Source of the DNA: Acidobacteriaceae bacterium
Lineage (GTDB): Bacteria > Acidobacteriota > Terriglobia > Terriglobales > Acidobacteriaceae
Direction of reading: 5' to 3'
DNA: 64,000 nt
Assembly (NCBI GenBank): GCA_003134995.1
Contig: PLDC01000029.1
Location: 62,001 to 126,000, forward strand
Both the position numbers and the translations under genes were made by a program. Shown one piece after another: positions 1 through 64,000 of this stretch; position 1 is the stretch's first letter, and the number at the start of each line of letters is the position of its first letter. The notes beneath the pieces are model-generated. The model made no database searches. It was not told where the DNA came from and saw only the letters and a list, made by a program, of their open reading frames with translations.

Positions 1-3
1 CGC

Positions 4-162
4 AAAACAAAACGCCCCAGACTCATTCGAGTCGTGGGACGTATGTCGATCAGCCCTCCCCCAAGTGCTGCTCAATTAGGAGACTAAACTTAAGCCGCGT
101 ATTGGTAAATGGCCAGTTCGGGCCATTGCTTTCACCTAAGTAACCCACAATGGTAACCTGCG
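4..162 (-). ncRNA. Copy A of a two-copy putative structured RNA element ending in a terminator-like hairpin
   Basis: Reverse complement matches 36873-37019. The 85-nt core (4-88) is about 81/85 identical to copy B and ends CGACTCGAATGAGTCTGGGGCG-TTTTGTTTT. Confidence 0.65.
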
Positions 163-302
163 TTCTCGGTGTCATCCAGAAGACCTGACCGGCCGACAGC
201 TCCGTTTCGGATGACGGAAAGAATTGACAATCTCATGACAAGCGCCGCGAGGCCGGATCGTTTATCCTTAGTGTGACCCTAAGTGATCATCAAAGGAGCG
301 TT

Positions 303-836
303 ATGAAAATTTTCTCCCTGCTTCTCGCGATTTTGCTGTTTGCTTCACTCTCTGCCATTGCTGCCGATCAGCCTCAGCCTCCCGCCGCGGGCGCGCAAGC
401 CCCGGCTTTCTCGTTGCCCAGTCAGGAAGGCACACAGGTTTCTCTCGATCAATATAAAGGGAAGTGGGTTGTGCTTTATTTCTATCCCAAGGATTTCACT
501 TCCGGCTGCACGATTGAAGCGCACAACTTTCAGCGTGACATCGACAAGTACACGCAGAAGAACGCGGTGATTCTCGGCGTCAGCGTCGACAATGTCGATT
601 CGCACAAGGGTTTCTGCACGAAAGAAGGATTGAACTTTAAATTACTCGCCGATCCCGATCATGAGGTCGTCCAACAGTACGGTTCGATCATGGAATACAA
701 CGGAATGACACTGGCCGCACGCAATACGTTCCTGATCGATCCGTCTGGTGTGATCAGGAAGGTTTATCTGAAGGTGAGCCCGCAAGGCCACAGCGACGAA
801 GTGCTGGCCGATCTGCAGCAACTGCAAGCGAAGTAA
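303..836 (+). CDS. Secreted thioredoxin-dependent peroxiredoxin (Bcp/AhpC-TSA family)
   Basis: Signal peptide MKIFSLLLAILLFASLSAIAA, then AFSLPSQEGTQVSLDQYKGKWVVLYFYPKDFTSGCTIEA; internal ATG at 303 chosen. Confidence 0.9.
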   Translation: MKIFSLLLAILLFASLSAIAADQPQPPAAGAQAPAFSLPSQEGTQVSLDQYKGKWVVLYFYPKDFTSGCTIEAHNFQRDIDKYTQKNAVILGVSVDNVDSHKGFCTKEGLNFKLLADPDHEVVQQYGSIMEYNGMTLAARNTFLIDPSGVIRKVYLKVSPQGHSDEVLADLQQLQAK

Positions 837-968
837 TAGCATTCTCGCTTCTTGTTTCCCTTGGAAGCCGCGATCGGTGCGGGGAGAAGTAAGGAGCCGG
901 GAACGTCCCTGACAAAACAGACCGGGGACATTCCGGCACCCGCCATTTATTTTCGATCAGGAATTCAC

Positions 969-2519
969 TCAGAAGGTGAAACGACCGCCGATCGTCGGAG
1001 CGCAGTTATTGTTGTAGTTATAAGGGACGCCGGGACCATGAGGAATGGCGATGGCCAGACCTCCGCTCACCCAGGAATACGCAAGTCCGATAAAACCGTC
1101 GAAACGCTTTGTGAAGTGGTGATCCACATAAAACGACCCTTCATTGAGGGTGCCCGCGCAGGAAGCGCGGAACCCGGCTGAGGCCGAGCAGGTCTGCGGA
1201 ACCCGGAAGTCGTTCTGCCGCTGTTGATACCACGCGAAAGTGAAGTCGGTCTTGGTGCGGTAGGTGTACTTCACTCCCGTCCACCAGATGTTCAGCAATT
1301 TTTCGGAATCAAGATTGTTGTCTTCCACCCCGCTCAGGGAGTAACCGCCCTGGTCCGAGGCTCCAACTCCCAACGGGTCCGCCGGGTTGTTTTGCCAGAT
1401 GTATTCGTAGCCTACAAAAAATTTCCACGGGTCGCGGACATATTTGGCGGCGAACATAATTGCATTGTTGTCAGTCACAATGCCATATAGGGTATTGTTC
1501 GTGTCGATTAGATTGGGCCCCATTCCCGGCCCCCCGTTGATGGGATTTGTATTAATGCTGTCCGTGGTCGATTGATATTGCCCTGCCCCAGCCAGACTCG
1601 AAGGTCCGAGCAAGGGGTTTAACACGCTGATCGCCTGGTTGTAATGTTGGTAGACGATGTCAGCAGAAAACTTGTCCTGATCTCGGCCGATGTCTCCGCC
1701 GAGGTCGAATCCGTACCCATTGTTATGTGCCGATTCCGGCGTACACGTGGTGGCGGTCCACGAGGCGGCGGCCGAGTAACAGCCGCCGGAGCCATCGGCG
1801 AATTTATACATCGCGCCGAAATGGACCGGGCCATACGCGATGCGATACTTCACGGCGTCGTCCCAACGGCTATTCTCAGTGTCGCCGCCGCCGGCCATCG
1901 TACCGTTATACCCAATGTAGGAAAAGGCGTAGGCGCCGTTGGCCGGATCGTAAAGCAGCATCGCATCGGTGCCGAGAGAGCGCTGACGACCGAAGGTCAG
2001 CTCACCGAAGTGCGCGGACGATATACCGCCGTAGTACTGGTCATTGAACGGTTGGCCCGCGCGCGCGCCGTCGGTCGCTATTGAATAGCTGCTCCTGGGA
2101 AGGCCGTTGTTGATGATGTCGGTTTGTGAGGCGTTGGCAAGCAGGCCGGACTGCGGATTGATGCCAGTGGAACCGTTGAACACAACGGACCAGCCCGGCA
2201 GAAACTGTACCTTGCCCCTGACGCCGAAACCCGTCTGCGACAGGTTGTTCGGTGCGACGAGGAATCGATGTTGATAGCCGTTTCGGTTCACCAGCGATTC
2301 CCCTTCATAGTTGTAGCCGTTCTCCGGTAATCCATGGCTGACCCAGCCGACGCCAACGTCATACGCACCGTAGACCGTGATTCCGTGCCAGGTCAGCGTG
2401 CAATCGGTGGTGGCGAACTCGTGGCCGCTCGCGCAGGGGTCGGGAGTTTTCTGAGCAAAGGCCAAGGATGAGGAAAGGAAAAAGCCAATCGCTGCGATAA
2501 ACAGGCAAGTCTTGCGCAT
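969..2519 (-). CDS. Outer-membrane porin (general bacterial porin-like beta-barrel)
   Basis: Signal peptide, porin-like repeats (GITVYGAYDVGVGW, FGELTFGRQRSLGTD, KYRIAYGPVHFGAMYKF) and C-terminal aromatic residue (GRFTF). Confidence 0.8.
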   Translation of the reverse strand: MRKTCLFIAAIGFFLSSSLAFAQKTPDPCASGHEFATTDCTLTWHGITVYGAYDVGVGWVSHGLPENGYNYEGESLVNRNGYQHRFLVAPNNLSQTGFGVRGKVQFLPGWSVVFNGSTGINPQSGLLANASQTDIINNGLPRSSYSIATDGARAGQPFNDQYYGGISSAHFGELTFGRQRSLGTDAMLLYDPANGAYAFSYIGYNGTMAGGGDTENSRWDDAVKYRIAYGPVHFGAMYKFADGSGGCYSAAASWTATTCTPESAHNNGYGFDLGGDIGRDQDKFSADIVYQHYNQAISVLNPLLGPSSLAGAGQYQSTTDSINTNPINGGPGMGPNLIDTNNTLYGIVTDNNAIMFAAKYVRDPWKFFVGYEYIWQNNPADPLGVGASDQGGYSLSGVEDNNLDSEKLLNIWWTGVKYTYRTKTDFTFAWYQQRQNDFRVPQTCSASAGFRASCAGTLNEGSFYVDHHFTKRFDGFIGLAYSWVSGGLAIAIPHGPGVPYNYNNNCAPTIGGRFTF

Positions 2520-2693
2520 TTCGACCTCGGAAAATCAGTAAGGTTCAAACGGAACGCGCAAGTGTACATGACATACGATTCTTGTGTCCAGAAGTATACC
2601 GTTCAGTCCGTTTTACAATGAGGGTCGCGGTTATACTCGTGCGGATGGGACTAATTTGACCCGGAACCACGTTCTCGCTACGATTGCGTTTCG

Positions 2694-3128
2694 ATGCAAA
2701 AGAGCCGCAAATCCGAACGGAATACTGAGGGACTACTGGCACTTCGAGATGCAGCTTTGCAACTGGGGGTCAGCTTTCCAACGATTAAGCAATGGATTTA
2801 CAAGAAGAAGATTCGAAGCAATCAGACTGCGGGAGGTCATCATCGTATCCCGCAGAGCGAAGTCGACAGATTGCTTTTCAGAACCCGCGGCAAGACCGAG
2901 CAGCAACGCAAGGAAGAGGTCCGGCGCGTAAGCGGTCGTAATCAGCTAGTGGGACGGATTGAGTCCGTGCAGATTAGCGGCTTGATGGCGGAAGTCAGGG
3001 TTTCAATTGGTGGTCAGCAAATTACCTCGATCATCACGGCACGCTCTGCCAGAGAAATGCAACTGAAGCGGGGACAGACCGCCGCAGCCCTTATAAAAGC
3101 TACCGAGGTAATGATCCTGCGGGTTTGA
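2694..3128 (+). CDS. Helix-turn-helix + TOBE (Mop-like) domain protein, putative molybdate/oxyanion-responsive regulator
   Basis: MerR/excisionase-like HTH (LRDAALQLGVSFPTIKQWIYKKKIRSNQTAGGHHRIPQSEVDRLL) followed by GRNQLVGRIESVQISGLMAEVRVSIGGQQITSIITARSAREMQLKRGQTAAALIKATEVMI. Confidence 0.8.
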   Translation: MQKSRKSERNTEGLLALRDAALQLGVSFPTIKQWIYKKKIRSNQTAGGHHRIPQSEVDRLLFRTRGKTEQQRKEEVRRVSGRNQLVGRIESVQISGLMAEVRVSIGGQQITSIITARSAREMQLKRGQTAAALIKATEVMILRV

Positions 3129-3201
3129 CGCATGAAAAACCGATTCTTTCCGCACGCGCTAATCTTTCTGCTGTTGGGTAAGCAGTGAGTGCTTCGATAC
3201 T

Positions 3202-4026
3202 TCACTGCGACTTCGCGAGGTCGTTCTTGAGCAGGCTGACTTCGACGCGCGTACCCTTAGCGCCCTCGGGGGCGGCGTTGCCCATGCCGATCACGTAGAT
3301 GCGGTAGGCTGGAATGTCGTAGTTGAGCACGAGGTAACGGACCACCGAATCCGCCATCTTGCGCGAGTTGGTGATGGCAGCCTGGCCTTGGCCCGAAGAG
3401 AATCCCTGCACTTCGATGATGTAGCCACGCTGATTCTTCAACGGACCAGCCATCTCATCGAGCGCATCCTTGGCCTGCTTGCTCAACACGGTCTGCCCCG
3501 GACGAAAACGAATCTCAGTCTGCGCGCCAGACTTGTACTGATCGATGTTTCCAACCACGCTCTCCTCGGTCGAAAGGCGAGTGTTAAGAGAACTCGCAGT
3601 CTGCTGCGCCATCTGAGCTTTGTTGGCAGCGTCGGAAGCATGTTCATCGGCCATGCTGGTCTTCGCCGAAGCCAGCTGAATACCTTGCTGGGCGCGGGAA
3701 TCCACGTCGCGGATCATCTTGCTGTTTTCCGCGGTTATCTGATTAAGCTCGTTGATCCGGTCGCGAACGGGCTGAACATGCCGCCGCACGTACTCTTTGG
3801 TGGCAAACGGATGCATGAGAAGCGACCCCAAGCTAGGCTCCTCGCCATCCCAGAAATCATGATTCGTCGCAGGTTGGCTGGAAGCAGGCTGGCTGGATGC
3901 AGCCTTCGACCCTCCCGGACCGGTCGCCGCCGGCGGCGCGCCAGAATTCGAACTGCTTTGCTGCGCGAACGCGGCAAGCACAAACGCTGCGAAGACGAGC
4001 AGAGTCGTGAACATGCGGTTCTTCAT
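3202..4026 (-). CDS. OmpA-family peptidoglycan-associated protein
   Basis: Signal peptide and C-terminal OmpA-like segment (RFRPGQTVLSKQAKDALDEMAGPLKNQRGYIIEVQGFSSGQG...NSRKMADSVVRYL). Confidence 0.82.
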   Translation of the reverse strand: MKNRMFTTLLVFAAFVLAAFAQQSSSNSGAPPAATGPGGSKAASSQPASSQPATNHDFWDGEEPSLGSLLMHPFATKEYVRRHVQPVRDRINELNQITAENSKMIRDVDSRAQQGIQLASAKTSMADEHASDAANKAQMAQQTASSLNTRLSTEESVVGNIDQYKSGAQTEIRFRPGQTVLSKQAKDALDEMAGPLKNQRGYIIEVQGFSSGQGQAAITNSRKMADSVVRYLVLNYDIPAYRIYVIGMGNAAPEGAKGTRVEVSLLKNDLAKSQ

Positions 4027-4171
4027 AATCTTTAGCCTTTCCAAGTAACGGGAAACGTGCCGGAAGCTGCAGCCATTCAGTGGCAGTCACATTGTAGCGC
4101 GAAGGATGGTCCGCGGATAGAGCCGGTTGCTTCGGTTGTTCGGCCGCAAGTCATTGCAGGTCGTTCTGGAT

Positions 4172-4204
4172 TATGACTATAATGACCACAATGACCCACT
4201 GACT
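4172..4204. repeat. 9-bp-period ATGAC direct repeats upstream of an antitoxin gene
   Basis: ATGACTATA-ATGACCACA-ATGACCCAC-TGACTG, just upstream of the antitoxin ATG at about 4220. Confidence 0.5.
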
Positions 4205-4219
4205 GTTAGGAGAAGCGTT

Positions 4220-4474
4220 ATGGGTGCACAAGTTTGGACCGTGGCAGAAGCCAAGGCAAAATTCAGTGAAATCATCGAGCGCGCAATGTCGGAGGGGCCG
4301 CAGACCATCACTCGCAAAGGCCGCACCGCTGCCATCGTGGTTGGAGCGGAGGAATGGCAACGAAAAACGCGGCGTGTCGGAAACCTGGCGGAATTCTTTG
4401 CCGCATCGCCGTTGCGCGGATCGGGGCTGAAGATCCATCGGCTCAAACAGCGCCCCCGAAAAGTTAGCCTGTGA
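4220..4474 (+). CDS. Phd/YefM-family antitoxin
   Basis: MGAQVWTVAEAKAKFSEIIERAMSEGPQTITRKGRTAAIVVGAEEWQR, upstream of a PIN toxin; ORF track opens earlier at 4127. Confidence 0.87.
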   Translation: MGAQVWTVAEAKAKFSEIIERAMSEGPQTITRKGRTAAIVVGAEEWQRKTRRVGNLAEFFAASPLRGSGLKIHRLKQRPRKVSL

Positions 4475-4887
4475 ACTTTCTCCTCGACACGAATGCGGTT
4501 TCAGAGTGGGTGAAGCCGCGGCCAAATCCTGGCCTCATTGCATGGATGGAATCGGCCGATGAAGATCGCATTTTCATCAGCGTGGTCTCGCTAGCGGAAC
4601 TCCGCTACGGAGTGGAACGCATGGCCGCAGGACGCCGCCGGAACCGGCTCGAGCAGTGGCTTCGACACGAGTTGCCTTTGCGATTTGAAAACCGAATCCT
4701 GCCCGTCGACGCCGACGTGGCTGAGGCTTGGGGCAGAACTGTATCATGGAGCGAAGCCGCCGGACGTCCGATCGGAGTGATGGATGCTTTTCTGGCGGCA
4801 ACAGCGGAAATCAATCAACTAACCCTGATTACCCGTAACATCTCGCATTTTCCGCTGCTAAGAACGATTCTCAATCCGTGGAACTAG
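4471..4887 (+). CDS. PIN-domain toxin (VapC/FitB-like)
   Basis: NFLLDTNAVSEWVKPRPNPGLIAWM...ISVVSLAELRYGVERM...AATAEINQLTLITRNISHF; GTG start overlaps the antitoxin stop (GTGA). Confidence 0.9.
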   Translation: MNFLLDTNAVSEWVKPRPNPGLIAWMESADEDRIFISVVSLAELRYGVERMAAGRRRNRLEQWLRHELPLRFENRILPVDADVAEAWGRTVSWSEAAGRPIGVMDAFLAATAEINQLTLITRNISHFPLLRTILNPWN

Positions 4888-4911
4888 AAACTCAGAAACA
4901 GTGACTCGCTT

Positions 4912-5583
4912 CTACCCGCGCACGCTGATTCGCGAGAACGAGAGCACAGCGCGCGATGAGATTGGCCGACCCATTGACATCGCGGGACGGAACGTAGTGA
5001 AGATCAGCATCCGTTTCACCTGCGGCAGCAATTCCTGCGATTCTCCGGGATCGGAGAGGATCTTGTAATCCTGCACTCGGCCGTTTTTGTCTACGTAAGC
5101 TTCAATCACCAGCGAGTCCGTGTTCATCCCGGTCAAAGTCGTGCCGAAGACGCTCTGCTGCAGTTCCGGTCCCGTAGTCAACACGGTCGGCACATCCTGA
5201 TTGTTAGCCTGCACCTCGCCGGGCATCGCCAGGATCGCGGTCACTAATCCGAAGATCAGCAGCGCGCACACAAGACCCGCAGTCGCAGGAACCATGAATG
5301 CGTTCAGGGTATTCTCCACGCGCATGCGCAGGCCTTCAAACCGCGGACGCCGCGTCTCGGCCGCTTCGCGTGAAATCGCCAATCGCAATTTCAGGTCAAG
5401 ATCCGCCGGCATCTGCGGACGCCCCACGCTCACCAACAATTGCTGCGTCTGACGCAGCAACGTGTATTCCTGCATGCAACGCGCGCACTGCTCAAGATGC
5501 TCCTGCAAGGCGCGCATCTCGGTGCCCGAGACCGCGCCGTCAAGATAAGGCGACAACACTGCTCGCGCCTGCGCGCACTTCAT
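4912..5583 (-). CDS. Anti-sigma factor: zf-HC2-like N-terminus, TM helix, TonB-C-like C-terminus
   Basis: MKCAQARAVLSPYLDGAVSGTEMRALQEHLEQCARC; TM segment; VIEAYVDKNGRVQDYKIL...RMLIFTTFRPAMSMGRPISSRAVLSFS. Immediately downstream of the sigma factor. Confidence 0.78.
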   Translation of the reverse strand: MKCAQARAVLSPYLDGAVSGTEMRALQEHLEQCARCMQEYTLLRQTQQLLVSVGRPQMPADLDLKLRLAISREAAETRRPRFEGLRMRVENTLNAFMVPATAGLVCALLIFGLVTAILAMPGEVQANNQDVPTVLTTGPELQQSVFGTTLTGMNTDSLVIEAYVDKNGRVQDYKILSDPGESQELLPQVKRMLIFTTFRPAMSMGRPISSRAVLSFSRISVRG

Positions 5584-5624
5584 CGTTATGCCCTTCGTAA
5601 AAACGGACTTCATGCCCGCATACT

Positions 5625-6503
5625 TCATGGCAGCACCTCTACCCTTCTACCCCCTCCACAAACTCCTTGAGAAACCGATGACCGCGCTTGCTGTTCTTGT
5701 ACTCGTTCCTCTGGCGCAGTCAGCCCCAGCTCAACACTCACTTCGCGGACATAGGGAGCCAGGCGCTCTTTCAAGGCCTGGCGTCCGCGGGTTAATCTGG
5801 ATTTCACTGTTCCCAGCGAAATCTGCAGCACTTCCGCAATCTCTTCATACGACATGTCTTCCAGATCGCGCAGAATCAGCGTCGTGCGGTAAGGGTCAGG
5901 CACTTGCCGCAGTTCGGCATCTACACGCTGCTGCACTTCGCGATGCGCAACGCTATCGAACGGGGAATCGTGGTGATCGGTCAGCGCATTCTGCATGGCG
6001 GCGTTTTGCATAAAATCGCCGTTCGCCATTCCATCCGATTCCGCCGGCTCGATCGAAGTCTCCTGTGCCTTGTGCCGGAACCACCATCGCTTGCGGTTCG
6101 CCGCTTCATGCAATGCGATGCGGTAGATCCAGGTCTTCAGGCTGGACTCGCCATGGAAGCTCTTCATCCCGCGAAACACTTTCAGGAACACATCCTGCGT
6201 CACGTCGGCGGCGTCGGCAGGATCGCTCAACATGCGATAGACCAGCCCGTACACCGGACGCTGGAATTCGCCAATCAGCCACGCATAAGCCGCTTCCGAG
6301 CCGGCCTTCAGGTCCGCGACAATCGCCGCTTCCTCTGCCCGTGCTCCGATCGCGCTTGCCAGATCTGCCAAGGTTGCCACTCCCGCGGTGACCGCGAATC
6401 CAACTTGTGATGCAACAACAATTATAGGATCTTCCACCTCATCCCGAACCGAAAAATCGCTGGGGGCGGCACCCGCCTTGCGATACACTCCCTCATCCAG
6501 CAT
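5625..6503 (-). CDS. ECF RNA polymerase sigma factor (RpoE-like)
   Basis: YRMLSDPADAADVTQDVFLKVFRGMKSF...KTWIYRIALHEAANRKR...YRTTLILRDLEDMSYEEIAEVLQISLGTVKSRLTRGRQALKERL. Confidence 0.93.
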   Translation of the reverse strand: MLDEGVYRKAGAAPSDFSVRDEVEDPIIVVASQVGFAVTAGVATLADLASAIGARAEEAAIVADLKAGSEAAYAWLIGEFQRPVYGLVYRMLSDPADAADVTQDVFLKVFRGMKSFHGESSLKTWIYRIALHEAANRKRWWFRHKAQETSIEPAESDGMANGDFMQNAAMQNALTDHHDSPFDSVAHREVQQRVDAELRQVPDPYRTTLILRDLEDMSYEEIAEVLQISLGTVKSRLTRGRQALKERLAPYVREVSVELGLTAPEERVQEQQARSSVSQGVCGGGRRVEVLP

Positions 6504-6683
6504 AGACTCCGCCGAGGCGTTCCGAGTTCCCGCTTATAAGTCATTTATTTGCAATGTTCGGCACCGATGTGCGGCCGAAGCCCTCCTCGCCAGCGTTATC
6601 GGTCAGAGGTACTCAATCCAAAGGTTACGAAAGCTAGCCGCACACTCGGGTGACGCCAACCACGCTATAATTGCGCCACCTGA

Positions 6684-9374
6684 ATGGCTCTTACTTCTGG
6701 CACGAAACTCGGCCCTTACGAAATCCAGTCTCTGCTCGGCGCAGGCGGCATGGGAGAAGTTTACCGCGCGCTCGACACGCGCCTTGATCGCACGGTCGCG
6801 GTCAAAGTTCTGGCTTCTCATCTCTCTTCATCTCCTGAACTGAAGCAGCGCATGGATCGCGAAGGCCGCGCCATTTCTTCGCTGAACCATCCGCACATCT
6901 GCCAGCTTTATGACATCGGCTCGCAGAGCGGCACCGATTATCTGGTGATGGAGTTTCTCGAAGGTGAAACTCTGGCGGAGAGATTACGCAAAGGCGCGAT
7001 GCCGCTGAATGAAATCCTGAAAGTTGGGATTGCCGTGGCCGAAGCGCTGGCCGTCGCGCATCGCAACGGCATTGTGCACCGCGATCTGAAGCCAGGGAAC
7101 ATCATGCTGACCCAGGGCGGCGCGAAGCTGATGGACTTTGGTTTGGCGAAGCCGCTGGGCATGCAGGCGGGTTCGGGATCCGGGGCAGGATCAGGAACAG
7201 CGCCACCTTCTTTTACTGCAGCGGCCACGATGAGCGGGCCGAGTCCACTCACTCCGCTCACCACGGCGGGCAGCATCATCGGCACGATTCAATACATGTC
7301 GCCGGAGCAGATCGAAGGAAAAGAAGCGGACGCGCGCTCTGACATTTTTGCATTCGGCGCTGTGCTTTATGAAATGACGGCAGGGAAGCGGCCGTTCTCG
7401 GGAAAGAGTCAAATCTCTCTGGCATCGTCAATTCTGGAAAGTGATCCGGCACCGATCAGCACAGTCAAGCCGCAAACGCCGCCAGCCTTCGACCATGTGG
7501 TAACAACCTGCCTGCAGAAAAATCCCGAAGAGCGCTATCAGACGGCGCACGACATTAAGCTGGAGCTGCGGTGGATTGCCGCTGACAAGTCGTCTCCCAT
7601 CGCCGCGCCGGCTACGGCCGCGCCGTCTCGCAGCCGTGAGCGTATTGGTTGGATCGCGGCTCTGCTCGCTGCGATTATTTTGACTGCGGCGGCTGCGTTG
7701 TTCTTTTACCATCCGGCTCAATCTGCGCGCTCGATTCGCGCCGTCATCGATCCTCCGGAGAAGACCACATTCGATCTGACCGGCGATTCTGCCGGTCCGC
7801 CCGTGCTTTCGCCCGATGGCAACTTTGTCGCTTTTGCGGCCACGGGCAATGACGGCAAGACTGCGCTCTGGGTCCGTCCCACGAGCATGTTGGAAGCTCG
7901 TGAACTGCGTGGCACCGACGGCGCGACTTTTCCCTTCTGGTCGCCCGACAGCCGTTCCGTCGGATTCTTTGCCGACGGCAAACTCAAAACGGTCGACCTG
8001 GAAGGCGGCTCGACGCAGATGATTTGTGACGCGCCGCTCGGTCGCGGCGGCGCGTGGGGAGCGGATGGAGTGATGCTGTTCTCGCCGGCTCCCACGGCGC
8101 CGCTCATGCGAGTGAGCGCCAGCGGCGGAACTCCAGTTGCGATTACGAAGCTTGACCTCGGTCTGCAAACTTCGCATCGCTGGCCATTTTTTCTGCCCGA
8201 CGGCAAGCATTTCCTCTATATCGCGCTTCACCACGATGCTTCCAAGGCGGGGAACAACATGGTCTACTACGCATCGCTCGATGGCCGGGAAAATCGTCCG
8301 TTGTTCCGCTCTCAGACCAATGCCGTTTACGCCAGCGGTTTTATTTTATTTGGGCGTGGCGACCAAATAATGGCGCAGCCTTTCAATCCTTCCACCGGAA
8401 CGGCGAGTGGCGAACCCCAGAACGTGGCCAAGGGCGTGATGAATGACTCCAGCACCTGGCACATGGACGCCTCGGCCTCGAGCGATGGCCTGCTGGTTTT
8501 CGGCAGCGGCGCTTCTGGCGACCTGGAATTAGTCTGGATGGATCGCAGCGGGAAGATGAGCACCATTGCCGACAAGCTCCCTGACTTGCAGAGCGCGGTC
8601 CTTTCGCCGCAAGGCGACCGCGTCGCTCTTCAGATGAACGCCGGTCAGACCGATATCTGGGTGCTCGATCTGACGCGTGGGGTGCGCACCAGAGTCACCT
8701 TCGGGCCGGTTGGGAATGTTTCGCCGCTCTGGTCGCCCGACGGCAAATGGATCGCATACTCCTCCGCTCAGAACGGCCACTTTGCCATTTGCCGCAAGCC
8801 CTCCGACGGCAGCGGCGCGGAAGAATGTTTGCTCAACGTGGAGCAGCAGCCCGGACTCCACGATTGGTCGCGCGACGGGAAGTATCTGATGTATTCGCTG
8901 CCCGTCGCGGGTGGCCCTTCACGGCAGATATTTGCCTTGCCGCTGGAGGGAGACCACAAGCCATCGCTGTTAGTGGAGCGGGGTGCGGGTGGAAAACTTT
9001 CTCCCGACGGCCGTTGGCTCGCCTACCAATCAGCCGAATCGGGCAGGTTGGAAGTTTACGTGACGCCCTTTGGCGGCGGCCAGGGCAAGTGGCAGGTCTC
9101 GGCTAACGGCGGACAATATCCGCGGTGGAGCAAGGACGGCAAAGAACTCTACTATATGGACCTCACTTACAATCTTTTCGCGGTCCCGGTAACGAATGCG
9201 GGCGGAGCACTGCAATTCGGCGCGTCTCAGAAGTTGATCACCAATTGGTCCGCTCCGCAGGTTTTCTATGACGTTGCGCCCGACGGCAAGAAATTTCTTC
9301 TCGACCGGGTTGAGCAACAGGTCAGCCAATCGGTCACCGTGGTGACGAACTTCACAGTGGGATTAAAGAAGTAA
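6684..9374 (+). CDS. Serine/threonine protein kinase with C-terminal TolB/WD40-like beta-propeller
   Basis: YEIQSLLGAGGMGEVYRALDTRLDRTVAVKVL, IVHRDLKPGNIML, MDFGLAK, YMSPEQIEGKEADARSDIFAFGAVLYEM; TM helix; repeated SPDGKWIAY-type blades. Confidence 0.95.
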   Translation: MALTSGTKLGPYEIQSLLGAGGMGEVYRALDTRLDRTVAVKVLASHLSSSPELKQRMDREGRAISSLNHPHICQLYDIGSQSGTDYLVMEFLEGETLAERLRKGAMPLNEILKVGIAVAEALAVAHRNGIVHRDLKPGNIMLTQGGAKLMDFGLAKPLGMQAGSGSGAGSGTAPPSFTAAATMSGPSPLTPLTTAGSIIGTIQYMSPEQIEGKEADARSDIFAFGAVLYEMTAGKRPFSGKSQISLASSILESDPAPISTVKPQTPPAFDHVVTTCLQKNPEERYQTAHDIKLELRWIAADKSSPIAAPATAAPSRSRERIGWIAALLAAIILTAAAALFFYHPAQSARSIRAVIDPPEKTTFDLTGDSAGPPVLSPDGNFVAFAATGNDGKTALWVRPTSMLEARELRGTDGATFPFWSPDSRSVGFFADGKLKTVDLEGGSTQMICDAPLGRGGAWGADGVMLFSPAPTAPLMRVSASGGTPVAITKLDLGLQTSHRWPFFLPDGKHFLYIALHHDASKAGNNMVYYASLDGRENRPLFRSQTNAVYASGFILFGRGDQIMAQPFNPSTGTASGEPQNVAKGVMNDSSTWHMDASASSDGLLVFGSGASGDLELVWMDRSGKMSTIADKLPDLQSAVLSPQGDRVALQMNAGQTDIWVLDLTRGVRTRVTFGPVGNVSPLWSPDGKWIAYSSAQNGHFAICRKPSDGSGAEECLLNVEQQPGLHDWSRDGKYLMYSLPVAGGPSRQIFALPLEGDHKPSLLVERGAGGKLSPDGRWLAYQSAESGRLEVYVTPFGGGQGKWQVSANGGQYPRWSKDGKELYYMDLTYNLFAVPVTNAGGALQFGASQKLITNWSAPQVFYDVAPDGKKFLLDRVEQQVSQSVTVVTNFTVGLKK

Positions 9375-9384
9375 AGTTGCGGAG

Positions 9385-9792
9385 CTATGCCGTCGCGCTC
9401 TGGGAACTTTCAGAAAGCTTTTTGAGAATTTCCCTCACCGCCGTCAATAATTTCTCCGATCCTTTGTCCAACTCGAGCGCGGACTTTTCCAGGAACCCGG
9501 CAGCTCCATCCTGCTGCAGGCGTGCGGCATTTTTCTGCGACATGCCGGTCATCACCACGACCGGAATTGCCTTGGTCAAAGCGTCTTGCTTCAGTGCCTT
9601 GAGCACATCCGGACCGCTCATCTTCGGTAACAACATATCCAGCAAAATCAAATCGGGCAATTTCTCGTGCGCGATGCGCAAGGCTTCCTCACCGTCACTC
9701 GCGCTGCTGATCTCATAGCCCGCGCGAGCCAGCGCCCGCTCCGTCGCCAGCCGCAGAAACTTGCTGTCCTCTACCAGCAGGATCTTGGTCAT
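9385..9792 (-). CDS. Single-domain response regulator (CheY-like receiver)
   Basis: KILLVEDSKFLRLATERALARAGYEISSASDGEEALRIAHEKLPDLILLDMLLPKMSGPDVLKALK. Confidence 0.93.
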   Translation of the reverse strand: MTKILLVEDSKFLRLATERALARAGYEISSASDGEEALRIAHEKLPDLILLDMLLPKMSGPDVLKALKQDALTKAIPVVVMTGMSQKNAARLQQDGAAGFLEKSALELDKGSEKLLTAVREILKKLSESSQSATA

Positions 9793-9979
9793 CGTTCTAC
9801 AGCCTTCCTACTTTTCCGGAATCCAAGTTCGTCGAACACGATCCTGAGGTCGTATCGATCTTGCGCCAGCGAGACTCCCATCTATCCATCGGCAGATTTG
9901 GAATTCAGAACAGGGCCGACCAGCGATCCTAAGAGCCTTCTGAGAAAAGGCGGTGTTAATCGGAGGGTCGAGGGGGAAA

Positions 9980-10000
9980 CAGACGCCGTATTGGCGTCTG
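9980..10000. other. 8-bp perfect hairpin
   Basis: CAGACGCC-gtatt-GGCGTCTG; no adjoining T-tract. Confidence 0.45.
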
Positions 10001-10081
10001 ATATCACCCGCGCTGGTGCGCTTCTCTCGCTGGCTGCTATAGTCTAAGGTCTGCAAGGCGCTGTGGATTCAGTTCGTCGAC

Positions 10082-11983
10082 ATGGGGGCTCATACAATGA
10101 AACTCTCAAGAATCTTGAGAGTGGTCAGTCTTTTCTTTTTCCTATTTTTCATCTCCCTTCCAAGCTGGTCGGCCACGCCACCCACCGTAACCATTTTTGT
10201 GGACGCCACTTCCGCTCCCCGTAAAATTTTCCACGCCAAGTTAAAGATTCCTGCCACCGCGGGCGTCCTCACTCTTTATTACCCAAAGTGGATTCCCGGC
10301 GAGCACGCGCCCGACGGCCCGGTGATCGATTTAGCCGGATTAAAATTCAGCGCCGCCGGAAAAACACTGACGTGGCGCCGCGATCTGCTCGACGGCTTCA
10401 CGATCAACGTCGACGTCCCAACCGGCGTGAGCGAAATAAATGCGGAACTCGATTTTCTTTCTCCCGCGACCTTTGAGGCCGGCTTTTCCGCAGGCTCGTC
10501 CGCCACTGACAAAATGGCGGTCATCAGTTGGAATCAGGTCCTGCTCTATCCCAAGGGATGGAAGTCCGATGATCTCACCTATGTTGCCACGTTGAAACTT
10601 CCCGCGAATTGGAAATATGGAACGCCGCTGCCCATCGTGTCGACCGGCGTCAACAATGGCGAGACGCAGATCACGTTTCAGCCCGCTTCCCTCACCACGC
10701 TGGTCGATTCGCCTGTAATCACCGGCGAATTTCTCAAGGTTGTGAAGCTGGCCGACGATCCGCTCACCGAGATGGATATTGCCGCTGACAGCGCCGCCGC
10801 GCTCGCGGCCCCGCAAGAAGTGTGGGATCACTATAAGAATCTGGTCGGACAGGCCAACAAACTTTTTGGCGCGCATCACTATCGCGACTACCACTTCCTG
10901 CTCAGCTTGAGCGATCACGTCGCGCACTTCGGACTCGAGCACCACGAGTCCGACGACAGCCGCATCGCAGAGCGAGGCTTAGTGGATGATGGCGAGCGCA
11001 AAGCCGCAGCCGGCCTGCTTCCGCACGAGTACGTACATTCGTGGAACGGAAAGTATCGCCGTCCGTTCGATCTAGCCACTCCCGATTACCAACAGCCGAT
11101 GCAGGACGATCTGCTCTGGGTCTACGAGGGCTTGACGAATTATCTAGGTACGGTGCTCACCGCCCGCAGCGGCCTGCACACCCCAGAACAGGAGCGCGAC
11201 GACCTAGCTTTAACCGCCGCTGCCCTCGACCACACTCCGGGACGCACCTGGCGCAACTTGCAGGACACTGCCGATGCAGCCGCGCAGCTTTATTTCGCTC
11301 CGCATGCGTGGGAATCCTGGCGTCGCGGCGTCGACTTCTACGAAGAAGACACGCTGAACTGGCTGTGGGTTGACGTCACCATCCGCCAGCAAAGCAAAGG
11401 CAAGAAAACGCTGGATGATTTTTGCAAGCTCTTCCACGGCGCGCCCAGCACGGGTCCCATGCTGAAAACGTACACGTTCGACGATGTAGTCAACGCGCTC
11501 AACCAGGTCGTGCCCTACGACTGGCGCGGCTTCTGGACCGAGCGCCTCACCAATCACGGCCCCGGCGCGCCGCTAGGCGGCATCGAGGGTAGCGGATGGA
11601 AACTCGTCTACAACGAAACGCCCTCCGACATGGACCGCGGCGATGGCGGCTCCCATTTCGTCGACGTAGCGTATTCGATTGGCATCGATCTACGTGACGA
11701 CGGCACCATCACCGACACGATCGAAGGCATGCCGGCAGCCCTAGCGGGAATTGGCCCAGGCATGAAGTTGATCGCAGTAAACGGCCGCCAGTACTCGCCC
11801 GAAGGGCTGCGCGACGCGCTAAGAGCCGGCAAAGACACCACCGCGCCCCTCGAACTGCTGGTAGAAAACACCGAATACTACAAAACCTACAAACTCGATT
11901 ACCACGGAGGCGAGCGCTACGCCCACCTGGTACGCGATGAATCGAAGCCGGACTTGCTGTCGGAGATCTACAAAGCGAAATAG
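10082..11983 (+). CDS. M61-family metallopeptidase with C-terminal PDZ domain
   Basis: Zinc motif LLPHEYVHSWNGKYRRP, LLWVYEGLTNYLG, and PDZ-like GMPAALAGIGPGMKLIAVNGRQYSPEGLRDAL. Confidence 0.9.
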   Translation: MGAHTMKLSRILRVVSLFFFLFFISLPSWSATPPTVTIFVDATSAPRKIFHAKLKIPATAGVLTLYYPKWIPGEHAPDGPVIDLAGLKFSAAGKTLTWRRDLLDGFTINVDVPTGVSEINAELDFLSPATFEAGFSAGSSATDKMAVISWNQVLLYPKGWKSDDLTYVATLKLPANWKYGTPLPIVSTGVNNGETQITFQPASLTTLVDSPVITGEFLKVVKLADDPLTEMDIAADSAAALAAPQEVWDHYKNLVGQANKLFGAHHYRDYHFLLSLSDHVAHFGLEHHESDDSRIAERGLVDDGERKAAAGLLPHEYVHSWNGKYRRPFDLATPDYQQPMQDDLLWVYEGLTNYLGTVLTARSGLHTPEQERDDLALTAAALDHTPGRTWRNLQDTADAAAQLYFAPHAWESWRRGVDFYEEDTLNWLWVDVTIRQQSKGKKTLDDFCKLFHGAPSTGPMLKTYTFDDVVNALNQVVPYDWRGFWTERLTNHGPGAPLGGIEGSGWKLVYNETPSDMDRGDGGSHFVDVAYSIGIDLRDDGTITDTIEGMPAALAGIGPGMKLIAVNGRQYSPEGLRDALRAGKDTTAPLELLVENTEYYKTYKLDYHGGERYAHLVRDESKPDLLSEIYKAK

Positions 11984-12006
11984 AGTTCAACTAAAAGCAG
12001 CGAGGA

Positions 12007-14214
12007 ATGCCGATCATGAGATTTGCTCGGTGTATGCTGTTTTTCATCAGCCTGTTTTCTCTGACTGTCGCATTGCGTTCAACGCCTTTTATTCAAGCGC
12101 AGGCTCAAACCCCTATTTCCATCCTCGGCTTTACTCCGTCTTCCGCGGCTCGCGAAACCGAGATTGAGAATAAGTACAAGGCCATTCCTTCCCCTGACGA
12201 AGAGCGCCGGCAGCATCACGTTTTTACCGCCGAACCTCACGTTGCCGGCTCTCCGCGGAATAACGAACTAGCCCGCTACATCGCCGACCAGTGGCGCACC
12301 GAAGGTCTTGAAGACGTTGTCATTCGGCGCTACGACGTTTACGGGAGCAATCCACGAAGCACCTTTTTGGAAATGGTGGCGCCCGTGCATTACCGCGCCT
12401 CGCTCCGCGAGCTGCCGATCCCCGGCGATGCCGACCTGAAGAATAAAAACATAAGCTCGGCGTGGAGCGGCATGTCCGCCTCAGGCGAGGTCACTGCTCC
12501 GCTCGTCTATGCTCACAGCGGCAATCCTGAAGACTATGAACTCCTTCGCCAGCAAGGCATTGACGTAAAAGGCAAAGTCGTGCTGGTGCGCTACTCGAAT
12601 CCCTACAGCTATCGCGGATTCAAAGCGCTCACTGCGCAGCGCGAAGGCGCGGCCGCGATTCTCATCTACAGCGACCCCGCAGAAGATGGATACAAGAAAG
12701 GCAAAGTCGATCCCAATGGCCCTTGGGGTTCCGAGTATCACATCCAGCGCGGCGCCATCACTTACGATTTCATGGTGCCCGGCGATCCGCTGACTCCGGG
12801 GTGGGCGTCGGTACCCGGCGCCAAGCGCATTCCGGTCGAAGAAGCAGTTTCGATTCCGAAGATCATGGCGCTGCCGCTCTCGTGGCACGATGCCAAGCCG
12901 CTGCTCACCAATATGGACGGACCTGTGGCTCCAGACGATTGGCAAGGCGGGTTGCCGATTAAATATCATCTCGGCGGCAATCGCGTGCGCGTGCACGTGA
13001 AAATCGAGATGGACAATTCCACGCAACCTTATTACGTGGTAGAAGGCCGTATTCGTGGCGCCGAGTTGCCCGATGAATGGATTGTCCTCGGCAATCACCG
13101 CGATGCCTGGGTGTTCGGCGGGGTCGATCCCAGCAGCGGCACTGCTTCGATGATGGAGTTGACACGCGCTCTAGGAAAGCTGGCCAAGCAAGGCATGCGT
13201 CCGCGGCGGACGATCATGGTCTGCAGTTGGGACGGAGAAGAAGTCGGCCTGACGGGTTCGACCGAATGGGGAGAACAGTTCGCCGACGAACTGCGCAAAA
13301 AAGCCGTAGCCTACATCAACGTTGATGAAGCCACTTCCGGCCCGAACTTTCATGGACAGGCCGTCGCATCGTTAGCGCCCATGCTGATTGAAACCAGCCG
13401 TACGCTAAAAGATCCTTCCGGCAAAGCTCTCTACGACGCGTGGAGGGAGTCGACCGCGCGGGAGCGGCGCGAAGCCAAACACTCGGAAGAAGTTACTGAT
13501 TTGAATCTGGCCGATACGCGCATCGGCAGTGGCTCTGACCACACTGTGTTTCTAAACTTCGTAGGCATGCCTGTGCTTGGCCTGGGCTTCGAAGGCCCTT
13601 ATGGCGTCTATCATTCCGCCTACGACGATTTTTTCTGGATGAACCACTTCGGCGATCCCGGCTACCGCTATCACACCCTGATGTCGCAGTTGTGGGGAGT
13701 GCTCGCACTGCGCCTGGCCAACGCCGACCTGCTGCCCTTCGACTTCGCCAGCTACGCCAGCAACATCCGCGATTTCGTAAATGAGTTATCGAAAGGCATG
13801 GCGGCCAGAAATGATCTGAGTCAACTGGATCTCAAACCAGTGCTCGACGCCATCGACGGTTTCGAAGCTGCAGGCAAGAAGTTGGATGAGTCTGTGAGCC
13901 GTGCGCTGGCCTCGGGCACAATCGATGCAAAACTAGCCGCGAAGATCAATCACGGCGCCATGCAGGTGGAACGCAATTGGCTCAATCCCGATGGCATCCC
14001 GGGTCGGCCGTGGTTCAAGCACATCCTTTACGGCGCGCGTTACACCTACGCACACCTGGAATTGCCGGGACTCACTGAGGCCGTCGAAAAACAAGATTGG
14101 GAAACAGCGAAACAGCAAGCAGAAATCCTGCGTCAGGCGCTAATCAACAACACGAAGCTGCTCAACGAACTCAACTCTGACCTGAACGGCGAGGCAGTCG
14201 GCGTAGAGAAGTAG
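12007..14214 (+). CDS. M28-family metallopeptidase, glutamate carboxypeptidase II-like (PA + M28 + TFR-dimer layout)
   Basis: GKVVLVRYSNPYSYRGFKALTAQREGAAAILIYSDPAEDG; WIVLGNHRDAWVFGGVDPSSGTASMMELTRALG; WDGEEVGLTGSTEW; GSGSDHTVFLNFVGMPVLGLGF. Confidence 0.92.
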   Translation: MPIMRFARCMLFFISLFSLTVALRSTPFIQAQAQTPISILGFTPSSAARETEIENKYKAIPSPDEERRQHHVFTAEPHVAGSPRNNELARYIADQWRTEGLEDVVIRRYDVYGSNPRSTFLEMVAPVHYRASLRELPIPGDADLKNKNISSAWSGMSASGEVTAPLVYAHSGNPEDYELLRQQGIDVKGKVVLVRYSNPYSYRGFKALTAQREGAAAILIYSDPAEDGYKKGKVDPNGPWGSEYHIQRGAITYDFMVPGDPLTPGWASVPGAKRIPVEEAVSIPKIMALPLSWHDAKPLLTNMDGPVAPDDWQGGLPIKYHLGGNRVRVHVKIEMDNSTQPYYVVEGRIRGAELPDEWIVLGNHRDAWVFGGVDPSSGTASMMELTRALGKLAKQGMRPRRTIMVCSWDGEEVGLTGSTEWGEQFADELRKKAVAYINVDEATSGPNFHGQAVASLAPMLIETSRTLKDPSGKALYDAWRESTARERREAKHSEEVTDLNLADTRIGSGSDHTVFLNFVGMPVLGLGFEGPYGVYHSAYDDFFWMNHFGDPGYRYHTLMSQLWGVLALRLANADLLPFDFASYASNIRDFVNELSKGMAARNDLSQLDLKPVLDAIDGFEAAGKKLDESVSRALASGTIDAKLAAKINHGAMQVERNWLNPDGIPGRPWFKHILYGARYTYAHLELPGLTEAVEKQDWETAKQQAEILRQALINNTKLLNELNSDLNGEAVGVEK

Positions 14215-14269
14215 ACGGGCACACCCGGACGTACAAAAAACGATCCCGACCGAAACCAACTAATTTTCG

Positions 14270-14710
14270 TCACTCGATGCGCTCGTACTTGTCGTTGCCA
14301 AGATGCCGCCAGCCAACGCCGTCGGCATCACGGAATACGCCGAGCGGCTTATCCTCTTCTGGATCGGAGCCAATGCGCAGGACGTTGCCGTCGAGGTCTT
14401 CGATCTGCATCTCCAGCGCCCACAGAAAATTGTTAGGAGGATTTCGAATCTTCGCTCCCGAGGTCACGTACTGCGAGTGCAACGCCCGGACATCCGGTAC
14501 GCCGATCCAGATCCACATGCGCGCCTGGCTCTGATTATCGTCGGTGAGGAAAATGTGGCATTCACCGCGCGCGACGCAGGCGAAACCGTCGTTCGCACGC
14601 CACTGCAACTTGAAGCCAAGTGAGTCGACGTAGTAGGCGACGCTGGCGCTAACATCCTTAACGCGAAACACGGGAACGGGCGAACCAAAATTGTCTTTCG
14701 ATTCCGTCAT
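14270..14710 (-). CDS. VOC-superfamily (glyoxalase/bleomycin-resistance-like) protein
   Basis: SPVPVFRVKDVSASVAYYVDSLGFKLQWRANDGFACVARGECHIFL...LDGNVLRIGSDP. Confidence 0.87.
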   Translation of the reverse strand: MTESKDNFGSPVPVFRVKDVSASVAYYVDSLGFKLQWRANDGFACVARGECHIFLTDDNQSQARMWIWIGVPDVRALHSQYVTSGAKIRNPPNNFLWALEMQIEDLDGNVLRIGSDPEEDKPLGVFRDADGVGWRHLGNDKYERIE

Positions 14711-14762
14711 AAGTCCTCTTTACAAAGCAGCAGGCTGAAGGGGAATTATAAACAGAAAACCG

Positions 14763-17516
14763 CTACTCGATTTCCGGCCGCCAAATGGTCTCGCCGCCGA
14801 GCGAATGATAAAAGCCCCAGCCTGCGAGGGCTATGACGCTGAGCAATGCCAGAACCGACGCAGGCATATACCACGCGGAGAAGTCGGCGGAAAAAGGCAC
14901 GTTTGCCATCAGGTTGATCGTGAATACAGCGCAAGCCAGAGGCACAAACCCGAAGCGCAGAACGATCAGCACAGCGATGGCGTAAACCAGAATTTGCGCC
15001 GGTATCTCGACCGCCATATACGTACTGCTCAGCCCGCGTGGCAGCGCAAAGATCGCGACCAGGGCAATGCCAGCGATCCACTCCTTGCGCAACAAAACCT
15101 TCAGTCCAAACAAGAGAAAGAAAAAAATCAGCGTGGTTTGAATCGATTGCGGCCATTGGAACAACCATGCGCCCAGAGCGGTGCGTCCTCCCATCAACGC
15201 ATCGGTCGAGAAGAGTGCCGGCGCGGCTCCCATGTGCATCATGGGAATGTAGCGAATCTGGAAGACAAGAATCCACACTACTCCTAGAGCCACGCCGAAA
15301 AGAATGTCGCGGCCCACCAGCGGATCGCGCGCTTGCCCCGACAGCAACCGACTCCAGGAAATAATGGTTTTCGGCCAGTGCCGACGCACCCACGGTTCGA
15401 CTGCCAGATAAAGTGTCCAAGTCAAGCCCGCTGTAAACAGTGCGGTGCTGACTGCGATTGCGAAGAGTCCGAAAGTATCGTTGATGGTCGCGAAGTGGCA
15501 GCGGCACAACCATAAGCCCATCTCGAGCAGAAACATTACGACGGCCAGGCGGAGCGCACCTGCACGGTCTCCTCGACCCTGAAGGTAATTTCTTCGCGCG
15601 AGAAAAACAGATCCCGCCAGCAAAGAAAAAAACACGATGAGACTGATAATTCCCTGCGCCCGCTCGCCCACGGATTTCTTCTCAGTGCTTTTCATCCGCT
15701 CGGGCTTGGTCCACTCGCCGATGAGGGCGAAGAAAACGGGCTTGCCTTCAAATGATGCTGCTTCGACGCGCAACGGACGCGTTGTGCCAGGCCAGTTCCC
15801 AGTCCACGCCATGCGCGCGTTAGAGGCAGCGAGCGAATTCCATGCGGGCTGTGCGGGCTGTAGCTTGGACGAATCCAGACCAGCTGCCGTGAAGAGAATA
15901 TTCCAGTCCAACGGTATGGCCGTTGTATTGGCTTGTTTCTCATCGTCCTTCTGTTGCGCCTGTTTTTGCGGAGGAATTGCCTGGAAGTACGTTAATCGCC
16001 CCTGCGGATCAAGCATCAGATTGATCATGCCCGAGAGCACAGCCGGCGGATCGGTCTTGGTGACGACCCCGGGCGTCAACGAATTGTCGCGGAAGCTCCA
16101 CGCCGTCAATGTATCGGGACTTTGCCGGTACCAATATTGCAACAGGGAAGGGCGCGCGGCTAACACCGCGTCCCAGTTTGGCGGCTTGTCATTTTTCTCT
16201 ACATAGTCCTGAAAATCGCCGTCGTAATTGAGGCCAAAGGCGCTGTCGGCGGGACGTCCGCCGTAGCCCAGGCGCGCGATAATTTCATGGGACTTCTGCG
16301 TCAGAACTTCGGGAGTCTGCTCCAGGCCCATCTTCTCCAAAGCGCTGTAGTGAATGGAGAGATAAGTCACGGTCGCCAAGCCCAGGAGCACCGCCGCCAG
16401 ACATATCACCGCTGCTCGTGGACGCAATCCAGCGGTTTCGCCCGATGCCGCTACCAACTGCGGAGACGGCGTTTCGCCAGCTGCGAGCGCGGCGGCGAGC
16501 GGATCTCCGCCGGGCAGAGCTGCGGCCACGCTGAAAACGTTTGCGGGACGAGCCGATGGCTCCTGCTCAAGGCAGCGGAGGATAACGCGCTCCACCACCG
16601 GATTGAGATCTTTGACTACTGACGACGGCCTGCTGGGAGTTCTTTCAGAACCTGTTCTGTCGGCACCAGCTGGCTCGCCCGGTTTTGCAGAGAAGGCGCG
16701 CTTGCCGGTGAAGACTTCGTACAACACGAGCCCTAAAGAAAAAATGTCGCTACGCGTGCTGACTTCTTTGCCTGCCAGTTGCTCGGGCGCCATGTAGGCC
16801 GGAGTTCCGCTGCGCACGTCGTTGCCTTGAATTTGATCGGCGATTCCAGCCAGGCCAAAGTCTGTGACCACAACTTGTCCGCGCCCATCGAGCATGATGT
16901 TCGCGGGTTTCAAGTCACGGTGTAGAACTCCCTTGGCGTGAGCTGCGGCCAGTCCGGCACAGAGTTGGCGCGCGATGTCGAGCGCTTTGTCTTCGGGTAG
17001 GCGGCCGATGCGGCGCAGCAGCGAAGCCAGGTCTTCGCCATCGACATACTCCATGGTGAAGAAGGTGTGACCCTCGAAGTCACCTACGTCGTAGACGCGG
17101 CACACGTTGGGATGCGACACGCGGCGCGCAATCCGCACTTCATTCTTGAAGCGCTCGAGCAATCCTTGATCGCGTGCGGCTTCGTCGGGAAGAAATTTGA
17201 GCGCCACGGGTTGGCCGAGCGTGAGGTCGTCCGCGCGGTAGACCTCACCCATGCCCCCTCTTCCGAGCAGGGCGATGATGCGATAACGGCTAGCGATCAG
17301 GCGGCCGGGAAGAAAACGGCCTTCACTCTGGTATTCGGCGGAACTGCTGGGACGCGACGAAGACTTGGAAGCGGAGCGCGGCGGCAATGGTGAAGCTGCC
17401 GTGGCTGAGTAGTCGAGCGTCGCCGCGTCATCGCCAATGCCGGAGGGGGCGCCGCAGGCGGAGCAGAAGCGTCCAGTTGCCGGAACGTCAGTACCACAGG
17501 ATGAGCAAGGGGGCAT
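14763..17516 (-). CDS. Serine/threonine kinase with N-terminal zinc ribbon and C-terminal polytopic membrane domain
   Basis: MPPCSSCGTDVPATGRFCSACG; YRIIALLGRGGMGEVYRADDLTLGQPVALKFL; VLHRDLKPANIML; then about 8-10 predicted TM helices. Confidence 0.92.
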   Translation of the reverse strand: MPPCSSCGTDVPATGRFCSACGAPSGIGDDAATLDYSATAASPLPPRSASKSSSRPSSSAEYQSEGRFLPGRLIASRYRIIALLGRGGMGEVYRADDLTLGQPVALKFLPDEAARDQGLLERFKNEVRIARRVSHPNVCRVYDVGDFEGHTFFTMEYVDGEDLASLLRRIGRLPEDKALDIARQLCAGLAAAHAKGVLHRDLKPANIMLDGRGQVVVTDFGLAGIADQIQGNDVRSGTPAYMAPEQLAGKEVSTRSDIFSLGLVLYEVFTGKRAFSAKPGEPAGADRTGSERTPSRPSSVVKDLNPVVERVILRCLEQEPSARPANVFSVAAALPGGDPLAAALAAGETPSPQLVAASGETAGLRPRAAVICLAAVLLGLATVTYLSIHYSALEKMGLEQTPEVLTQKSHEIIARLGYGGRPADSAFGLNYDGDFQDYVEKNDKPPNWDAVLAARPSLLQYWYRQSPDTLTAWSFRDNSLTPGVVTKTDPPAVLSGMINLMLDPQGRLTYFQAIPPQKQAQQKDDEKQANTTAIPLDWNILFTAAGLDSSKLQPAQPAWNSLAASNARMAWTGNWPGTTRPLRVEAASFEGKPVFFALIGEWTKPERMKSTEKKSVGERAQGIISLIVFFSLLAGSVFLARRNYLQGRGDRAGALRLAVVMFLLEMGLWLCRCHFATINDTFGLFAIAVSTALFTAGLTWTLYLAVEPWVRRHWPKTIISWSRLLSGQARDPLVGRDILFGVALGVVWILVFQIRYIPMMHMGAAPALFSTDALMGGRTALGAWLFQWPQSIQTTLIFFFLLFGLKVLLRKEWIAGIALVAIFALPRGLSSTYMAVEIPAQILVYAIAVLIVLRFGFVPLACAVFTINLMANVPFSADFSAWYMPASVLALLSVIALAGWGFYHSLGGETIWRPEIE

Positions 17517-17610
17517 GAATTTTCCGGTTACAGTTTACCGCGTGGGACGAGAAGTGTCCCAGTTCTCAGAATTCCTAAGGCCTGACACCCGATGTATTAC
17601 CATCCGAGCG

Positions 17611-19212
17611 ATGACTTCCCGCTTCGGACGATGGCTGCGCGATCCCCTTATCCTTTTGTGTCTGATCGCGGGGTTGCTCGCATTCGTGGTGCAATCGGGC
17701 GAGTTGGGGACTTCTGACACCACGACCCGGCTGCAGACTACGCACTGGCTCTGGACCTCAGAGCCGCAGGTGTTTCCTAACGAGTTCGGGCTGCCCGGCC
17801 GCGGAGGCCGACTCTACAGCTGGTACGGCATTGGGCAGTCTCTGCTGATGCTGCCTGCCGACGTGGCGGGCACGTGGATCGCGCGCTGGGAAATCTTTTC
17901 AGGTTATGGAGACGACCCAGGCGTGCGCAGCATTGTGGTCAGCTACAGCACCAGCATTCTGGTGAATGTGCTGACGGCGGTGGTGGGCTTTCGCCTGCTT
18001 CGCCAGTTGCGATTTAGCGTGCGCGAAGCCGTGCTCGGAGTGCTTGCATTGATGTTCTGCACGACCCATCTGCATTACACGCAGAACCTGATGGAGAACA
18101 ATTACATCCTGCTGCTCACTCTTGTTGGATTTTCTTTCCAGTATGAGTGGCTGCGAACAGGAAGCGTACGAGCGCTATTCATCGGCTGCGCAGCCCTTGG
18201 GCTGAATCTGCTTACGCGGATCACCACCGGCCTCGATCTGATGGCGGCAGGTTTTTTTTTGCTGCTCGTGCTTTGGTTTGAAGGAATTCGAGGTATGGAA
18301 CTGTGGCGGCGATTTGTGGCTTACTGCAAGGTTGCCGTTCCGATGTATACGTTTTTCTTTCTCGTGGACCGGCTTTACCAGTTCTACCGTTTTGGATCGT
18401 TCACTAATACTTATGCGTCGCTGTATGCCAAGCAACAGCGGTTACTGCATCCGACGCTGCCGGCGAATCTTCCCTGGAGCACGCCTTTTCACGAGGGCTT
18501 TCTGGGTCCGCTGTTCAAGCCGGAGAAGTCGATTTTTCTTTTCGATCCTTTGCTGGTGCTGGCGATTCTGCTGACGGTAGTGCTGTGGAAGCGGTTCTCG
18601 CCTGAAATTCGCGCGTATGTCGTGGCTTCGTCTCTGCTGCTGCTCGGCTACATTTGCTTTTATGCCCGCTATACCTACTGGGCCGGGGATTTCGCCTGGG
18701 GCGATCGCTATGTCTCGACTTCGGTGGAACTGGCGGTGCTGCTGGCTGTGCCGCTGCTGTTGCGCTATCGCGAGAATCTGAGGGCGTGGATATGGCACGG
18801 GGGCATCGTGTTAGTCGCGGCCAGCCTAATGATTCAACTGGCTTCGCTGGCGTTCTGGTTGCCGCTGGAGATTTATCAGATGGAGACGCTGGGGCATCCT
18901 ACGTTTGTGGTCGTGCTGCGCTTCAAGAATATCGCTGCGTTTGCGCTGGGAAAGGTGGATGCGTGGGGGCTGGACACCGAGGCCATGCACTGGGATGCAT
19001 GGGACTATGTCCACATCACGACCTGGAACTTTCTGCCATTTCTGCTGCGAAGGGTCGGAACGGCACCGGCGTGGGTGGCGCAAGCCGCGTTTGTGGTTTG
19101 GTGGACGGTTCTTGCGGCTTTGGCGGGGATTTTGTTGCGGCTGAGAACGGCAATTTCGAACGCGAAGGATTTTGGTGCTGTGCAAAAAGCGGCCGGTTCT
19201 TCGAAAATCTGA
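17611..19212 (+). CDS. Polytopic membrane protein, ArnT/PMT-like glycosyltransferase candidate
   Basis: Many hydrophobic helices; N-terminal GELGTSDTTTRLQTTHWLWTSEPQVFPNEFGLPGRGGRLYSWYGIGQSLLMLP. ORF track opens at 17437; start MTSRFGRWLRDPLILL chosen. Confidence 0.6.
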   Translation: MTSRFGRWLRDPLILLCLIAGLLAFVVQSGELGTSDTTTRLQTTHWLWTSEPQVFPNEFGLPGRGGRLYSWYGIGQSLLMLPADVAGTWIARWEIFSGYGDDPGVRSIVVSYSTSILVNVLTAVVGFRLLRQLRFSVREAVLGVLALMFCTTHLHYTQNLMENNYILLLTLVGFSFQYEWLRTGSVRALFIGCAALGLNLLTRITTGLDLMAAGFFLLLVLWFEGIRGMELWRRFVAYCKVAVPMYTFFFLVDRLYQFYRFGSFTNTYASLYAKQQRLLHPTLPANLPWSTPFHEGFLGPLFKPEKSIFLFDPLLVLAILLTVVLWKRFSPEIRAYVVASSLLLLGYICFYARYTYWAGDFAWGDRYVSTSVELAVLLAVPLLLRYRENLRAWIWHGGIVLVAASLMIQLASLAFWLPLEIYQMETLGHPTFVVVLRFKNIAAFALGKVDAWGLDTEAMHWDAWDYVHITTWNFLPFLLRRVGTAPAWVAQAAFVVWWTVLAALAGILLRLRTAISNAKDFGAVQKAAGSSKI

Positions 19213-19356
19213 AGCTATTCTGATGTGCTCTTTTCGGTAAAAAAATGGACTGGGACGCGTTGTTACGCGGTAAAAATCGGTGCCTCAGCGGACAAGGCAT
19301 TTGGGCCGCCGGACGCGGGATTCGCAAGAATTTGCACACTGGCCTGAGCAGTTTCC

Positions 19357-19424
19357 GGCTCGGGAAAAGATTTAACAAAATCCTGCTATCCAGAGCAGGA
19401 AAAACGTAGTACTATTCCCGAGCC
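19357..19424 (+). promoter_or_regulatory. Two-tier inverted repeat in the 5' region of the sedolisin gene
   Basis: Outer GGCTCGGGAA (19357-19366)/TTCCCGAGCC (19415-19424), 10/10; inner TCCTGCT (19381-19387)/AGCAGGA (19394-19400), 7/7. Confidence 0.6.
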
Positions 19425-19505
19425 AGAAAAGTTCGAATCGGAATTCCCGTTAACCTCCCCTGCGAAACTTAAAAACGGAAATCCGCCAATCCCAAAGGAG
19501 AACTC

Positions 19506-21485
19506 GTGATTCGAAAACTTGTATTTATGCTCGCAATTGCCGCGATCGTGTCCGGCGCGACAATTGCTTCCCAGGCCCAGCCTCAGTCCCCTGTGACACG
19601 TCATACACGCGATGAAGTCGTCACCGGCAAGGTACCGATGGTAGGTCACCTCCCCGCAAACCAAACGATGGACATCACCTTTATTCTCCAACAGCGCAAC
19701 CCGGAAGAGCTGCAGCAGTTCCTGAAAGATGTCTACGATCCGAGCAGTCCCGTCTACCGCCAGTTCCTGACCGTCGACCAGTTCACGGCGAAGTACGGTC
19801 CGAGCAGCGATGACTACGAAACCGTGAAGGCCTTCGCGAAAGCGAACGGGTTCAAGATTCTATCCACTTCACGCAACCGCATGAACCTTCGGGTTCGTGG
19901 CACGGTAGAGACGATTGAGAAGGCGTTGAATGTGAAGATGAACGTCTATCAACACCCCACCGAGGCTCGTACCTTCTTTGGTCCGGACCGTGAGCCCTCG
20001 CTCGATATGCCGGTTCGCCTTTGGGCAGTCGGCAGCATGGATACATATTCAACCCCGAAACCCATGGTCACCCGCGCCACCGCGCACGCAGCACAACCAG
20101 AGGGCGTGATCTCTGACGCAATCACCGGTTCCTGCCCGTCCGCGTCTTTCTGCGGCAGCGACATGCGCGCAGCATACTACGGCGGCACGGCACTCACAGG
20201 CGCCGGCCAGTACGTCGGCTTGTTCGAGTTCATCGGCACCGATCTGGTTGACCTGACCACCTACTACACCAACGCAGGCCAAACCCAAAACGTACCAGTA
20301 ACACTCACGTCCGTCGACACCCAGAGCACGCTTTGCAAGGAACCATCCTGCGACGACACGGAACAGACCTTGGACATGACCCAGGCAATGGGCATGGCAC
20401 CGAATTTGACTGGTCTGACGATGTGGATTGGAACCGGCGGCTTGTCGGGACAAACCCTCGACGATCCCGGCATCCTGAACGGCATGGTTACCGCGAACCC
20501 TTTGCAAGCCCAGTTGAGCTGCTCGTGGGCGTGGAAGCCGGCTGATAACACCACCGACGATCCGTATTTCACCGAGATGGCGGCACAAGGCCAGAACTTC
20601 TTCGCTGCCTCTGGCGACGACGGTAACTGGGCTCATGCTGAGTTCGTTTGGCCGGCCGATGACGTTTACATCACGTCAGTCGGCGGAACGGACTTAGAAA
20701 CTTCCAGCGCTGGCGGTCCCTGGAGTTCAGAGACCGGCTGGTCTGACGGTGGCGGCGGAATCACCAAGAATGGATTTACCATCCCCTCTTGGCAGGTAAC
20801 CGCGGCTGCTGGCTGCGCCAAGTGCTCGCAAACCCTTCGCAACGGCCCTGATGTTTCGGCCAACGCGAATTTCACCTTCTATACTTGCGCCGACCAAACT
20901 GCCTGCCTAGCCAATGAGTACGGTGGAACCAGCTTTGCGACGCCCATGTGGGCCGGCTTCCTGGCTCTCGCCAATGAACAGGCCGTGTCGAACGGACAAC
21001 CCGTTCTCGGCTTTGTCAACCCGGCACTCTACGCAGCCTACTCGAGCTCCAGTTATAACAGTGACTTCCATGACATCCTGACTGGAGGCAACACTCTCGG
21101 AGCAACCGTCGGCTACGATTTGACGAGCGGCATCGGCAGCCCGCAAGCGGCGCTGATCGATGTGCTGGCGCCAGTGTCGGCGGGTAGCTTCACCCTCGCC
21201 GCAACGCCGAAGAAGGCCACCATCGCACCCGGCGGCCACGGCAACGTCAAGATCACTGCCACTCCTTCGGGCGGCTTTGACTCGTCGATTGCTCTGAGCG
21301 CAACGGGCGAACCAACCGGCGTGAAGGTTGCCTTCAAGCCTGGTTCGATCGCGGGCGGCTCTGGAACCGCAGCCATGCAAGTGAATGTGTCTGCGACCGC
21401 CAAAGCTGGAACTTACACCATCACCATCACGGGCGTGGGCGGAAGCGTTACCCAAACCGCCACGTTTACCCTCACCATCAGCTAG
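19506..21485 (+). CDS. Secreted S53-family peptidase (sedolisin/kumamolisin-like) with activation pro-domain
   Basis: Signal peptide; LQQRNPEELQQFLKDVYDPSSPVYRQFLTVDQFTAKYGPS pro-domain; catalytic NEYGGTSFATPMWAGFLALANEQ; Ig-like C-terminal segment. Confidence 0.92.
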   Translation: MIRKLVFMLAIAAIVSGATIASQAQPQSPVTRHTRDEVVTGKVPMVGHLPANQTMDITFILQQRNPEELQQFLKDVYDPSSPVYRQFLTVDQFTAKYGPSSDDYETVKAFAKANGFKILSTSRNRMNLRVRGTVETIEKALNVKMNVYQHPTEARTFFGPDREPSLDMPVRLWAVGSMDTYSTPKPMVTRATAHAAQPEGVISDAITGSCPSASFCGSDMRAAYYGGTALTGAGQYVGLFEFIGTDLVDLTTYYTNAGQTQNVPVTLTSVDTQSTLCKEPSCDDTEQTLDMTQAMGMAPNLTGLTMWIGTGGLSGQTLDDPGILNGMVTANPLQAQLSCSWAWKPADNTTDDPYFTEMAAQGQNFFAASGDDGNWAHAEFVWPADDVYITSVGGTDLETSSAGGPWSSETGWSDGGGGITKNGFTIPSWQVTAAAGCAKCSQTLRNGPDVSANANFTFYTCADQTACLANEYGGTSFATPMWAGFLALANEQAVSNGQPVLGFVNPALYAAYSSSSYNSDFHDILTGGNTLGATVGYDLTSGIGSPQAALIDVLAPVSAGSFTLAATPKKATIAPGGHGNVKITATPSGGFDSSIALSATGEPTGVKVAFKPGSIAGGSGTAAMQVNVSATAKAGTYTITITGVGGSVTQTATFTLTIS

Positions 21486-21511
21486 TCAGGGCGGTGAGCT
21501 TAACAAATGAA

Positions 21512-21541
21512 GGGCCCGGATCGTCGATCCGGGCCTTTTTC
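21512..21541 (+). terminator. Rho-independent terminator downstream of the sedolisin gene
   Basis: GGCCCGGATC-GTC-GATCCGGGCC-TTTTT, perfect 10-bp stem. Confidence 0.93.
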
Positions 21542-21602
21542 TGTACGCGCCCATGGGCTGTTTAAGTGGTGCTCTACGCCTCGCGTAAGCGTTGGGCTGT
21601 AT

Positions 21603-21638
21603 GGTAGAATGGTGGAAGTAAAAGGTAGAAGGGTAGAA
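21603..21638. repeat. GGTAGAA heptamer repeats overlapping the antitoxin start region
   Basis: GGTAGAA-T-GGTGGAA-GTAAAA-GGTAGAA-G-GGTAGAA-TG immediately upstream of and running into the ATG at 21638. Confidence 0.55.
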
Positions 21639-21895
21639 TGAGCCTGAACATCAAGAACGAAGAGACGCACCAGTTGGTTCGGCAACTGGCGAAGATAACT
21701 GGAGAGAGCATGACTGCGGCGGTGGACAAGGCAGTCCGAGAGCGGCTGGAGCGGGTGCGTGCGACCAAGAAGAAAGGCAACTTGGCCGAGCGGTTGCTGC
21801 AAATTGGGCGCGAGTGCGCTCCTTTGTGGAAGGAACCGTACAAGTCGATGGATCATGGCGACTTGTTGTATGACGAAAAGGGTTTACCCAAGTGA
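21638..21895 (+). CDS. VapB-like antitoxin (Rv0623-type transcription-factor family)
   Basis: MSLNIKNEETHQLVRQLAKITGESMTAAVDKAVRERLERVR, followed by PIN toxin. Confidence 0.9.
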   Translation: MSLNIKNEETHQLVRQLAKITGESMTAAVDKAVRERLERVRATKKKGNLAERLLQIGRECAPLWKEPYKSMDHGDLLYDEKGLPK

Positions 21896-22293
21896 TCGTC
21901 GACACGTCCGTCATCATCGCGATCCTGAAGGACGAGGAAGATGCACATGCGATTGGCGCGGTCTTGAGTCGATCGCGGAATTGCCGCATGTCGGCGGTGA
22001 GCTATGTCGAGGCAGGCGTTGTCGTCGATGGCAGCCGAAATCCTGTATTGAGCCGGCGACTCGATAACCTGCTGCGCGATGTCGAAGTCTCTCTCGAGCC
22101 GGTAACGTTAAATCAGGCGCGCATCGCCCGCCAGGCCTATCGCGATTTCGGCAAGGGCAGGCACAAAGCCGGGCTCAACCTGGGGGATTGCTTTGCTTAC
22201 GCGCTGGCAAAGGAGATGGACGAGCCGCTGCTATTCAAGGGTGATGATTTTTGCCATACGGATATTGAACCTGCGGGGGACTTACAAGGCTAA
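21892..22293 (+). CDS. PIN-domain toxin (VapC)
   Basis: MIVDTSVIIAILKDEEDAHAIGAVL...MSAVSYVEAGVVVD...GLNLGDCFAYALAKEMDEPLLFKGDDF; GTGA overlap with antitoxin stop. Confidence 0.93.
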   Translation: MIVDTSVIIAILKDEEDAHAIGAVLSRSRNCRMSAVSYVEAGVVVDGSRNPVLSRRLDNLLRDVEVSLEPVTLNQARIARQAYRDFGKGRHKAGLNLGDCFAYALAKEMDEPLLFKGDDFCHTDIEPAGDLQG

Positions 22294-22299
22294 CTTCAC

Positions 22300-24174
22300 C
22301 TACTCCACAGTGACCGACTTCGCCAAATTCCTTGGCTGATCCACATCGCATCCTCTTCGCACCGCGATGTGGTAGGCCAGCAACTGCAGCGGAACGATTT
22401 CGAGAATTGACGATAGTTCTTCCGGCGCCGCTGGCACATATAGAACGTGGTCGGCTGATTCTTTAATCTCTTCGTCGCCTTCGGTGGCGAGTGCGATCAC
22501 GACACCGGAGCGCGCTTTTACTTCCTTCAAGTTCGACATCGTTTTTTCATAGCGCACCATCGAGTCGGGATTGTTCGCATCCCGGGTGGCGACGATTACC
22601 ACAGGAAGATTTTCGTCAATCAGGGCGTTAGGACCGTGCTTCATTTCGCCCGCCGGATATCCCTCGGCGTGGATGTAGGAGATTTCTTTGAGCTTTAACG
22701 CGCCTTCGAGCGCGATGGGATAGTGGATGCCGCGCCCGAGAAAGAGAAAATCCTGGGCGCGCTGGAATCGTTTTGCCAGATCTTCACACGCCTCGTCGTG
22801 CGTGAGAATATTTTCGAGCTTGCCCGGGATGAGTGTGAGTTCTTCGGCCGCCGTACGGATCTGCTCCGAGGTCATAGCGCCGCGAACCTGCGCAAGATAC
22901 AAAGCAAACAAATACAGCGCGACCAGCTGGCAGGTGAATGCCTTGGTCGAGGCCACGCCGATCTCAGGGCCGGCGTGTGTGTAAATCGTTCCAGCGGCTT
23001 CGCGCGTGATCATGGAGCCGACCACGTTGCAGATGGCGAGCGTGTGCGAACCTTTCGCTTTGGCCTCGCGCTGGGCGGCGATGGTGTCAGCGGTTTCGCC
23101 GGACTGCGAAATCACCAGAGTGATCGTATCCGGGCCGACAATCGGGTCGCGATAGCGCCACTCGCTAGCGTAATCCACTTCGACCGGGACGCGGCCGAAG
23201 CTCTCGATCATGAACTTGCCGGCTTGTCCGGCATGCCAACTTGTCCCGCAGGCCACGATGTTGATTTTTTTCGCGGCGCGAAACTCCGCATCGGTGATTT
23301 GCATTTCATCGAGGAAGATTCTTCCGGTGTCGAGCGAAACCCGCCCCAAAGTCGTGTCGCGGACAGCGCGCGGCTGCTCGTAAATCTCCTTGAGCATGAA
23401 ATGCTTGAAGCCGCCCTTTTCCGCCATGATCGGATCCCAGGTCACGTGCTGCACCTGGCGATCGATCGGTTTGCCGTCGAAGTCGGTGAGTTGCACGCCC
23501 GCGGGAGTGACCACTGCGAGATCGCCATCGGCAAGAAAAAAAATGTCGCGCGTGTGATAGAGAATCGCCGGCACATCGGAGGCAACAAAGTATTCTTCGT
23601 TGCCCAGGCCAACTACCAACGGCGGTCCGTTGCGCGCAGCCACGATTTTATTGGGCTCATCGACGGAAATAACGGCTAAGGCGAACACTCCAGTGAGTTC
23701 TTTCACAGTCTTGCGAACCGCTTCTTCGAGCGTGGGACGATTCCCGTTGCCAGTCTTGAACAAATGTTTCTCGATCAGGTGAGCAATCACTTCCGTATCG
23801 GTCTCAGTCGAAAACTTGTGGCCCTCTTCGATCAGCTTTTTCTTCAGGCTGAGATAATTCTCGACAATGCCGTTGTGCACGACGACGATTTTTCCGGTGC
23901 AGTCGCGATGTGGATGAGCATTTTCTTCCGTGGGTCGCCCGTGAGTAGCCCAACGCGTGTGGCCAATCCCGTAAGTGCCATGCAGCGGCTTAAGGCGAAT
24001 CACCTCTTCCAGATTGCGCAGCTTGCCTTCCGCGCGGCGAACTTGCAGCTTCTCCCCGTTGCCGGCCACGGCAATTCCCGCCGAGTCATAACCGCGGTAT
24101 TCGAGCCGCCTCAGCCCCTCAATAATGATCGGGACAACTTCCTTCTTGCCTACATATCCGACAATGCCACACAT
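22300..24174 (-). CDS. glmS: Glutamine-fructose-6-phosphate aminotransferase (isomerizing)
   Basis: [36 protein letters not shown] ... ending [15 protein letters not shown] domains. Confidence 0.98.
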
Positions 24175-24192
24175 GCGGGAAACTCCAGAAAT

Positions 24193-24438
24193 TCAGTCTG
24201 CGAGGGAGAAGCGAAACTCTTCAATCACCGGGTTGGTCAGCACTTCGCGCGCAATACGCTCAACTTCGGTTTGCGCTTCTTCGCGGCTTAACCCGCCATC
24301 CAGCGTAAGTTCGAAGTACTTTCCCTGGCGGACCTCATCCAGTCCCTTGTACCCCATCTTCTTCAGCGCACCGTGGATGGTCTTGCCTTGAGGATCAAGA
24401 ACGCTTTTCTTGAGCGAAACGTAAACGTAAGCTTTCAT
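24193..24438 (-). CDS. purS: Phosphoribosylformylglycinamidine synthase subunit PurS
   Basis: KAYVYVSLKKSVLDPQGKTIHGALKKMGYKGLDEVRQGKYFELTLDGGLSREEAQTEVERIAREVLTNPVIEEFRF. Confidence 0.95.
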   Translation of the reverse strand: MKAYVYVSLKKSVLDPQGKTIHGALKKMGYKGLDEVRQGKYFELTLDGGLSREEAQTEVERIAREVLTNPVIEEFRFSLAD

Positions 24439-24513
24439 GGGGATAAATGCATTATACGGCAGGAACGATGGAGCGCCGAAGCGCCCAGATTCGGCACCCA
24501 GCCACTTTCACGT

Positions 24514-24855
24514 TCAACCCAGTTCAGTGATTTGCTGCTCGATCATCGCCAGAGCTTGCTCCAGAACTTTTCGATAGCGCGGATTTTCCGTGGAGTGGAT
24601 CTGCTCCATCATCCGGCTGCGCGAGAGCTTCAATCCTTCTTTGCGGGATTCGATTTCCTTTTGTTGAAGCGTCAGCCGAGGCTTATCGTTTCCGGCGGCC
24701 GACCTGGCATCGTCTTGCTGAAGCTCAACGGATTTGCTCTCCCAGCCTCGTGCCACGAGAAAATTATATTCCCTTTGTGCGCCAACTGGTTCGCAACTAG
24801 GCGCTTGGGCTACTCCCGTTTTGGGAAGGCTTGTTCGCAAAAACGAGGTTGCCAA
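24514..24855 (-). CDS. Conserved-looking hypothetical protein
   Basis: Coherent 113-aa ORF with amphipathic C-terminus, divergent from the 24913 regulator; no family recognised. Confidence 0.5.
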   Translation of the reverse strand: MATSFLRTSLPKTGVAQAPSCEPVGAQREYNFLVARGWESKSVELQQDDARSAAGNDKPRLTLQQKEIESRKEGLKLSRSRMMEQIHSTENPRYRKVLEQALAMIEQQITELG

Positions 24856-24912
24856 GAAATACAGTTGTCGAGTTCAAATATGTGCTTATAATGCGAATGT
24901 CACTCTGGCCAG

Positions 24913-27000
24913 TTGTGCGGTGCGCTTTTGAGGGGGAGCGGGCCGTCAGGAGCAGTCAGTACAGTGGTCCCTTCGAGCGCGCCACGCTCTGAATTCGATG
25001 TGCAGCCATATTCCGCGCTGCTGCAGATGGCGGATGTAGTCTCTCGACGCCGAGACTCGGCGCAAGCTTTCCTTGAATCAGAAGAGTTATTGGGCGCTTA
25101 CTTCAGCGCGTCGAGGGTGGGCTTGTGCATCCTCGATGCCGGCTTCCGCTATCTCGCGATCAACCAGACGCTGGCGGAGATGAATGGCCTTTCGGCAGAC
25201 GCGCACCTGGGAAAAAGCGTGCGAGAGATATTGGGAGATATTGCCGAACTGGTTGAGCCCCAGCTGAAGAAGATCTTCGAGACCCGGCAGCCGGTCTTGA
25301 ATCTCGAGATAAGCTTCATGCTTCCCACTCGCACAGAGCCCGGCCATTGGATCGCGCATTGCATCCCCCTCAAGAATGCGGCCGGCGAAGTGACGCAGAT
25401 CGGCGCGGTTGTCGTCGAGATTACCGAATTAAAAAGATTGCAGGAGTCGCTTCGCGACGTTTCCGAGACCTTGCGGTTGGAGAAGAAGCGGCAACACGTC
25501 ATGATGGAAGTCGGCCGCCTGCTGATCGCAAAATCTGATGTGCAGCAGGCCTTCCCGCAAATCTCGGCCTATTTACGTCGAATTCTCCGCCAGGAGTATG
25601 CGGCCCTCGCAATCCATGACGAAAAGAGCGGGCAGTTGGTCCGGCAGGCGATCGATTTTCCGCTTCGCAAAGGGCCTGCGCCTCCCGGCGAAATCAATCC
25701 GGTAGGGGATCCACGAGGCAAAGCCCTTCTGGATCGTGAGCCTCAGATTTTCACCAAGAGCGAGATGCAAGGCTACTCCGCTGGTTCAGCCGACTACTTG
25801 CTGGCCGAGGGCATGCAGTCGCTTTGTTGCGTTCCGTTGCTCCGGCCAACAGGACCTCTAGGCGTTCTAGTGCTCGGCAGCACCAGGCCAGACGCATTTA
25901 AGACTGACGATCTGGTGCTTTTGAATCAGGTCGCCGCTCAAATGGCGATCGCTTTAGAGAACGCGCGGATTGCGCGCGAAATCGAACTGCTGCGGAACAG
26001 ACTGGACCAGGACAAATGCCATCTCGAAGGTGGGACCCATCCTCAAGCTCATTTTGAGGAGATCATCGGCGAGAGTCCAATTCTCCGGCACGCGCTGAAT
26101 GAGGTCGCGATCGTTGCCGCCAGCGATGCGACAGTTATGATCCTGGGAGAAACCGGCACCGGCAAAGGGCTTATCGCCCACTCGATCCATCGCAACAGCA
26201 ACCGCAGGGACAGAAGCTTCATCACCCTGCATTGCGCGGCAATTCCAACGGGTCTGCTGGAAAGCGAGTTATTTGGACACGAGAAGGGCGCATTTACCGG
26301 CGCTGTCACCCAGAAAGTCGGCCGCCTTGAACTGGCTGATAAAGGAACTCTCTTCCTCGATGAGATCGGCGAAATCCCCCTCGAACTGCAACCCAAACTG
26401 CTTCGCGTCCTGCAAGATCACGAGTTCGAAAGACTCGGAGGCACGCGGACGATCAAAGTCGATCTGCGCCTGATCTCGGCCACCAACCGGGATTTGGCGC
26501 GAAGCGTGGCCGAGAAAGAGTTTCGCAGCGACCTGTTCTACCGCTTGAATGTCTTTCCCATTCGCATGCCGTCATTGCGCGAGCGGCGCGAGGATATTCC
26601 GCTGCTCGTACGGTATTTCGTTCAAAAATTTTCTCACCAAATGAGCCGCGGCATCGAGAGCATTTCGAGTGACATCATGAGCGCTCTGGTCAATTGGCAT
26701 TGGCCAGGCAACGTCCGCGAACTGGAAAACTTCATTGAGCGATCGGTTATTCTCTCCGACGGAACGGCCCTGCTAGCGCCGCTGGCTGATCTTCAAGCAG
26801 AGATCTCCAGCTTTGCGGAAGACTCGCTGGAAGGAACCGAGCGCGAACTTATCATTCGCGTCCTGCGAGCAACTGCTGGAATGGTCTCCGGTCCCACTGG
26901 AGCGGCGCGCCGGCTGGGCATGAAGCGCACCACCCTGCAGTCAAAGATGCAGCGGCTGGGAATTACGCGCAGAGACTACACAAACCGAAGACCACAATAG
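24913..27000 (+). CDS. Sigma-54-dependent transcriptional activator (PAS-GAF-AAA+-Fis)
   Basis: Walker A GETGTGKGLIAHSIH, GAFTGA motif (HEKGAFTGAVTQKVGRLELADKGTLFLDEIGEIPLELQPKLLRVLQ), Fis-type C-terminal HTH (GAARRLGMKRTTLQSKMQRLGI). Confidence 0.95.
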   Translation: MCGALLRGSGPSGAVSTVVPSSAPRSEFDVQPYSALLQMADVVSRRRDSAQAFLESEELLGAYFSASRVGLCILDAGFRYLAINQTLAEMNGLSADAHLGKSVREILGDIAELVEPQLKKIFETRQPVLNLEISFMLPTRTEPGHWIAHCIPLKNAAGEVTQIGAVVVEITELKRLQESLRDVSETLRLEKKRQHVMMEVGRLLIAKSDVQQAFPQISAYLRRILRQEYAALAIHDEKSGQLVRQAIDFPLRKGPAPPGEINPVGDPRGKALLDREPQIFTKSEMQGYSAGSADYLLAEGMQSLCCVPLLRPTGPLGVLVLGSTRPDAFKTDDLVLLNQVAAQMAIALENARIAREIELLRNRLDQDKCHLEGGTHPQAHFEEIIGESPILRHALNEVAIVAASDATVMILGETGTGKGLIAHSIHRNSNRRDRSFITLHCAAIPTGLLESELFGHEKGAFTGAVTQKVGRLELADKGTLFLDEIGEIPLELQPKLLRVLQDHEFERLGGTRTIKVDLRLISATNRDLARSVAEKEFRSDLFYRLNVFPIRMPSLRERREDIPLLVRYFVQKFSHQMSRGIESISSDIMSALVNWHWPGNVRELENFIERSVILSDGTALLAPLADLQAEISSFAEDSLEGTERELIIRVLRATAGMVSGPTGAARRLGMKRTTLQSKMQRLGITRRDYTNRRPQ

Positions 27001-27265
27001 AACGTTTGTCAATACAGCTAAACCCCTAAGTGCCGAGTGAGTCGTAAATTGCCGAAGGGTCGGCATGGGGCTCATCGTGAATCTTCTCATTCTGGCAGTG
27101 TGAGCTTTTCCTTCTATAACTTAGAGCGTTCTAGCGAGAAATCCATTCTGGAACGATAAGTGCACGGCATTCCTTCATCGGGACGACGCTGGGGCAGTCT
27201 TCCCGATTCAGACGGACGAGTTGCACCCTCTCTACCACCGACTCCGTCCGGGTCAGGAGTGAAGC

Positions 27266-28417
27266 TTGTTAGTAGCCAGGAACTACCAGCCGGCCAACCT
27301 AGTGCGCCTGTTGCCCGCGACAGTCAGAACTTTAGCCCAGCCTTCGGAGAATTCCAGGGCTGACAATTGGCGCGGCAGGAACCGCGCCTTCACGAGCGCC
27401 CGGCCGCCGATTCTCCCTGAGCTCGCGGCAGTGCCCATACAGCGGCGCGATCAACTTCTGAGCGACGCCAACCCAGACGAAATCGATCCTCTTTACTTAT
27501 TCGCCTGCCAATTGGAGTGGGAGCAGAGTTCCGACCCCAGCGCGGCATGGGAAGTGATTTCTGCCGCGCGCGGTTCCAACGTTGGCTCGCGAGCCCACGC
27601 GCGAGCCTTGCTGGAACGTTTGCAACTGGTGCAAGCACCACCCCCGGAACAGATTCCCGCTGTCGAGGAAGACCTCGACAGTTCAATCATGGAGGCAAAT
27701 ATGAAGACGCCCTACGGGCTCGAAATCATCGAAAGCTGCATGGCCTGCAAAGCGAGCCGTGAAGGCTTCTTCTGCCGCTTTTCCCCGGCCGTTCTGCGAG
27801 CAGTCGATGCAGTCAGCCACCACACCATTATGCCTGCCGGCGCTCTGTTGTTCGTGGAAGGCCAGACGCCGCGCGGCGTGTACATAGTCTGTTCCGGAAA
27901 AGTGAAGCTCTACACGACTTCAAAAGAAGGGAAGGTTCTGATTCTGAAACAAGCCGAGGCTGGAGAGGTGATCGGATTGAGCGCTGCCATCTCCGGCACG
28001 AACTACGAAACGACCGCCGAAACCGCCGTACATTGCCAGTTGAATTACATCGGCCGGCAGGACTTCATGGCTCTCCTGCAGAACGAGACCGAAGTAGGCG
28101 CCCATACAGCCATGTCGCTCAGCCGTGAGTTCCAGGCTGCGTATCGCGACATCCATGATCTTGTGCTGGCCCGCTCGTCGTCAGGAAAGCTGGCGAGGCT
28201 GTTGTTGTCGTCGTGCTCCACCTCAGTGGTTCCGACCTCCGGAGAAGTGCACTTGCGTTCCGTCATGACTCACGAAGAAATGGCGCAGCGGATCGGTTCC
28301 TCACGCGAAACTGTGACGCGGCTGCTCAGCGAGCTAAAGAAAAAACGCTTGATCCGCCTGGATGGAGCGAACCTGATAATCCGCAGCCGCAGCGGCCTGG
28401 AAGCGCTAACAGTGTAG
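27266..28417 (+). CDS. Crp/Fnr-family regulator with possible N-terminal extension
   Basis: Core from about 27704 (MKTPYGLEIIESCMACKASREGFFCRF); cNMP-binding-like fold; HTH EEMAQRIGSSRETVTRLLSELKKKRLI. About 145 aa of in-frame upstream sequence. Confidence 0.88.
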   Translation: MLVARNYQPANLVRLLPATVRTLAQPSENSRADNWRGRNRAFTSARPPILPELAAVPIQRRDQLLSDANPDEIDPLYLFACQLEWEQSSDPSAAWEVISAARGSNVGSRAHARALLERLQLVQAPPPEQIPAVEEDLDSSIMEANMKTPYGLEIIESCMACKASREGFFCRFSPAVLRAVDAVSHHTIMPAGALLFVEGQTPRGVYIVCSGKVKLYTTSKEGKVLILKQAEAGEVIGLSAAISGTNYETTAETAVHCQLNYIGRQDFMALLQNETEVGAHTAMSLSREFQAAYRDIHDLVLARSSSGKLARLLLSSCSTSVVPTSGEVHLRSVMTHEEMAQRIGSSRETVTRLLSELKKKRLIRLDGANLIIRSRSGLEALTV

Positions 28418-28432
28418 TTCCTCCCCCGCCGT

Positions 28433-28465
28433 CGAGGGCGGGATTCCAGAATGGACCCGCCCTCG
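28433..28465. other. Perfect 10-bp inverted repeat just downstream of crp
   Basis: CGAGGGCGGG-13 nt-CCCGCCCTCG; no T-tract, possible terminator or processing hairpin. Confidence 0.5.
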
Positions 28466-28470
28466 GAAAT

Positions 28471-28583
28471 GCAGTACCTAGTACCTAAGTACCTAAGTAC
28501 CTAAGTACCTAGTCTTGAGATACCGGCAGCAAAGCGGGAGCAGAATGATTTTCTCGGTACTCGGTACTAGGTACTAGGTACTC
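28471..28583. repeat. Convergent inverted pair of 7-8-bp tandem arrays (GTACCTAA)n / (GGTACTA)n
   Basis: Left cagTACCTAGTACCTAAGTACCTAAGTACCTAAGTACCTAG, about 40-nt spacer, right GGTACTCGGTACTAGGTACTAGGTACTC. Confidence 0.85.
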
Positions 28584-29361
28584 ACAGCCCAAAAAGTTCG
28601 CGCAGCCTCTTCGTCTGCGCACGGCTCACCGGAATTTCGGTCTGCTTCTTATCGTCCATGCGCAGCTGATAGGAACTCTTGAACCAGGGCACAACCTCGC
28701 GAATGCGATTGATGTTCACCAGATAGGACCGGTGAGCGCGCCAGAACAATCCGGGATCGAGGCTGGCCAGTAATTCTTCCAAAGTGCGGCAGTTCGAATG
28801 CCCCTCCATGCCCGTAGGTCCAGCCGTCACCACCGTGATTACGCCGTCCTCAATCGAGGCGTAACAAATCTCCCGTTGATCAACCAAGAACATCCGCCCC
28901 AGCGCCTTCAGCAGAATCTTCGAGGTCTGAGGTTTAGGCGCCTGCAGCATGCGCACCAGCGTGTCGATTTTCTCCGCCGGCAACTCCTCCGATTCCTGCT
29001 GCGCGCGTGCCTTCTGCACCGACAGCGCCACGCGTTTCTTATCGAAAGGTTTCAGCAGGTAATCCACCGCGTTCACTTCGAACGCCTTCACCGCATACTG
29101 GTCGAACGCGGTGGCGAAAACAATCTTCGGCAGTGGAATCTTCTTATCGAGAAGCTTCTTGATCACGCCGAAGCCGTCGAGCCCCGGCATTTGCACGTCA
29201 AGAAAGACGAGATCGGGCGCATGCTCTTTGATCAGGTTGACGGCTTCAATACCGTTCTTGCCCTGCGCGACCACGTTGACGTCGCCAATGCTCTTAAGCA
29301 GATAGGCGAGTTCATCGCGGGCAAGTTGCTCGTCGTCCACGATCACCGCAGAAAGAGGCAT
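28582..29361 (-). CDS. LytTR-type response regulator
   Basis: MPLSAVIVDDEQLARDELAYLLKSIGDVNVVAQGKNGIEAV receiver; FWRAHRSYLVNINRIREVVPWFKSSYQLRMDDKKQTEIPVSRAQTKRLRELFGL LytTR domain. Confidence 0.95.
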   Translation of the reverse strand: MPLSAVIVDDEQLARDELAYLLKSIGDVNVVAQGKNGIEAVNLIKEHAPDLVFLDVQMPGLDGFGVIKKLLDKKIPLPKIVFATAFDQYAVKAFEVNAVDYLLKPFDKKRVALSVQKARAQQESEELPAEKIDTLVRMLQAPKPQTSKILLKALGRMFLVDQREICYASIEDGVITVVTAGPTGMEGHSNCRTLEELLASLDPGLFWRAHRSYLVNINRIREVVPWFKSSYQLRMDDKKQTEIPVSRAQTKRLRELFGL

Positions 29362-29484
29362 TCCATCTCCTGAAATCGAGCGCCTATGAAAAGTATAGTG
29401 ACCGCGTTTCGCGCGAGTCAACGCGGCAACTCGATTCCAGAGCTGACCTTTTCAGATGAGCAGTCAGATCACCCGCGCTAAAAT

Positions 29485-30111
29485 TCAGCGTTGCTGCTGC
29501 ATCATGCTGCCCAGGTCCATCTTCGTAAAGCCGGTCGGGATCTCAAACAGGCTCGCTGGCTGCGCGCCTTCCTGAATGTTGTGCAATTCTCCGCTGTTGC
29601 TCTTGCCCTCCCACTTCACCGGAAAGCGCAGCTTCGGGTCGAGCCAGAAGTGGCTCACATCCCCGCTCGAATTCGTGGCCTCGTATTTCACCGTGCTGCG
29701 GCCGTTCACCGTATCGGCGCCTACCTTGTGGCAGCTGCCGCCCTGATTCTGCGTTTTTTGCCAGTCGCCGCACGCATTCTCGACATCCCCGGTCGCAAAC
29801 AAAGCGCTGCCAAATCCCACCTTCTGATTGGAAGTCTTCGCCGCCGTCTCCATATACATATGTTGTTGCGGCATCAGGATAACCGACGTCTGCGTTGCAT
29901 AATTCACGATAATTGCGCCTCCGCCCTGCGAGCCTTTGCCCTGCGACTCGATGCGGACCTTATCCTTGGCGAAGTAAATCTTCGCCTGATTGGACGCGCC
30001 CTGTTTCTGTGTGTCGACCACTTCGGCAGAAAACTCGGCTTGCGCCAGCACAAAACTGGCAGCCAACATCAAAGCAAGAAAACAGGAAATGCGAGTGACC
30101 AATCGAAGCAT
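29485..30111 (-). CDS. Secreted hypothetical protein (DUF4412-like pattern)
   Basis: Signal peptide; AKIYFAKDKVRIESQGKGSQGG...MPQQHMYMETA...FWLDPKLRFPVKWEGKSNSGELHNIQEGAQPASLFEIPTGFTKMD. Confidence 0.6.
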   Translation of the reverse strand: MLRLVTRISCFLALMLAASFVLAQAEFSAEVVDTQKQGASNQAKIYFAKDKVRIESQGKGSQGGGAIIVNYATQTSVILMPQQHMYMETAAKTSNQKVGFGSALFATGDVENACGDWQKTQNQGGSCHKVGADTVNGRSTVKYEATNSSGDVSHFWLDPKLRFPVKWEGKSNSGELHNIQEGAQPASLFEIPTGFTKMDLGSMMQQQR

Positions 30112-30216
30112 GGATCTCCTTGGGATATTGCCGCGCGGCCCAGATACCTGTCGGCCACCGCGATCAAAAGCGATGGAAGCATAACAGAAGTTGCGCGCAC
30201 ATCCCAGTGAAGCCGC

Positions 30217-31413
30217 TCAAACTACACTCTCCAGCGCCAGCGCCATCCCCAGTCCACCGCTCACGCAGAGAGTGGCCACGCCGCGCCGCGTATTCCGCTT
30301 CAACATCTCGTGCAGCAACGTCACCGTGATGCGCGTCCCAGTGCAGCCAATCGGATGCCCAATCGCGATCGCTCCGCCGTTCACGTTGAGCCGGTCACGA
30401 TTGAAATTCAGTTCGCGGTCGCACGCGAGCACCTGCGCAGCGAAAGCCTCGTTCAATTCCATCAATCCAAATTCGTGCAATCTCAGGTTGTGCTTCTCTT
30501 CCAGCTTTCTCAATGCCGGCACGGGACCAATCCCCATCGTGCGCGGATCGACTCCCGCCGATGTCACAGCCGAGATTCGCGCCAGCGGCTTCAAGTTATT
30601 CGTCTTAACGAAATGTTCGCTCGCAACAACAACCGCAGCGGCGCCATCGGTGATTCCGGAAGAATTACCGGCGGTGATTGTCCCAGTTTTCGAAAACACA
30701 GGAGCCAGTTTGCCCAGCTTCTCCATGCTCGCCTCGGCAAACGGATGTTCATCGCGGCTGAACGTAGTCGTGCCTTTCTTGCCTTCAATCGTGACCGGAG
30801 CAAGCTCGGCATCAAACCGTCCAGCCGCAATCGCCCGTCCGGCGCGGGTTTGCGACATCAGCGCATACTCATCCTGCTCCTCGCGCGAAATCTTGTAATG
30901 CTCGGCCAGCACTTCGGCGGTTTCGCCCATCACCATCTTCGCCATCGGACAGAAGAATCCATCGCGATACATGCCATCGACCAAATCCTGATTGCCCAGT
31001 CGGTATCCCCAGCGCGCCTCCAGATAATAAGGAACCCGCGACATGGATTCGGTGCCGCCCGCCAGAATGCAGCTAGCGTCGCCGAGCAGGATCGCCTGAT
31101 AAGCCAGCGCGATCGACTTCATCCCAGAGGCGCACGCTTTGTTCACTGTGAACGCCGGCGATTCCTGCGGCACGCCGCTGCCAATCGAAATCTGCCGCGC
31201 CACGTTCGGCCCGCCGCCAGCCTGCCGCGCGTTGCCGAAAATAGTTTCCTCGACCTGCGCAGGCTGAATTGCAGCGCGCTCGATCGAAGCCCTGGCGGCC
31301 ACCACGCCCATGTCAGCCGCCGTCAACGAAGCCAACGATCCGCCAAACTTCCCAATCGGCGTACGCACCGCGGAGAGAATATAGACTGCCTGCAAAGTGT
31401 GCCTCCGAAACAT
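30217..31413 (-). CDS. Acetyl-CoA acetyltransferase (thiolase)
   Basis: AVYILSAVRTPIGKFGGSLASLTAADMGVVAARA; VNKACASGMKSIALA; NVNGGAIAIGHPIGCTGTRI; CVSGGLGMA. Confidence 0.95.
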   Translation of the reverse strand: MFRRHTLQAVYILSAVRTPIGKFGGSLASLTAADMGVVAARASIERAAIQPAQVEETIFGNARQAGGGPNVARQISIGSGVPQESPAFTVNKACASGMKSIALAYQAILLGDASCILAGGTESMSRVPYYLEARWGYRLGNQDLVDGMYRDGFFCPMAKMVMGETAEVLAEHYKISREEQDEYALMSQTRAGRAIAAGRFDAELAPVTIEGKKGTTTFSRDEHPFAEASMEKLGKLAPVFSKTGTITAGNSSGITDGAAAVVVASEHFVKTNNLKPLARISAVTSAGVDPRTMGIGPVPALRKLEEKHNLRLHEFGLMELNEAFAAQVLACDRELNFNRDRLNVNGGAIAIGHPIGCTGTRITVTLLHEMLKRNTRRGVATLCVSGGLGMALALESVV

Positions 31414-31485
31414 TTGAGTCTAGCAGGGCGGGGAAAGATACGGGATAGGCCGCGAGCTTAAAGACCAGGCGCTTGAAATGTTCGG

Positions 31486-31908
31486 CTAGACGAACGGGTT
31501 TTCGATCTCGATGCCCTCAAGTTTTCGTCCGGGCTGGAGGTCTTCGCTATAGAGCTTTTCGCATCGGCCCTCCATAGCCGCCGCTACGATGAGCGAGTCG
31601 TACCACGAAATCCGATGCCTCTCTCGTATCCGCAGGGCCTCGAAATAGATCGCGGGCGAAGAATGCACGGCCAGCAGAGGACGCAGCACAGTCGTGAGAT
31701 ATTGCTCCGCCTCGGCCACAGTCATCGGCTGAGCAAAACGGCGGAACGCTACACTGAAAAATTCTTGAACGACCTGATAGCTGACAATTCCTTCACCAGT
31801 GTCGGCGGCTCGGCGGATCAGATCTCCCGCCTTCTTTGCCTTCGAGGGAGCATTAGTGTCGAAAGCATAAACAAAGACATTGGTGTCGAGGAAGAATCTA
31901 GCGCTCAT
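31486..31908 (-). CDS. PIN-domain toxin
   Basis: RFFLDTNVFVYAFDTNAPSKAKKAGDLI...ISWYDSLIVAAAMEGRCEKLYSEDLQPGRKL. Confidence 0.92.
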   Translation of the reverse strand: MSARFFLDTNVFVYAFDTNAPSKAKKAGDLIRRAADTGEGIVSYQVVQEFFSVAFRRFAQPMTVAEAEQYLTTVLRPLLAVHSSPAIYFEALRIRERHRISWYDSLIVAAAMEGRCEKLYSEDLQPGRKLEGIEIENPFV

Positions 31909-32116
31909 TCATTTCTTCCCGTGTGTAAGGGCCGGAGGAGCGCACATGCCGCATTCGACGCATCAGCGCATCCACCGCAGCTCCGCCCCCTGCCTGCGCG
32001 GCGTACTGCTCCAGCCACTCGCGAAAAGCCGCGTTCAGGGTCTTGTGCTGCGCTCGCGCCACCAGCCGCGCCTGCTCGATTAAGGTCTCTTCCGCGCTTA
32101 GGGTGATATTCCTCAT
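31898..32116 (-). CDS. Antitoxin (ribbon-helix-helix-like) for adjacent PIN toxin
   Basis: MRNITLSAEETLIEQARLVARAQHKTLNAAFREWLEQYA; start codon upstream of, and 3' end overlapping, the toxin gene. Confidence 0.85.
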   Translation of the reverse strand: MRNITLSAEETLIEQARLVARAQHKTLNAAFREWLEQYAAQAGGGAAVDALMRRMRHVRSSGPYTREEMNER

Positions 32117-32124
32117 ACTGTTAC

Positions 32125-32134
32125 AGTGTACACT
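32125..32134. promoter_or_regulatory. Putative antitoxin operator palindrome
   Basis: Perfect 10-bp palindrome AGTGTACACT about 9 bp upstream of the antitoxin ATG. Confidence 0.5.
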
Positions 32135-32199
32135 ATTTCAGTGCGATTTTGGGTGATCTTCAGCGGCTTGGCTGCCGATAATCATTTTGTAACTGGGCA

Positions 32200-32293
32200 G
32201 GTTAGCGGCCCCGGGCTGAAGGGGTTTTGTATTTTGAGAGGAACTCCAACAACGAGCCGATATCTCGTTCCGCCCTTGCCATTCCCGCTAACC
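32200..32293 (+). promoter_or_regulatory. Candidate structured leader of the rpsP operon
   Basis: GGTTAGCGG (32200-32208) pairs 9/9 with CCGCTAACC (32285-32293); enclosed CCCC...GGGG hairpin followed by TTTTGTATTTT, and AACGAG-ccgatat-CTCGTT hairpin. Confidence 0.5.
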
Positions 32294-32359
32294 TCCGGCA
32301 TAATAAGTGTTTGTCTCGACCTCGCCGGACTCTTCCGGAACAAGGATATATCTGTGTTA

Positions 32360-32611
32360 ATGATTCGACTGTCGCGCATGGGTGCGCGTAAACAACCGCA
32401 CTATCGCATCGTGGTGATTGAGAAGGCGCGCGCGCGCAATGGCCGGCCGGTGGAAGTTGTCGGGACCTACAATCCCCGCACCAATCCCGCCAGCGTCGAC
32501 TTCAAGCGCGAACGCGTGGACTACTGGGTTTCGAAGGGCGCCCAGATGTCAGACCGCGTGGGCAAGCTTTATTCCAAGCCCGCGGCCGCATCGGTTGCTT
32601 CCGTCGCGTAA
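32360..32611 (+). CDS. rpsP: 30S ribosomal protein S16
   Basis: MIRLSRMGARKQPHYRIVVIEKARARNGRPVEVVGTYNPRTNPASVDFKRERVDYWVSKGAQMSDRV. Confidence 0.97.
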   Translation: MIRLSRMGARKQPHYRIVVIEKARARNGRPVEVVGTYNPRTNPASVDFKRERVDYWVSKGAQMSDRVGKLYSKPAAASVASVA

Positions 32612-32619
32612 CCAATCCC

Positions 32620-32862
32620 ATGCCTGAAACTTCTCCTAACGTAAGTTTGCTCATCGAGCAGATTGCAAAGTGGATCGTAGATGAGCCCGACCAGGTTTTC
32701 GTCGAGCATCTCGATGACGACGTAATCGAACTCGAAGTTGCCGAAGGAGACGTAGGCAAAGTGATAGGGCGGCAGGGTCGCAACGTCCGAGCCCTGCGCA
32801 CGCTTCTAAGCGCCGCCGGAGTGCGGGCGCGCAAGCGTTACACGCTGGACGTCATCGACTAG
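32620..32862 (+). CDS. khpA: KH-domain RNA-binding protein KhpA
   Basis: LLIEQIAKWIVDEPDQVFVEHLDDDVIELEVAEGDVGKVIGRQGRNVRALRTLLSAAGVRARKRYTLDVID. Confidence 0.93.
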   Translation: MPETSPNVSLLIEQIAKWIVDEPDQVFVEHLDDDVIELEVAEGDVGKVIGRQGRNVRALRTLLSAAGVRARKRYTLDVID

Positions 32863-32913
32863 AAGCGGCAGAAATGGTTTGAACGCGATCGGCGTTAGTC
32901 GCACCGCCGCCAT

Positions 32914-33633
32914 GTGGGAATTGTTTTGAAAGGGCGCGGCATTAAGCCGCGCCGCTGTCGGGGCACTAGGATTTGGGCTTCAGCCCCCGAGGGAGATGCG
33001 CCTCCCTTCGCGAAGAAATGCCGGGAGAAACGGACCATTCGCGATCCTGAAACAAGCGGCGATTTCATTACCTTGGCCCGCGTGGTGAAAACGCAGGGCC
33101 GCCGCGGCGAAGTTGCGAGCGAGATTCTCAGCGATGTGCCCGGCCGGTTCGCTGTAGGAATGAAATTGCTGGCGCTGCCGAAGGAATCGAGTCGCTGGCG
33201 CGATCTGAAAGTAGAAGATCTCTGGCCGCACAAAGGTCTTCTGGTGCTCAAGTTCGCCGGAGTAGATTCGATCTCCGACGCGGAAGCACTGGTAGGATGC
33301 GAACTACAAGTGCCAAGCATCCAGCGTTCAGAACTAGAGCCGGGCTGGAATTACGTTAGCGATCTGGTGGGTTGTACGGTATTCGACCACAACCGCGAGA
33401 TCGGCCGTATCGAAGATATTAAGTTCGGAGCAGGCGAAGCGCCGCTGTTAATTGTGTGGGATGGAGCGAGGCGAGTAGAAATTCCATTCGCCGAAGCGTA
33501 TCTAGAAAGCGCAGACGTGAAAGCAAAGCAGCTAAGAATGAAGTTGCCCGAAGGCCTGCTAGAAGTAAACGCCCCGATAACGGAAGAAGAGAAACAAGAG
33601 CAGGCAAAACCGGAAAGAAAGAAAAAGCGTTGA
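32914..33633 (+). CDS. rimM: Ribosome maturation factor RimM (true start probably near 33060)
   Basis: FITLARVVKTQGRRGEVASEILSDVPGRFAVGMKLLAL...YVSDLVGCTVFDHNREIGRIEDI. First ~50 aa are translated from an intergenic repeat. Confidence 0.92.
   Translation: MGIVLKGRGIKPRRCRGTRIWASAPEGDAPPFAKKCREKRTIRDPETSGDFITLARVVKTQGRRGEVASEILSDVPGRFAVGMKLLALPKESSRWRDLKVEDLWPHKGLLVLKFAGVDSISDAEALVGCELQVPSIQRSELEPGWNYVSDLVGCTVFDHNREIGRIEDIKFGAGEAPLLIVWDGARRVEIPFAEAYLESADVKAKQLRMKLPEGLLEVNAPITEEEKQEQAKPERKKKR
32930..33010. repeat. Paired-palindrome repeat (class II)
   Basis: GGCGCGGC-ATTAA-GCCGCGCC ... GGGCTTCAGCCC plus GGGAGATGCGCCTCCC. Confidence 0.65.
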
Positions 33634-33657
33634 CAAGAAATGATCCGAAGCAAAGCT

Positions 33658-33681
33658 TCTCTGAGAACTGAGAACTGAATT
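33658..33681. repeat. Short heptamer tandem (TGAGAAC)n
   Basis: tctCTGAGAACTGAGAACTGAATTC between rimM and trmD. Confidence 0.5.
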
Positions 33682-33686
33682 CCGCG

Positions 33687-34493
33687 ATGAAGGCCGACCT
33701 AGTAACGATTTTTCCGGACTTCTTTCGCGGACCGATCGATTACGGCATCACCCGCCGCGCTCAGGAATTGGGGCTGGCGGAAATTCAAGTCCACGATCTG
33801 CGGGCTTTTACTCACGATCGTCACCGCACCGTGGACGACCGGCCATTCGGCGGCGGCGAAGGCATGGTGCTGAAGCCGGAACCGCTGTTTGAATGTTTGG
33901 AATCGATGGGCCTCGCGTCGCGGGAAGATCGCGTCGCAGGACGCGAGAAGCAGTCGGTAATCCTGCTCTCGGCGCAGGGACAAAGGTTTACGCAGAAAGT
34001 TGCAGCGGAGTTGGCATTGCTCGACCGCATCGTTTTAGTCTGTGGGCGGTATGAAGGAGTCGACGAACGCGTGGCAGACTTTCTCGCCGACCGGGAAATT
34101 TCTATCGGCGACTATGTTTTGAGTGGCGGCGAGATTGCAGCCGGAGTAATCGTAGAAGCTGTCATGCGCTTGCTTCCGGGTGCGGTTGGGAACGAAGCAT
34201 CAACCCAACAAGAATCTTTCACGATTGAGGCGAAGGCGAAAAGCACGAGCGGTGCGGATTCGACCTGCGGGTCGAATGGATTGCTCGATTATCCGCACTA
34301 CACGCGGCCCGCAGAGTTTCGCGGGATGGCAGTGCCGGAAGCGTTGATGTCCGGTAACCACGAAGAGATTCGCAAGTGGCGACGCCAGCGCGCGCTGGAG
34401 AAGACGTTCCGCAACCGTCCGGATTTACTCGAGGGCGCGACGCTGAGCGAGGAAGATAATAAATTTCTAGCTGCGATTAAAAATCGCAGCTGA
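33687..34493 (+). CDS. trmD: tRNA (guanine-N1-)-methyltransferase
   Basis: MKADLVTIFPDFFRGPIDYGITRRAQELGLAEIQVHDLRAFTHDRHRTVDDRPFGGGEGMVLKPEP; VLSGGEIAAGVIVEAVMRLLPGAVGNEAS. Confidence 0.97.
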   Translation: MKADLVTIFPDFFRGPIDYGITRRAQELGLAEIQVHDLRAFTHDRHRTVDDRPFGGGEGMVLKPEPLFECLESMGLASREDRVAGREKQSVILLSAQGQRFTQKVAAELALLDRIVLVCGRYEGVDERVADFLADREISIGDYVLSGGEIAAGVIVEAVMRLLPGAVGNEASTQQESFTIEAKAKSTSGADSTCGSNGLLDYPHYTRPAEFRGMAVPEALMSGNHEEIRKWRRQRALEKTFRNRPDLLEGATLSEEDNKFLAAIKNRS

Positions 34494-34571
34494 GTTTCAC
34501 AATCGGATTTCACGAAACAGGTTTCACAAAACACGAGATCAGGATTTCAGAATTCAGAAGGACTAAAAATC

Positions 34572-34925
34572 ATGTCGAACTTAATCATCGAAAGACTGCT
34601 GGCAAAAACTCAGCGCACTGACATTCCCGCCTTTCACCCGGGCGACACCGTTCGCGTTCACGTAAAGATCAAAGAAGGCGACAAGGAGCGCTTGCAGGCA
34701 TTTGAAGGCGTGGTCATCAAGCGCGACAACGGCCCGCAGGCCAGCTTCACCGTGCGCAAGATCAGCTTTGGACAGGGCGTAGAGCGCATTTTTCCCATCC
34801 ACTCCAAAGTGATCGACAAAGTCGATCTCCTGCGATCATCCAAAGTTCGCCGCGCCAAGCTGTATTATCTGCGCGGACTCAAGGGCAAAGCGGCTCGCCT
34901 GCGCGACGTCGAGCGGCCGAGCTAA
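34572..34925 (+). CDS. rplS: 50S ribosomal protein L19
   Basis: [61 protein letters not shown]. Confidence 0.97.
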
Positions 34926-35026
34926 GCATTATTGTCGGTGCTTGTCGCTGGAACCAATTGTTGCATCGCGCGCGTGCTCGGATTGCCCGGTGCGATGCGG
35001 CTCAAGCAATCTCTGGTTCACGATCG

Positions 35027-35821
35027 CTAAACAATATGTTCGGTGATCACTTCGAGATCGGCAAAGTCTTCGCTGCGCGGTTTTTTCAAGCGCGTCAGAA
35101 CATAATCGAGCAGAGGACGATCGCCTTGCCGAATCTCCTGAAACTCCACGCCCATCGCGCTTCCCGCGGTGTATCTCACATGCCCGCGCAGCGCGATGCT
35201 GACATCGCACATATTCAAAATCAGCCGTAAGCCAGTTCCAGCCGCCAGCGCCTCGCTGCCACTGATGAGGCAGCCGTGTTCGGAAAGCTGTTCCAAACGG
35301 CCTTCGCCGCGCGAACGTCCGCCGATTTCTGCCAGATCTGCCTCACCTTCTACCTGAAACCGCGGTCCTCTTCGCCGGTTCTGTTCGCCTTTGCGAGAGC
35401 CATTCGTCGGGCGAGTTCGATTCGGTCCAGATGCGCTGACCGGAAGATATTGCTCCTCCATTTGCCGCAGCTCTTGTTCCCACGGAGTCTTGTTGCCCTC
35501 AATACATTCCACCGTGAACTGCCCTTGCAGCGCCGAGTCTGGATCGGCAGTCCAAACTACGCGGCACAACGATTTGCTGCGTCCGCGTTCGATGGTGATC
35601 AAATCTCCTACCTGCACATCGCGCGCGCTACGCAGCCGCGCGCCGCGCGGATGAATGTCGTAGGTACACGCAAATTCCATTCCGCCGCGTTCACCGTTCT
35701 GCATGTGAATCAGGCGAACCGGAAGCGCGAGATGGATTAACTTCTCGATTCGTCCGGCAATTTGCGGTCTGACATCTGCCGTCGACGCACTTTGCTGGGG
35801 CTGCATTTCTTCAGCGATCAC
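35027..35821 (-). CDS. PilZ-domain protein, apparently two PilZ-like modules
   Basis: Second half RRRGPRFQVEGEADLAEIGGRSRGEGRLEQLSEHGCLISGS...MGVEFQEI; first half RLIHMQNGERGGMEFACTYDIHPRGARLRS. Confidence 0.78.
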   Translation of the reverse strand: MIAEEMQPQQSASTADVRPQIAGRIEKLIHLALPVRLIHMQNGERGGMEFACTYDIHPRGARLRSARDVQVGDLITIERGRSKSLCRVVWTADPDSALQGQFTVECIEGNKTPWEQELRQMEEQYLPVSASGPNRTRPTNGSRKGEQNRRRGPRFQVEGEADLAEIGGRSRGEGRLEQLSEHGCLISGSEALAAGTGLRLILNMCDVSIALRGHVRYTAGSAMGVEFQEIRQGDRPLLDYVLTRLKKPRSEDFADLEVITEHIV

Positions 35822-36049
35822 AACTGCTCCTCATGAAACTGCTTCTTACCAACGTCAACATAGCAGTACATGTCCTAACGGACAATGTACGTTCGTAATC
35901 GGAGTAATGGTTACCGAGCGTCGTTACTTTGCGGCAAACGATGAGCCTGAAAGGCTTATGCGAGCGTGGTGAATTCTGGCTGTGGATTTTTCTCGCTTGC
36001 GGAAGTGGCTTCTTGCAGGTAAAGATGGTCGAACACACTTTCGATTTCA

Positions 36050-36778
36050 ATGTCGAGCACTGCGAAGGTTTCGCCCAAGTTCGAACTCTCTCCGTCGGCA
36101 GCGAAACTGCGCTTGCTGAAAAAGCTGCGCTGCACGCTGCGTTACGAAAAAAACGCCTGGGCGAGCGGCGCTGTGCTGGTCGCCGGCGTGGATGAAGTTG
36201 GCCGCGGATCGCTGTTCGGGCCCGTGGTGGCAGCGGCTGTGATACTTGAGCGCGGGTATCGCGTTCGCGGACTGCGCGATTCCAAGCTGCTGTTGCCGGA
36301 ACGGCGCGAACTGCTTGCTCCGCGCATTCGCGAACATGCTGTTGCCTGGGCGGTTGCGGCCGTTGATGCGGCGCGCATTGACCAGATCAACATCTACCAG
36401 GCTTCGCGACTGGCTATGCGCGAAGCTGTTATGCGGCTTGCGCCTGCCGCCGATCATCTCTTGATCGACGCTGTGCGGCTTGACTGCGAAGTGCCGCAGA
36501 AAGCCATTATTCATGGCGACGCGCTTTCTGCGTCGATTGCGGCGGCTTCGATTCTGGCCAAAGTTGAGCGCGACCGCATGATGTGCGAATGGGATGCGGT
36601 CTTTCCCGAATACGGCCTGGCATCGCATAAGGGTTACAGCACGCCACAACATTTGGCTGCTTTAGAGAAATACGGTCCGACGCCGCTGCATCGTCAGTCG
36701 TTCGCTCCGGTGTGGAGCAGTCCGGTTGAGCAGGACGTGTTCGAGTTTGACTCGCCTATAGAGCTTCCAGGCGCTTAG
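36050..36778 (+). CDS. rnhB: Ribonuclease HII
   Basis: VAGVDEVGRGSLFGPVVAAAVIL...GDALSASIAAASILAKVERDRMMCEWDAVFPEYGLASHKGYSTPQHLAALEKYGPTPLHRQSF. Confidence 0.96.
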   Translation: MSSTAKVSPKFELSPSAAKLRLLKKLRCTLRYEKNAWASGAVLVAGVDEVGRGSLFGPVVAAAVILERGYRVRGLRDSKLLLPERRELLAPRIREHAVAWAVAAVDAARIDQINIYQASRLAMREAVMRLAPAADHLLIDAVRLDCEVPQKAIIHGDALSASIAAASILAKVERDRMMCEWDAVFPEYGLASHKGYSTPQHLAALEKYGPTPLHRQSFAPVWSSPVEQDVFEFDSPIELPGA

Positions 36779-36872
36779 CGCGAGCGCAAAGTTCGCACGG
36801 AGTTCCTCTTCGCTCTCTTTCTTTCTTTCATTCTTTCCAGCGCCAAAAAATTGAACCCTGATAGTCATCGGC

Positions 36873-37019
36873 TGCCGGTTACCTTCGTGGATGGTAATAG
36901 CCCCGATGAGCCATTTACCAAACTGCGGGCTCGGTTTAGTCTCCTAATTGAGCAGCACTTGGGGGAGGGCTGATCAACTTACGTCCCACGACTCTAACGA
37001 GTCTGGGGCGTTTTGTTTT
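36873..37019 (+). ncRNA. Copy B of the two-copy putative structured RNA element, ending in a terminator-like hairpin
   Basis: Core 36935-37019 matches copy A. GGTTACC ... GGTAA ... TTTACC pairing elements, then CGACTCTAACGAGTCTGGGGCG-TTTTGTTTT. Confidence 0.7.
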
Positions 37020-37172
37020 GGGCGCTAATATTTATTGCGCGATTTATTTACATCGGGGTATCTGATCGATCTGTTTCGTCAGGGATGCTCCCGGTCTGTA
37101 CCCACCCTTTGGGTACCCCTCCCCACCCCCCTCGATATCTGGAATCATCGAGTTAGACATGTTTTGGCCCGC

Positions 37173-37227
37173 AAAATCTAGGGCCTAAAGAACTTAGATA
37201 CTAAAATATAGACAGCAAAGGACTTAA
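37173..37227. repeat. Degenerate 30-bp tandem (2 units)
   Basis: AAAATCTAGGGCCTAAAGAACTTAG then AAAATATAGACAGCAAAGGACTTAA, 30 bp apart. Confidence 0.4.
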
Positions 37228-37476
37228 TGGCGGGACGGCTGGGCGTTTGCCCGACTGTCACGGCCTCCATCATGATTGCGCAAGTTCGATGTGCGGCGCA
37301 AGGTCAGATGTCACAATGGGGCTGTGGAAATCTTTGTGAGTTTAGATCCCGCAGTCTGGGGTGAGCGCGCAATTTCTTTCACGATTCCGCAGGCGGGCGA
37401 TGCGGGATTATGATGGGCGGTGTTTTCCATCCGGAGGGTAGGACCTTACCTTCGGGCCGAACCCTCGGAGGTAGTT

Positions 37477-38967
37477 GTGAATAGCCAGCGGTATGGTTTG
37501 TTCAACTTTATTTGCCGCATTCTCAAGTCGATTGTCGCATTGACAGCATTAACAGCCAGCCTGCTGGTCGGTGCTTTTGGCCAGAATAATCCGGTGCCGC
37601 AGGTTGTAGGGCCGCCGCATCCGCAGGCGGTAGCGCCGGGCGGCGCAGATTTCACACTGAAAGTTTATGGCGCAAACTTTGTCCCGGGTGCGGTGGTGAA
37701 TTGGAACCGCCTGCCAAGGGCCACGACCTATATTTCAGGCCACGAAGTGGACGCCACGATTCTCGCTAGCGACATTGTTAGTAACACCGCGGGCTACATT
37801 ACAGTGACGAATCCGCCGCCCGGTGGAGGGCTTTCCAGCGCGAGTTGGAGCCTTGTGGAAGTGCATGACCCTACTGCGACGATCGTTCCCGGTGAGCCGA
37901 CCCGGAATTTACTCGGGGGCACCGAAGACCACGTTCTCCTTATAGCTGACTTCACCAATGACGGCATACTGGACCTCGCAACGGGCTCCGGTACGATTCG
38001 TTTGGAACTCGGCAACGGCGATGGAACTTTCAATTTCGTCTCAAACATGACTTATTCCGCCCTGTCGCCATTTGGGGACGACAGCATGGCCTACGGCGAC
38101 TTCAACGGTGACGGTAATGTGGATTTGGCCTACGCTGCTGGTTGGGGCAGCCGAAACAACTCCGTATTCGGAATGGCAGTGAACTTCGGCGACGGTAAAG
38201 GCACGTTCGTCCCCGGTTGGCAGTATAGGGAGAGCGGTGAGGCCGGTTCCATCGGTGTTGTAGTTGCGGGCGACCTGAACCGCGACGGCAGTTTAGACCT
38301 AGTGGCGCAGGGGCCACCTGCATTGGCGATCTTCTTAGGCAACGGGGACGGCAGCTTCGCGGAGTCAGTGACGTATCCGAACGACCTGGGAGGAGAAACT
38401 CTGCTCGCTGATTTCAACGGCGACGGCATTCTGGATCTGCTGATACAGCAACAGCGAGCTTCCACATTCGTCAATCCGATCACCATAGCCTTTGGCAACG
38501 GCGATGGCACTTTTAAGACTCCGGTAACCATAGCAACGCCTAGCGCAGGGTGCGGTTTTGGGCCAAACGTTCTGGTAACCGATTTCAATGGAGATGGCAA
38601 TTTGGACATTGCCTTTTGTACGGCGACCAGCATCGGGGTACAGATAGGCAATGGGGATGGTACGTTCCAGAAGCCAACCTATTACGACGTGAGTTCGCCT
38701 GATTACGGGTTCAGCTTTGCGGTAGGTGATTTTAATTCCGATGGGCATACCGACCTGCTTGTCTCCGCCTTTGACCAGGGTTTTCTGGAAATCCTGCTGG
38801 GAAATGGCGACGGGACGTTTCAGCCCAGATCGCAGGTCAAGCTACCCGGCCCTCCGCGCCAAAGTGGTGAAGAGGGTATCGGGACGGGCGATTTTAACTC
38901 GGACGGCCTGTTGGACTTTGTGTTTCAGTTAGACGCTACCGGCTACGGAGTGTATCTCCAGCAGTAG
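37477..38967 (+). CDS. Secreted IPT/TIG-like + FG-GAP/VCBS repeat beta-propeller protein
   Basis: Six G-[ND]-G-[DK]-G-[TS]-F motifs alternating with DFNGDG.LD motifs; ORF opens at 37420. Confidence 0.88.
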   Translation: MNSQRYGLFNFICRILKSIVALTALTASLLVGAFGQNNPVPQVVGPPHPQAVAPGGADFTLKVYGANFVPGAVVNWNRLPRATTYISGHEVDATILASDIVSNTAGYITVTNPPPGGGLSSASWSLVEVHDPTATIVPGEPTRNLLGGTEDHVLLIADFTNDGILDLATGSGTIRLELGNGDGTFNFVSNMTYSALSPFGDDSMAYGDFNGDGNVDLAYAAGWGSRNNSVFGMAVNFGDGKGTFVPGWQYRESGEAGSIGVVVAGDLNRDGSLDLVAQGPPALAIFLGNGDGSFAESVTYPNDLGGETLLADFNGDGILDLLIQQQRASTFVNPITIAFGNGDGTFKTPVTIATPSAGCGFGPNVLVTDFNGDGNLDIAFCTATSIGVQIGNGDGTFQKPTYYDVSSPDYGFSFAVGDFNSDGHTDLLVSAFDQGFLEILLGNGDGTFQPRSQVKLPGPPRQSGEEGIGTGDFNSDGLLDFVFQLDATGYGVYLQQ

Positions 38968-39039
38968 TAAAGGCGGCAGGCTGTTCGGCGCACGCCGCCT
39001 TCATTCCCGGTTTGACCCTCTGCCTCGCATTCCTTACAC

Positions 39040-40848
39040 TTGAGAGTGGTTTCCGCTTGGCAGACCATTAATCCTGTGGAGGGTTTCCTGAGGCGACTGC
39101 GGCTAGGTTCGTTGTTTGCGGCCTTGTTCGGGCTATTGGCGGTGCTTTGCGTGGGGCAGGACCAGGCTTCGCCGAATCCGGCTGCGCCGGCTGCGGTTGC
39201 TCAGGCTCCGGGTGCGCAGGGTCAGGCTCCGCAGAATCCTTCTACTCAGAGCCAATCCCAAGCGGGGCAGTCTTCTTCTAAGGATGCTAATAAGGAGGAA
39301 TCGGGGGATCCGGCGGATTTGCCTAAGGAGCCGGTTGCGCCTGCGAAGGTGCCTTCGCCGCAGGTGCCTAAGAATCCGGTGCCGCAGAATCAGTCGATGA
39401 TTTCGCTGGACAGCAGCGAGACGCTTTTTTCTGTGCTTACGGCTTTGAATGCTTGCGGGTACGATCAGGATGTGACTATTTCGGACGCTACGCGGAGCAA
39501 TGTGCGGGCTGAGGTGCAGAGGAATTTGCGGGACTCGGAAGCGGCCGAGGAGGCGCGGACGGCTTTGTGCGAGTTCTATCAGGGGCATAAGGCGTCGAAC
39601 GATCCGAATCGAAATTTGTCGCAGTATATTTCTTTGGCTTTGTATATGGATGGGCCTCCGCACTTTGCGCCGCGGGTGAAGGAGGATGATCTGCCTCCGG
39701 ATGCGTTTCAGATTACGGGGTTTGGGGCGCTGCTGGAGCGGTTTTACGAGAGCGCGAGGCTGCACTCGATCTGGGAGCGGCATCGTAGTGATTATGCGGC
39801 GGCGATGCGGCGGTATCATGAGCCGCTGGCTAAGATGGTGTTCGATACTGAGATTTATTTGAAGCAGCCTTCGTCGCAATATCTGGGACGGCGGTTTACG
39901 GTGTATCTGGATTTTATGGGGTCTCCGAATCAGACGGATGCGCGGAATTATGGGGCGGATTATTACGTGATCGTGTTTCCGGCTCCGGCGGGGTTGGGAG
40001 GCGCGTCCAGCTCGGGTTTGAAGATGGATCAGATCCGGCATACGTTTCTGCATTATGAGTTTGATCCGCTGGCGTCGAAGCATTACTCGTCGATCAAGCG
40101 GCTGGAGCCGCTCTTGCAATCGGTGAAGCGCGCGCCGCTGGAAGAGAGTTTTAAGACGGATATCTCGCTGCTGGTTACGGAATGCCTGATACGGGCGATT
40201 GAGATTCGGACGTCGGGAAATAAACAGACGGCGGAGGCGTTGCGGACTCAGGCGGTGGATGACACGGTGAAGCAGGGTTACATTCTTACGCGGACGTTTT
40301 ACGACGATATTGTGGCGTTTGAAAAAGATCCGGTGAACATTAAGGGAGTGTACGGCGACTTTCTGGAGAATATCGACGTAAAGAAAGAGGAGAAAGCGGC
40401 GGCGGAGGTGCAGTTCGCCAGTGCGGCTACGCCGGAGCTGGTAAGGTTGTCGCGTCCGGAGGAGCGGAGGATGCTGGTGACGGCGGAGAAACGGCTGGCG
40501 GCGGGCGATCCGAAGGGAGCGCAGGAGTTGGCACAGCAGGCTTTGGATAAGAAGATTGGAGATCAGGGGCGGGCGCTGTTTATTTTGGCGGAAGTGGCGG
40601 TGGCGAATAAGAATCGGGATGGAGCGCAGGATAGTTTTAAGAAGGCGATTGAGGCTTCGCAGGATCCTACGGTGGTGGGATGGTCGCACGTGTATCTGGG
40701 GCGGATTCTGGATATGAAGGAAGAGCGCGAGGCGGCGCTGCAGGAATATCGCGCGGCATTGGATGCTGGCGGAAAGTTGCCGGAGGTTCGGGCGGCGGCG
40801 GAGCGCGGGCTGGAGCAGGCTTATGAGCCTCCGGCTAAGGCGCAGTGA
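39040..40848 (+). CDS. Secreted TPR-like protein with Pro/Ala/Gln-rich N-terminus
   Basis: Hydrophobic N-terminus; low-complexity APAAVAQAPGAQGQAPQNPSTQSQ; C-terminal TPR-like EKRLAAGDPKGAQELAQQALDKKIGDQGRALFILAEVAVANKNRDGAQDSFKKAIEASQDP. Confidence 0.72.
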   Translation: MRVVSAWQTINPVEGFLRRLRLGSLFAALFGLLAVLCVGQDQASPNPAAPAAVAQAPGAQGQAPQNPSTQSQSQAGQSSSKDANKEESGDPADLPKEPVAPAKVPSPQVPKNPVPQNQSMISLDSSETLFSVLTALNACGYDQDVTISDATRSNVRAEVQRNLRDSEAAEEARTALCEFYQGHKASNDPNRNLSQYISLALYMDGPPHFAPRVKEDDLPPDAFQITGFGALLERFYESARLHSIWERHRSDYAAAMRRYHEPLAKMVFDTEIYLKQPSSQYLGRRFTVYLDFMGSPNQTDARNYGADYYVIVFPAPAGLGGASSSGLKMDQIRHTFLHYEFDPLASKHYSSIKRLEPLLQSVKRAPLEESFKTDISLLVTECLIRAIEIRTSGNKQTAEALRTQAVDDTVKQGYILTRTFYDDIVAFEKDPVNIKGVYGDFLENIDVKKEEKAAAEVQFASAATPELVRLSRPEERRMLVTAEKRLAAGDPKGAQELAQQALDKKIGDQGRALFILAEVAVANKNRDGAQDSFKKAIEASQDPTVVGWSHVYLGRILDMKEEREAALQEYRAALDAGGKLPEVRAAAERGLEQAYEPPAKAQ

Positions 40849-40863
40849 GGACATTGGGTAAGT

Positions 40864-40946
40864 TGGCAATTTAGTAATTTGGTAATTGAAGAACTAAAAT
40901 CCGTTTAATTACGCAATTACTAAATTTCCCAATTGCTAAATTTTTT
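40864..40946. repeat. Inverted pair of AATTTAGT/AATTTGGT octamer arrays
   Basis: ggcAATTTAGTAATTTGGTAATTgaa ... AATTACGCAATTACTAAATTTCCCAATTGCTAAATT. Confidence 0.8.
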
Positions 40947-40957
40947 AAGGAGAACGC

Positions 40958-41809
40958 ATGAGGCTTGCGGCGATTGTTGGTGCGGTGCTGATGATATCTA
41001 CGTGGGGATTATCGCAGAATGCTCAGAGCAACGCGCAGAGCGGCGACAAGGGCGCGGCGCAGAGTGCTCCGGCTGGGCAGGCGGCGGCGCCGGCAGGGAA
41101 GCGCCGGCCGATGGCTAAGACGCAAGAGGAATATGCCGCGTTCAATGCGGCGAATGCGTTGACGGATCCGGCGGCGCAGGAGAAGGCGGCGAACGATTTT
41201 GCCGTGAAGTTTCCGGACAGCGAGTTGCGCGTGCTGATTTACAAGTCGGTGATGCACGGGTACCAGCAGGCCAACAATCTCGACAAGATGATGGAAATGT
41301 CGCAAAAAGTTTTGGGCTATGACGCGGATGACCCGGAGGCTCTGATTATCGCCGCGCAAGTTCTGGCGGAGCGCACGCGGGATACTGACCTGGACAAGGC
41401 TGACCGCCTGGCGGAGGCTAGAAAAGATGCGCAGCGCGCGCTGGTTACGGTGGATACGGATGTTCCGAGCGCGGGTTACGCGCCGGAGCAGTTGACCGCG
41501 TACAAGAGCTTCATACGCTCTGAGGCTTACGAAATTTCAGGAACGCTGGATTACAACGCGAAGGCGTGGGGAGATGCGGAGACGAATTTGAAGAAGTCGA
41601 TTGAGGCTTATCCGCAGCAGGTGGATCCGATTGCGGTGTTCCGGCTATCGGTGGCGCTGGATATGCAGAATAAATATCCGGAGGCGCTGAAGTACGCAAA
41701 CCAGGCGGTGGATTCGACAAAAGAAGGCACGCCTGCTGGGGACGCGGCGCGGAAAGAGAAGGATCGGTTGACGCAGTTGACCGGGAGCGGGGCGCCTCCG
41801 GCGAAGTAG
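40958..41809 (+). CDS. Secreted TPR-like protein
   Basis: Signal peptide MRLAAIVGAVLMISTWGLSQ; TPR-like helices to the C-terminus (YPEALKYANQAVDSTKEGTPAGDAARKEKDRL). Confidence 0.7.
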   Translation: MRLAAIVGAVLMISTWGLSQNAQSNAQSGDKGAAQSAPAGQAAAPAGKRRPMAKTQEEYAAFNAANALTDPAAQEKAANDFAVKFPDSELRVLIYKSVMHGYQQANNLDKMMEMSQKVLGYDADDPEALIIAAQVLAERTRDTDLDKADRLAEARKDAQRALVTVDTDVPSAGYAPEQLTAYKSFIRSEAYEISGTLDYNAKAWGDAETNLKKSIEAYPQQVDPIAVFRLSVALDMQNKYPEALKYANQAVDSTKEGTPAGDAARKEKDRLTQLTGSGAPPAK

Positions 41810-41862
41810 TAGACGGAGCTGATTGCGGAAAAATGCGTTACCAATGCGGGGCCGGACCACCG

Positions 41863-41920
41863 GGGCTAAAGCCCTGATTGATTTCAGGAGCTTTACGCGG
41901 CGCTGAAGCGCCGCTCTTCC
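41863..41920 (+). repeat. Paired-palindrome repeat (class II)
   Basis: GGGCTAAAGCCC ... GCGGCGC-TGAA-GCGCCGC-TCTTCCAC. Confidence 0.85.
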
Positions 41921-42102
41921 ACGGCGCTGCATGCCACGAGTTGCGTGCCATGAGTTGCGTGCCACGGGACTGCATGTTTTTTTAGTTTCCCCGCAGCCTC
42001 TGAAGGTTGTTAATTTTTCTAGCTCGGCGGAGCGGCTGAAGACGAGCCCTTCCCGAGCAAAAATTTATGCAGAACGGCCGATAGTATTTTTGCATCTCCA
42101 TC

Positions 42103-42891
42103 ATGAGAGAACGGGAAATCACTGGGCTGGAGGCGGCGTTGGGCTACCAGTTTCGCCGCCGTGCGGTGATTGAGCAGGCCCTTACTCACAGTTCGCAGGC
42201 GCGCGAGCAAGAGTCGCAGCAGGCGGGTGAGAGCAAGCACCGAGTCAATGACAACGAGCAGCTGGAATTTCTGGGTGATGCGATTCTGGCTCTCGTTACC
42301 AGCGAAGAATTGTTTCAGCGGTTTCCGCAGTTTCGCGAAGGGGAGCTTTCGAAACTGCGCGCGCATGTTGTGAGTGAGCGGCATCTGATTCGGGTGGCGC
42401 AGCAATTGGAGTTGGGAGAGTATCTCCGGTTGGGACGGGGCGAGGAGAAAAGCGGAGGGCGCGGCAAGACGGCTTTGCTGGTGGATGCTTTGGAAGCGAT
42501 TCTGGCGGCGATCTACCTGGACGGGGGAATGGAGCCTGCTCGCGAATTTATTTTGCGGGAGATTCTGGCGCCCGAGCTGGAGCGCATGGAACGCGAGGGC
42601 GGCGCGCTTCCCATGAACGATTTCAAATCGGCTCTGCAGGAAACTTTGCAGGGATTGGGTATGGCGCAGCCGTCATATGTGCTGGTCGAGGAAGCGGGGC
42701 CGGAGCACAGGAAAACGTTTACGGTGGAAGTGCGTCTTAACGGGAAGAACGGTGAAGGCCGAGCGGAGTTTGTGGGACGAGCGCAGGGTTCTACGAAGAA
42801 GACGGCGGAGCAGGATGCGGCGCGGCAGTTGCTGGCTTATCTGGCTTCGCGGACGGAGCCCGCAGGAACGAAGCAGGCGCGAAGTAAATGA
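42103..42891 (+). CDS. rnc: Ribonuclease III
   Basis: LGYQFRRRAVIEQALTHSSQ...NEQLEFLGDAILALVTSEELF; KTALLVDALEAILAAIYLDGG; dsRBD NDFKSALQETLQGLGMAQPSY. Confidence 0.96.
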   Translation: MREREITGLEAALGYQFRRRAVIEQALTHSSQAREQESQQAGESKHRVNDNEQLEFLGDAILALVTSEELFQRFPQFREGELSKLRAHVVSERHLIRVAQQLELGEYLRLGRGEEKSGGRGKTALLVDALEAILAAIYLDGGMEPAREFILREILAPELERMEREGGALPMNDFKSALQETLQGLGMAQPSYVLVEEAGPEHRKTFTVEVRLNGKNGEGRAEFVGRAQGSTKKTAEQDAARQLLAYLASRTEPAGTKQARSK

Positions 42892-43814
42892 ATTCTCCAG
42901 CAGTACATTTAGCGGACGGGGGTTCCCCGGATGAACATACTCCGGCGAGCGCTGCTGCGGACGAGCCTTCTTCCGATGCGCGCACTCCAGGCGAGCCTTT
43001 GCCCGAGGAGCAGTCCGCAGTAGAACCGCCCACAGTAGCGCAGCCCGCTGGCGGTAATGTTTCGCCTGTCCAAAAGAAACCGGTTTCAGCGGGAACAGAT
43101 GTGAGCAGTTCGTTGCAGTCGCTGATGGGGACGGTGGTGATCGCGGTGTTTGTGATCACATTCATCGTACAAGCGTTTCAGATTCCTTCTCCATCCATGG
43201 AGAATACGCTGCTGGTAGGCGATTACCTGCTGGTGAATAAGCTGTGCTACGGGGGCGGCAGCGTCGCCGATTACTTCATGCCTTACCGGCGTGTGCGGCG
43301 CGGAGACATCGTCGTTTTTCATTATCCGGTAAACCCGGCGCAGCATTTTGTGAAGCGCGTGGTTGGTGTTCCCGGAGACCGGGTGCGGCTGATCAATAAA
43401 CAAGTTTTTGTGAACGGCGTGGCATTGAAGGAGCCTTACGCGCGCTTCATCCGACCTTCGAATGATTTGTTTCGCGATAATTTTCCCCGGCTGGATGTTT
43501 CACCGGGCGAAACTCCGGAGTGGTGGCTGCAATTGCGAAAGCTGGTCGAAGATGGCCAGTTGATCGTTCCCGAAGGACACTATTTTGTGATGGGAGACAA
43601 TCGGGACGACAGCTACGACAGTCGATATTGGGGGTTTGTGCCGCAAGCCAATATTATTGGGCGGCCGCTCCTGATTTACTGGTCGGTGAAAGAAACCGAG
43701 CCGGATGTTACTGCGCCCTCGTCCATGGGCGATAAGCTGTATCATTTTGCTTATGCGATTACGCATATCTTTCAGATCACGCGCTGGAACCGTACGTTGC
43801 GCCTGGTTAGGTGA
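42888..43814 (+). CDS. lepB: Signal peptidase I with Pro/Glu-rich N-terminal extension
   Basis: IPSPSMENTLLVGDYLLVNK; GDIVVFHYPVNPAQHFVKRVVGVPGDRV; GHYFVMGDNRDDSYDSRYWGFV. Confidence 0.95.
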   Translation: MNSPAVHLADGGSPDEHTPASAAADEPSSDARTPGEPLPEEQSAVEPPTVAQPAGGNVSPVQKKPVSAGTDVSSSLQSLMGTVVIAVFVITFIVQAFQIPSPSMENTLLVGDYLLVNKLCYGGGSVADYFMPYRRVRRGDIVVFHYPVNPAQHFVKRVVGVPGDRVRLINKQVFVNGVALKEPYARFIRPSNDLFRDNFPRLDVSPGETPEWWLQLRKLVEDGQLIVPEGHYFVMGDNRDDSYDSRYWGFVPQANIIGRPLLIYWSVKETEPDVTAPSSMGDKLYHFAYAITHIFQITRWNRTLRLVR

Positions 43815-43819
43815 AACAG

Positions 43820-43857
43820 ATTTGGTAATTGGGTAATTTAGTAATTTGGTAATTTGA
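43820..43857. repeat. AATTTGGT/AATTTAGT octamer array
   Basis: ATTTGGTAATTGGGTAATTTAGTAATTTGGTAATTTG between tandem lepB genes; shares a phrase with 40864-40890. Confidence 0.75.
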
Positions 43858-43911
43858 AACTGCAGTCCGATTCTCTTTAGGACCTGATCAACGAGATTGG
43901 ATGGGTAGATA

Positions 43912-44706
43912 GTGGCTAAGAAAGACGGCAAGGCGAAAGACAACGCGAAGGCTGAGGTCGACGAAAAACCGAGCGAGACTACAGTGGAGTTTCTGGCCTC
44001 GCTGGCCGCGGTGCTGGTGACGGGACTCTTCATCATCACATTCGTCGTACAGGCGTTTGAGATTCCTTCGAGTTCGATGGAGGAAACGCTGCTGATCGGC
44101 GACCACGTTTTTGTGAACCGGATTCAGTTTGCGCCGAAGACTTTGTGGACGGGACCTCTGTTGCCTTATCGCGAGGTGCGGCACGGCGACATTGTGGTGT
44201 TTCTGCATCCGGATGCGGCTTATCTGGGTACGTACGTGGTGAAACGCATCATGGGTTTGCCGGGCGACCGCATTCACCTGATTAATGGCGTCGTTTATCG
44301 AAACGGCGAAAAGCTGGACGAGCCGTACATCGATCATGACAAGGACGAGCCGAACGATCGCTATCGCAACAGTTTTCCTGCCGTGGCTCCGGAGGATCCG
44401 AATATTTCTCCGAGGTGGGAGACAGAGTTGCCGTCTTACATTCAGAATGGCGACCTGGTGGTCCCTCCGGGGCATTACTTCGCGATGGGCGATCACCGGG
44501 GCGTCAGCCTGGATAGCCGCTACTGGGGATTCATCCCGCAGGAAAATATAATCGGACGGCCCATGTTTATTTACTGGTCATTCGAGACGCCTGCTGATCA
44601 ATATACGAAGACTGGCTTCGGCGACAGGATTGGTTTTCTGGCGCATACTGTGCTGCACTTCTTTGACGAGACACGCTGGGGGCGAACGCTGAAAAGGGTG
44701 CAGTGA
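43912..44706 (+). CDS. lepB: Signal peptidase I (second, tandem paralog)
   Basis: IPSSSMEETLLIGDHVFVNR; GDIVVFLHPDAAYLGTYVVKRIMGLPGDRIHL; GHYFAMGDHRGVSLDSRYWGFI. Confidence 0.95.
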   Translation: MAKKDGKAKDNAKAEVDEKPSETTVEFLASLAAVLVTGLFIITFVVQAFEIPSSSMEETLLIGDHVFVNRIQFAPKTLWTGPLLPYREVRHGDIVVFLHPDAAYLGTYVVKRIMGLPGDRIHLINGVVYRNGEKLDEPYIDHDKDEPNDRYRNSFPAVAPEDPNISPRWETELPSYIQNGDLVVPPGHYFAMGDHRGVSLDSRYWGFIPQENIIGRPMFIYWSFETPADQYTKTGFGDRIGFLAHTVLHFFDETRWGRTLKRVQ

Positions 44707-47300
44707 AGAATTTTTCCTCCAAGCGGTGGGTTGCGACTGCGGCAGTAGTAATTCTGCTGGCATTGTTTCTGGTGCGTCCGGGTGTGTCGCGGCTGAAGGC
44801 GCGCATTGCGAACTCGATCAGCCTCGCTGTGGCGCGTCCGGTTGAGATTGGTTCGGTCCATCTTCGTTTTCTGCCGCGACCTGGTTTCGATCTCGACAAT
44901 CTGATCATCTACGAAGATCCAGAATTTGGCGCGGAGCCCATGCTGCGCGCGCCGGAAGTTGCGGCCGTGGTGCGGATCACTTCGCTGTTGCGGGGACGGT
45001 TGGACATTGCGCGCCTGGAGTTGACTGAGCCTAGTTTGAATCTCGTGCGGCGTGCTGACGGGCGCTGGAACCTGGAAGCACTGCTAGAGCGAAGCGAGCG
45101 AAATCCGCTGGCGCCGACAGGGAAATCGAAATCTGAAGCACGCCCGGGTTTTCCATACATTGAAGCAAGTGCGGGGCGCATTAATTTCAAAGCGGGGCAG
45201 GAGAAAAAACCGTACGCGCTGCTGAACGCGGACTTCGCGCTGTGGCAGGAATCGGAGAACACATGGGGAGTGCGGCTGAAAGCAGAACCGCTGCGCACCG
45301 ACATGAATCTGACCGACACTGGCTTGCTGAGGATGAATGGGACATGGCAGCGGGCGGGGAGCCTGCGCGAAACTCCGCTGCAGTTCAGCATGGAGTGGGA
45401 CCGGGCGCAACTGGGGCAACTGACCAAGTTGGTATCAGGAGACGATAAAGGCTGGCGCGGAGAAGTTCAGCTGAACGCTACGCTGAGCGGCATTCCCGCA
45501 GCTCTGCGGGTTGCGACCGATACGTCCATTCAGGACTTTCATCGCTATGACATTCCGAGCAGTGAGGGGCTGCGGTTGAGGGCGCATTGCGATGCGAGGT
45601 ATAGCTCTGCGGAACGTGTGATGCATGAGATTTTCTGTACTGCGCCGGTGGGCGACGGCATGATTACACTGCGCGGCGATGCGGGGCTGCCGGAAGTGCA
45701 CGAGGTGGATTTGTCGTTGAACGTTGAGAGTGTTCCGGTCCGTGCGGTGGGACAACTGGCTCGACGTGCGAAGAAGGATTTGCCGGCGGATCTTGTTTCT
45801 TCCGGAAGCGTGCAAGGCAACTTCACAGTGCGAGAAGATGGGACGGCGCTGCGAAGAGCCGAGTTTCGAGGACGCGGTGAGATTGTTGATCTTCGCTTGC
45901 AATCGACGAGCAACAAAGTGGAATTCGCTCCGGGAAACGTGCCGTTGGTGTTGAGTTCGGAGCGAACTGGAGCTCATGTTTCATCGAAGGGAAGGTCGGT
46001 TCACCGGTTCGATGCCGAGAATTTGTCGTTGACGAACGAGTTGCGTCTTGAGTGCGGACCTTTTGCTGTGGCTCTGGGACGGCCTTTGGCGGCGCAGGCG
46101 CGAGGCTGGGTGACGCGGTCAGGATACGGGTTCGCGATTCGCGGAGAAGGGGAAGTCTCGCACATTTTGCGATTGGCCAATCTGGCGGGGCTTCCGGCGG
46201 TGAAGGCGGGTGTGGAGGGAGTGGCAGAGATAGAGTTGCAGGTCGCTGGATCGTGGGCGGAAAGCGTAACGGGAAACGCAACGGGCTTTTCTCCGCCGGA
46301 GGTAACTGGAACGGCGCAACTGCACAATGTTCGCGCTCCGGTGCGGGGAGTGAGTGAGCCGGTTGAAATTTCTTCTGCGGAATTGGAACTGTTGCCGGAT
46401 GAAGTGCGCGTGAGAAGGTTGAGCGCGCAGGCCGCCGACGCGCACTGGACTGGGTCTATGGCTTTTCCGCGTGGTTGCGGAACGCCGGGAGCGTGCCTGG
46501 TCCGTTTCGATTTGAATGTTGAAGAGATGAATCTGAGCGAGTTGGCTGAGTGGCTGAGTTCGCAGCCGAGCCAGCGCCGCTGGTATCAGGTGCTTACTTC
46601 CGTCGAGCCGACTGCGCCGACTTTTCTGCAAAACCTGCGGGCTTCGGGCAAGGTGAATGCCGGGCGATTGCTGATTCACGATCTGGTTGCGAATCGGGTT
46701 TCGGCGGCGCTTGACCTGGAACGCGGGAAGCTGAAGATTTCTGATTTGCGCGCGGATTTGCTGGGGGGAAAACATCGCGGCGATTGGCAGGCGGATTTTA
46801 CTGGGGAGTCTCCGGCTTATGTGGGAAGCGGAACTTTGACCGGCATTTCGTTGCAGCAGTTGGCGGATGCGATGCATGATCCGTGGATTTCTGGAACGGC
46901 TGGCGGAACCTACCGGATCACGGCGTCGGGCGCGGAGTCTGGGGCATTCTGGGAATCGGCTGAAGGCGGGTTGCAGTTCGATCTGCGAGACGGAGAGTTG
47001 TCTCATATTTCGCTCGCTGGTGATGAAGGACCTTTGCGCATCGCGCGCTGGCAGGGGCGCGCGCGGCTGACTGGCGCGAAGATCGAGGTTGAAAAAGGGA
47101 AATTGGTTTCTCCTACGGAAGCGTTTGAGATTGGCGGGACTGCTTCGCTGGGGCAGGTGCTGGATTTCAAACTTGCGCGGAGTGCGGATGTGAAATCGGC
47201 ACATGCGAGTGCGGTTGCTTACAGCATCACGGGCACTTTGGCGGAGCCGCTTGTGGTGGTGAGTTCGACGCCTGAGACGCAGGCGGAGTTGAAGCCGTAG
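44703..47300 (+). CDS. AsmA-family protein
   Basis: N-terminal TM; RIANSISLAVARPVEIGSVHLRFLPRPGFDLDNLIIYEDPEFGAEPMLRAPEVAAVVRITSLLRGRLDIARLELTEPSLNLVRRADGRWNLEALL. GTG start overlaps lepB stop. Confidence 0.88.
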   Translation: MKNFSSKRWVATAAVVILLALFLVRPGVSRLKARIANSISLAVARPVEIGSVHLRFLPRPGFDLDNLIIYEDPEFGAEPMLRAPEVAAVVRITSLLRGRLDIARLELTEPSLNLVRRADGRWNLEALLERSERNPLAPTGKSKSEARPGFPYIEASAGRINFKAGQEKKPYALLNADFALWQESENTWGVRLKAEPLRTDMNLTDTGLLRMNGTWQRAGSLRETPLQFSMEWDRAQLGQLTKLVSGDDKGWRGEVQLNATLSGIPAALRVATDTSIQDFHRYDIPSSEGLRLRAHCDARYSSAERVMHEIFCTAPVGDGMITLRGDAGLPEVHEVDLSLNVESVPVRAVGQLARRAKKDLPADLVSSGSVQGNFTVREDGTALRRAEFRGRGEIVDLRLQSTSNKVEFAPGNVPLVLSSERTGAHVSSKGRSVHRFDAENLSLTNELRLECGPFAVALGRPLAAQARGWVTRSGYGFAIRGEGEVSHILRLANLAGLPAVKAGVEGVAEIELQVAGSWAESVTGNATGFSPPEVTGTAQLHNVRAPVRGVSEPVEISSAELELLPDEVRVRRLSAQAADAHWTGSMAFPRGCGTPGACLVRFDLNVEEMNLSELAEWLSSQPSQRRWYQVLTSVEPTAPTFLQNLRASGKVNAGRLLIHDLVANRVSAALDLERGKLKISDLRADLLGGKHRGDWQADFTGESPAYVGSGTLTGISLQQLADAMHDPWISGTAGGTYRITASGAESGAFWESAEGGLQFDLRDGELSHISLAGDEGPLRIARWQGRARLTGAKIEVEKGKLVSPTEAFEIGGTASLGQVLDFKLARSADVKSAHASAVAYSITGTLAEPLVVVSSTPETQAELKP

Positions 47301-47306
47301 GGTTCG

Positions 47307-47386
47307 GCTAGAGCGACCTCAGGGGCTGAAGCTCCTTTTCATTCTTGCGCTAAAGGGCACGACTGAAGTCGTGCCCTTCCCTAGCC
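47307..47386. repeat. Paired-palindrome repeat (class II) with outer stem, between convergent genes
   Basis: GGCTAG ... GGGGCTGAAGCTCC ... GGGCACGAC-TGAA-GTCGTGCCC ... CTAGCC. Confidence 0.75.
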
Positions 47387-47418
47387 TCCTCCCGGAGTTC
47401 TTCTCGGCTTCGATCCGA

Positions 47419-49110
47419 CTAGGGAACGTATCCTGCGCCGCGCAGAACTTTTCCTGGCAAAGCTCCCGTCATCTTTCCGTGGTCGATCACAGGCACTCCG
47501 TTCACGAGCACGTAGTCCATTCCTTCGGAGAGTTGGTTGGGATTGTCGAAGGTGGCTAGGTCGTGGACGGTTGCGGGGTCGAAGATTACGATATCGGCCC
47601 ACATGCCTGCCTTGAGCACGCCGCGATCGGTGAGGCGCAGGCGCTGTGCCGGGAGCGCTGACATTTTGCGGATTGCGTCTTCGAGCGTCAAGACTTTATC
47701 TTCGCGAACATACTTGCGCAGGATGCGCGGGAAAGTTCCGTAGGCGCGCGGGTGAGGATGCTCCTGGCCGAGAATGCCTTCGGGCGAAGTTCCGGAGGAA
47801 TCGTTGTCGATGGAGACCCAGGGCTGCTGCAGCGCTAGCGTGACATCGGGCTGCGACATTCCGAAGACGGCCACGCCGGCATAAGGATCGTCGATTAGGA
47901 AATCGAAGAGGGTGTCGATTGGATCTTTGTTCCAAAGTTTCGCGATCTCGGAGAGGCGCTTGCCTTGAAGGGGGAGCATCTTCGGATTTTGCACTATGCC
48001 GATCATGATGGCGTCGGGGCCGGGGATTTCCTGCCATTCGTTGTCCCAGTCTTTTGATGGCGTGAGCATGTCTTTGCGGATGCGCTCGCGAGTGGCAGGG
48101 TCTTTGAGGCGCTCGACTAGCTTTGGCGTTCCGCCATCGTGGGCCCACGACGGAACGAACGCGGAGAAATCGTTGAACCATGCGGTGTAAGCGTAGGTGT
48201 CGGCGGTGATGTCGGCGCCGGCGGCGCGGGCGGCTGTGATTTTCGCGACGACTTCGGGCATGCGTCCCCAATTATTTTTGCCGGCGACTTTGATGTGCCA
48301 GATCTCAACGGGAACGTGGGCCTCGCGGCCGATGCGCAGGGCTTCGTCAATGGCTTCGAGCACGGAGTCGCTTTCGTTGCGCATGTGGGTGGAATAAATG
48401 CCGCCGAATTTTCCGCCCTCGGCGGCGAGAGCGATCAGTTCTTCAGTTTTTGCGTAGGGAGCGGGAGCGTATTCGAGCGCGGTTGAAACTCCGACGGTGC
48501 CGTCTTTCATGGCCTCGCGCACGAGCGCCTTCATTTGATCGAGTTGCTCCGGTGTGGGCTGCTTGTTGTCTTCGCCTAGGACCATGCGGCGGACTTGGGT
48601 TGCGCCGACATAGCTTGCCAGGTTGATGCCTGTGCCCTGCTTTTCGAGGCGCGCGAAATACTGGCGGAAGGTTCGCCAATCGGGAGTGATTTTGTAATGC
48701 TCGTAGCCTTCGTGATCAGTTTGGATGATGGCATCGTTGAGCGGCGCGATGGAGCCGCCTTCGCCGGTGATTTCGGTGGTGATCCCTTGAAAGATTTTCG
48801 AAGGCAGGCGCGGTTCGACCAAAATGGAGAGTTCGGACTGGCCGAGCATATCGATGAAGCCGGGCGCAACTACTTTGCCGGCTGCGTCGATAGTGCGCTT
48901 GCGGGGCGCGGTGGTGAGGTTGCCGATGGCGGCTACTCTTCCGTCGCGGATGCCGACGTCGCCGGAATACCAGGGAGAGCCTGTGCCGTCGATAATGTGG
49001 CCGTTGGTGATTACGAGATCGTAGGCCGCGGTCGTCGTTTGAGCAGCGATGAATGGCGCGGCTGCGAGAAGTGAGATCGCGAGTGCGAAGTTTAGTTTGA
49101 TGACGTTCAT
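47419..49110 (-). CDS. Secreted N-acyl-D-amino-acid deacylase/D-aminoacylase-type amidohydrolase
   Basis: Signal peptide; YDLVITNGHIIDGTGSPWYSGDVGIRDGRVAAIGNL...KVVAPGFIDMLGQSE; GGIYSTHMRNESDSVLEAIDEALRIGREAHVPVEIWHIKVAG; C-terminal LTLEDAIRKMSALPAQRLRLTDRG. Confidence 0.92.
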   Translation of the reverse strand: MNVIKLNFALAISLLAAAPFIAAQTTTAAYDLVITNGHIIDGTGSPWYSGDVGIRDGRVAAIGNLTTAPRKRTIDAAGKVVAPGFIDMLGQSELSILVEPRLPSKIFQGITTEITGEGGSIAPLNDAIIQTDHEGYEHYKITPDWRTFRQYFARLEKQGTGINLASYVGATQVRRMVLGEDNKQPTPEQLDQMKALVREAMKDGTVGVSTALEYAPAPYAKTEELIALAAEGGKFGGIYSTHMRNESDSVLEAIDEALRIGREAHVPVEIWHIKVAGKNNWGRMPEVVAKITAARAAGADITADTYAYTAWFNDFSAFVPSWAHDGGTPKLVERLKDPATRERIRKDMLTPSKDWDNEWQEIPGPDAIMIGIVQNPKMLPLQGKRLSEIAKLWNKDPIDTLFDFLIDDPYAGVAVFGMSQPDVTLALQQPWVSIDNDSSGTSPEGILGQEHPHPRAYGTFPRILRKYVREDKVLTLEDAIRKMSALPAQRLRLTDRGVLKAGMWADIVIFDPATVHDLATFDNPNQLSEGMDYVLVNGVPVIDHGKMTGALPGKVLRGAGYVP

Positions 49111-49160
49111 AAATTTGCTCTCGAATTCCAAAAGGCTGAAGACTCGGAGTGCGACCACGG

Positions 49161-49218
49161 GGGCTTAAAGCCCGGATTGTTTTTTATACTTTACGCGGCG
49201 CTGAAGCGCCGCTCTTCC
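49161..49218 (+). repeat. Paired-palindrome repeat (class II), near-copy of 41863-41920
   Basis: GGGCTTAAAGCCC ... TTTACGCGGCGC-TGAA-GCGCCGCTCTTCCAC. Confidence 0.85.
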
Positions 49219-49223
49219 ACGAT

Positions 49224-50588
49224 TTACCCTTCCACGTTTCTTGCGAGGCGTCGCCGGTGCGAGATTGCTCCCAGCGCAATCCAGATCGCGAGCGCCAGCC
49301 ATTCGTACATCGTGAAATGGCCGGGGATTGCTGGAACGATTTTCATCAGTAGCATCGCAATCGCTACGAGTAGCCCAAAGCCTGCAATCGACCATTCGAT
49401 TGCCGACAGATCTAACTGGCCGGGCAACGTTCCAGCGCGTCCCATATTAATGTATGCGGCGCAGGTCGCGGCCCATCCGATTGCGCAAGCGACCGAGCCG
49501 ACTTCGGTGATCGGCACCAGGATCGCGTCTCCGAGCAGCATACACGCTGCGGTGGCGATCCCGATGTAGAGAACTGCGGTTGACGGCGTTTGATGTTCGG
49601 GGTGGATGCGGCCAGCGCGGGGATCGACCAGGCCGCGGCGTCCCAAGGCGAACAGCAATCGGCTAGCGGCTACGAAATTTCCGTTGAAGCATTTGAAAAG
49701 CGACAGTAACGCTGCCGCTAGGATTATGTTGACTATCCACCGCGAACCTACCGCGCGCTGGAAGGCTACCGCGGTCATGAACTTCTCGCCGGTTAATTCG
49801 TGCCATGGGGCGACGAATGCAACTGCCGCGATGATGATTGTGTAGAAAAGAATGCCGATGAGGACGGCCATCCAGATGGCTTGGAGAAATCCCTGGTTGC
49901 GAAATTCGGAAGTGGATTCTTCCGCGGCTTTGCTTACTGATTCGAATCCGGTCATGAAGTATGGGACGACTTGAAGCATGAGCAGGAACGAAACCAGCGG
50001 CGCATGCGTGAAGAGCGGAGGGAAGTTGCGCGGCGAACCTTTGCTTACGCCGAGCGCGACGAAGACTACGAACAGCGCGAGCGTACCGAAGGATGTCCAG
50101 TTCTGGAAAGTTGCGCTGAGCCGGATGCCGCGGTAGTTGAGCGTGGTGAGGAGCGCTGTGAGAGCGAGTCCGACGATGAGGTGCGGAAGGTAGACTGGCC
50201 GCCCGGCGATGCGGTAGATCTCGAGCGAATCGAGCGACGGGATGATGTAGCCGGCGATGCGGCCGACTGCTACGGCTTCCCACGGGCAGACGATGAAGTA
50301 GGCGAGCATCATCATCCATCCGGTGGAGAAGCTGACGGGTCGCGAGAAGGCAGCGGCAGTGTAAGCGATTTCGCCCGCGGCGTCAAGCATGGCGGCCACC
50401 AGCCTGCCGTAAACCCAGCCGATGGGGAACAGAAGCGCGCCGCCGATGGCGAAGCCTAGCAGCGCGCCGAGCGTGCCACCGCGTAGCAGCCAATCGTCCA
50501 TGACCACGAGCCAGCCGACGCCGACCATGGTTCCCCATGCGAGGGTGAAGTAGTCGGTGAGGCGGAGTTTGCGGGCTAGTGCTGACAT
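49224..50588 (-). CDS. APC-superfamily amino acid permease
   Basis: KLRLTDYFTLAWGTMVGVGWLVVMDDWLLRGGTLGALLGFAIGGALLFPIGWVYGRL; about 12 TM helices. Confidence 0.9.
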   Translation of the reverse strand: MSALARKLRLTDYFTLAWGTMVGVGWLVVMDDWLLRGGTLGALLGFAIGGALLFPIGWVYGRLVAAMLDAAGEIAYTAAAFSRPVSFSTGWMMMLAYFIVCPWEAVAVGRIAGYIIPSLDSLEIYRIAGRPVYLPHLIVGLALTALLTTLNYRGIRLSATFQNWTSFGTLALFVVFVALGVSKGSPRNFPPLFTHAPLVSFLLMLQVVPYFMTGFESVSKAAEESTSEFRNQGFLQAIWMAVLIGILFYTIIIAAVAFVAPWHELTGEKFMTAVAFQRAVGSRWIVNIILAAALLSLFKCFNGNFVAASRLLFALGRRGLVDPRAGRIHPEHQTPSTAVLYIGIATAACMLLGDAILVPITEVGSVACAIGWAATCAAYINMGRAGTLPGQLDLSAIEWSIAGFGLLVAIAMLLMKIVPAIPGHFTMYEWLALAIWIALGAISHRRRLARNVEG

Positions 50589-50705
50589 GGAGACGACGTC
50601 GATCTGCGGAGGGCGAATTATAATGCATCGAGGGCGGAGGACTGCGAGTCAGATCTTCGGAGCGCCGTGTAGGGTGTCGCATGATGGGGCGTTGCGGTCG
50701 GTGCT

Positions 50706-50975
50706 ATGAGCAAATCGAGTAGGTACGCAATCGTTTTTTTCGGCGTGGCCCTCGTATTGGTTGCGGCTAACGTCCACAATTTTCTGCGACCGAAGACCTG
50801 CTATGACTGCTTTTTCCCTTACGGAATACCGTTCACGTTGTATCAGGAAGGTGGAGAGGGGGGCGGTGCTGGGATAGTGTGGGTGGGATTATTGGCAGAT
50901 GCAGCAATCGTAATCGTCTCCTCCCTTATCGTCGGATCGGCCTGGCGGGCTTTTGCAAAGAAGTCTTCCGACTGA
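50706..50975 (+). CDS. Small hypothetical membrane protein
   Basis: Two hydrophobic segments; no family recognised. Confidence 0.5.
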   Translation: MSKSSRYAIVFFGVALVLVAANVHNFLRPKTCYDCFFPYGIPFTLYQEGGEGGGAGIVWVGLLADAAIVIVSSLIVGSAWRAFAKKSSD

Positions 50976-51114
50976 CCCAGCCGGTCGTCTGACGGCCTCG
51001 GTCTCGAAATCCGCGGCCTGCGTGGTAGTATCGACATTACCCTCGCATGATGCTGCAACCTGTTAATTTGGGCGCTGCGCTTCGTTGTGCCTTGTCGCGA
51101 CTCTTGAAAAACGG

Positions 51115-52161
51115 ATGACACCTTCGACCAACTTGCGGAAGCGCGTGCTTAGCGGCATGCGCTCGACCGGGAAGCTACATCTGGGCAACTACGTGGGCGC
51201 GCTCGACAACTGGGTGCGCATGCAGGATGAGTATGAATGTTTTTTCTGCGTGGTTGATTGGCATGCGCTCACGACCGATTACGCCGACACTTCGCAGGTG
51301 AAACGAAATTCGTTGGAAGTCGCGCTGGATTGGCTGGCGGCAGGGCTTGATCCGGAGAAGGCCGTGATCTTCATCCAGTCGCATGTTCCGGCGCACGCGG
51401 AATTGCATTTGCTGCTTTCGATGATCACGCCGCTGGGCTGGCTGGAGCGGGTTCCGACTTACAAAGAGCAGCGGGAAAACATCAAGGATAAAGATCTGGG
51501 AACGTATGGATTTCTGGGCTATCCCGTGCTGCAGGCGGCGGATATTCTGATGTACAAGGCGGACGTGGTTCCGGTGGGCGAGGATCAGGTAGCGCACATC
51601 GAGCTTACGCGGGAAATTGCCCGGAGGTTCAATGGATTCTACGGAAAGCGCGGAGATGTTTTCCCGGAGCCGCAATCATTGCTCACGCGCGCGCCGAAGT
51701 TGCCGGGCACGGATGGCCGCAAGATGTCGAAGTCGTATGGGAATGCGATCTTGCTGACGGACCCGGAGCCGGTGGTGCGGCAGAAGTTGAAGACGATGGT
51801 GACCGATCCGGCGCGGGTGAGGCGGTCCGATCCCGGAAATCCGGATGTTTGCCCAGTGGGCGACCTGCACAAGATTTTCAGCTCCAGCGATACGATGGAG
51901 AAAGTGAATGTCGGCTGCCGATCGGCGGGGATCGGGTGCATCGAGTGCAAGAGTTGGGCGGCGGATGCGCTGGTGCAACTGTTGAGTCCCATGCAGGAGC
52001 GGCGCAAGAAATTCGAGGAGAATCCGCGGCTGGCTTGGGATATTCTTGAGGCTGGCAGCGAACGGGCGCGCCAGGTTGCCGCAAAGACGATGGACGGGGT
52101 GCGTGACGCAATGGGAATGTCGCTTGCATATGAGCCACCGGTGGTGAACGATGCCAAGTAG
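51115..52161 (+). CDS. trpS: Tryptophanyl-tRNA synthetase
   Basis: RVLSGMRSTGKLHLGNYVGALDNWVRMQ; KMSKSYGNAILLTDPEPVVRQKLKTMVTDPARVRRSDPGNPDVCPVGDLHKIFS. Confidence 0.96.
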   Translation: MTPSTNLRKRVLSGMRSTGKLHLGNYVGALDNWVRMQDEYECFFCVVDWHALTTDYADTSQVKRNSLEVALDWLAAGLDPEKAVIFIQSHVPAHAELHLLLSMITPLGWLERVPTYKEQRENIKDKDLGTYGFLGYPVLQAADILMYKADVVPVGEDQVAHIELTREIARRFNGFYGKRGDVFPEPQSLLTRAPKLPGTDGRKMSKSYGNAILLTDPEPVVRQKLKTMVTDPARVRRSDPGNPDVCPVGDLHKIFSSSDTMEKVNVGCRSAGIGCIECKSWAADALVQLLSPMQERRKKFEENPRLAWDILEAGSERARQVAAKTMDGVRDAMGMSLAYEPPVVNDAK

Positions 52162-53041
52162 CATGCACAACAGAATTGTTGCGACGGACGGCGCGCCTGA
52201 GCCGCTTGCGCCGGTGCTAGTGGCGAATCGACCTGCGGCTTCAGCACGATCCGAAAAAAAAGAAGAGAGCGATTCTCCGTTTGCGGTTTCGGTCACGGAT
52301 GTTTATGAAGGCCCGCTGGATTTGCTGCTCGATCTGATTCGCAAGCAAGACATCGATATTTACGACATTCCAATCGCCCGCATCACGGAACAGTATCTCG
52401 CTTACGTGGAAAAGATTCGCGAGCTGGATGTGAATGTTGCGGCCGATTTTATTTATATGGCTGCGGTTCTGATTCACATCAAGTCGAAGATGCTGTTGCC
52501 GCGTGATCCTTCGGCGAAGGCGGAGGAGTTGGAAGATCCGCGCACGGAGCTGGTGAACCGGCTCTTGGAGCACGAAAAGTTCAAGTCCGCGGCACAGATG
52601 CTTTTGCAGAAGCAGCAGATCGAAGACGCGGTGTTGACGAATCCGGCTCTGAAAGAATTCATGGATGCCGAAGGCACCGAACCTGAGATTGCGGCGGATG
52701 TGATCGACCTGGTGAAGACGTTCCAGCAAATTCTAGAGCGGGTGCGCACGCGGCCCGTGATCAATGTGGATGAAGAGACGGTCACGGTTGGCCAGATGAT
52801 TGACTATCTTCGGCGGATGCTGGCGCTCGAATCACGGCCGATCCGTTTGAAACAACTTCTCATGCGCGTGCCTTCGCGGCACGCTCTGGTCTGCATGTTT
52901 CTCGCATTGCTCGAAATGGTACGGCTGCAGGCGATTCAGGTTCGGCAGGATCAGATGTTTGGCGAGATTGCCGTGCGCAAGCATATTGGGTTCGATGCCG
53001 TCATGGCGGAGCAGGCGGCTGTGAGGGATGATTGGAGATGA
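52151..53041 (+). CDS. scpA: Segregation and condensation protein A
   Basis: VTDVYEGPLDLLLDLIRKQDIDIYDIPIARITEQYLAYVEKIRELDVNVAADFIYMAAVLIHIKSKMLLP. Confidence 0.95.
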   Translation: MPSSMHNRIVATDGAPEPLAPVLVANRPAASARSEKKEESDSPFAVSVTDVYEGPLDLLLDLIRKQDIDIYDIPIARITEQYLAYVEKIRELDVNVAADFIYMAAVLIHIKSKMLLPRDPSAKAEELEDPRTELVNRLLEHEKFKSAAQMLLQKQQIEDAVLTNPALKEFMDAEGTEPEIAADVIDLVKTFQQILERVRTRPVINVDEETVTVGQMIDYLRRMLALESRPIRLKQLLMRVPSRHALVCMFLALLEMVRLQAIQVRQDQMFGEIAVRKHIGFDAVMAEQAAVRDDWR

Positions 53042-53047
53042 AAAAGC

Positions 53048-53127
53048 AGGGGTCAGGGGGTAGGGGTTAGGGATTCGTTGAACAAAGCCGCAGAGTTTTT
53101 CTGACCCCTATTCCCTATTCCCTGAAT
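53048..53127. repeat. Inverted pair of GGG(G)TTA-type heptamer arrays between scpA and scpB
   Basis: GGGGTCAGGGGGTAGGGGTTAGGGA ... TCTGACCCCTATTCCCTATTCCCTGA. Confidence 0.82.
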
Positions 53128-53133
53128 TTTCTT

Positions 53134-53799
53134 ATGAGTTTGAAAGCTCAACTCGAAGCGATTATTTATGCGGCGGAGACGCCGATTACTTTTGAGCAGA
53201 TATTTCAGCTCGTGAAAGCGTCTGTGATTGCCGACGGCGCGGCGGATGAGGCTGAGGTGAAGTCGCGCGTGCGGGCAACGCTGGAGGAATTGGTTGCTGA
53301 CTACGGTGGCCCTGACCATGGCATTGAGATTCGGCAGGTGGCTGGCGGATATCGCATGTCGACCAAGCCTGAGCAGCACGAGATGGTGCGGAGTTTTGCT
53401 AAGAGTTTGAAGCCGCCGGTGCGACTCTCGCTCCCGGCTTTAGAAACGCTGGCTGTGATTGCTTATAAGCAACCGGCCACGGTGCCAGAGATCAGCGAGA
53501 TTCGCGGGGTGGATTCGGGTGGTGTGATTGCAACTTTGCTCGAACGCAAACTGATTACTACCGCGGGGCGCAAGCAAGTGATTGGGCGTCCGATTCTTTA
53601 CAAGACGACGAAGGAATTCCTGATGCGGTTTGGATTGAAGGACGTCAACGAGCTGCCCAGCATGGAAGAGTTCGAGAAGCTGGTGGCGGAGTCGTTTCAG
53701 AGTGAGTTGATTCCTGCGGAAGATGCGGCGCAGCCGGAACAGCACGATTCTACTCAGGTGGAAATCGCGGAGAGTTCTGATTTGAAATCCAGCGCCTAA
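53134..53799 (+). CDS. scpB: Segregation and condensation protein B
   Basis: LKAQLEAIIYAAETPITFEQIFQLVKA...LSLPALETLAVIAYKQPATVPEISEIRGVDSGGVIATLLERKLITTAGRKQVIGRPILYKTTKEFLMRFGL. Confidence 0.95.
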   Translation: MSLKAQLEAIIYAAETPITFEQIFQLVKASVIADGAADEAEVKSRVRATLEELVADYGGPDHGIEIRQVAGGYRMSTKPEQHEMVRSFAKSLKPPVRLSLPALETLAVIAYKQPATVPEISEIRGVDSGGVIATLLERKLITTAGRKQVIGRPILYKTTKEFLMRFGLKDVNELPSMEEFEKLVAESFQSELIPAEDAAQPEQHDSTQVEIAESSDLKSSA

Positions 53800-53846
53800 A
53801 GGCGCAATCATCTTTGCGGAAGTTGCGGCATGGCTGGAGCCATGCC
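53792..53846 (+). repeat. Paired-palindrome repeat (class II) containing the scpB stop codon
   Basis: GCGCC-TAAA-GGCGC (TAA at 53797-53799) ... GGCATGGC-TGGA-GCCATGCC. Confidence 0.7.
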
Positions 53847-53959
53847 CTGATACGAATCAGACCGTACGAGTCGGACGCGCGAGTCGAGCCTACAAATCGA
53901 GCGTTCGAGTTGAGCGTACTTATCAACACCTCAATTTCTCGGATTGGAAGCATCCACAC

Positions 53960-54724
53960 ATGCCTGCTGAACGCCTACAAAAAATTATTGCCGCTGCTGG
54001 AGTTGCTTCCCGCCGCAAAGCCGAAGAACTGATCAGCGCGGGCCACGTTAAAGTGAATGGGACTGTGGTGACGGAATTGGGGACGAAGGCGGATCCCGAT
54101 ACCGATCACATTCGTGTGGATGGCAAGCTGCTGCAAGGCGCGCAAAATCACGTTTACCTGCTGCTGAATAAACCCAAAGGTTACGTCACTACTGTGAGCG
54201 ATCCGGAGAAGCGGCCGACGGTGATGCAATTGATTCGGGGAGTGAAGAAGCGCGTGTATCCTGTGGGACGGCTCGATTATGCCAGCGAGGGGCTGCTGCT
54301 CTTGACTAACGATGGCGCGCTGGCGAACAAGTTGATGAAAGCGGCTTCGAATGTGCCGAAGACTTATGTGGTGAAAGTTGCGGGGGCTCCGAGCAATGAG
54401 GCGCTGGAGAAATTGCGCGGCGGAGTTTCGATTGAGACTGAGGGCGGCCGGCGGGTGCGGACTGCGCCGGCGGGCATTCGACTGATTAAAGAAGCGAACA
54501 ATCCGTGGTACGAAGTGACTTTGATCGAAGGCCGCAATCGCGAGATTCGACGCATGTTTGAGAAGGTCGGGCATCACGTGGAGAAGATCAAGCGCGTGCG
54601 CTACGGGCCGCTGACGCTCGATGTTCCGCCTGGGGAGTTTCGCACGCTGACCTTGCAGGAAGTCGACCGCCTGCGCACCGCCTGCAACAAACCGGTGGCG
54701 GGAACGAAGCCTTCCGTGGCATGA
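53960..54724 (+). CDS. rluB: Pseudouridine synthase RluB/RsuA family
   Basis: S4 domain ERLQKIIAAAGVASRRKAEELISAGHVKVNGTVVTELG; LLNKPKGYVTTVSDP; VGRLDYASEGLLLLTNDGALANKL; EGRNREIRRMFEKVGHHV. Confidence 0.95.
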   Translation: MPAERLQKIIAAAGVASRRKAEELISAGHVKVNGTVVTELGTKADPDTDHIRVDGKLLQGAQNHVYLLLNKPKGYVTTVSDPEKRPTVMQLIRGVKKRVYPVGRLDYASEGLLLLTNDGALANKLMKAASNVPKTYVVKVAGAPSNEALEKLRGGVSIETEGGRRVRTAPAGIRLIKEANNPWYEVTLIEGRNREIRRMFEKVGHHVEKIKRVRYGPLTLDVPPGEFRTLTLQEVDRLRTACNKPVAGTKPSVA

Positions 54725-54736
54725 TGAGCGGCAATC

Positions 54737-55900
54737 ATGAGCCGCTTCTTCGATATAGTTTCCAAGCCCGCCCGTAACCTGGGCACAATGAATGCTCCCA
54801 GCACGACGCCGGCGGCGCTGGAGCGCCGGTCACGCCTCATCAAGCTGGATTCCAATGAAAATCCTTTTGGTCCTTCGCCGCGCGTTGTAGATGCCATGCG
54901 GGCAGTGCTGAGCGCGGCGAACTTTTATCCTGACGACGATTGCAGCCAGTTGCGACAGGGTTTAGCCACGCATCATGGAGTGCCGGTGGAGCAGGTGCTG
55001 GTCACCGCGGGCTCAACCGGGATGCTGAGTTTGCTCTGCCAGACGCTGCTTGCGCCGGGACTGAATGCGGTGACGAGCGAGCGCTCATTCATTGTGTATT
55101 CGATGGCGGTGCAAGCGGCGGGCGGGCGTTTGGTCGAAGCGCCCATGCGTGCCGGCGAAGACAGCTTTGATCTCGACGCGATTCTTGCCGCCATCGACCC
55201 GAATACGCGCATTGTGTTTCTGCCCAACCCCAACAATCCCACGGGCACTATGCTGGACGCGACTGTGGTGGGGCGGTTTCTGGCGCAGGTTCCCGGCCAT
55301 GTGGTTGTGGTTCTGGATGAGGCTTACTACGAGTTCGCGCTGGGCTTCGCGGCGCTGCGGCGAGTGGCGTACCCGAACTCGCTGGAGTATCTCCGCCAGG
55401 GTGCGAGCGTGGTTGTGCTGCGAACATTTTCGAAGGCGCATGGACTTGCCGCGTTGCGCGTGGGCTACGGTCTGGGTCCCGCGGAATTGCTGGGATACTG
55501 CGCTCGCATGCGCAACACGTTTTCGGTGTCGTCGGTCGCGCAGGCTGCTGCGCTCGAGGCCATCAGCGACTCCGAGCACATTCAGCGCGTGGTGGAGAAT
55601 AATATTCTGCAGTCGCGGGTTCTTGCGCAGGGTTTGTCGGCGCTCGGTTATCGCGTGGTCCCAACTTCTGCTAATTTTTTGTTCTGCGATCTAGGCGAGG
55701 ATGCTGCAGCCGTCGCTGCCCGTCTGCAGGATGAAGGAGTGGCCGTGCGTCCACTGCGGTCGTGGGGTGCGCCTAGTTGCATTCGCGTGATGATCGGCAC
55801 GCCGGAGCAGAATCACGCGTTTCTCCAGGCGGCACGGACGATTGCAGGGTCGGGATCCAGAGGATCGCAAGCCACCCCAGCGATCACGTCAGCCGTGTAG
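54737..55900 (+). CDS. hisC: Histidinol-phosphate aminotransferase
   Basis: LIKLDSNENPFGPSPRVVDAM...NPNNPTGTMLDATVV...VVLDEAYYEF...VVLRTFSKAHGLAALRVGYGLG. Confidence 0.92.
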   Translation: MSRFFDIVSKPARNLGTMNAPSTTPAALERRSRLIKLDSNENPFGPSPRVVDAMRAVLSAANFYPDDDCSQLRQGLATHHGVPVEQVLVTAGSTGMLSLLCQTLLAPGLNAVTSERSFIVYSMAVQAAGGRLVEAPMRAGEDSFDLDAILAAIDPNTRIVFLPNPNNPTGTMLDATVVGRFLAQVPGHVVVVLDEAYYEFALGFAALRRVAYPNSLEYLRQGASVVVLRTFSKAHGLAALRVGYGLGPAELLGYCARMRNTFSVSSVAQAAALEAISDSEHIQRVVENNILQSRVLAQGLSALGYRVVPTSANFLFCDLGEDAAAVAARLQDEGVAVRPLRSWGAPSCIRVMIGTPEQNHAFLQAARTIAGSGSRGSQATPAITSAV

Positions 55901-55983
55901 CCTTCGAATTACTGCGATTTAGGTTGCGAAGTTTTGCCTCTTGACCCGGTTAGGGTGCTGACTCTCGTTTTAAGTATCGAGGG

Positions 55984-57711
55984 TTAATACCCTGCTGGAA
56001 CGACTGCGTCTTCCGGATATCCCGGCATTCCAAACTCGGGAACGTCGAGACCTTCTTCTTCGACCTCCGGGGCAACGCGCATGCTCTTCACTTTATTGAC
56101 GCACCAGAAGACTGCGTAAGTTGCGCCGAAAGCCCAGGCTGCGTAGAGAGTCGCTCCCATGAGTTGACACAAGAACTGGCGTGTGTCGCCATGGATTAAG
56201 CCGGTCACGCCTTGGCCCGCATGGCCCAAGTAACTGGTTGCGCCCACGCCGTTCCACCCGGCGCCGTAGACGCCGTCGGCGAAGATGCCGACGCTGACTG
56301 CGCCCAGCCATCCGCAATAGCCGTGAACGGAAATCGCGCCGCACGGATCGTCGATCTTGAGAACTCGTTCGTTGAAGAGAACGCCGAAGCAGACCACAAT
56401 CCCTGCGAGCAGGCCGATGACTACAGACGCCGTGGGAGACACGAAGGCGCAGGGGGCTGTGATCGCGACTAATCCCGCCAGCATTCCGTTGCAGGCCATG
56501 GTAATGTCGGGTTTGCCGAAGAGCCAATACCATAGAAGCATCGCTGCGGCGGAGCCTGCGACGGCGGCGAGATTTGTATTCACGGCGACTACGGAGATGC
56601 GAAGGTCGGTGGCTCCGAGAGTGGAGCCGGGGTTAAAGCCCATCCACCCGAAGAGCAGAATGAACGTGCCGGAGACGACATAGACAATGTTATGGGCAGG
56701 GAAGACGCGAATCTTTCCTCCGGGGCCGTATTTGCCGAGACGCGGACCCAAGATAATTGCTAGCGCCATCGCGCAGAAGCCGCCGACGGCGTGCACTACG
56801 GTGGATCCGGCGAAGTCCACATAGCCGTGGCCGAGGTTTAGCGTGGAGCCGACTTGCGAGAGCCAGCCTCCGCCCCAGGTCCAGCAGCCGGAGATGGGAT
56901 AGAGGATTGCGCCGATGAAAAGTTCACAGAGCAGAAATGCCCAGAAGGTAATGCGCTCGCAGACGGCGCCGACGATGATGTAGCCGGCGGTTTCCATGAA
57001 CACGACTTCGAATAAAGTTAAACAGTTGCTGGCGCTGTCGTAGGCTGGGCCGACTAGAAAAAATCCTTTGCCGCCGACGAAGCCCCACTGGCCGCTGCCG
57101 ATCAGAAAATGATTGAGTGTGGGAGTGCCGCCGAGGTTGACGGGCGCGGCGTTGATGGCGACGGCTCCGAACTGGAATGCGTATCCCACGGCGTAGTAAG
57201 CGAGGAAGGCGAAAACGTAGGCCGCGAAATTCAGCATCATCAAGTGGGCGGCATTTTTCTTGCGCACTAACCCGCAGGTGAGCAGGGCGAAACCTGCCTG
57301 CATGAAGAGGACTAGGTAGCCGGTATTCAGGGTCCAGGCGAAATTTGTCGCTACGCGGACGTGGCCTACGCTGTCGGCGAGCTTTACAGCTAGCGGTTCT
57401 TTCGCCACCTGGGCTTGATAGTCGTCGAATGCTTTCTTGTTTGCGGCGTAGTCTGGAGCGGTTTTGTCTGTGGGCTCGGTGACCACGAAAGAATTGCCGG
57501 CGGCGTCCACTGCATTGGTCTTGTCACCGGTGGCTGTGCCGGAGGGATCGGGCTTGGGCGCATCGTCGGCAAAGCATCGTGTGGAGAGCGCGGTCAACAA
57601 TCCTGAGGCTAGAAGAATGACGGCGCAGGCCGACAAGAATGACGCACGCAGGGAGCGGCTGTGCGGTGGTTTTATCATTTCTGGTTGCTCCTGTTTATGA
57701 AGGGTGGGCAA
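55984..57711 (-). CDS. amt: Ammonium transporter
   Basis: AWTLNTGYLVLFMQAGFALLTCGLVRKKNAAHLMMLNFAAYVFAFLAYYAVGYAFQFG; GHGYVDFAGSTVVHAVGGFCAMALAIILGPRLGKY; DDPCGAISVHGYCGWLGAVSVGIFADG. Confidence 0.96.
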   Translation of the reverse strand: MPTLHKQEQPEMIKPPHSRSLRASFLSACAVILLASGLLTALSTRCFADDAPKPDPSGTATGDKTNAVDAAGNSFVVTEPTDKTAPDYAANKKAFDDYQAQVAKEPLAVKLADSVGHVRVATNFAWTLNTGYLVLFMQAGFALLTCGLVRKKNAAHLMMLNFAAYVFAFLAYYAVGYAFQFGAVAINAAPVNLGGTPTLNHFLIGSGQWGFVGGKGFFLVGPAYDSASNCLTLFEVVFMETAGYIIVGAVCERITFWAFLLCELFIGAILYPISGCWTWGGGWLSQVGSTLNLGHGYVDFAGSTVVHAVGGFCAMALAIILGPRLGKYGPGGKIRVFPAHNIVYVVSGTFILLFGWMGFNPGSTLGATDLRISVVAVNTNLAAVAGSAAAMLLWYWLFGKPDITMACNGMLAGLVAITAPCAFVSPTASVVIGLLAGIVVCFGVLFNERVLKIDDPCGAISVHGYCGWLGAVSVGIFADGVYGAGWNGVGATSYLGHAGQGVTGLIHGDTRQFLCQLMGATLYAAWAFGATYAVFWCVNKVKSMRVAPEVEEEGLDVPEFGMPGYPEDAVVPAGY

Positions 57712-57930
57712 TTCTTAGAGGGGTGGGCGTCGACGGCACCGGCAGCAGCGCATGCCGACACGAACGAATTACTCACACAGCGCGAATGACCGTGGGCGGA
57801 CTCCTCCATCAGTGTTGGTGGCCTACGAATCGGATTCAAGCGTATCGCAGAAGATAAAGGCAGGCTTCCAGTGAGTCCAATTCATATTTCTTATGGGGGC
57901 TATCAGGCGCGTCGATAACGTGGAGGAGTT

Positions 57931-58965
57931 CTATCCGGCGGATACCGCGACCCTCGCGGCTCCGTACAGTCCTGCATCGCTGCCCAGCAGGGCGCGGGTG
58001 ATGATGGTTTTTCGTTCGGTGCGGCTTTCGGTTTGGGCCGCTGCGCCTTCTTTTCCTCGAGCATCGCTGCTCAGCGGATCGGTGGGAGCCGTGGCCGCGT
58101 AGACTAGCGAACGTTCGCGCAGTTCCTCGAACATGTTGGGAGCGAAAGCATCCCACGCGCTCGAAACGCCTCCGCCGATTACGAACATATCTAGATTCAA
58201 GACGTTGATCAGGCCGGCTAGAAGTATGCCAAGGTAGCGGCCGAAGCTGCGGAAGATGCGGCGGGCGTGCTCGTCTCCTTGGATCGCGAGGTTGTAGATG
58301 GACCTCGCGCCGAATTCAGGGTCAGACGATGCGGCTTGAGCCAGCGATGGGGCTTCGCCGCTGGCGATCGCTTCGCGGGCCATGCGCATAATCGCGGTCG
58401 CGGAAGCGTACTGCTCGGCGCATCCGTGATTACCGCAGCCGCAGGGACGGCCTTCAGGCTCGACAGTGACGTGGCCGAACTCTCCTGCCATGCCGTTCAT
58501 ACCGTGCCAAATCTTTCCGGCGAGAACGATGCCTCCGCCGATTCCGGTGCCGAGCGTGACCGCCGCAACGTTCGGAACGCCTCGGGCAGCGCCTAGCCAC
58601 TGTTCGCCGAGTGCGGCTACGTTGGCGTCATTTTCGAGGACGACCGGGGCACCTAGGCGGCGCTCGATCTCGGCGCGCACCGGATATTCTTCCCAGCCAG
58701 GAAGATTCGCCGACTTGCGCAGCATTCCGGTTTGCATGTCGATGATGCCGGGGATGCCGATGCCTGCGCCAAGAAGTCTTCCCGTTGCTTTGTATTTAGC
58801 GGAGAGACGCTGGATGGCGTCGCACATTTCGTTGATGACCTGGTCGCGGCCGAGAATGACTTTGGTCCCGAGGGTGACTTTTTCGAGAAGCTGTCCTTCT
58901 GCGCTCACGGCGGCAATGCGAAGGTTGGTGCCTCCGAGGTCGACTCCGATGGAGAAATCAGGCAT
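57931..58965 (-). CDS. ROK-family sugar kinase (glucokinase-like)
   Basis: FSIGVDLGGTNLRIAAVSAEGQ; TLGTGIGGGIVLAGKIWHGMNGMAGEFGHVTVEPEGRPCGCGNHGCAEQYASATAI. Confidence 0.95.
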   Translation of the reverse strand: MPDFSIGVDLGGTNLRIAAVSAEGQLLEKVTLGTKVILGRDQVINEMCDAIQRLSAKYKATGRLLGAGIGIPGIIDMQTGMLRKSANLPGWEEYPVRAEIERRLGAPVVLENDANVAALGEQWLGAARGVPNVAAVTLGTGIGGGIVLAGKIWHGMNGMAGEFGHVTVEPEGRPCGCGNHGCAEQYASATAIMRMAREAIASGEAPSLAQAASSDPEFGARSIYNLAIQGDEHARRIFRSFGRYLGILLAGLINVLNLDMFVIGGGVSSAWDAFAPNMFEELRERSLVYAATAPTDPLSSDARGKEGAAAQTESRTERKTIITRALLGSDAGLYGAARVAVSAG

Positions 58966-59088
58966 TGAGGAGAAGATTATCAGAAGTGCGCGGGAGGGTG
59001 CTGATTGTTGATTAGAGCACGGTTAATCGATATCCGCCTCTGTGATGGAAACGCCTTGCGAGGCCGCCGGTGCGCGAGCAGGTGAGGG

Positions 59089-59147
59089 GTCCTTCGACTC
59101 CGCGGTGCTTCGCTTTGCGAAGCCCCGCTCCACTCAGGATGACACGT
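59089..59147. repeat. REP-like TCCTTCGACTC...CACTCAGGATGACA repeat with internal hairpin
   Basis: gtCCTTCGACTCCGCGGT-GCTTCGC-ttt-GCGAAGC-CCCGCTCCACTCAGGATGACA. Confidence 0.65.
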
Positions 59148-59156
59148 GGGAGGAGC

Positions 59157-59981
59157 TTACTTCTGGCACTTCGGGCAGTAGTGGCTGCTGCGGCCGGCGA
59201 TTACTATGCGCTTGATGGGCGTTTTGCAGACTAGGCAGGGCTCGCCTTCGCGGCCATAGACGCGGTGTTGCAGTTGAAAGAAGCCAGCTTCGCCGTCGGC
59301 GTCAACGTAGTCTGAGATAGACGAGCCGCCGAGCGCAATTGCCTCCTGCAGAACTTCTTTCACTGACACTAGCAGCTTGGATAGTTGGTCGCGAGTGATG
59401 GTGGAGGCGCGGCGGCGCGGGCGAATTCCGGCACGGAACAAAGATTCGTCGGCATAAATGTTGCCTACGCCGCGCAGCAGCTTTTGATTGAGCAGCGCAC
59501 TTTTGATGGGAGTCTTGCGGCCACGAATTAACGCTACGAAACGGTCGAGATCGGCTTCCAGCGGCTCAATGCCGCCGGCGTCGAAGTCGCCGGCGCGGGC
59601 GACGCTGAGCCGTCCGAAGCGGCGGGGATCGACAAAGCGCAGTTCCATGCCTGAGGCCAACTTCAGAATCGCGTGCGTGTGCTTGAGAATATCGGCTTGC
59701 GGTTCGCAGACCTGCAGGCGTCCGGTCATGCCCAGGTGAACGATCCACTGCGCTTGCGTGGGTGGTGTCTTCTTTTGTTTTTGTTCGAGGTCAAACACGA
59801 TGTGCTTGCCCATGCGCCGCACGGTCGCGATTCGGCTGTGCTCAAGCGTTGCGGCGATTTCGCGCGCTGAAGATTTTAGCGGTTCCGGCTTGCGTCCCAG
59901 CCAGATGGATTCGATCACATCGCCGGAGACGCGGCGTGCTAATCCGCGGGCAATGGTTTCTACTTCGGGGAGTTCCGGCAT
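59157..59981 (-). CDS. mutM: Formamidopyrimidine-DNA glycosylase
   Basis: MPELPEVETIARGLARRV; YADESLFRAGIRPRRRAS; C-terminal zinc finger CLVCKTPIKRIVIAGRSSHYCPKCQK. Confidence 0.97.
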   Translation of the reverse strand: MPELPEVETIARGLARRVSGDVIESIWLGRKPEPLKSSAREIAATLEHSRIATVRRMGKHIVFDLEQKQKKTPPTQAQWIVHLGMTGRLQVCEPQADILKHTHAILKLASGMELRFVDPRRFGRLSVARAGDFDAGGIEPLEADLDRFVALIRGRKTPIKSALLNQKLLRGVGNIYADESLFRAGIRPRRRASTITRDQLSKLLVSVKEVLQEAIALGGSSISDYVDADGEAGFFQLQHRVYGREGEPCLVCKTPIKRIVIAGRSSHYCPKCQK

Positions 59982-60025
59982 GACTCCAGTCTACAGCGGA
60001 GGGAGGTACAGCAACGACCAAACGT

Positions 60026-60103
60026 TTCACCGCCGAGAACGCGGAGCTCGCCGAGATTTCTATCTCTTGCTTTCTCGGCGCACTCGGCGTGCTCGGCGGT
60101 GAA
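60026..60103. repeat. Inverted pair of 9-bp-period arrays (CGCCGAGnn)n
   Basis: TTCACCGCCGAGAACGCGGAGCTCGCCGAGA / TCTCGGCGCACTCGGCGTGCTCGGCGGTGAA; about 27/31 complementary. Confidence 0.85.
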
Positions 60104-60124
60104 TAAGACTTGTTGGGAAGATGA

Positions 60125-60376
60125 TTAATCTTTGAGCGGCACGACGGTCTGGCCGTCGCGGCAGAGGGTTGCGACTTTTTGTAGATCGCCGTTGGCCTGC
60201 GGCAGGGTCATCACCGGTCCGTAACAGTAGACCGCGTGGCCGCTGGCGGCAAAATACCAGCGTCCGCCCTTGGAGTGCTGCTCCACATGTCCCGATGGAT
60301 GGCGCACAGGCTGAGCTGGCTTTGCAGCGGTCAGACTCAACATCAAGGCTAGGGTCAGAACCTTCATGGTCGCCAA
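60125..60376 (-). CDS. Small secreted hypothetical protein
   Basis: Signal-like N-terminus MKVLTLALMLSLTAAKPAQ; no family recognised. Confidence 0.5.
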   Translation of the reverse strand: MATMKVLTLALMLSLTAAKPAQPVRHPSGHVEQHSKGGRWYFAASGHAVYCYGPVMTLPQANGDLQKVATLCRDGQTVVPLKD

Positions 60377-60446
60377 ATTTTCCGAACTCGCCCTGGGAGA
60401 CGGGTTCCTTACTTCGTTTACTGCTTTCTTTTTACTTAGCTGCGCA

Positions 60447-60911
60447 CTAAATCGAATTCAAAGACCGACGCCGGTCTACCAAGTCCGAGGCGGGCTCGGG
60501 AGGGAGCTGGCGCCCGGGCTTGGCAGTCTTGCCGATCCGGCTTTGCGAACGGTGTTGCGGTGCTACCTGGGTTGACGGAGTTTGGGTTGACCGATTCTGG
60601 GTTGACGGGGTCTGCGCTGAATGCTCCTGGGTCGTCGGAGCCTGGGTCGTCGGAGCTTGGGTCGTCGGAGCCTGAGTTTGCGTGCGCGTCTTCGCTTCTG
60701 ATTGTGCCGTCTGCTGATCGCCTATGGCCTTGCCTCTCTCAGACCACAGAGCGGAGCTGTCACGGCTTAGAACCTTGATTAGATTGCGTTGCGATTGGAT
60801 GACCGAGCCTTGCTCGACGATGAGCAGGGTCATCAATCCGTAGGAGAGCACGAACAGAACTGTGAGCAGAGGCAAAAGGCTCCGCTTCTTCGTTGTAACC
60901 GCGATCGGCAT
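60447..60911 (-). CDS. Membrane-anchored hypothetical protein with Thr/Gln/Pro pentapeptide repeats
   Basis: TM LLPLLTVLFVLSYGLMTLLIVEQG; QAPTTQAPTTQAPTTQEHSAQTPSTQNRSTQTPSTQ. Confidence 0.6.
   Translation of the reverse strand: MPIAVTTKKRSLLPLLTVLFVLSYGLMTLLIVEQGSVIQSQRNLIKVLSRDSSALWSERGKAIGDQQTAQSEAKTRTQTQAPTTQAPTTQAPTTQEHSAQTPSTQNRSTQTPSTQVAPQHRSQSRIGKTAKPGRQLPPEPASDLVDRRRSLNSI
60569..60673. repeat. 15-bp minisatellite inside the 60447 CDS, about 7 units
   Basis: GGGTTGACGGAGTTT / GGGTTGACCGATTCT / GGGTTGACGGGGTCT / GCGCTGAATGCTCCT / GGGTCGTCGGAGCCT / GGGTCGTCGGAGCTT / GGGTCGTCGGAGCCT. Confidence 0.85.
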
Positions 60912-61147
60912 CACTGATGTGTAACCAAACTCAGTCGTCAAGTGGCACCCCAGCCTTGGCCAGAACTGCGCCGGCAGATTAGAGGATTGCAGCTTGTCAG
61001 CCAATAGTGGGCGTGGCGGGAAGATACTGAATTTACTTGGGTTAGCGGGATATGGGAGGCGTGGCTTGCGGGACGCAAGTGCAACTCAATGCACATATTG
61101 AGCAGGGAAGCGTTGCTGGGACGGATGGAACTTTCGTCTTCAGAGGG

Positions 61148-62188
61148 CTACTTGAAGGGAATCGCCGTCTGGTGCGAGACCCATCCGACACTCGGCACTG
61201 AGTCCCAGAACATTCTTACGGATGGAATGTACTTGGTCATGCTTCCAGTAGGCGCGGTGCGGCTGAACACTTGGAATCGCCAATTCAGTACGTCCGCGAC
61301 GTAGATCGTTTGATCTGCTCCCATCGCCATGAAGTGGCCCCATGCCATTTGGCCGGGCATGTGGCCAGGTTCGCCAAAGGCGCCGAGGATTTTGCCGTTC
61401 TGATCGAGTTCAATGATCCGGTCGTACCCACCATCGACCATCCAAACGTGTTGGTCCGGAGTAATCCACAGGCCGTAGGGATAGCCAATATCAGTCCATT
61501 GCTGGATGAATTTGCCTTCTGAATCAAAGATCTGGATGCGCTGGTTTTCGCGGTCACCAACGTACACTCGGCCTTGGTTGTCGACGGCAACCGTGTGAGG
61601 CAGATTAAATTCGCCGGGGCCAGTTCCGTATTTTCCCCAGGCCTTGAGGTAGTTACCGTTGCGGTCGAACTTCACGATTCGTGAATTGCCATAGCCATCC
61701 GCGACGTAGATGTCGCCATTCTTGGCGAACGCTACATCGGCGGGCTTGTTGAACAGCCAGTTGGCCTCGGCACCGGTGTTGATTCGTCCCAAGACGAGCA
61801 GAACATTTCCCGTGGGATCGAGCTTGAGCACGAGGTGGCTGCCGTCATCGGTCGTCCAAAGATTGTCGTCCGCGTCGATGCGCAAGCCGTGAGGGTGAGA
61901 GAAAAGTCCGTCGCCAATACTTTGAATGAAATTGCCCTTCGCGTCGTATTCCGCGAGCATGGGTTTGGTTCGTTGAAAGAGAAATATGTGCCCCTTGGAA
62001 TTTACCGCGACTCCAGAGGCTTCGCCGGCAACCGTCCCCTTCGGAAACTTGAAGAAGTTCGGCATGACACGATAAGGAAGTTCGGGAACGGCTTGAAATG
62101 CATGAGGCTTAACAGCAGTCTCCTGCGCCACGGCCAGAAGCGGCATGAGCGCAATGCATGCAAGCGCGATTTCAAGCGATGTTTTCAT
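61148..62188 (-). CDS. Secreted NHL-repeat protein (peptidyl-alpha-hydroxyglycine alpha-amidating lyase-like)
   Basis: GEASGVAVNSKGHIFLFQRT; HGLRIDADDNLWTTDDGSHLVLKLDPTGNVLLVLG; GEFNLPHTVAVDNQGRVYVGDRENQRIQIFDSEGKFIQQW. Confidence 0.87.
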   Translation of the reverse strand: MKTSLEIALACIALMPLLAVAQETAVKPHAFQAVPELPYRVMPNFFKFPKGTVAGEASGVAVNSKGHIFLFQRTKPMLAEYDAKGNFIQSIGDGLFSHPHGLRIDADDNLWTTDDGSHLVLKLDPTGNVLLVLGRINTGAEANWLFNKPADVAFAKNGDIYVADGYGNSRIVKFDRNGNYLKAWGKYGTGPGEFNLPHTVAVDNQGRVYVGDRENQRIQIFDSEGKFIQQWTDIGYPYGLWITPDQHVWMVDGGYDRIIELDQNGKILGAFGEPGHMPGQMAWGHFMAMGADQTIYVADVLNWRFQVFSRTAPTGSMTKYIPSVRMFWDSVPSVGWVSHQTAIPFK

Positions 62189-62192
62189 GTTC

Positions 62193-63371
62193 CTATTTGC
62201 CACCCAGCAAGAGTTTGGCGATGGTAGCCAGTTGCATGTTCGACGTGCCCTCGTAGATCTTGCCGATCTTGGCGTCGCGCCAGTATTTCTCGACGGGATA
62301 ATCTTTGGTGAAGCCGTAGCCGCCGTAGATTTCGATAGCGAGCGAGGTCACGCGCTCGGCCACCTGCGAGGCGAACAGCTTGGTCATCGCAGCTTCTTTG
62401 ACGAAGTTCGCGCCGGCATCTTTCATGCGGGCCGCGTTGTAGACCATGAGGCGGGCGGCTTCGATCTCGGTTGCCATTTGCGCGATCTGGAATTGGATTC
62501 CTTGAAACTCTGCGATTGCCTTGCCGAACTGCTTGCGCTCGACGGCGTACTTGGCGGCGAATTCCCAGGCCCCGCGCGCCACGCCTAGCATCTGCGCGCC
62601 GATGCCGATGCGGCCTTCGTTCAGAGTTTCGATTGCGATCTTGTAGCCTTTGCCCGGCTCGCCAATCACGTTTTCTTTAGAGACCTTGCAATCTTCGAGA
62701 ATCAGTTCGCAGGTGGAAGAGGCGCGAATGCCGAGCTTGTCTTCCTTCTTGCCGACACTGAATCCCGGGAAATCTTTTTCGATGAGGAATGCGGTGATGC
62801 CTTTGTATCCTGCAGCGGAGTCGAGAGTGGCGAACAGGACGAAGAGTCCGGCTTCTTTGCCGTTGGTGATCCACAGTTTGCGGCCGTTAAGAACGTAGTC
62901 GCTGCCCTTGAGTTCGGCGCGGGTTTGCAGTGCAAAGGCATCGGAGCCGGAGCCAGCTTCGCTCAACGCGTAGGCGCCGCACGTGTCTGTCGCCATCTTC
63001 GGCAGGTAGCGCTTCTTCTGCTCAGCATTGCCCCAGCGCAAGAGCGCATTGTTGACCAGCGTGTTTTGTACATCGACCACTACGCCCGCGGATGCATCGA
63101 CGCGTGACAATTCCTCGACTGCAAGAATCGCTTCGAAGAACTTGGCGCCGCTTCCGCCGTATTGCTCTGGGATTTCGATGCCCATGATTCCAAGCTGGAA
63201 GAATTCTTGGATGAGATCTTTGTTGAAGATCCCTTTCTCGTCCATCTCTTTAACGTGCGGACGGATTCTTTCGTCGGCAAACTGGCGGATGTTGTCGCGG
63301 AAGAGGATTTCGTCTTCGGTGAGCGTGGTCAGCGGCGTTGGAACGGCGGCTTGCAGCGTGGTCTCGGGCAT
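62193..63371 (-). CDS. Acyl-CoA dehydrogenase
   Basis: ALSEAGSGSDAFALQTRAELKGSDYVLNGRKLWITNGKEAGLFVLFA; QFGKAIAEFQGIQFQIAQMATEIEAARLMVYNAA; EIYGGYGFTKDYPVEKYWRDAKIGKIYEGTSNMQLATIAK. Confidence 0.96.
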   Translation of the reverse strand: MPETTLQAAVPTPLTTLTEDEILFRDNIRQFADERIRPHVKEMDEKGIFNKDLIQEFFQLGIMGIEIPEQYGGSGAKFFEAILAVEELSRVDASAGVVVDVQNTLVNNALLRWGNAEQKKRYLPKMATDTCGAYALSEAGSGSDAFALQTRAELKGSDYVLNGRKLWITNGKEAGLFVLFATLDSAAGYKGITAFLIEKDFPGFSVGKKEDKLGIRASSTCELILEDCKVSKENVIGEPGKGYKIAIETLNEGRIGIGAQMLGVARGAWEFAAKYAVERKQFGKAIAEFQGIQFQIAQMATEIEAARLMVYNAARMKDAGANFVKEAAMTKLFASQVAERVTSLAIEIYGGYGFTKDYPVEKYWRDAKIGKIYEGTSNMQLATIAKLLLGGK

Positions 63372-63430
63372 ATGAATACCTTCAGCATCGAATGGCAAAC
63401 ATCAAATTCTAGCAGAGTGGAGCGTGAAGG

Positions 63431-63477
63431 CTGTGTTTTGAAAACCTTAAACACAGAGGACACAGGGGTTCACAGGA
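63431..63477. repeat. 9-bp-period ACACAGAGG array with short inverted arm
   Basis: CTGTGTTT-tgaaaacctt-AAACACAG, then ACACAGAGG-ACACAGGGG-TTCACAGGA. Confidence 0.65.
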
Positions 63478-63486
63478 TAGAAGTCT

Positions 63487-64000
63487 TCAGCCGCGGCGCG
63501 AATGTACCAGCTTTAGCGTGTCCGCCTGCAGAATGCGCTGGATCTGATTGCGCGCGTGCACTGACCACGGGCCCGTCGTATCAAGCTTCACATAAGCTTG
63601 CCAGTGCTTCAGCGCCTTGCGCGGCTCGCGGGTTTTTTCGTAGGCGAGCGCGAGGTTGTAATGCGCGTCGGCGTAGGTGGGGGCGAGTTGGATCGCCATC
63701 TTGTAGGTCTGGATCGCCTCTTGCACGCGTCCAGTCTCGTCGAGAACGTTGCCCAGATCGAAATAGGCCAGCGCATAGCGAGGATCGGCCTGCAGCGCAG
63801 CACGATAGTGTTTCTCCGCCAGAGTGAAATCCTGGCGATTGTAGTGCAAGGTTCCCAGGTTGATGTGCGCGGCCGCGTGCTCCGATTGAAACTCGAGTAC
63901 TTTCTGATATGCAGCCAGCGCTTCGGTCTGCGTGGCCGGATCTTCTTCGAGCGCAATGCCGCGCGCAAACCACATGGCAGCTTCGTTCTCTTGCGACCCC
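63487..64000 (-). CDS. TPR-repeat protein, 5' end outside the window
   Basis: AAAHINLGTLHYNRQDFTLAEKHYRAALQADPRYALAYFDLGNVLDETGRVQEAIQTYKMAIQLAPTYADAHYNLALAYEK; frame stays open to the window edge. Confidence 0.85.
   Translation of the reverse strand, partial: GSQENEAAMWFARGIALEEDPATQTEALAAYQKVLEFQSEHAAAHINLGTLHYNRQDFTLAEKHYRAALQADPRYALAYFDLGNVLDETGRVQEAIQTYKMAIQLAPTYADAHYNLALAYEKTREPRKALKHWQAYVKLDTTGPWSVHARNQIQRILQADTLKLVHSRRG

Follow-up and report, generated by a model that had tools for sequence, protein, structure and literature searches.

A repeated family of predicted short intergenic RNA genes in Acidobacteriota, probably of regulatory function

The window analyzed here, a stretch of 64,000 nucleotides of acidobacterial DNA (contig PLDC01000029.1, positions 62,001 to 126,000), contains two copies of a short intergenic element. 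Copy A lies at the very start of the window on the minus strand, and copy B lies on the plus strand between two protein-coding genes. The features of both loci, with the grounds for each assignment, are as follows:

4..73, minus strand: copy A, predicted sRNA transcript of 70 nt, +1 at position 73 (covariance model match of 93.9 bits)
81..86, minus strand: copy A, predicted -10 box TAGTCT (TAnnnT count; logo)
104..109, minus strand: copy A, predicted -35 box TTTACC (logo)
110..125, minus strand: copy A, operator-like dyad TGGCCC-N4-TGGCCA (dyad complementarity)
303..836, plus strand: AhpC/TSA peroxiredoxin gene, divergent from copy A (Pfam PF00578, E=5.6e-41)
36050..36778, plus strand: gene upstream of copy B (homologs in relatives), which we take to encode ribonuclease HII (rnhB)
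36877..36883, plus strand: copy B, upstream GGTTACC box resembling the ancestral GATTACC boxes, of putative promoter function
36898..36913, plus strand: copy B, operator-like dyad TAGCCC-N4-GAGCCA (consensus TGGCAC-N4-GNGCCA; dyad complementarity)
36914..36919, plus strand: copy B, predicted -35 box TTTACC with a 17-nt spacer to the -10 box (logo)
36937..36942, plus strand: copy B, predicted -10 box TAGTCT (TAnnnT in 69/70 copies; logo)
36950..37019, plus strand: copy B, predicted sRNA transcript of 70 nt, +1 at G36950 (covariance model match of 93.8 bits; conservation jump at +1)
36950..36975, plus strand: copy B, hairpin 1 (GAGCAGCACUUGGGGGAGGGCUGAUC) with a G-only loop (folds and covariation)
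36981..37019, plus strand: copy B, intrinsic terminator hairpin and U-rich tail (folds and covariation)
37420..38967, plus strand: FG-GAP repeat protein gene downstream of copy B (Pfam PF13517)

An earlier sequence-only reading had described two similar stretches (complement of 4-162, and 36873-37019) sharing an 85-nt core. Both are present as claimed, and the cores of A and B indeed differ at four positions, two of them within the terminator loop (GAAT/TAAC). In the host genome (5.6 Mb) blastn with copy B recovered copy A at E=9e-39, along with three further copies, and chance is excluded as the source of the similarity. As judged from the sequences, A and B are probably two genes of a small RNA of approximately 70 nt, each with its own promoter and terminator. 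Comparison with rnhB relatives places the host genome close to Candidatus Sulfotelmatobacter (Acidobacteriota, Terriglobales).

The 5' end of the putative transcript was located from conservation. An iterated profile gathered 71 distinct copies from the genus, which were aligned without gaps and anchored on GAGCAG. Information content in these copies is below 1.4 bits at all upstream positions, reaches 2.0 bits exactly at G+1, and stays near 2 bits after +1 through GAGCAG......GGGGGAGGGCTG. Upstream, TAnnnT starts at -13 or -12 in 69 of 70 genus copies, against a background of 2% for two-offset slots lying farther upstream. It is preceded at a fixed spacing of 17 nt by a TTTACC-like -35 box, whose first T is present in all 69 copies anchored on TAnnnT. 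A dyad, TGGCAC-N4-GNGCCA, abuts the -35 box; it is 70% complementary, versus 36% at the next-best centre, and is centred 31.5 nt upstream of the start of the -10 box. The predicted promoter is hence of sigma70-type geometry, with an operator-like dyad at about -44. Because the spacer is free in sequence and fixed in length, as in DNA and not in an RNA stem, the variable 5' half is best read as promoter and operator DNA. The sequence-only reading had assigned a structured 5' half to an RNA of about 150 nt; its "pairing segments" correspond to the upstream DNA dyad, and conservation together with promoter geometry reduces the conserved unit to about 70 nt starting at GAGCAG. A sigma54 promoter, for which TGGCAC might pass as the -24 element, was rejected: the spacing to GC is one base short, TTGC is absent, and the ancestral copies have no TGGCAC.

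The ancestral-type copies carry the same transcript behind unrelated upstream boxes. They keep TAnnnT 6-9 nt before +1 in 31 of 40 cases, and their promoters comprise GATTACC repeats about 11-12 bp apart and TTACCTAAG.TT, ahead of a TTTACA/TTGCAA -35 box and TAnnnT; GGTTACC is retained further upstream in copies A and B. As only the transcript is common to both promoter types, they place the 5' end of the RNA independently. With a predicted promoter of its own at a fixed distance from a conserved 5' end, the element has the layout of an independently transcribed intergenic sRNA.

Taken alone, the transcripts fold at z-scores of -3.6 to -5.8 into two hairpins. Hairpin 1 starts at the first base (GAGCAG...CUGAUC) and has an all-G loop; in distant members its stem has 10 bp and its loop is GGGGG, and the G-loop is unpaired in five of five folds. 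It is followed by the terminator, ACGUCCC...GGGGCGU and then UUUUGUUUU. The sequence-only reading had looked to covariation among homologs for support, and this was found in an alignment of 51 members with the two-hairpin structure: 90.2% of the cells pair, and two-sided changes occur at 16 of 22 pairs (5 of 9 in hairpin 1, 11 of 13 in the terminator). None of 500 shuffles reached the observed covariation values, and slid structures pair at 45-52%, a control that somewhat favours the tested structure, since some of the aligned sequences were already known when it was drawn. Compensatory changes in hairpin 1 include GAGCAG/CUGAUC, GGGCAG/CUGCUC, CGGCAG/CUGCCG, and AAGCAG/CUGCUU, while UGGGG(G)AGGG barely varies over the family alignment. 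The element ends in an intrinsic terminator with a covarying stem. Of the non-coding RNA family with a terminator originally proposed, the RNA itself is supported by two covarying hairpins, wide homologs and the lack of an Rfam match, whereas its length and 5' anatomy had to be revised.

The distribution of the RNA was analyzed at several depths, all family-genome counts being hand tallies from the search tables. In a first sample of relatives blastn matched 35 of 61 genomes, all of them among the 37 genomes of the host's own genus (35/37, host genome included), with one to eight copies per matching genome. A genus-only element, as suggested by this search, was rejected when covariance models exposed it as a limit of blastn sensitivity. 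A model built from the genus copies (R1) detected the RNA in 162 of 298 genomes, representing 49 of 70 genera of the order, and, with laxer filters, seven copies in the host genome. A second model (R2), built from 51 diverse members and used in a class-wide search, detected it in 98 of 110 sampled genomes of the host family (~89%), including complete single-contig genomes, and in only 4 of about 289 other genomes of the class (best match in genome G508 at 7.6e-8, the other three at 3e-4 to 1e-3). In a phylum search, none of about 352 genomes outside the host family matched. Other genera mostly have one copy per genome, genus g1 and some others up to 15. Tandem copies lie 160-310 nt apart (three in G022:C48, three in G034:C626, two in G282:C116), and those whose upstream sequence was read each have their own promoter-like boxes and terminator. 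A decayed copy in the host genome (C10:98471-98526, minus strand; L005 1501-1560), with a broken hairpin-1 core and little but the terminator recognizable, is apparently a pseudogene.

In the distant loci the RNA has a recurrent position. The thioredoxin gene trxA adjoins it in 42 of 70 such loci, downstream and on the same strand in about 40, and a GHMP kinase gene (homoserine-kinase-like) lies upstream in many. Expanded copies recur downstream of a nicotinate phosphoribosyltransferase gene (11 loci) or of a sugar transporter gene; others precede a xylose-isomerase-like gene or neighbour cupin or FG-GAP genes. FG-GAP genes were observed downstream both of copy B and of nicotinate phosphoribosyltransferase-linked copies (L026, L019, L030, L033, L056, L071). 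One host-genome copy, on C23, faces a FUR-family gene; together with trxA and the AhpC/TSA peroxiredoxin gene beside copy A this hints, in three places only, at a redox link.

Directly 3' of copy B (37060-37338) we also observed a dispersed repeat of about 260 bp, with at least ten copies in the host genome (72-88% identity) and many in other genomes of the genus. A C-tract interrupted by a single T (CCCCTCCCC) is retained in nearly all aligned repeat copies. It is the complement of the sRNA loop GGGGAGGG, a match that may be accidental or may mark a sponge or a target.

Taken together, we consider it likely that the element is an independently transcribed, genome-repeated intergenic sRNA gene whose product would act by base pairing in trans. 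Transcription would start at GAGCAG from a sigma70-type promoter (TTTACC-N17-TAnnnT) that lies under an operator-like dyad, and the RNA of about 70 nt would fold into a G-looped hairpin with an intrinsic terminator behind it. The gene would descend from a family-conserved single-copy gene between the GHMP kinase gene and trxA, and would have multiplied in the host genus under diverged upstream boxes, in the manner of sibling sRNAs. Acting in trans, probably with Hfq, the RNA would use the exposed loop of hairpin 1 (GGGG or GGGGG) to pair with C-rich sites in mRNAs. Its paralogs may pass different signals to a single common regulon, possibly redox- or metabolism-linked. By its kind and context, trans-acting base pairing is most likely the mode of action.

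Hfq is encoded in all 19 genomes tested; the short U-tail (UUUUGUUUU) is weak for canonical Hfq binding. The host genome has three Hfq-family matches, one canonical and two divergent (C16:76768, C29:142771, C23:411736), and three per genome were also observed in most sampled genomes of the host family. The search for targets gave the following picture. First, trxA was not supported as a pairing target, its leaders being no better than shuffled ones (mean z of -0.17 over 40 loci). Second, the perfect 10-nt complement CCCTCCCCCA has 15 matches in the host genome, five of them the sRNA genes, versus 7 for the control, and fewer than the control in G138, so that no consistent enrichment is seen. 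Third, a regulon search with the ancestral -35 box returned five matches in five genomes, four of them at sRNA genes; as this box occurs almost only at the sRNA gene, no shared regulon is visible. Finally, the computed duplex energy is -11.7 kcal/mol with the 16S rRNA 3' end (standard sequence) and -19.0 kcal/mol with the C-tract of the neighbouring repeat, both being values without a null comparison.

A more specific, and rather unlikely, proposal is that the invariant homopolymeric G loop on its stem pairs with C-tracts, including that of the repeat (CCCCTCCCC, a possible sponge), or mimics a Shine-Dalgarno sequence and occupies the 16S anti-Shine-Dalgarno. The seeds of sRNAs are usually C-rich and aimed at Shine-Dalgarno sequences; if the proposal is true, a G-loop sRNA family would follow a rule unlike these.

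The trans-acting RNA might instead titrate a protein in a Csr/Rsm-like manner, the invariant G-loop hairpin being the protein-binding site. The nearly invariant hairpin sequence and the short, multicopy RNA would suit this; CsrA, however, was found in none of the 14 family genomes tested, and although another protein could take its place, we hold titration to be unlikely.

A cis-acting attenuator or leader, whose hairpin and terminator would control read-through into the downstream gene (trxA in the ancestral locus), appears quite improbable. Such a terminator-coupled cis-element had been offered earlier as an alternative to a free RNA, and both the terminator and the same-strand trxA of about 40 of the 70 distant loci speak for it. 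Yet in 32 of 40 loci the stretch that separates terminator and trxA contains a conserved promoter-like TGCGACTTT...GCATCTAT, versus 7 of 40 for the upstream control region, which suggests that RNA and trxA probably form separate units. At other sites a different gene or none follows downstream, and no conserved anti-terminator pairing was seen in the element. A conserved trxA promoter-like motif, TTGCGACTTT...GCATCTAT, was observed between sRNA terminator and trxA at L196 (1567-1685) and in further trxA-linked loci.

It is very improbable that the element is a dispersed repeat of DNA or a mobile element, of the REP or MITE type, and not a functional RNA. Several copies per genome at different sites, some in tandem, speak for one, and the rnhB loci of relatives with closely related rnhB have no copy, so that the place of copy B is a recent gain or loss. 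Against this stand the single-copy syntenic ortholog across the family, the compensatory changes and the fixed promoter geometry; no transposase-like neighbours were noticed among the recurrent neighbour clusters, no exact core was found in viral contigs, and no plasmid matched. A small coding gene is scarcely credible, for although one frame (SSTWGRAD...ESGAFCF) is open through A and B, albeit without a start codon, copies vary from 68 to 75 nt with single-base indels in the terminator loop, changes follow base pairing and not codons, and no start codon is conserved.

We conclude that this is probably a real and new sRNA family of a known kind, and probably one of regulators. A survey of 2022 counted no more than four sRNA families annotated for Acidobacteria (PMC9029176), and the literature searched, in partial coverage, contained no description of this RNA. 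Its interest lies in the family-wide conservation, within a phylum that has received little study, and in the unusual G-only loop, and it would open post-transcriptional regulation in a dominant soil phylum. Species with a single copy allow a clean deletion of the RNA gene and thus offer a ready experimental system, while the expansion in a soil and peat genus provides a natural set of paralogs whose promoters have diverged.

At the gathering threshold of Rfam 15, neither the window nor the element in 20 loci of distant members gave a match; at E<=10 only chance hits appeared around copy B, and at E<=1 none fell on the element in ten loci. 6S RNA (RF00013, ~180 nt) was rejected, as the element does not match it and 6S sits separately in L192 and L191, two loci of genus g35 in which it was observed about 1.2 kb or less from an sRNA copy (L192 328-518; L191 2603-2793). 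Csr/Rsm-type RNAs (CsrB, RsmZ) resemble the element in having GGA in a hairpin loop and sibling copies, but here there is one GGA per RNA and the CsrA gene is lacking in the sampled family genomes. The CCUCCUCCC-motif ("cuckoo") sRNAs are associated with stress. These RNAs of Alphaproteobacteria (CcsR/NfeR1-type) are likewise short stem-loops, often multicopy, with an invariant motif (PMC10746234, PMC3927594), but their motif is C-rich whereas that of the present RNA is G-rich (GGGGGAGGG), and no Rfam match connects the two. Acido-1 (RF01686) and Acido-Lenti-1 (RF01687), also non-coding RNA motifs of Acidobacteria (PMC2864571) and the first comparisons suggested by the sequence-only reading, have no covariance model match around copy B (gathering threshold and E<=10) or in distant members.

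Closer likenesses are found elsewhere. FopS of Bacteroides thetaiotaomicron, deposited in Rfam according to its paper, is an RNA of ~65-70 nt, mostly intergenic, with many paralogs (14), sigma promoters of its own and an intrinsic terminator (PMC11697453); it belongs to another phylum and has a single-stranded 5' seed before its terminator, whereas the conserved part here is a G-looped hairpin. Sibling sRNAs of Proteobacteria and others (Qrr, PrrF, OmrA/B, csRNAs) are near-identical transcripts, distal or in tandem, some of them under diverged promoters (PMC4211561); no Rfam model of any such family matches, and the likeness is one of analogy. As far as Rfam tells none of these RNAs is a homolog, and it is by analogy that sibling sRNAs and FopS appear nearest in behaviour to the family described here.
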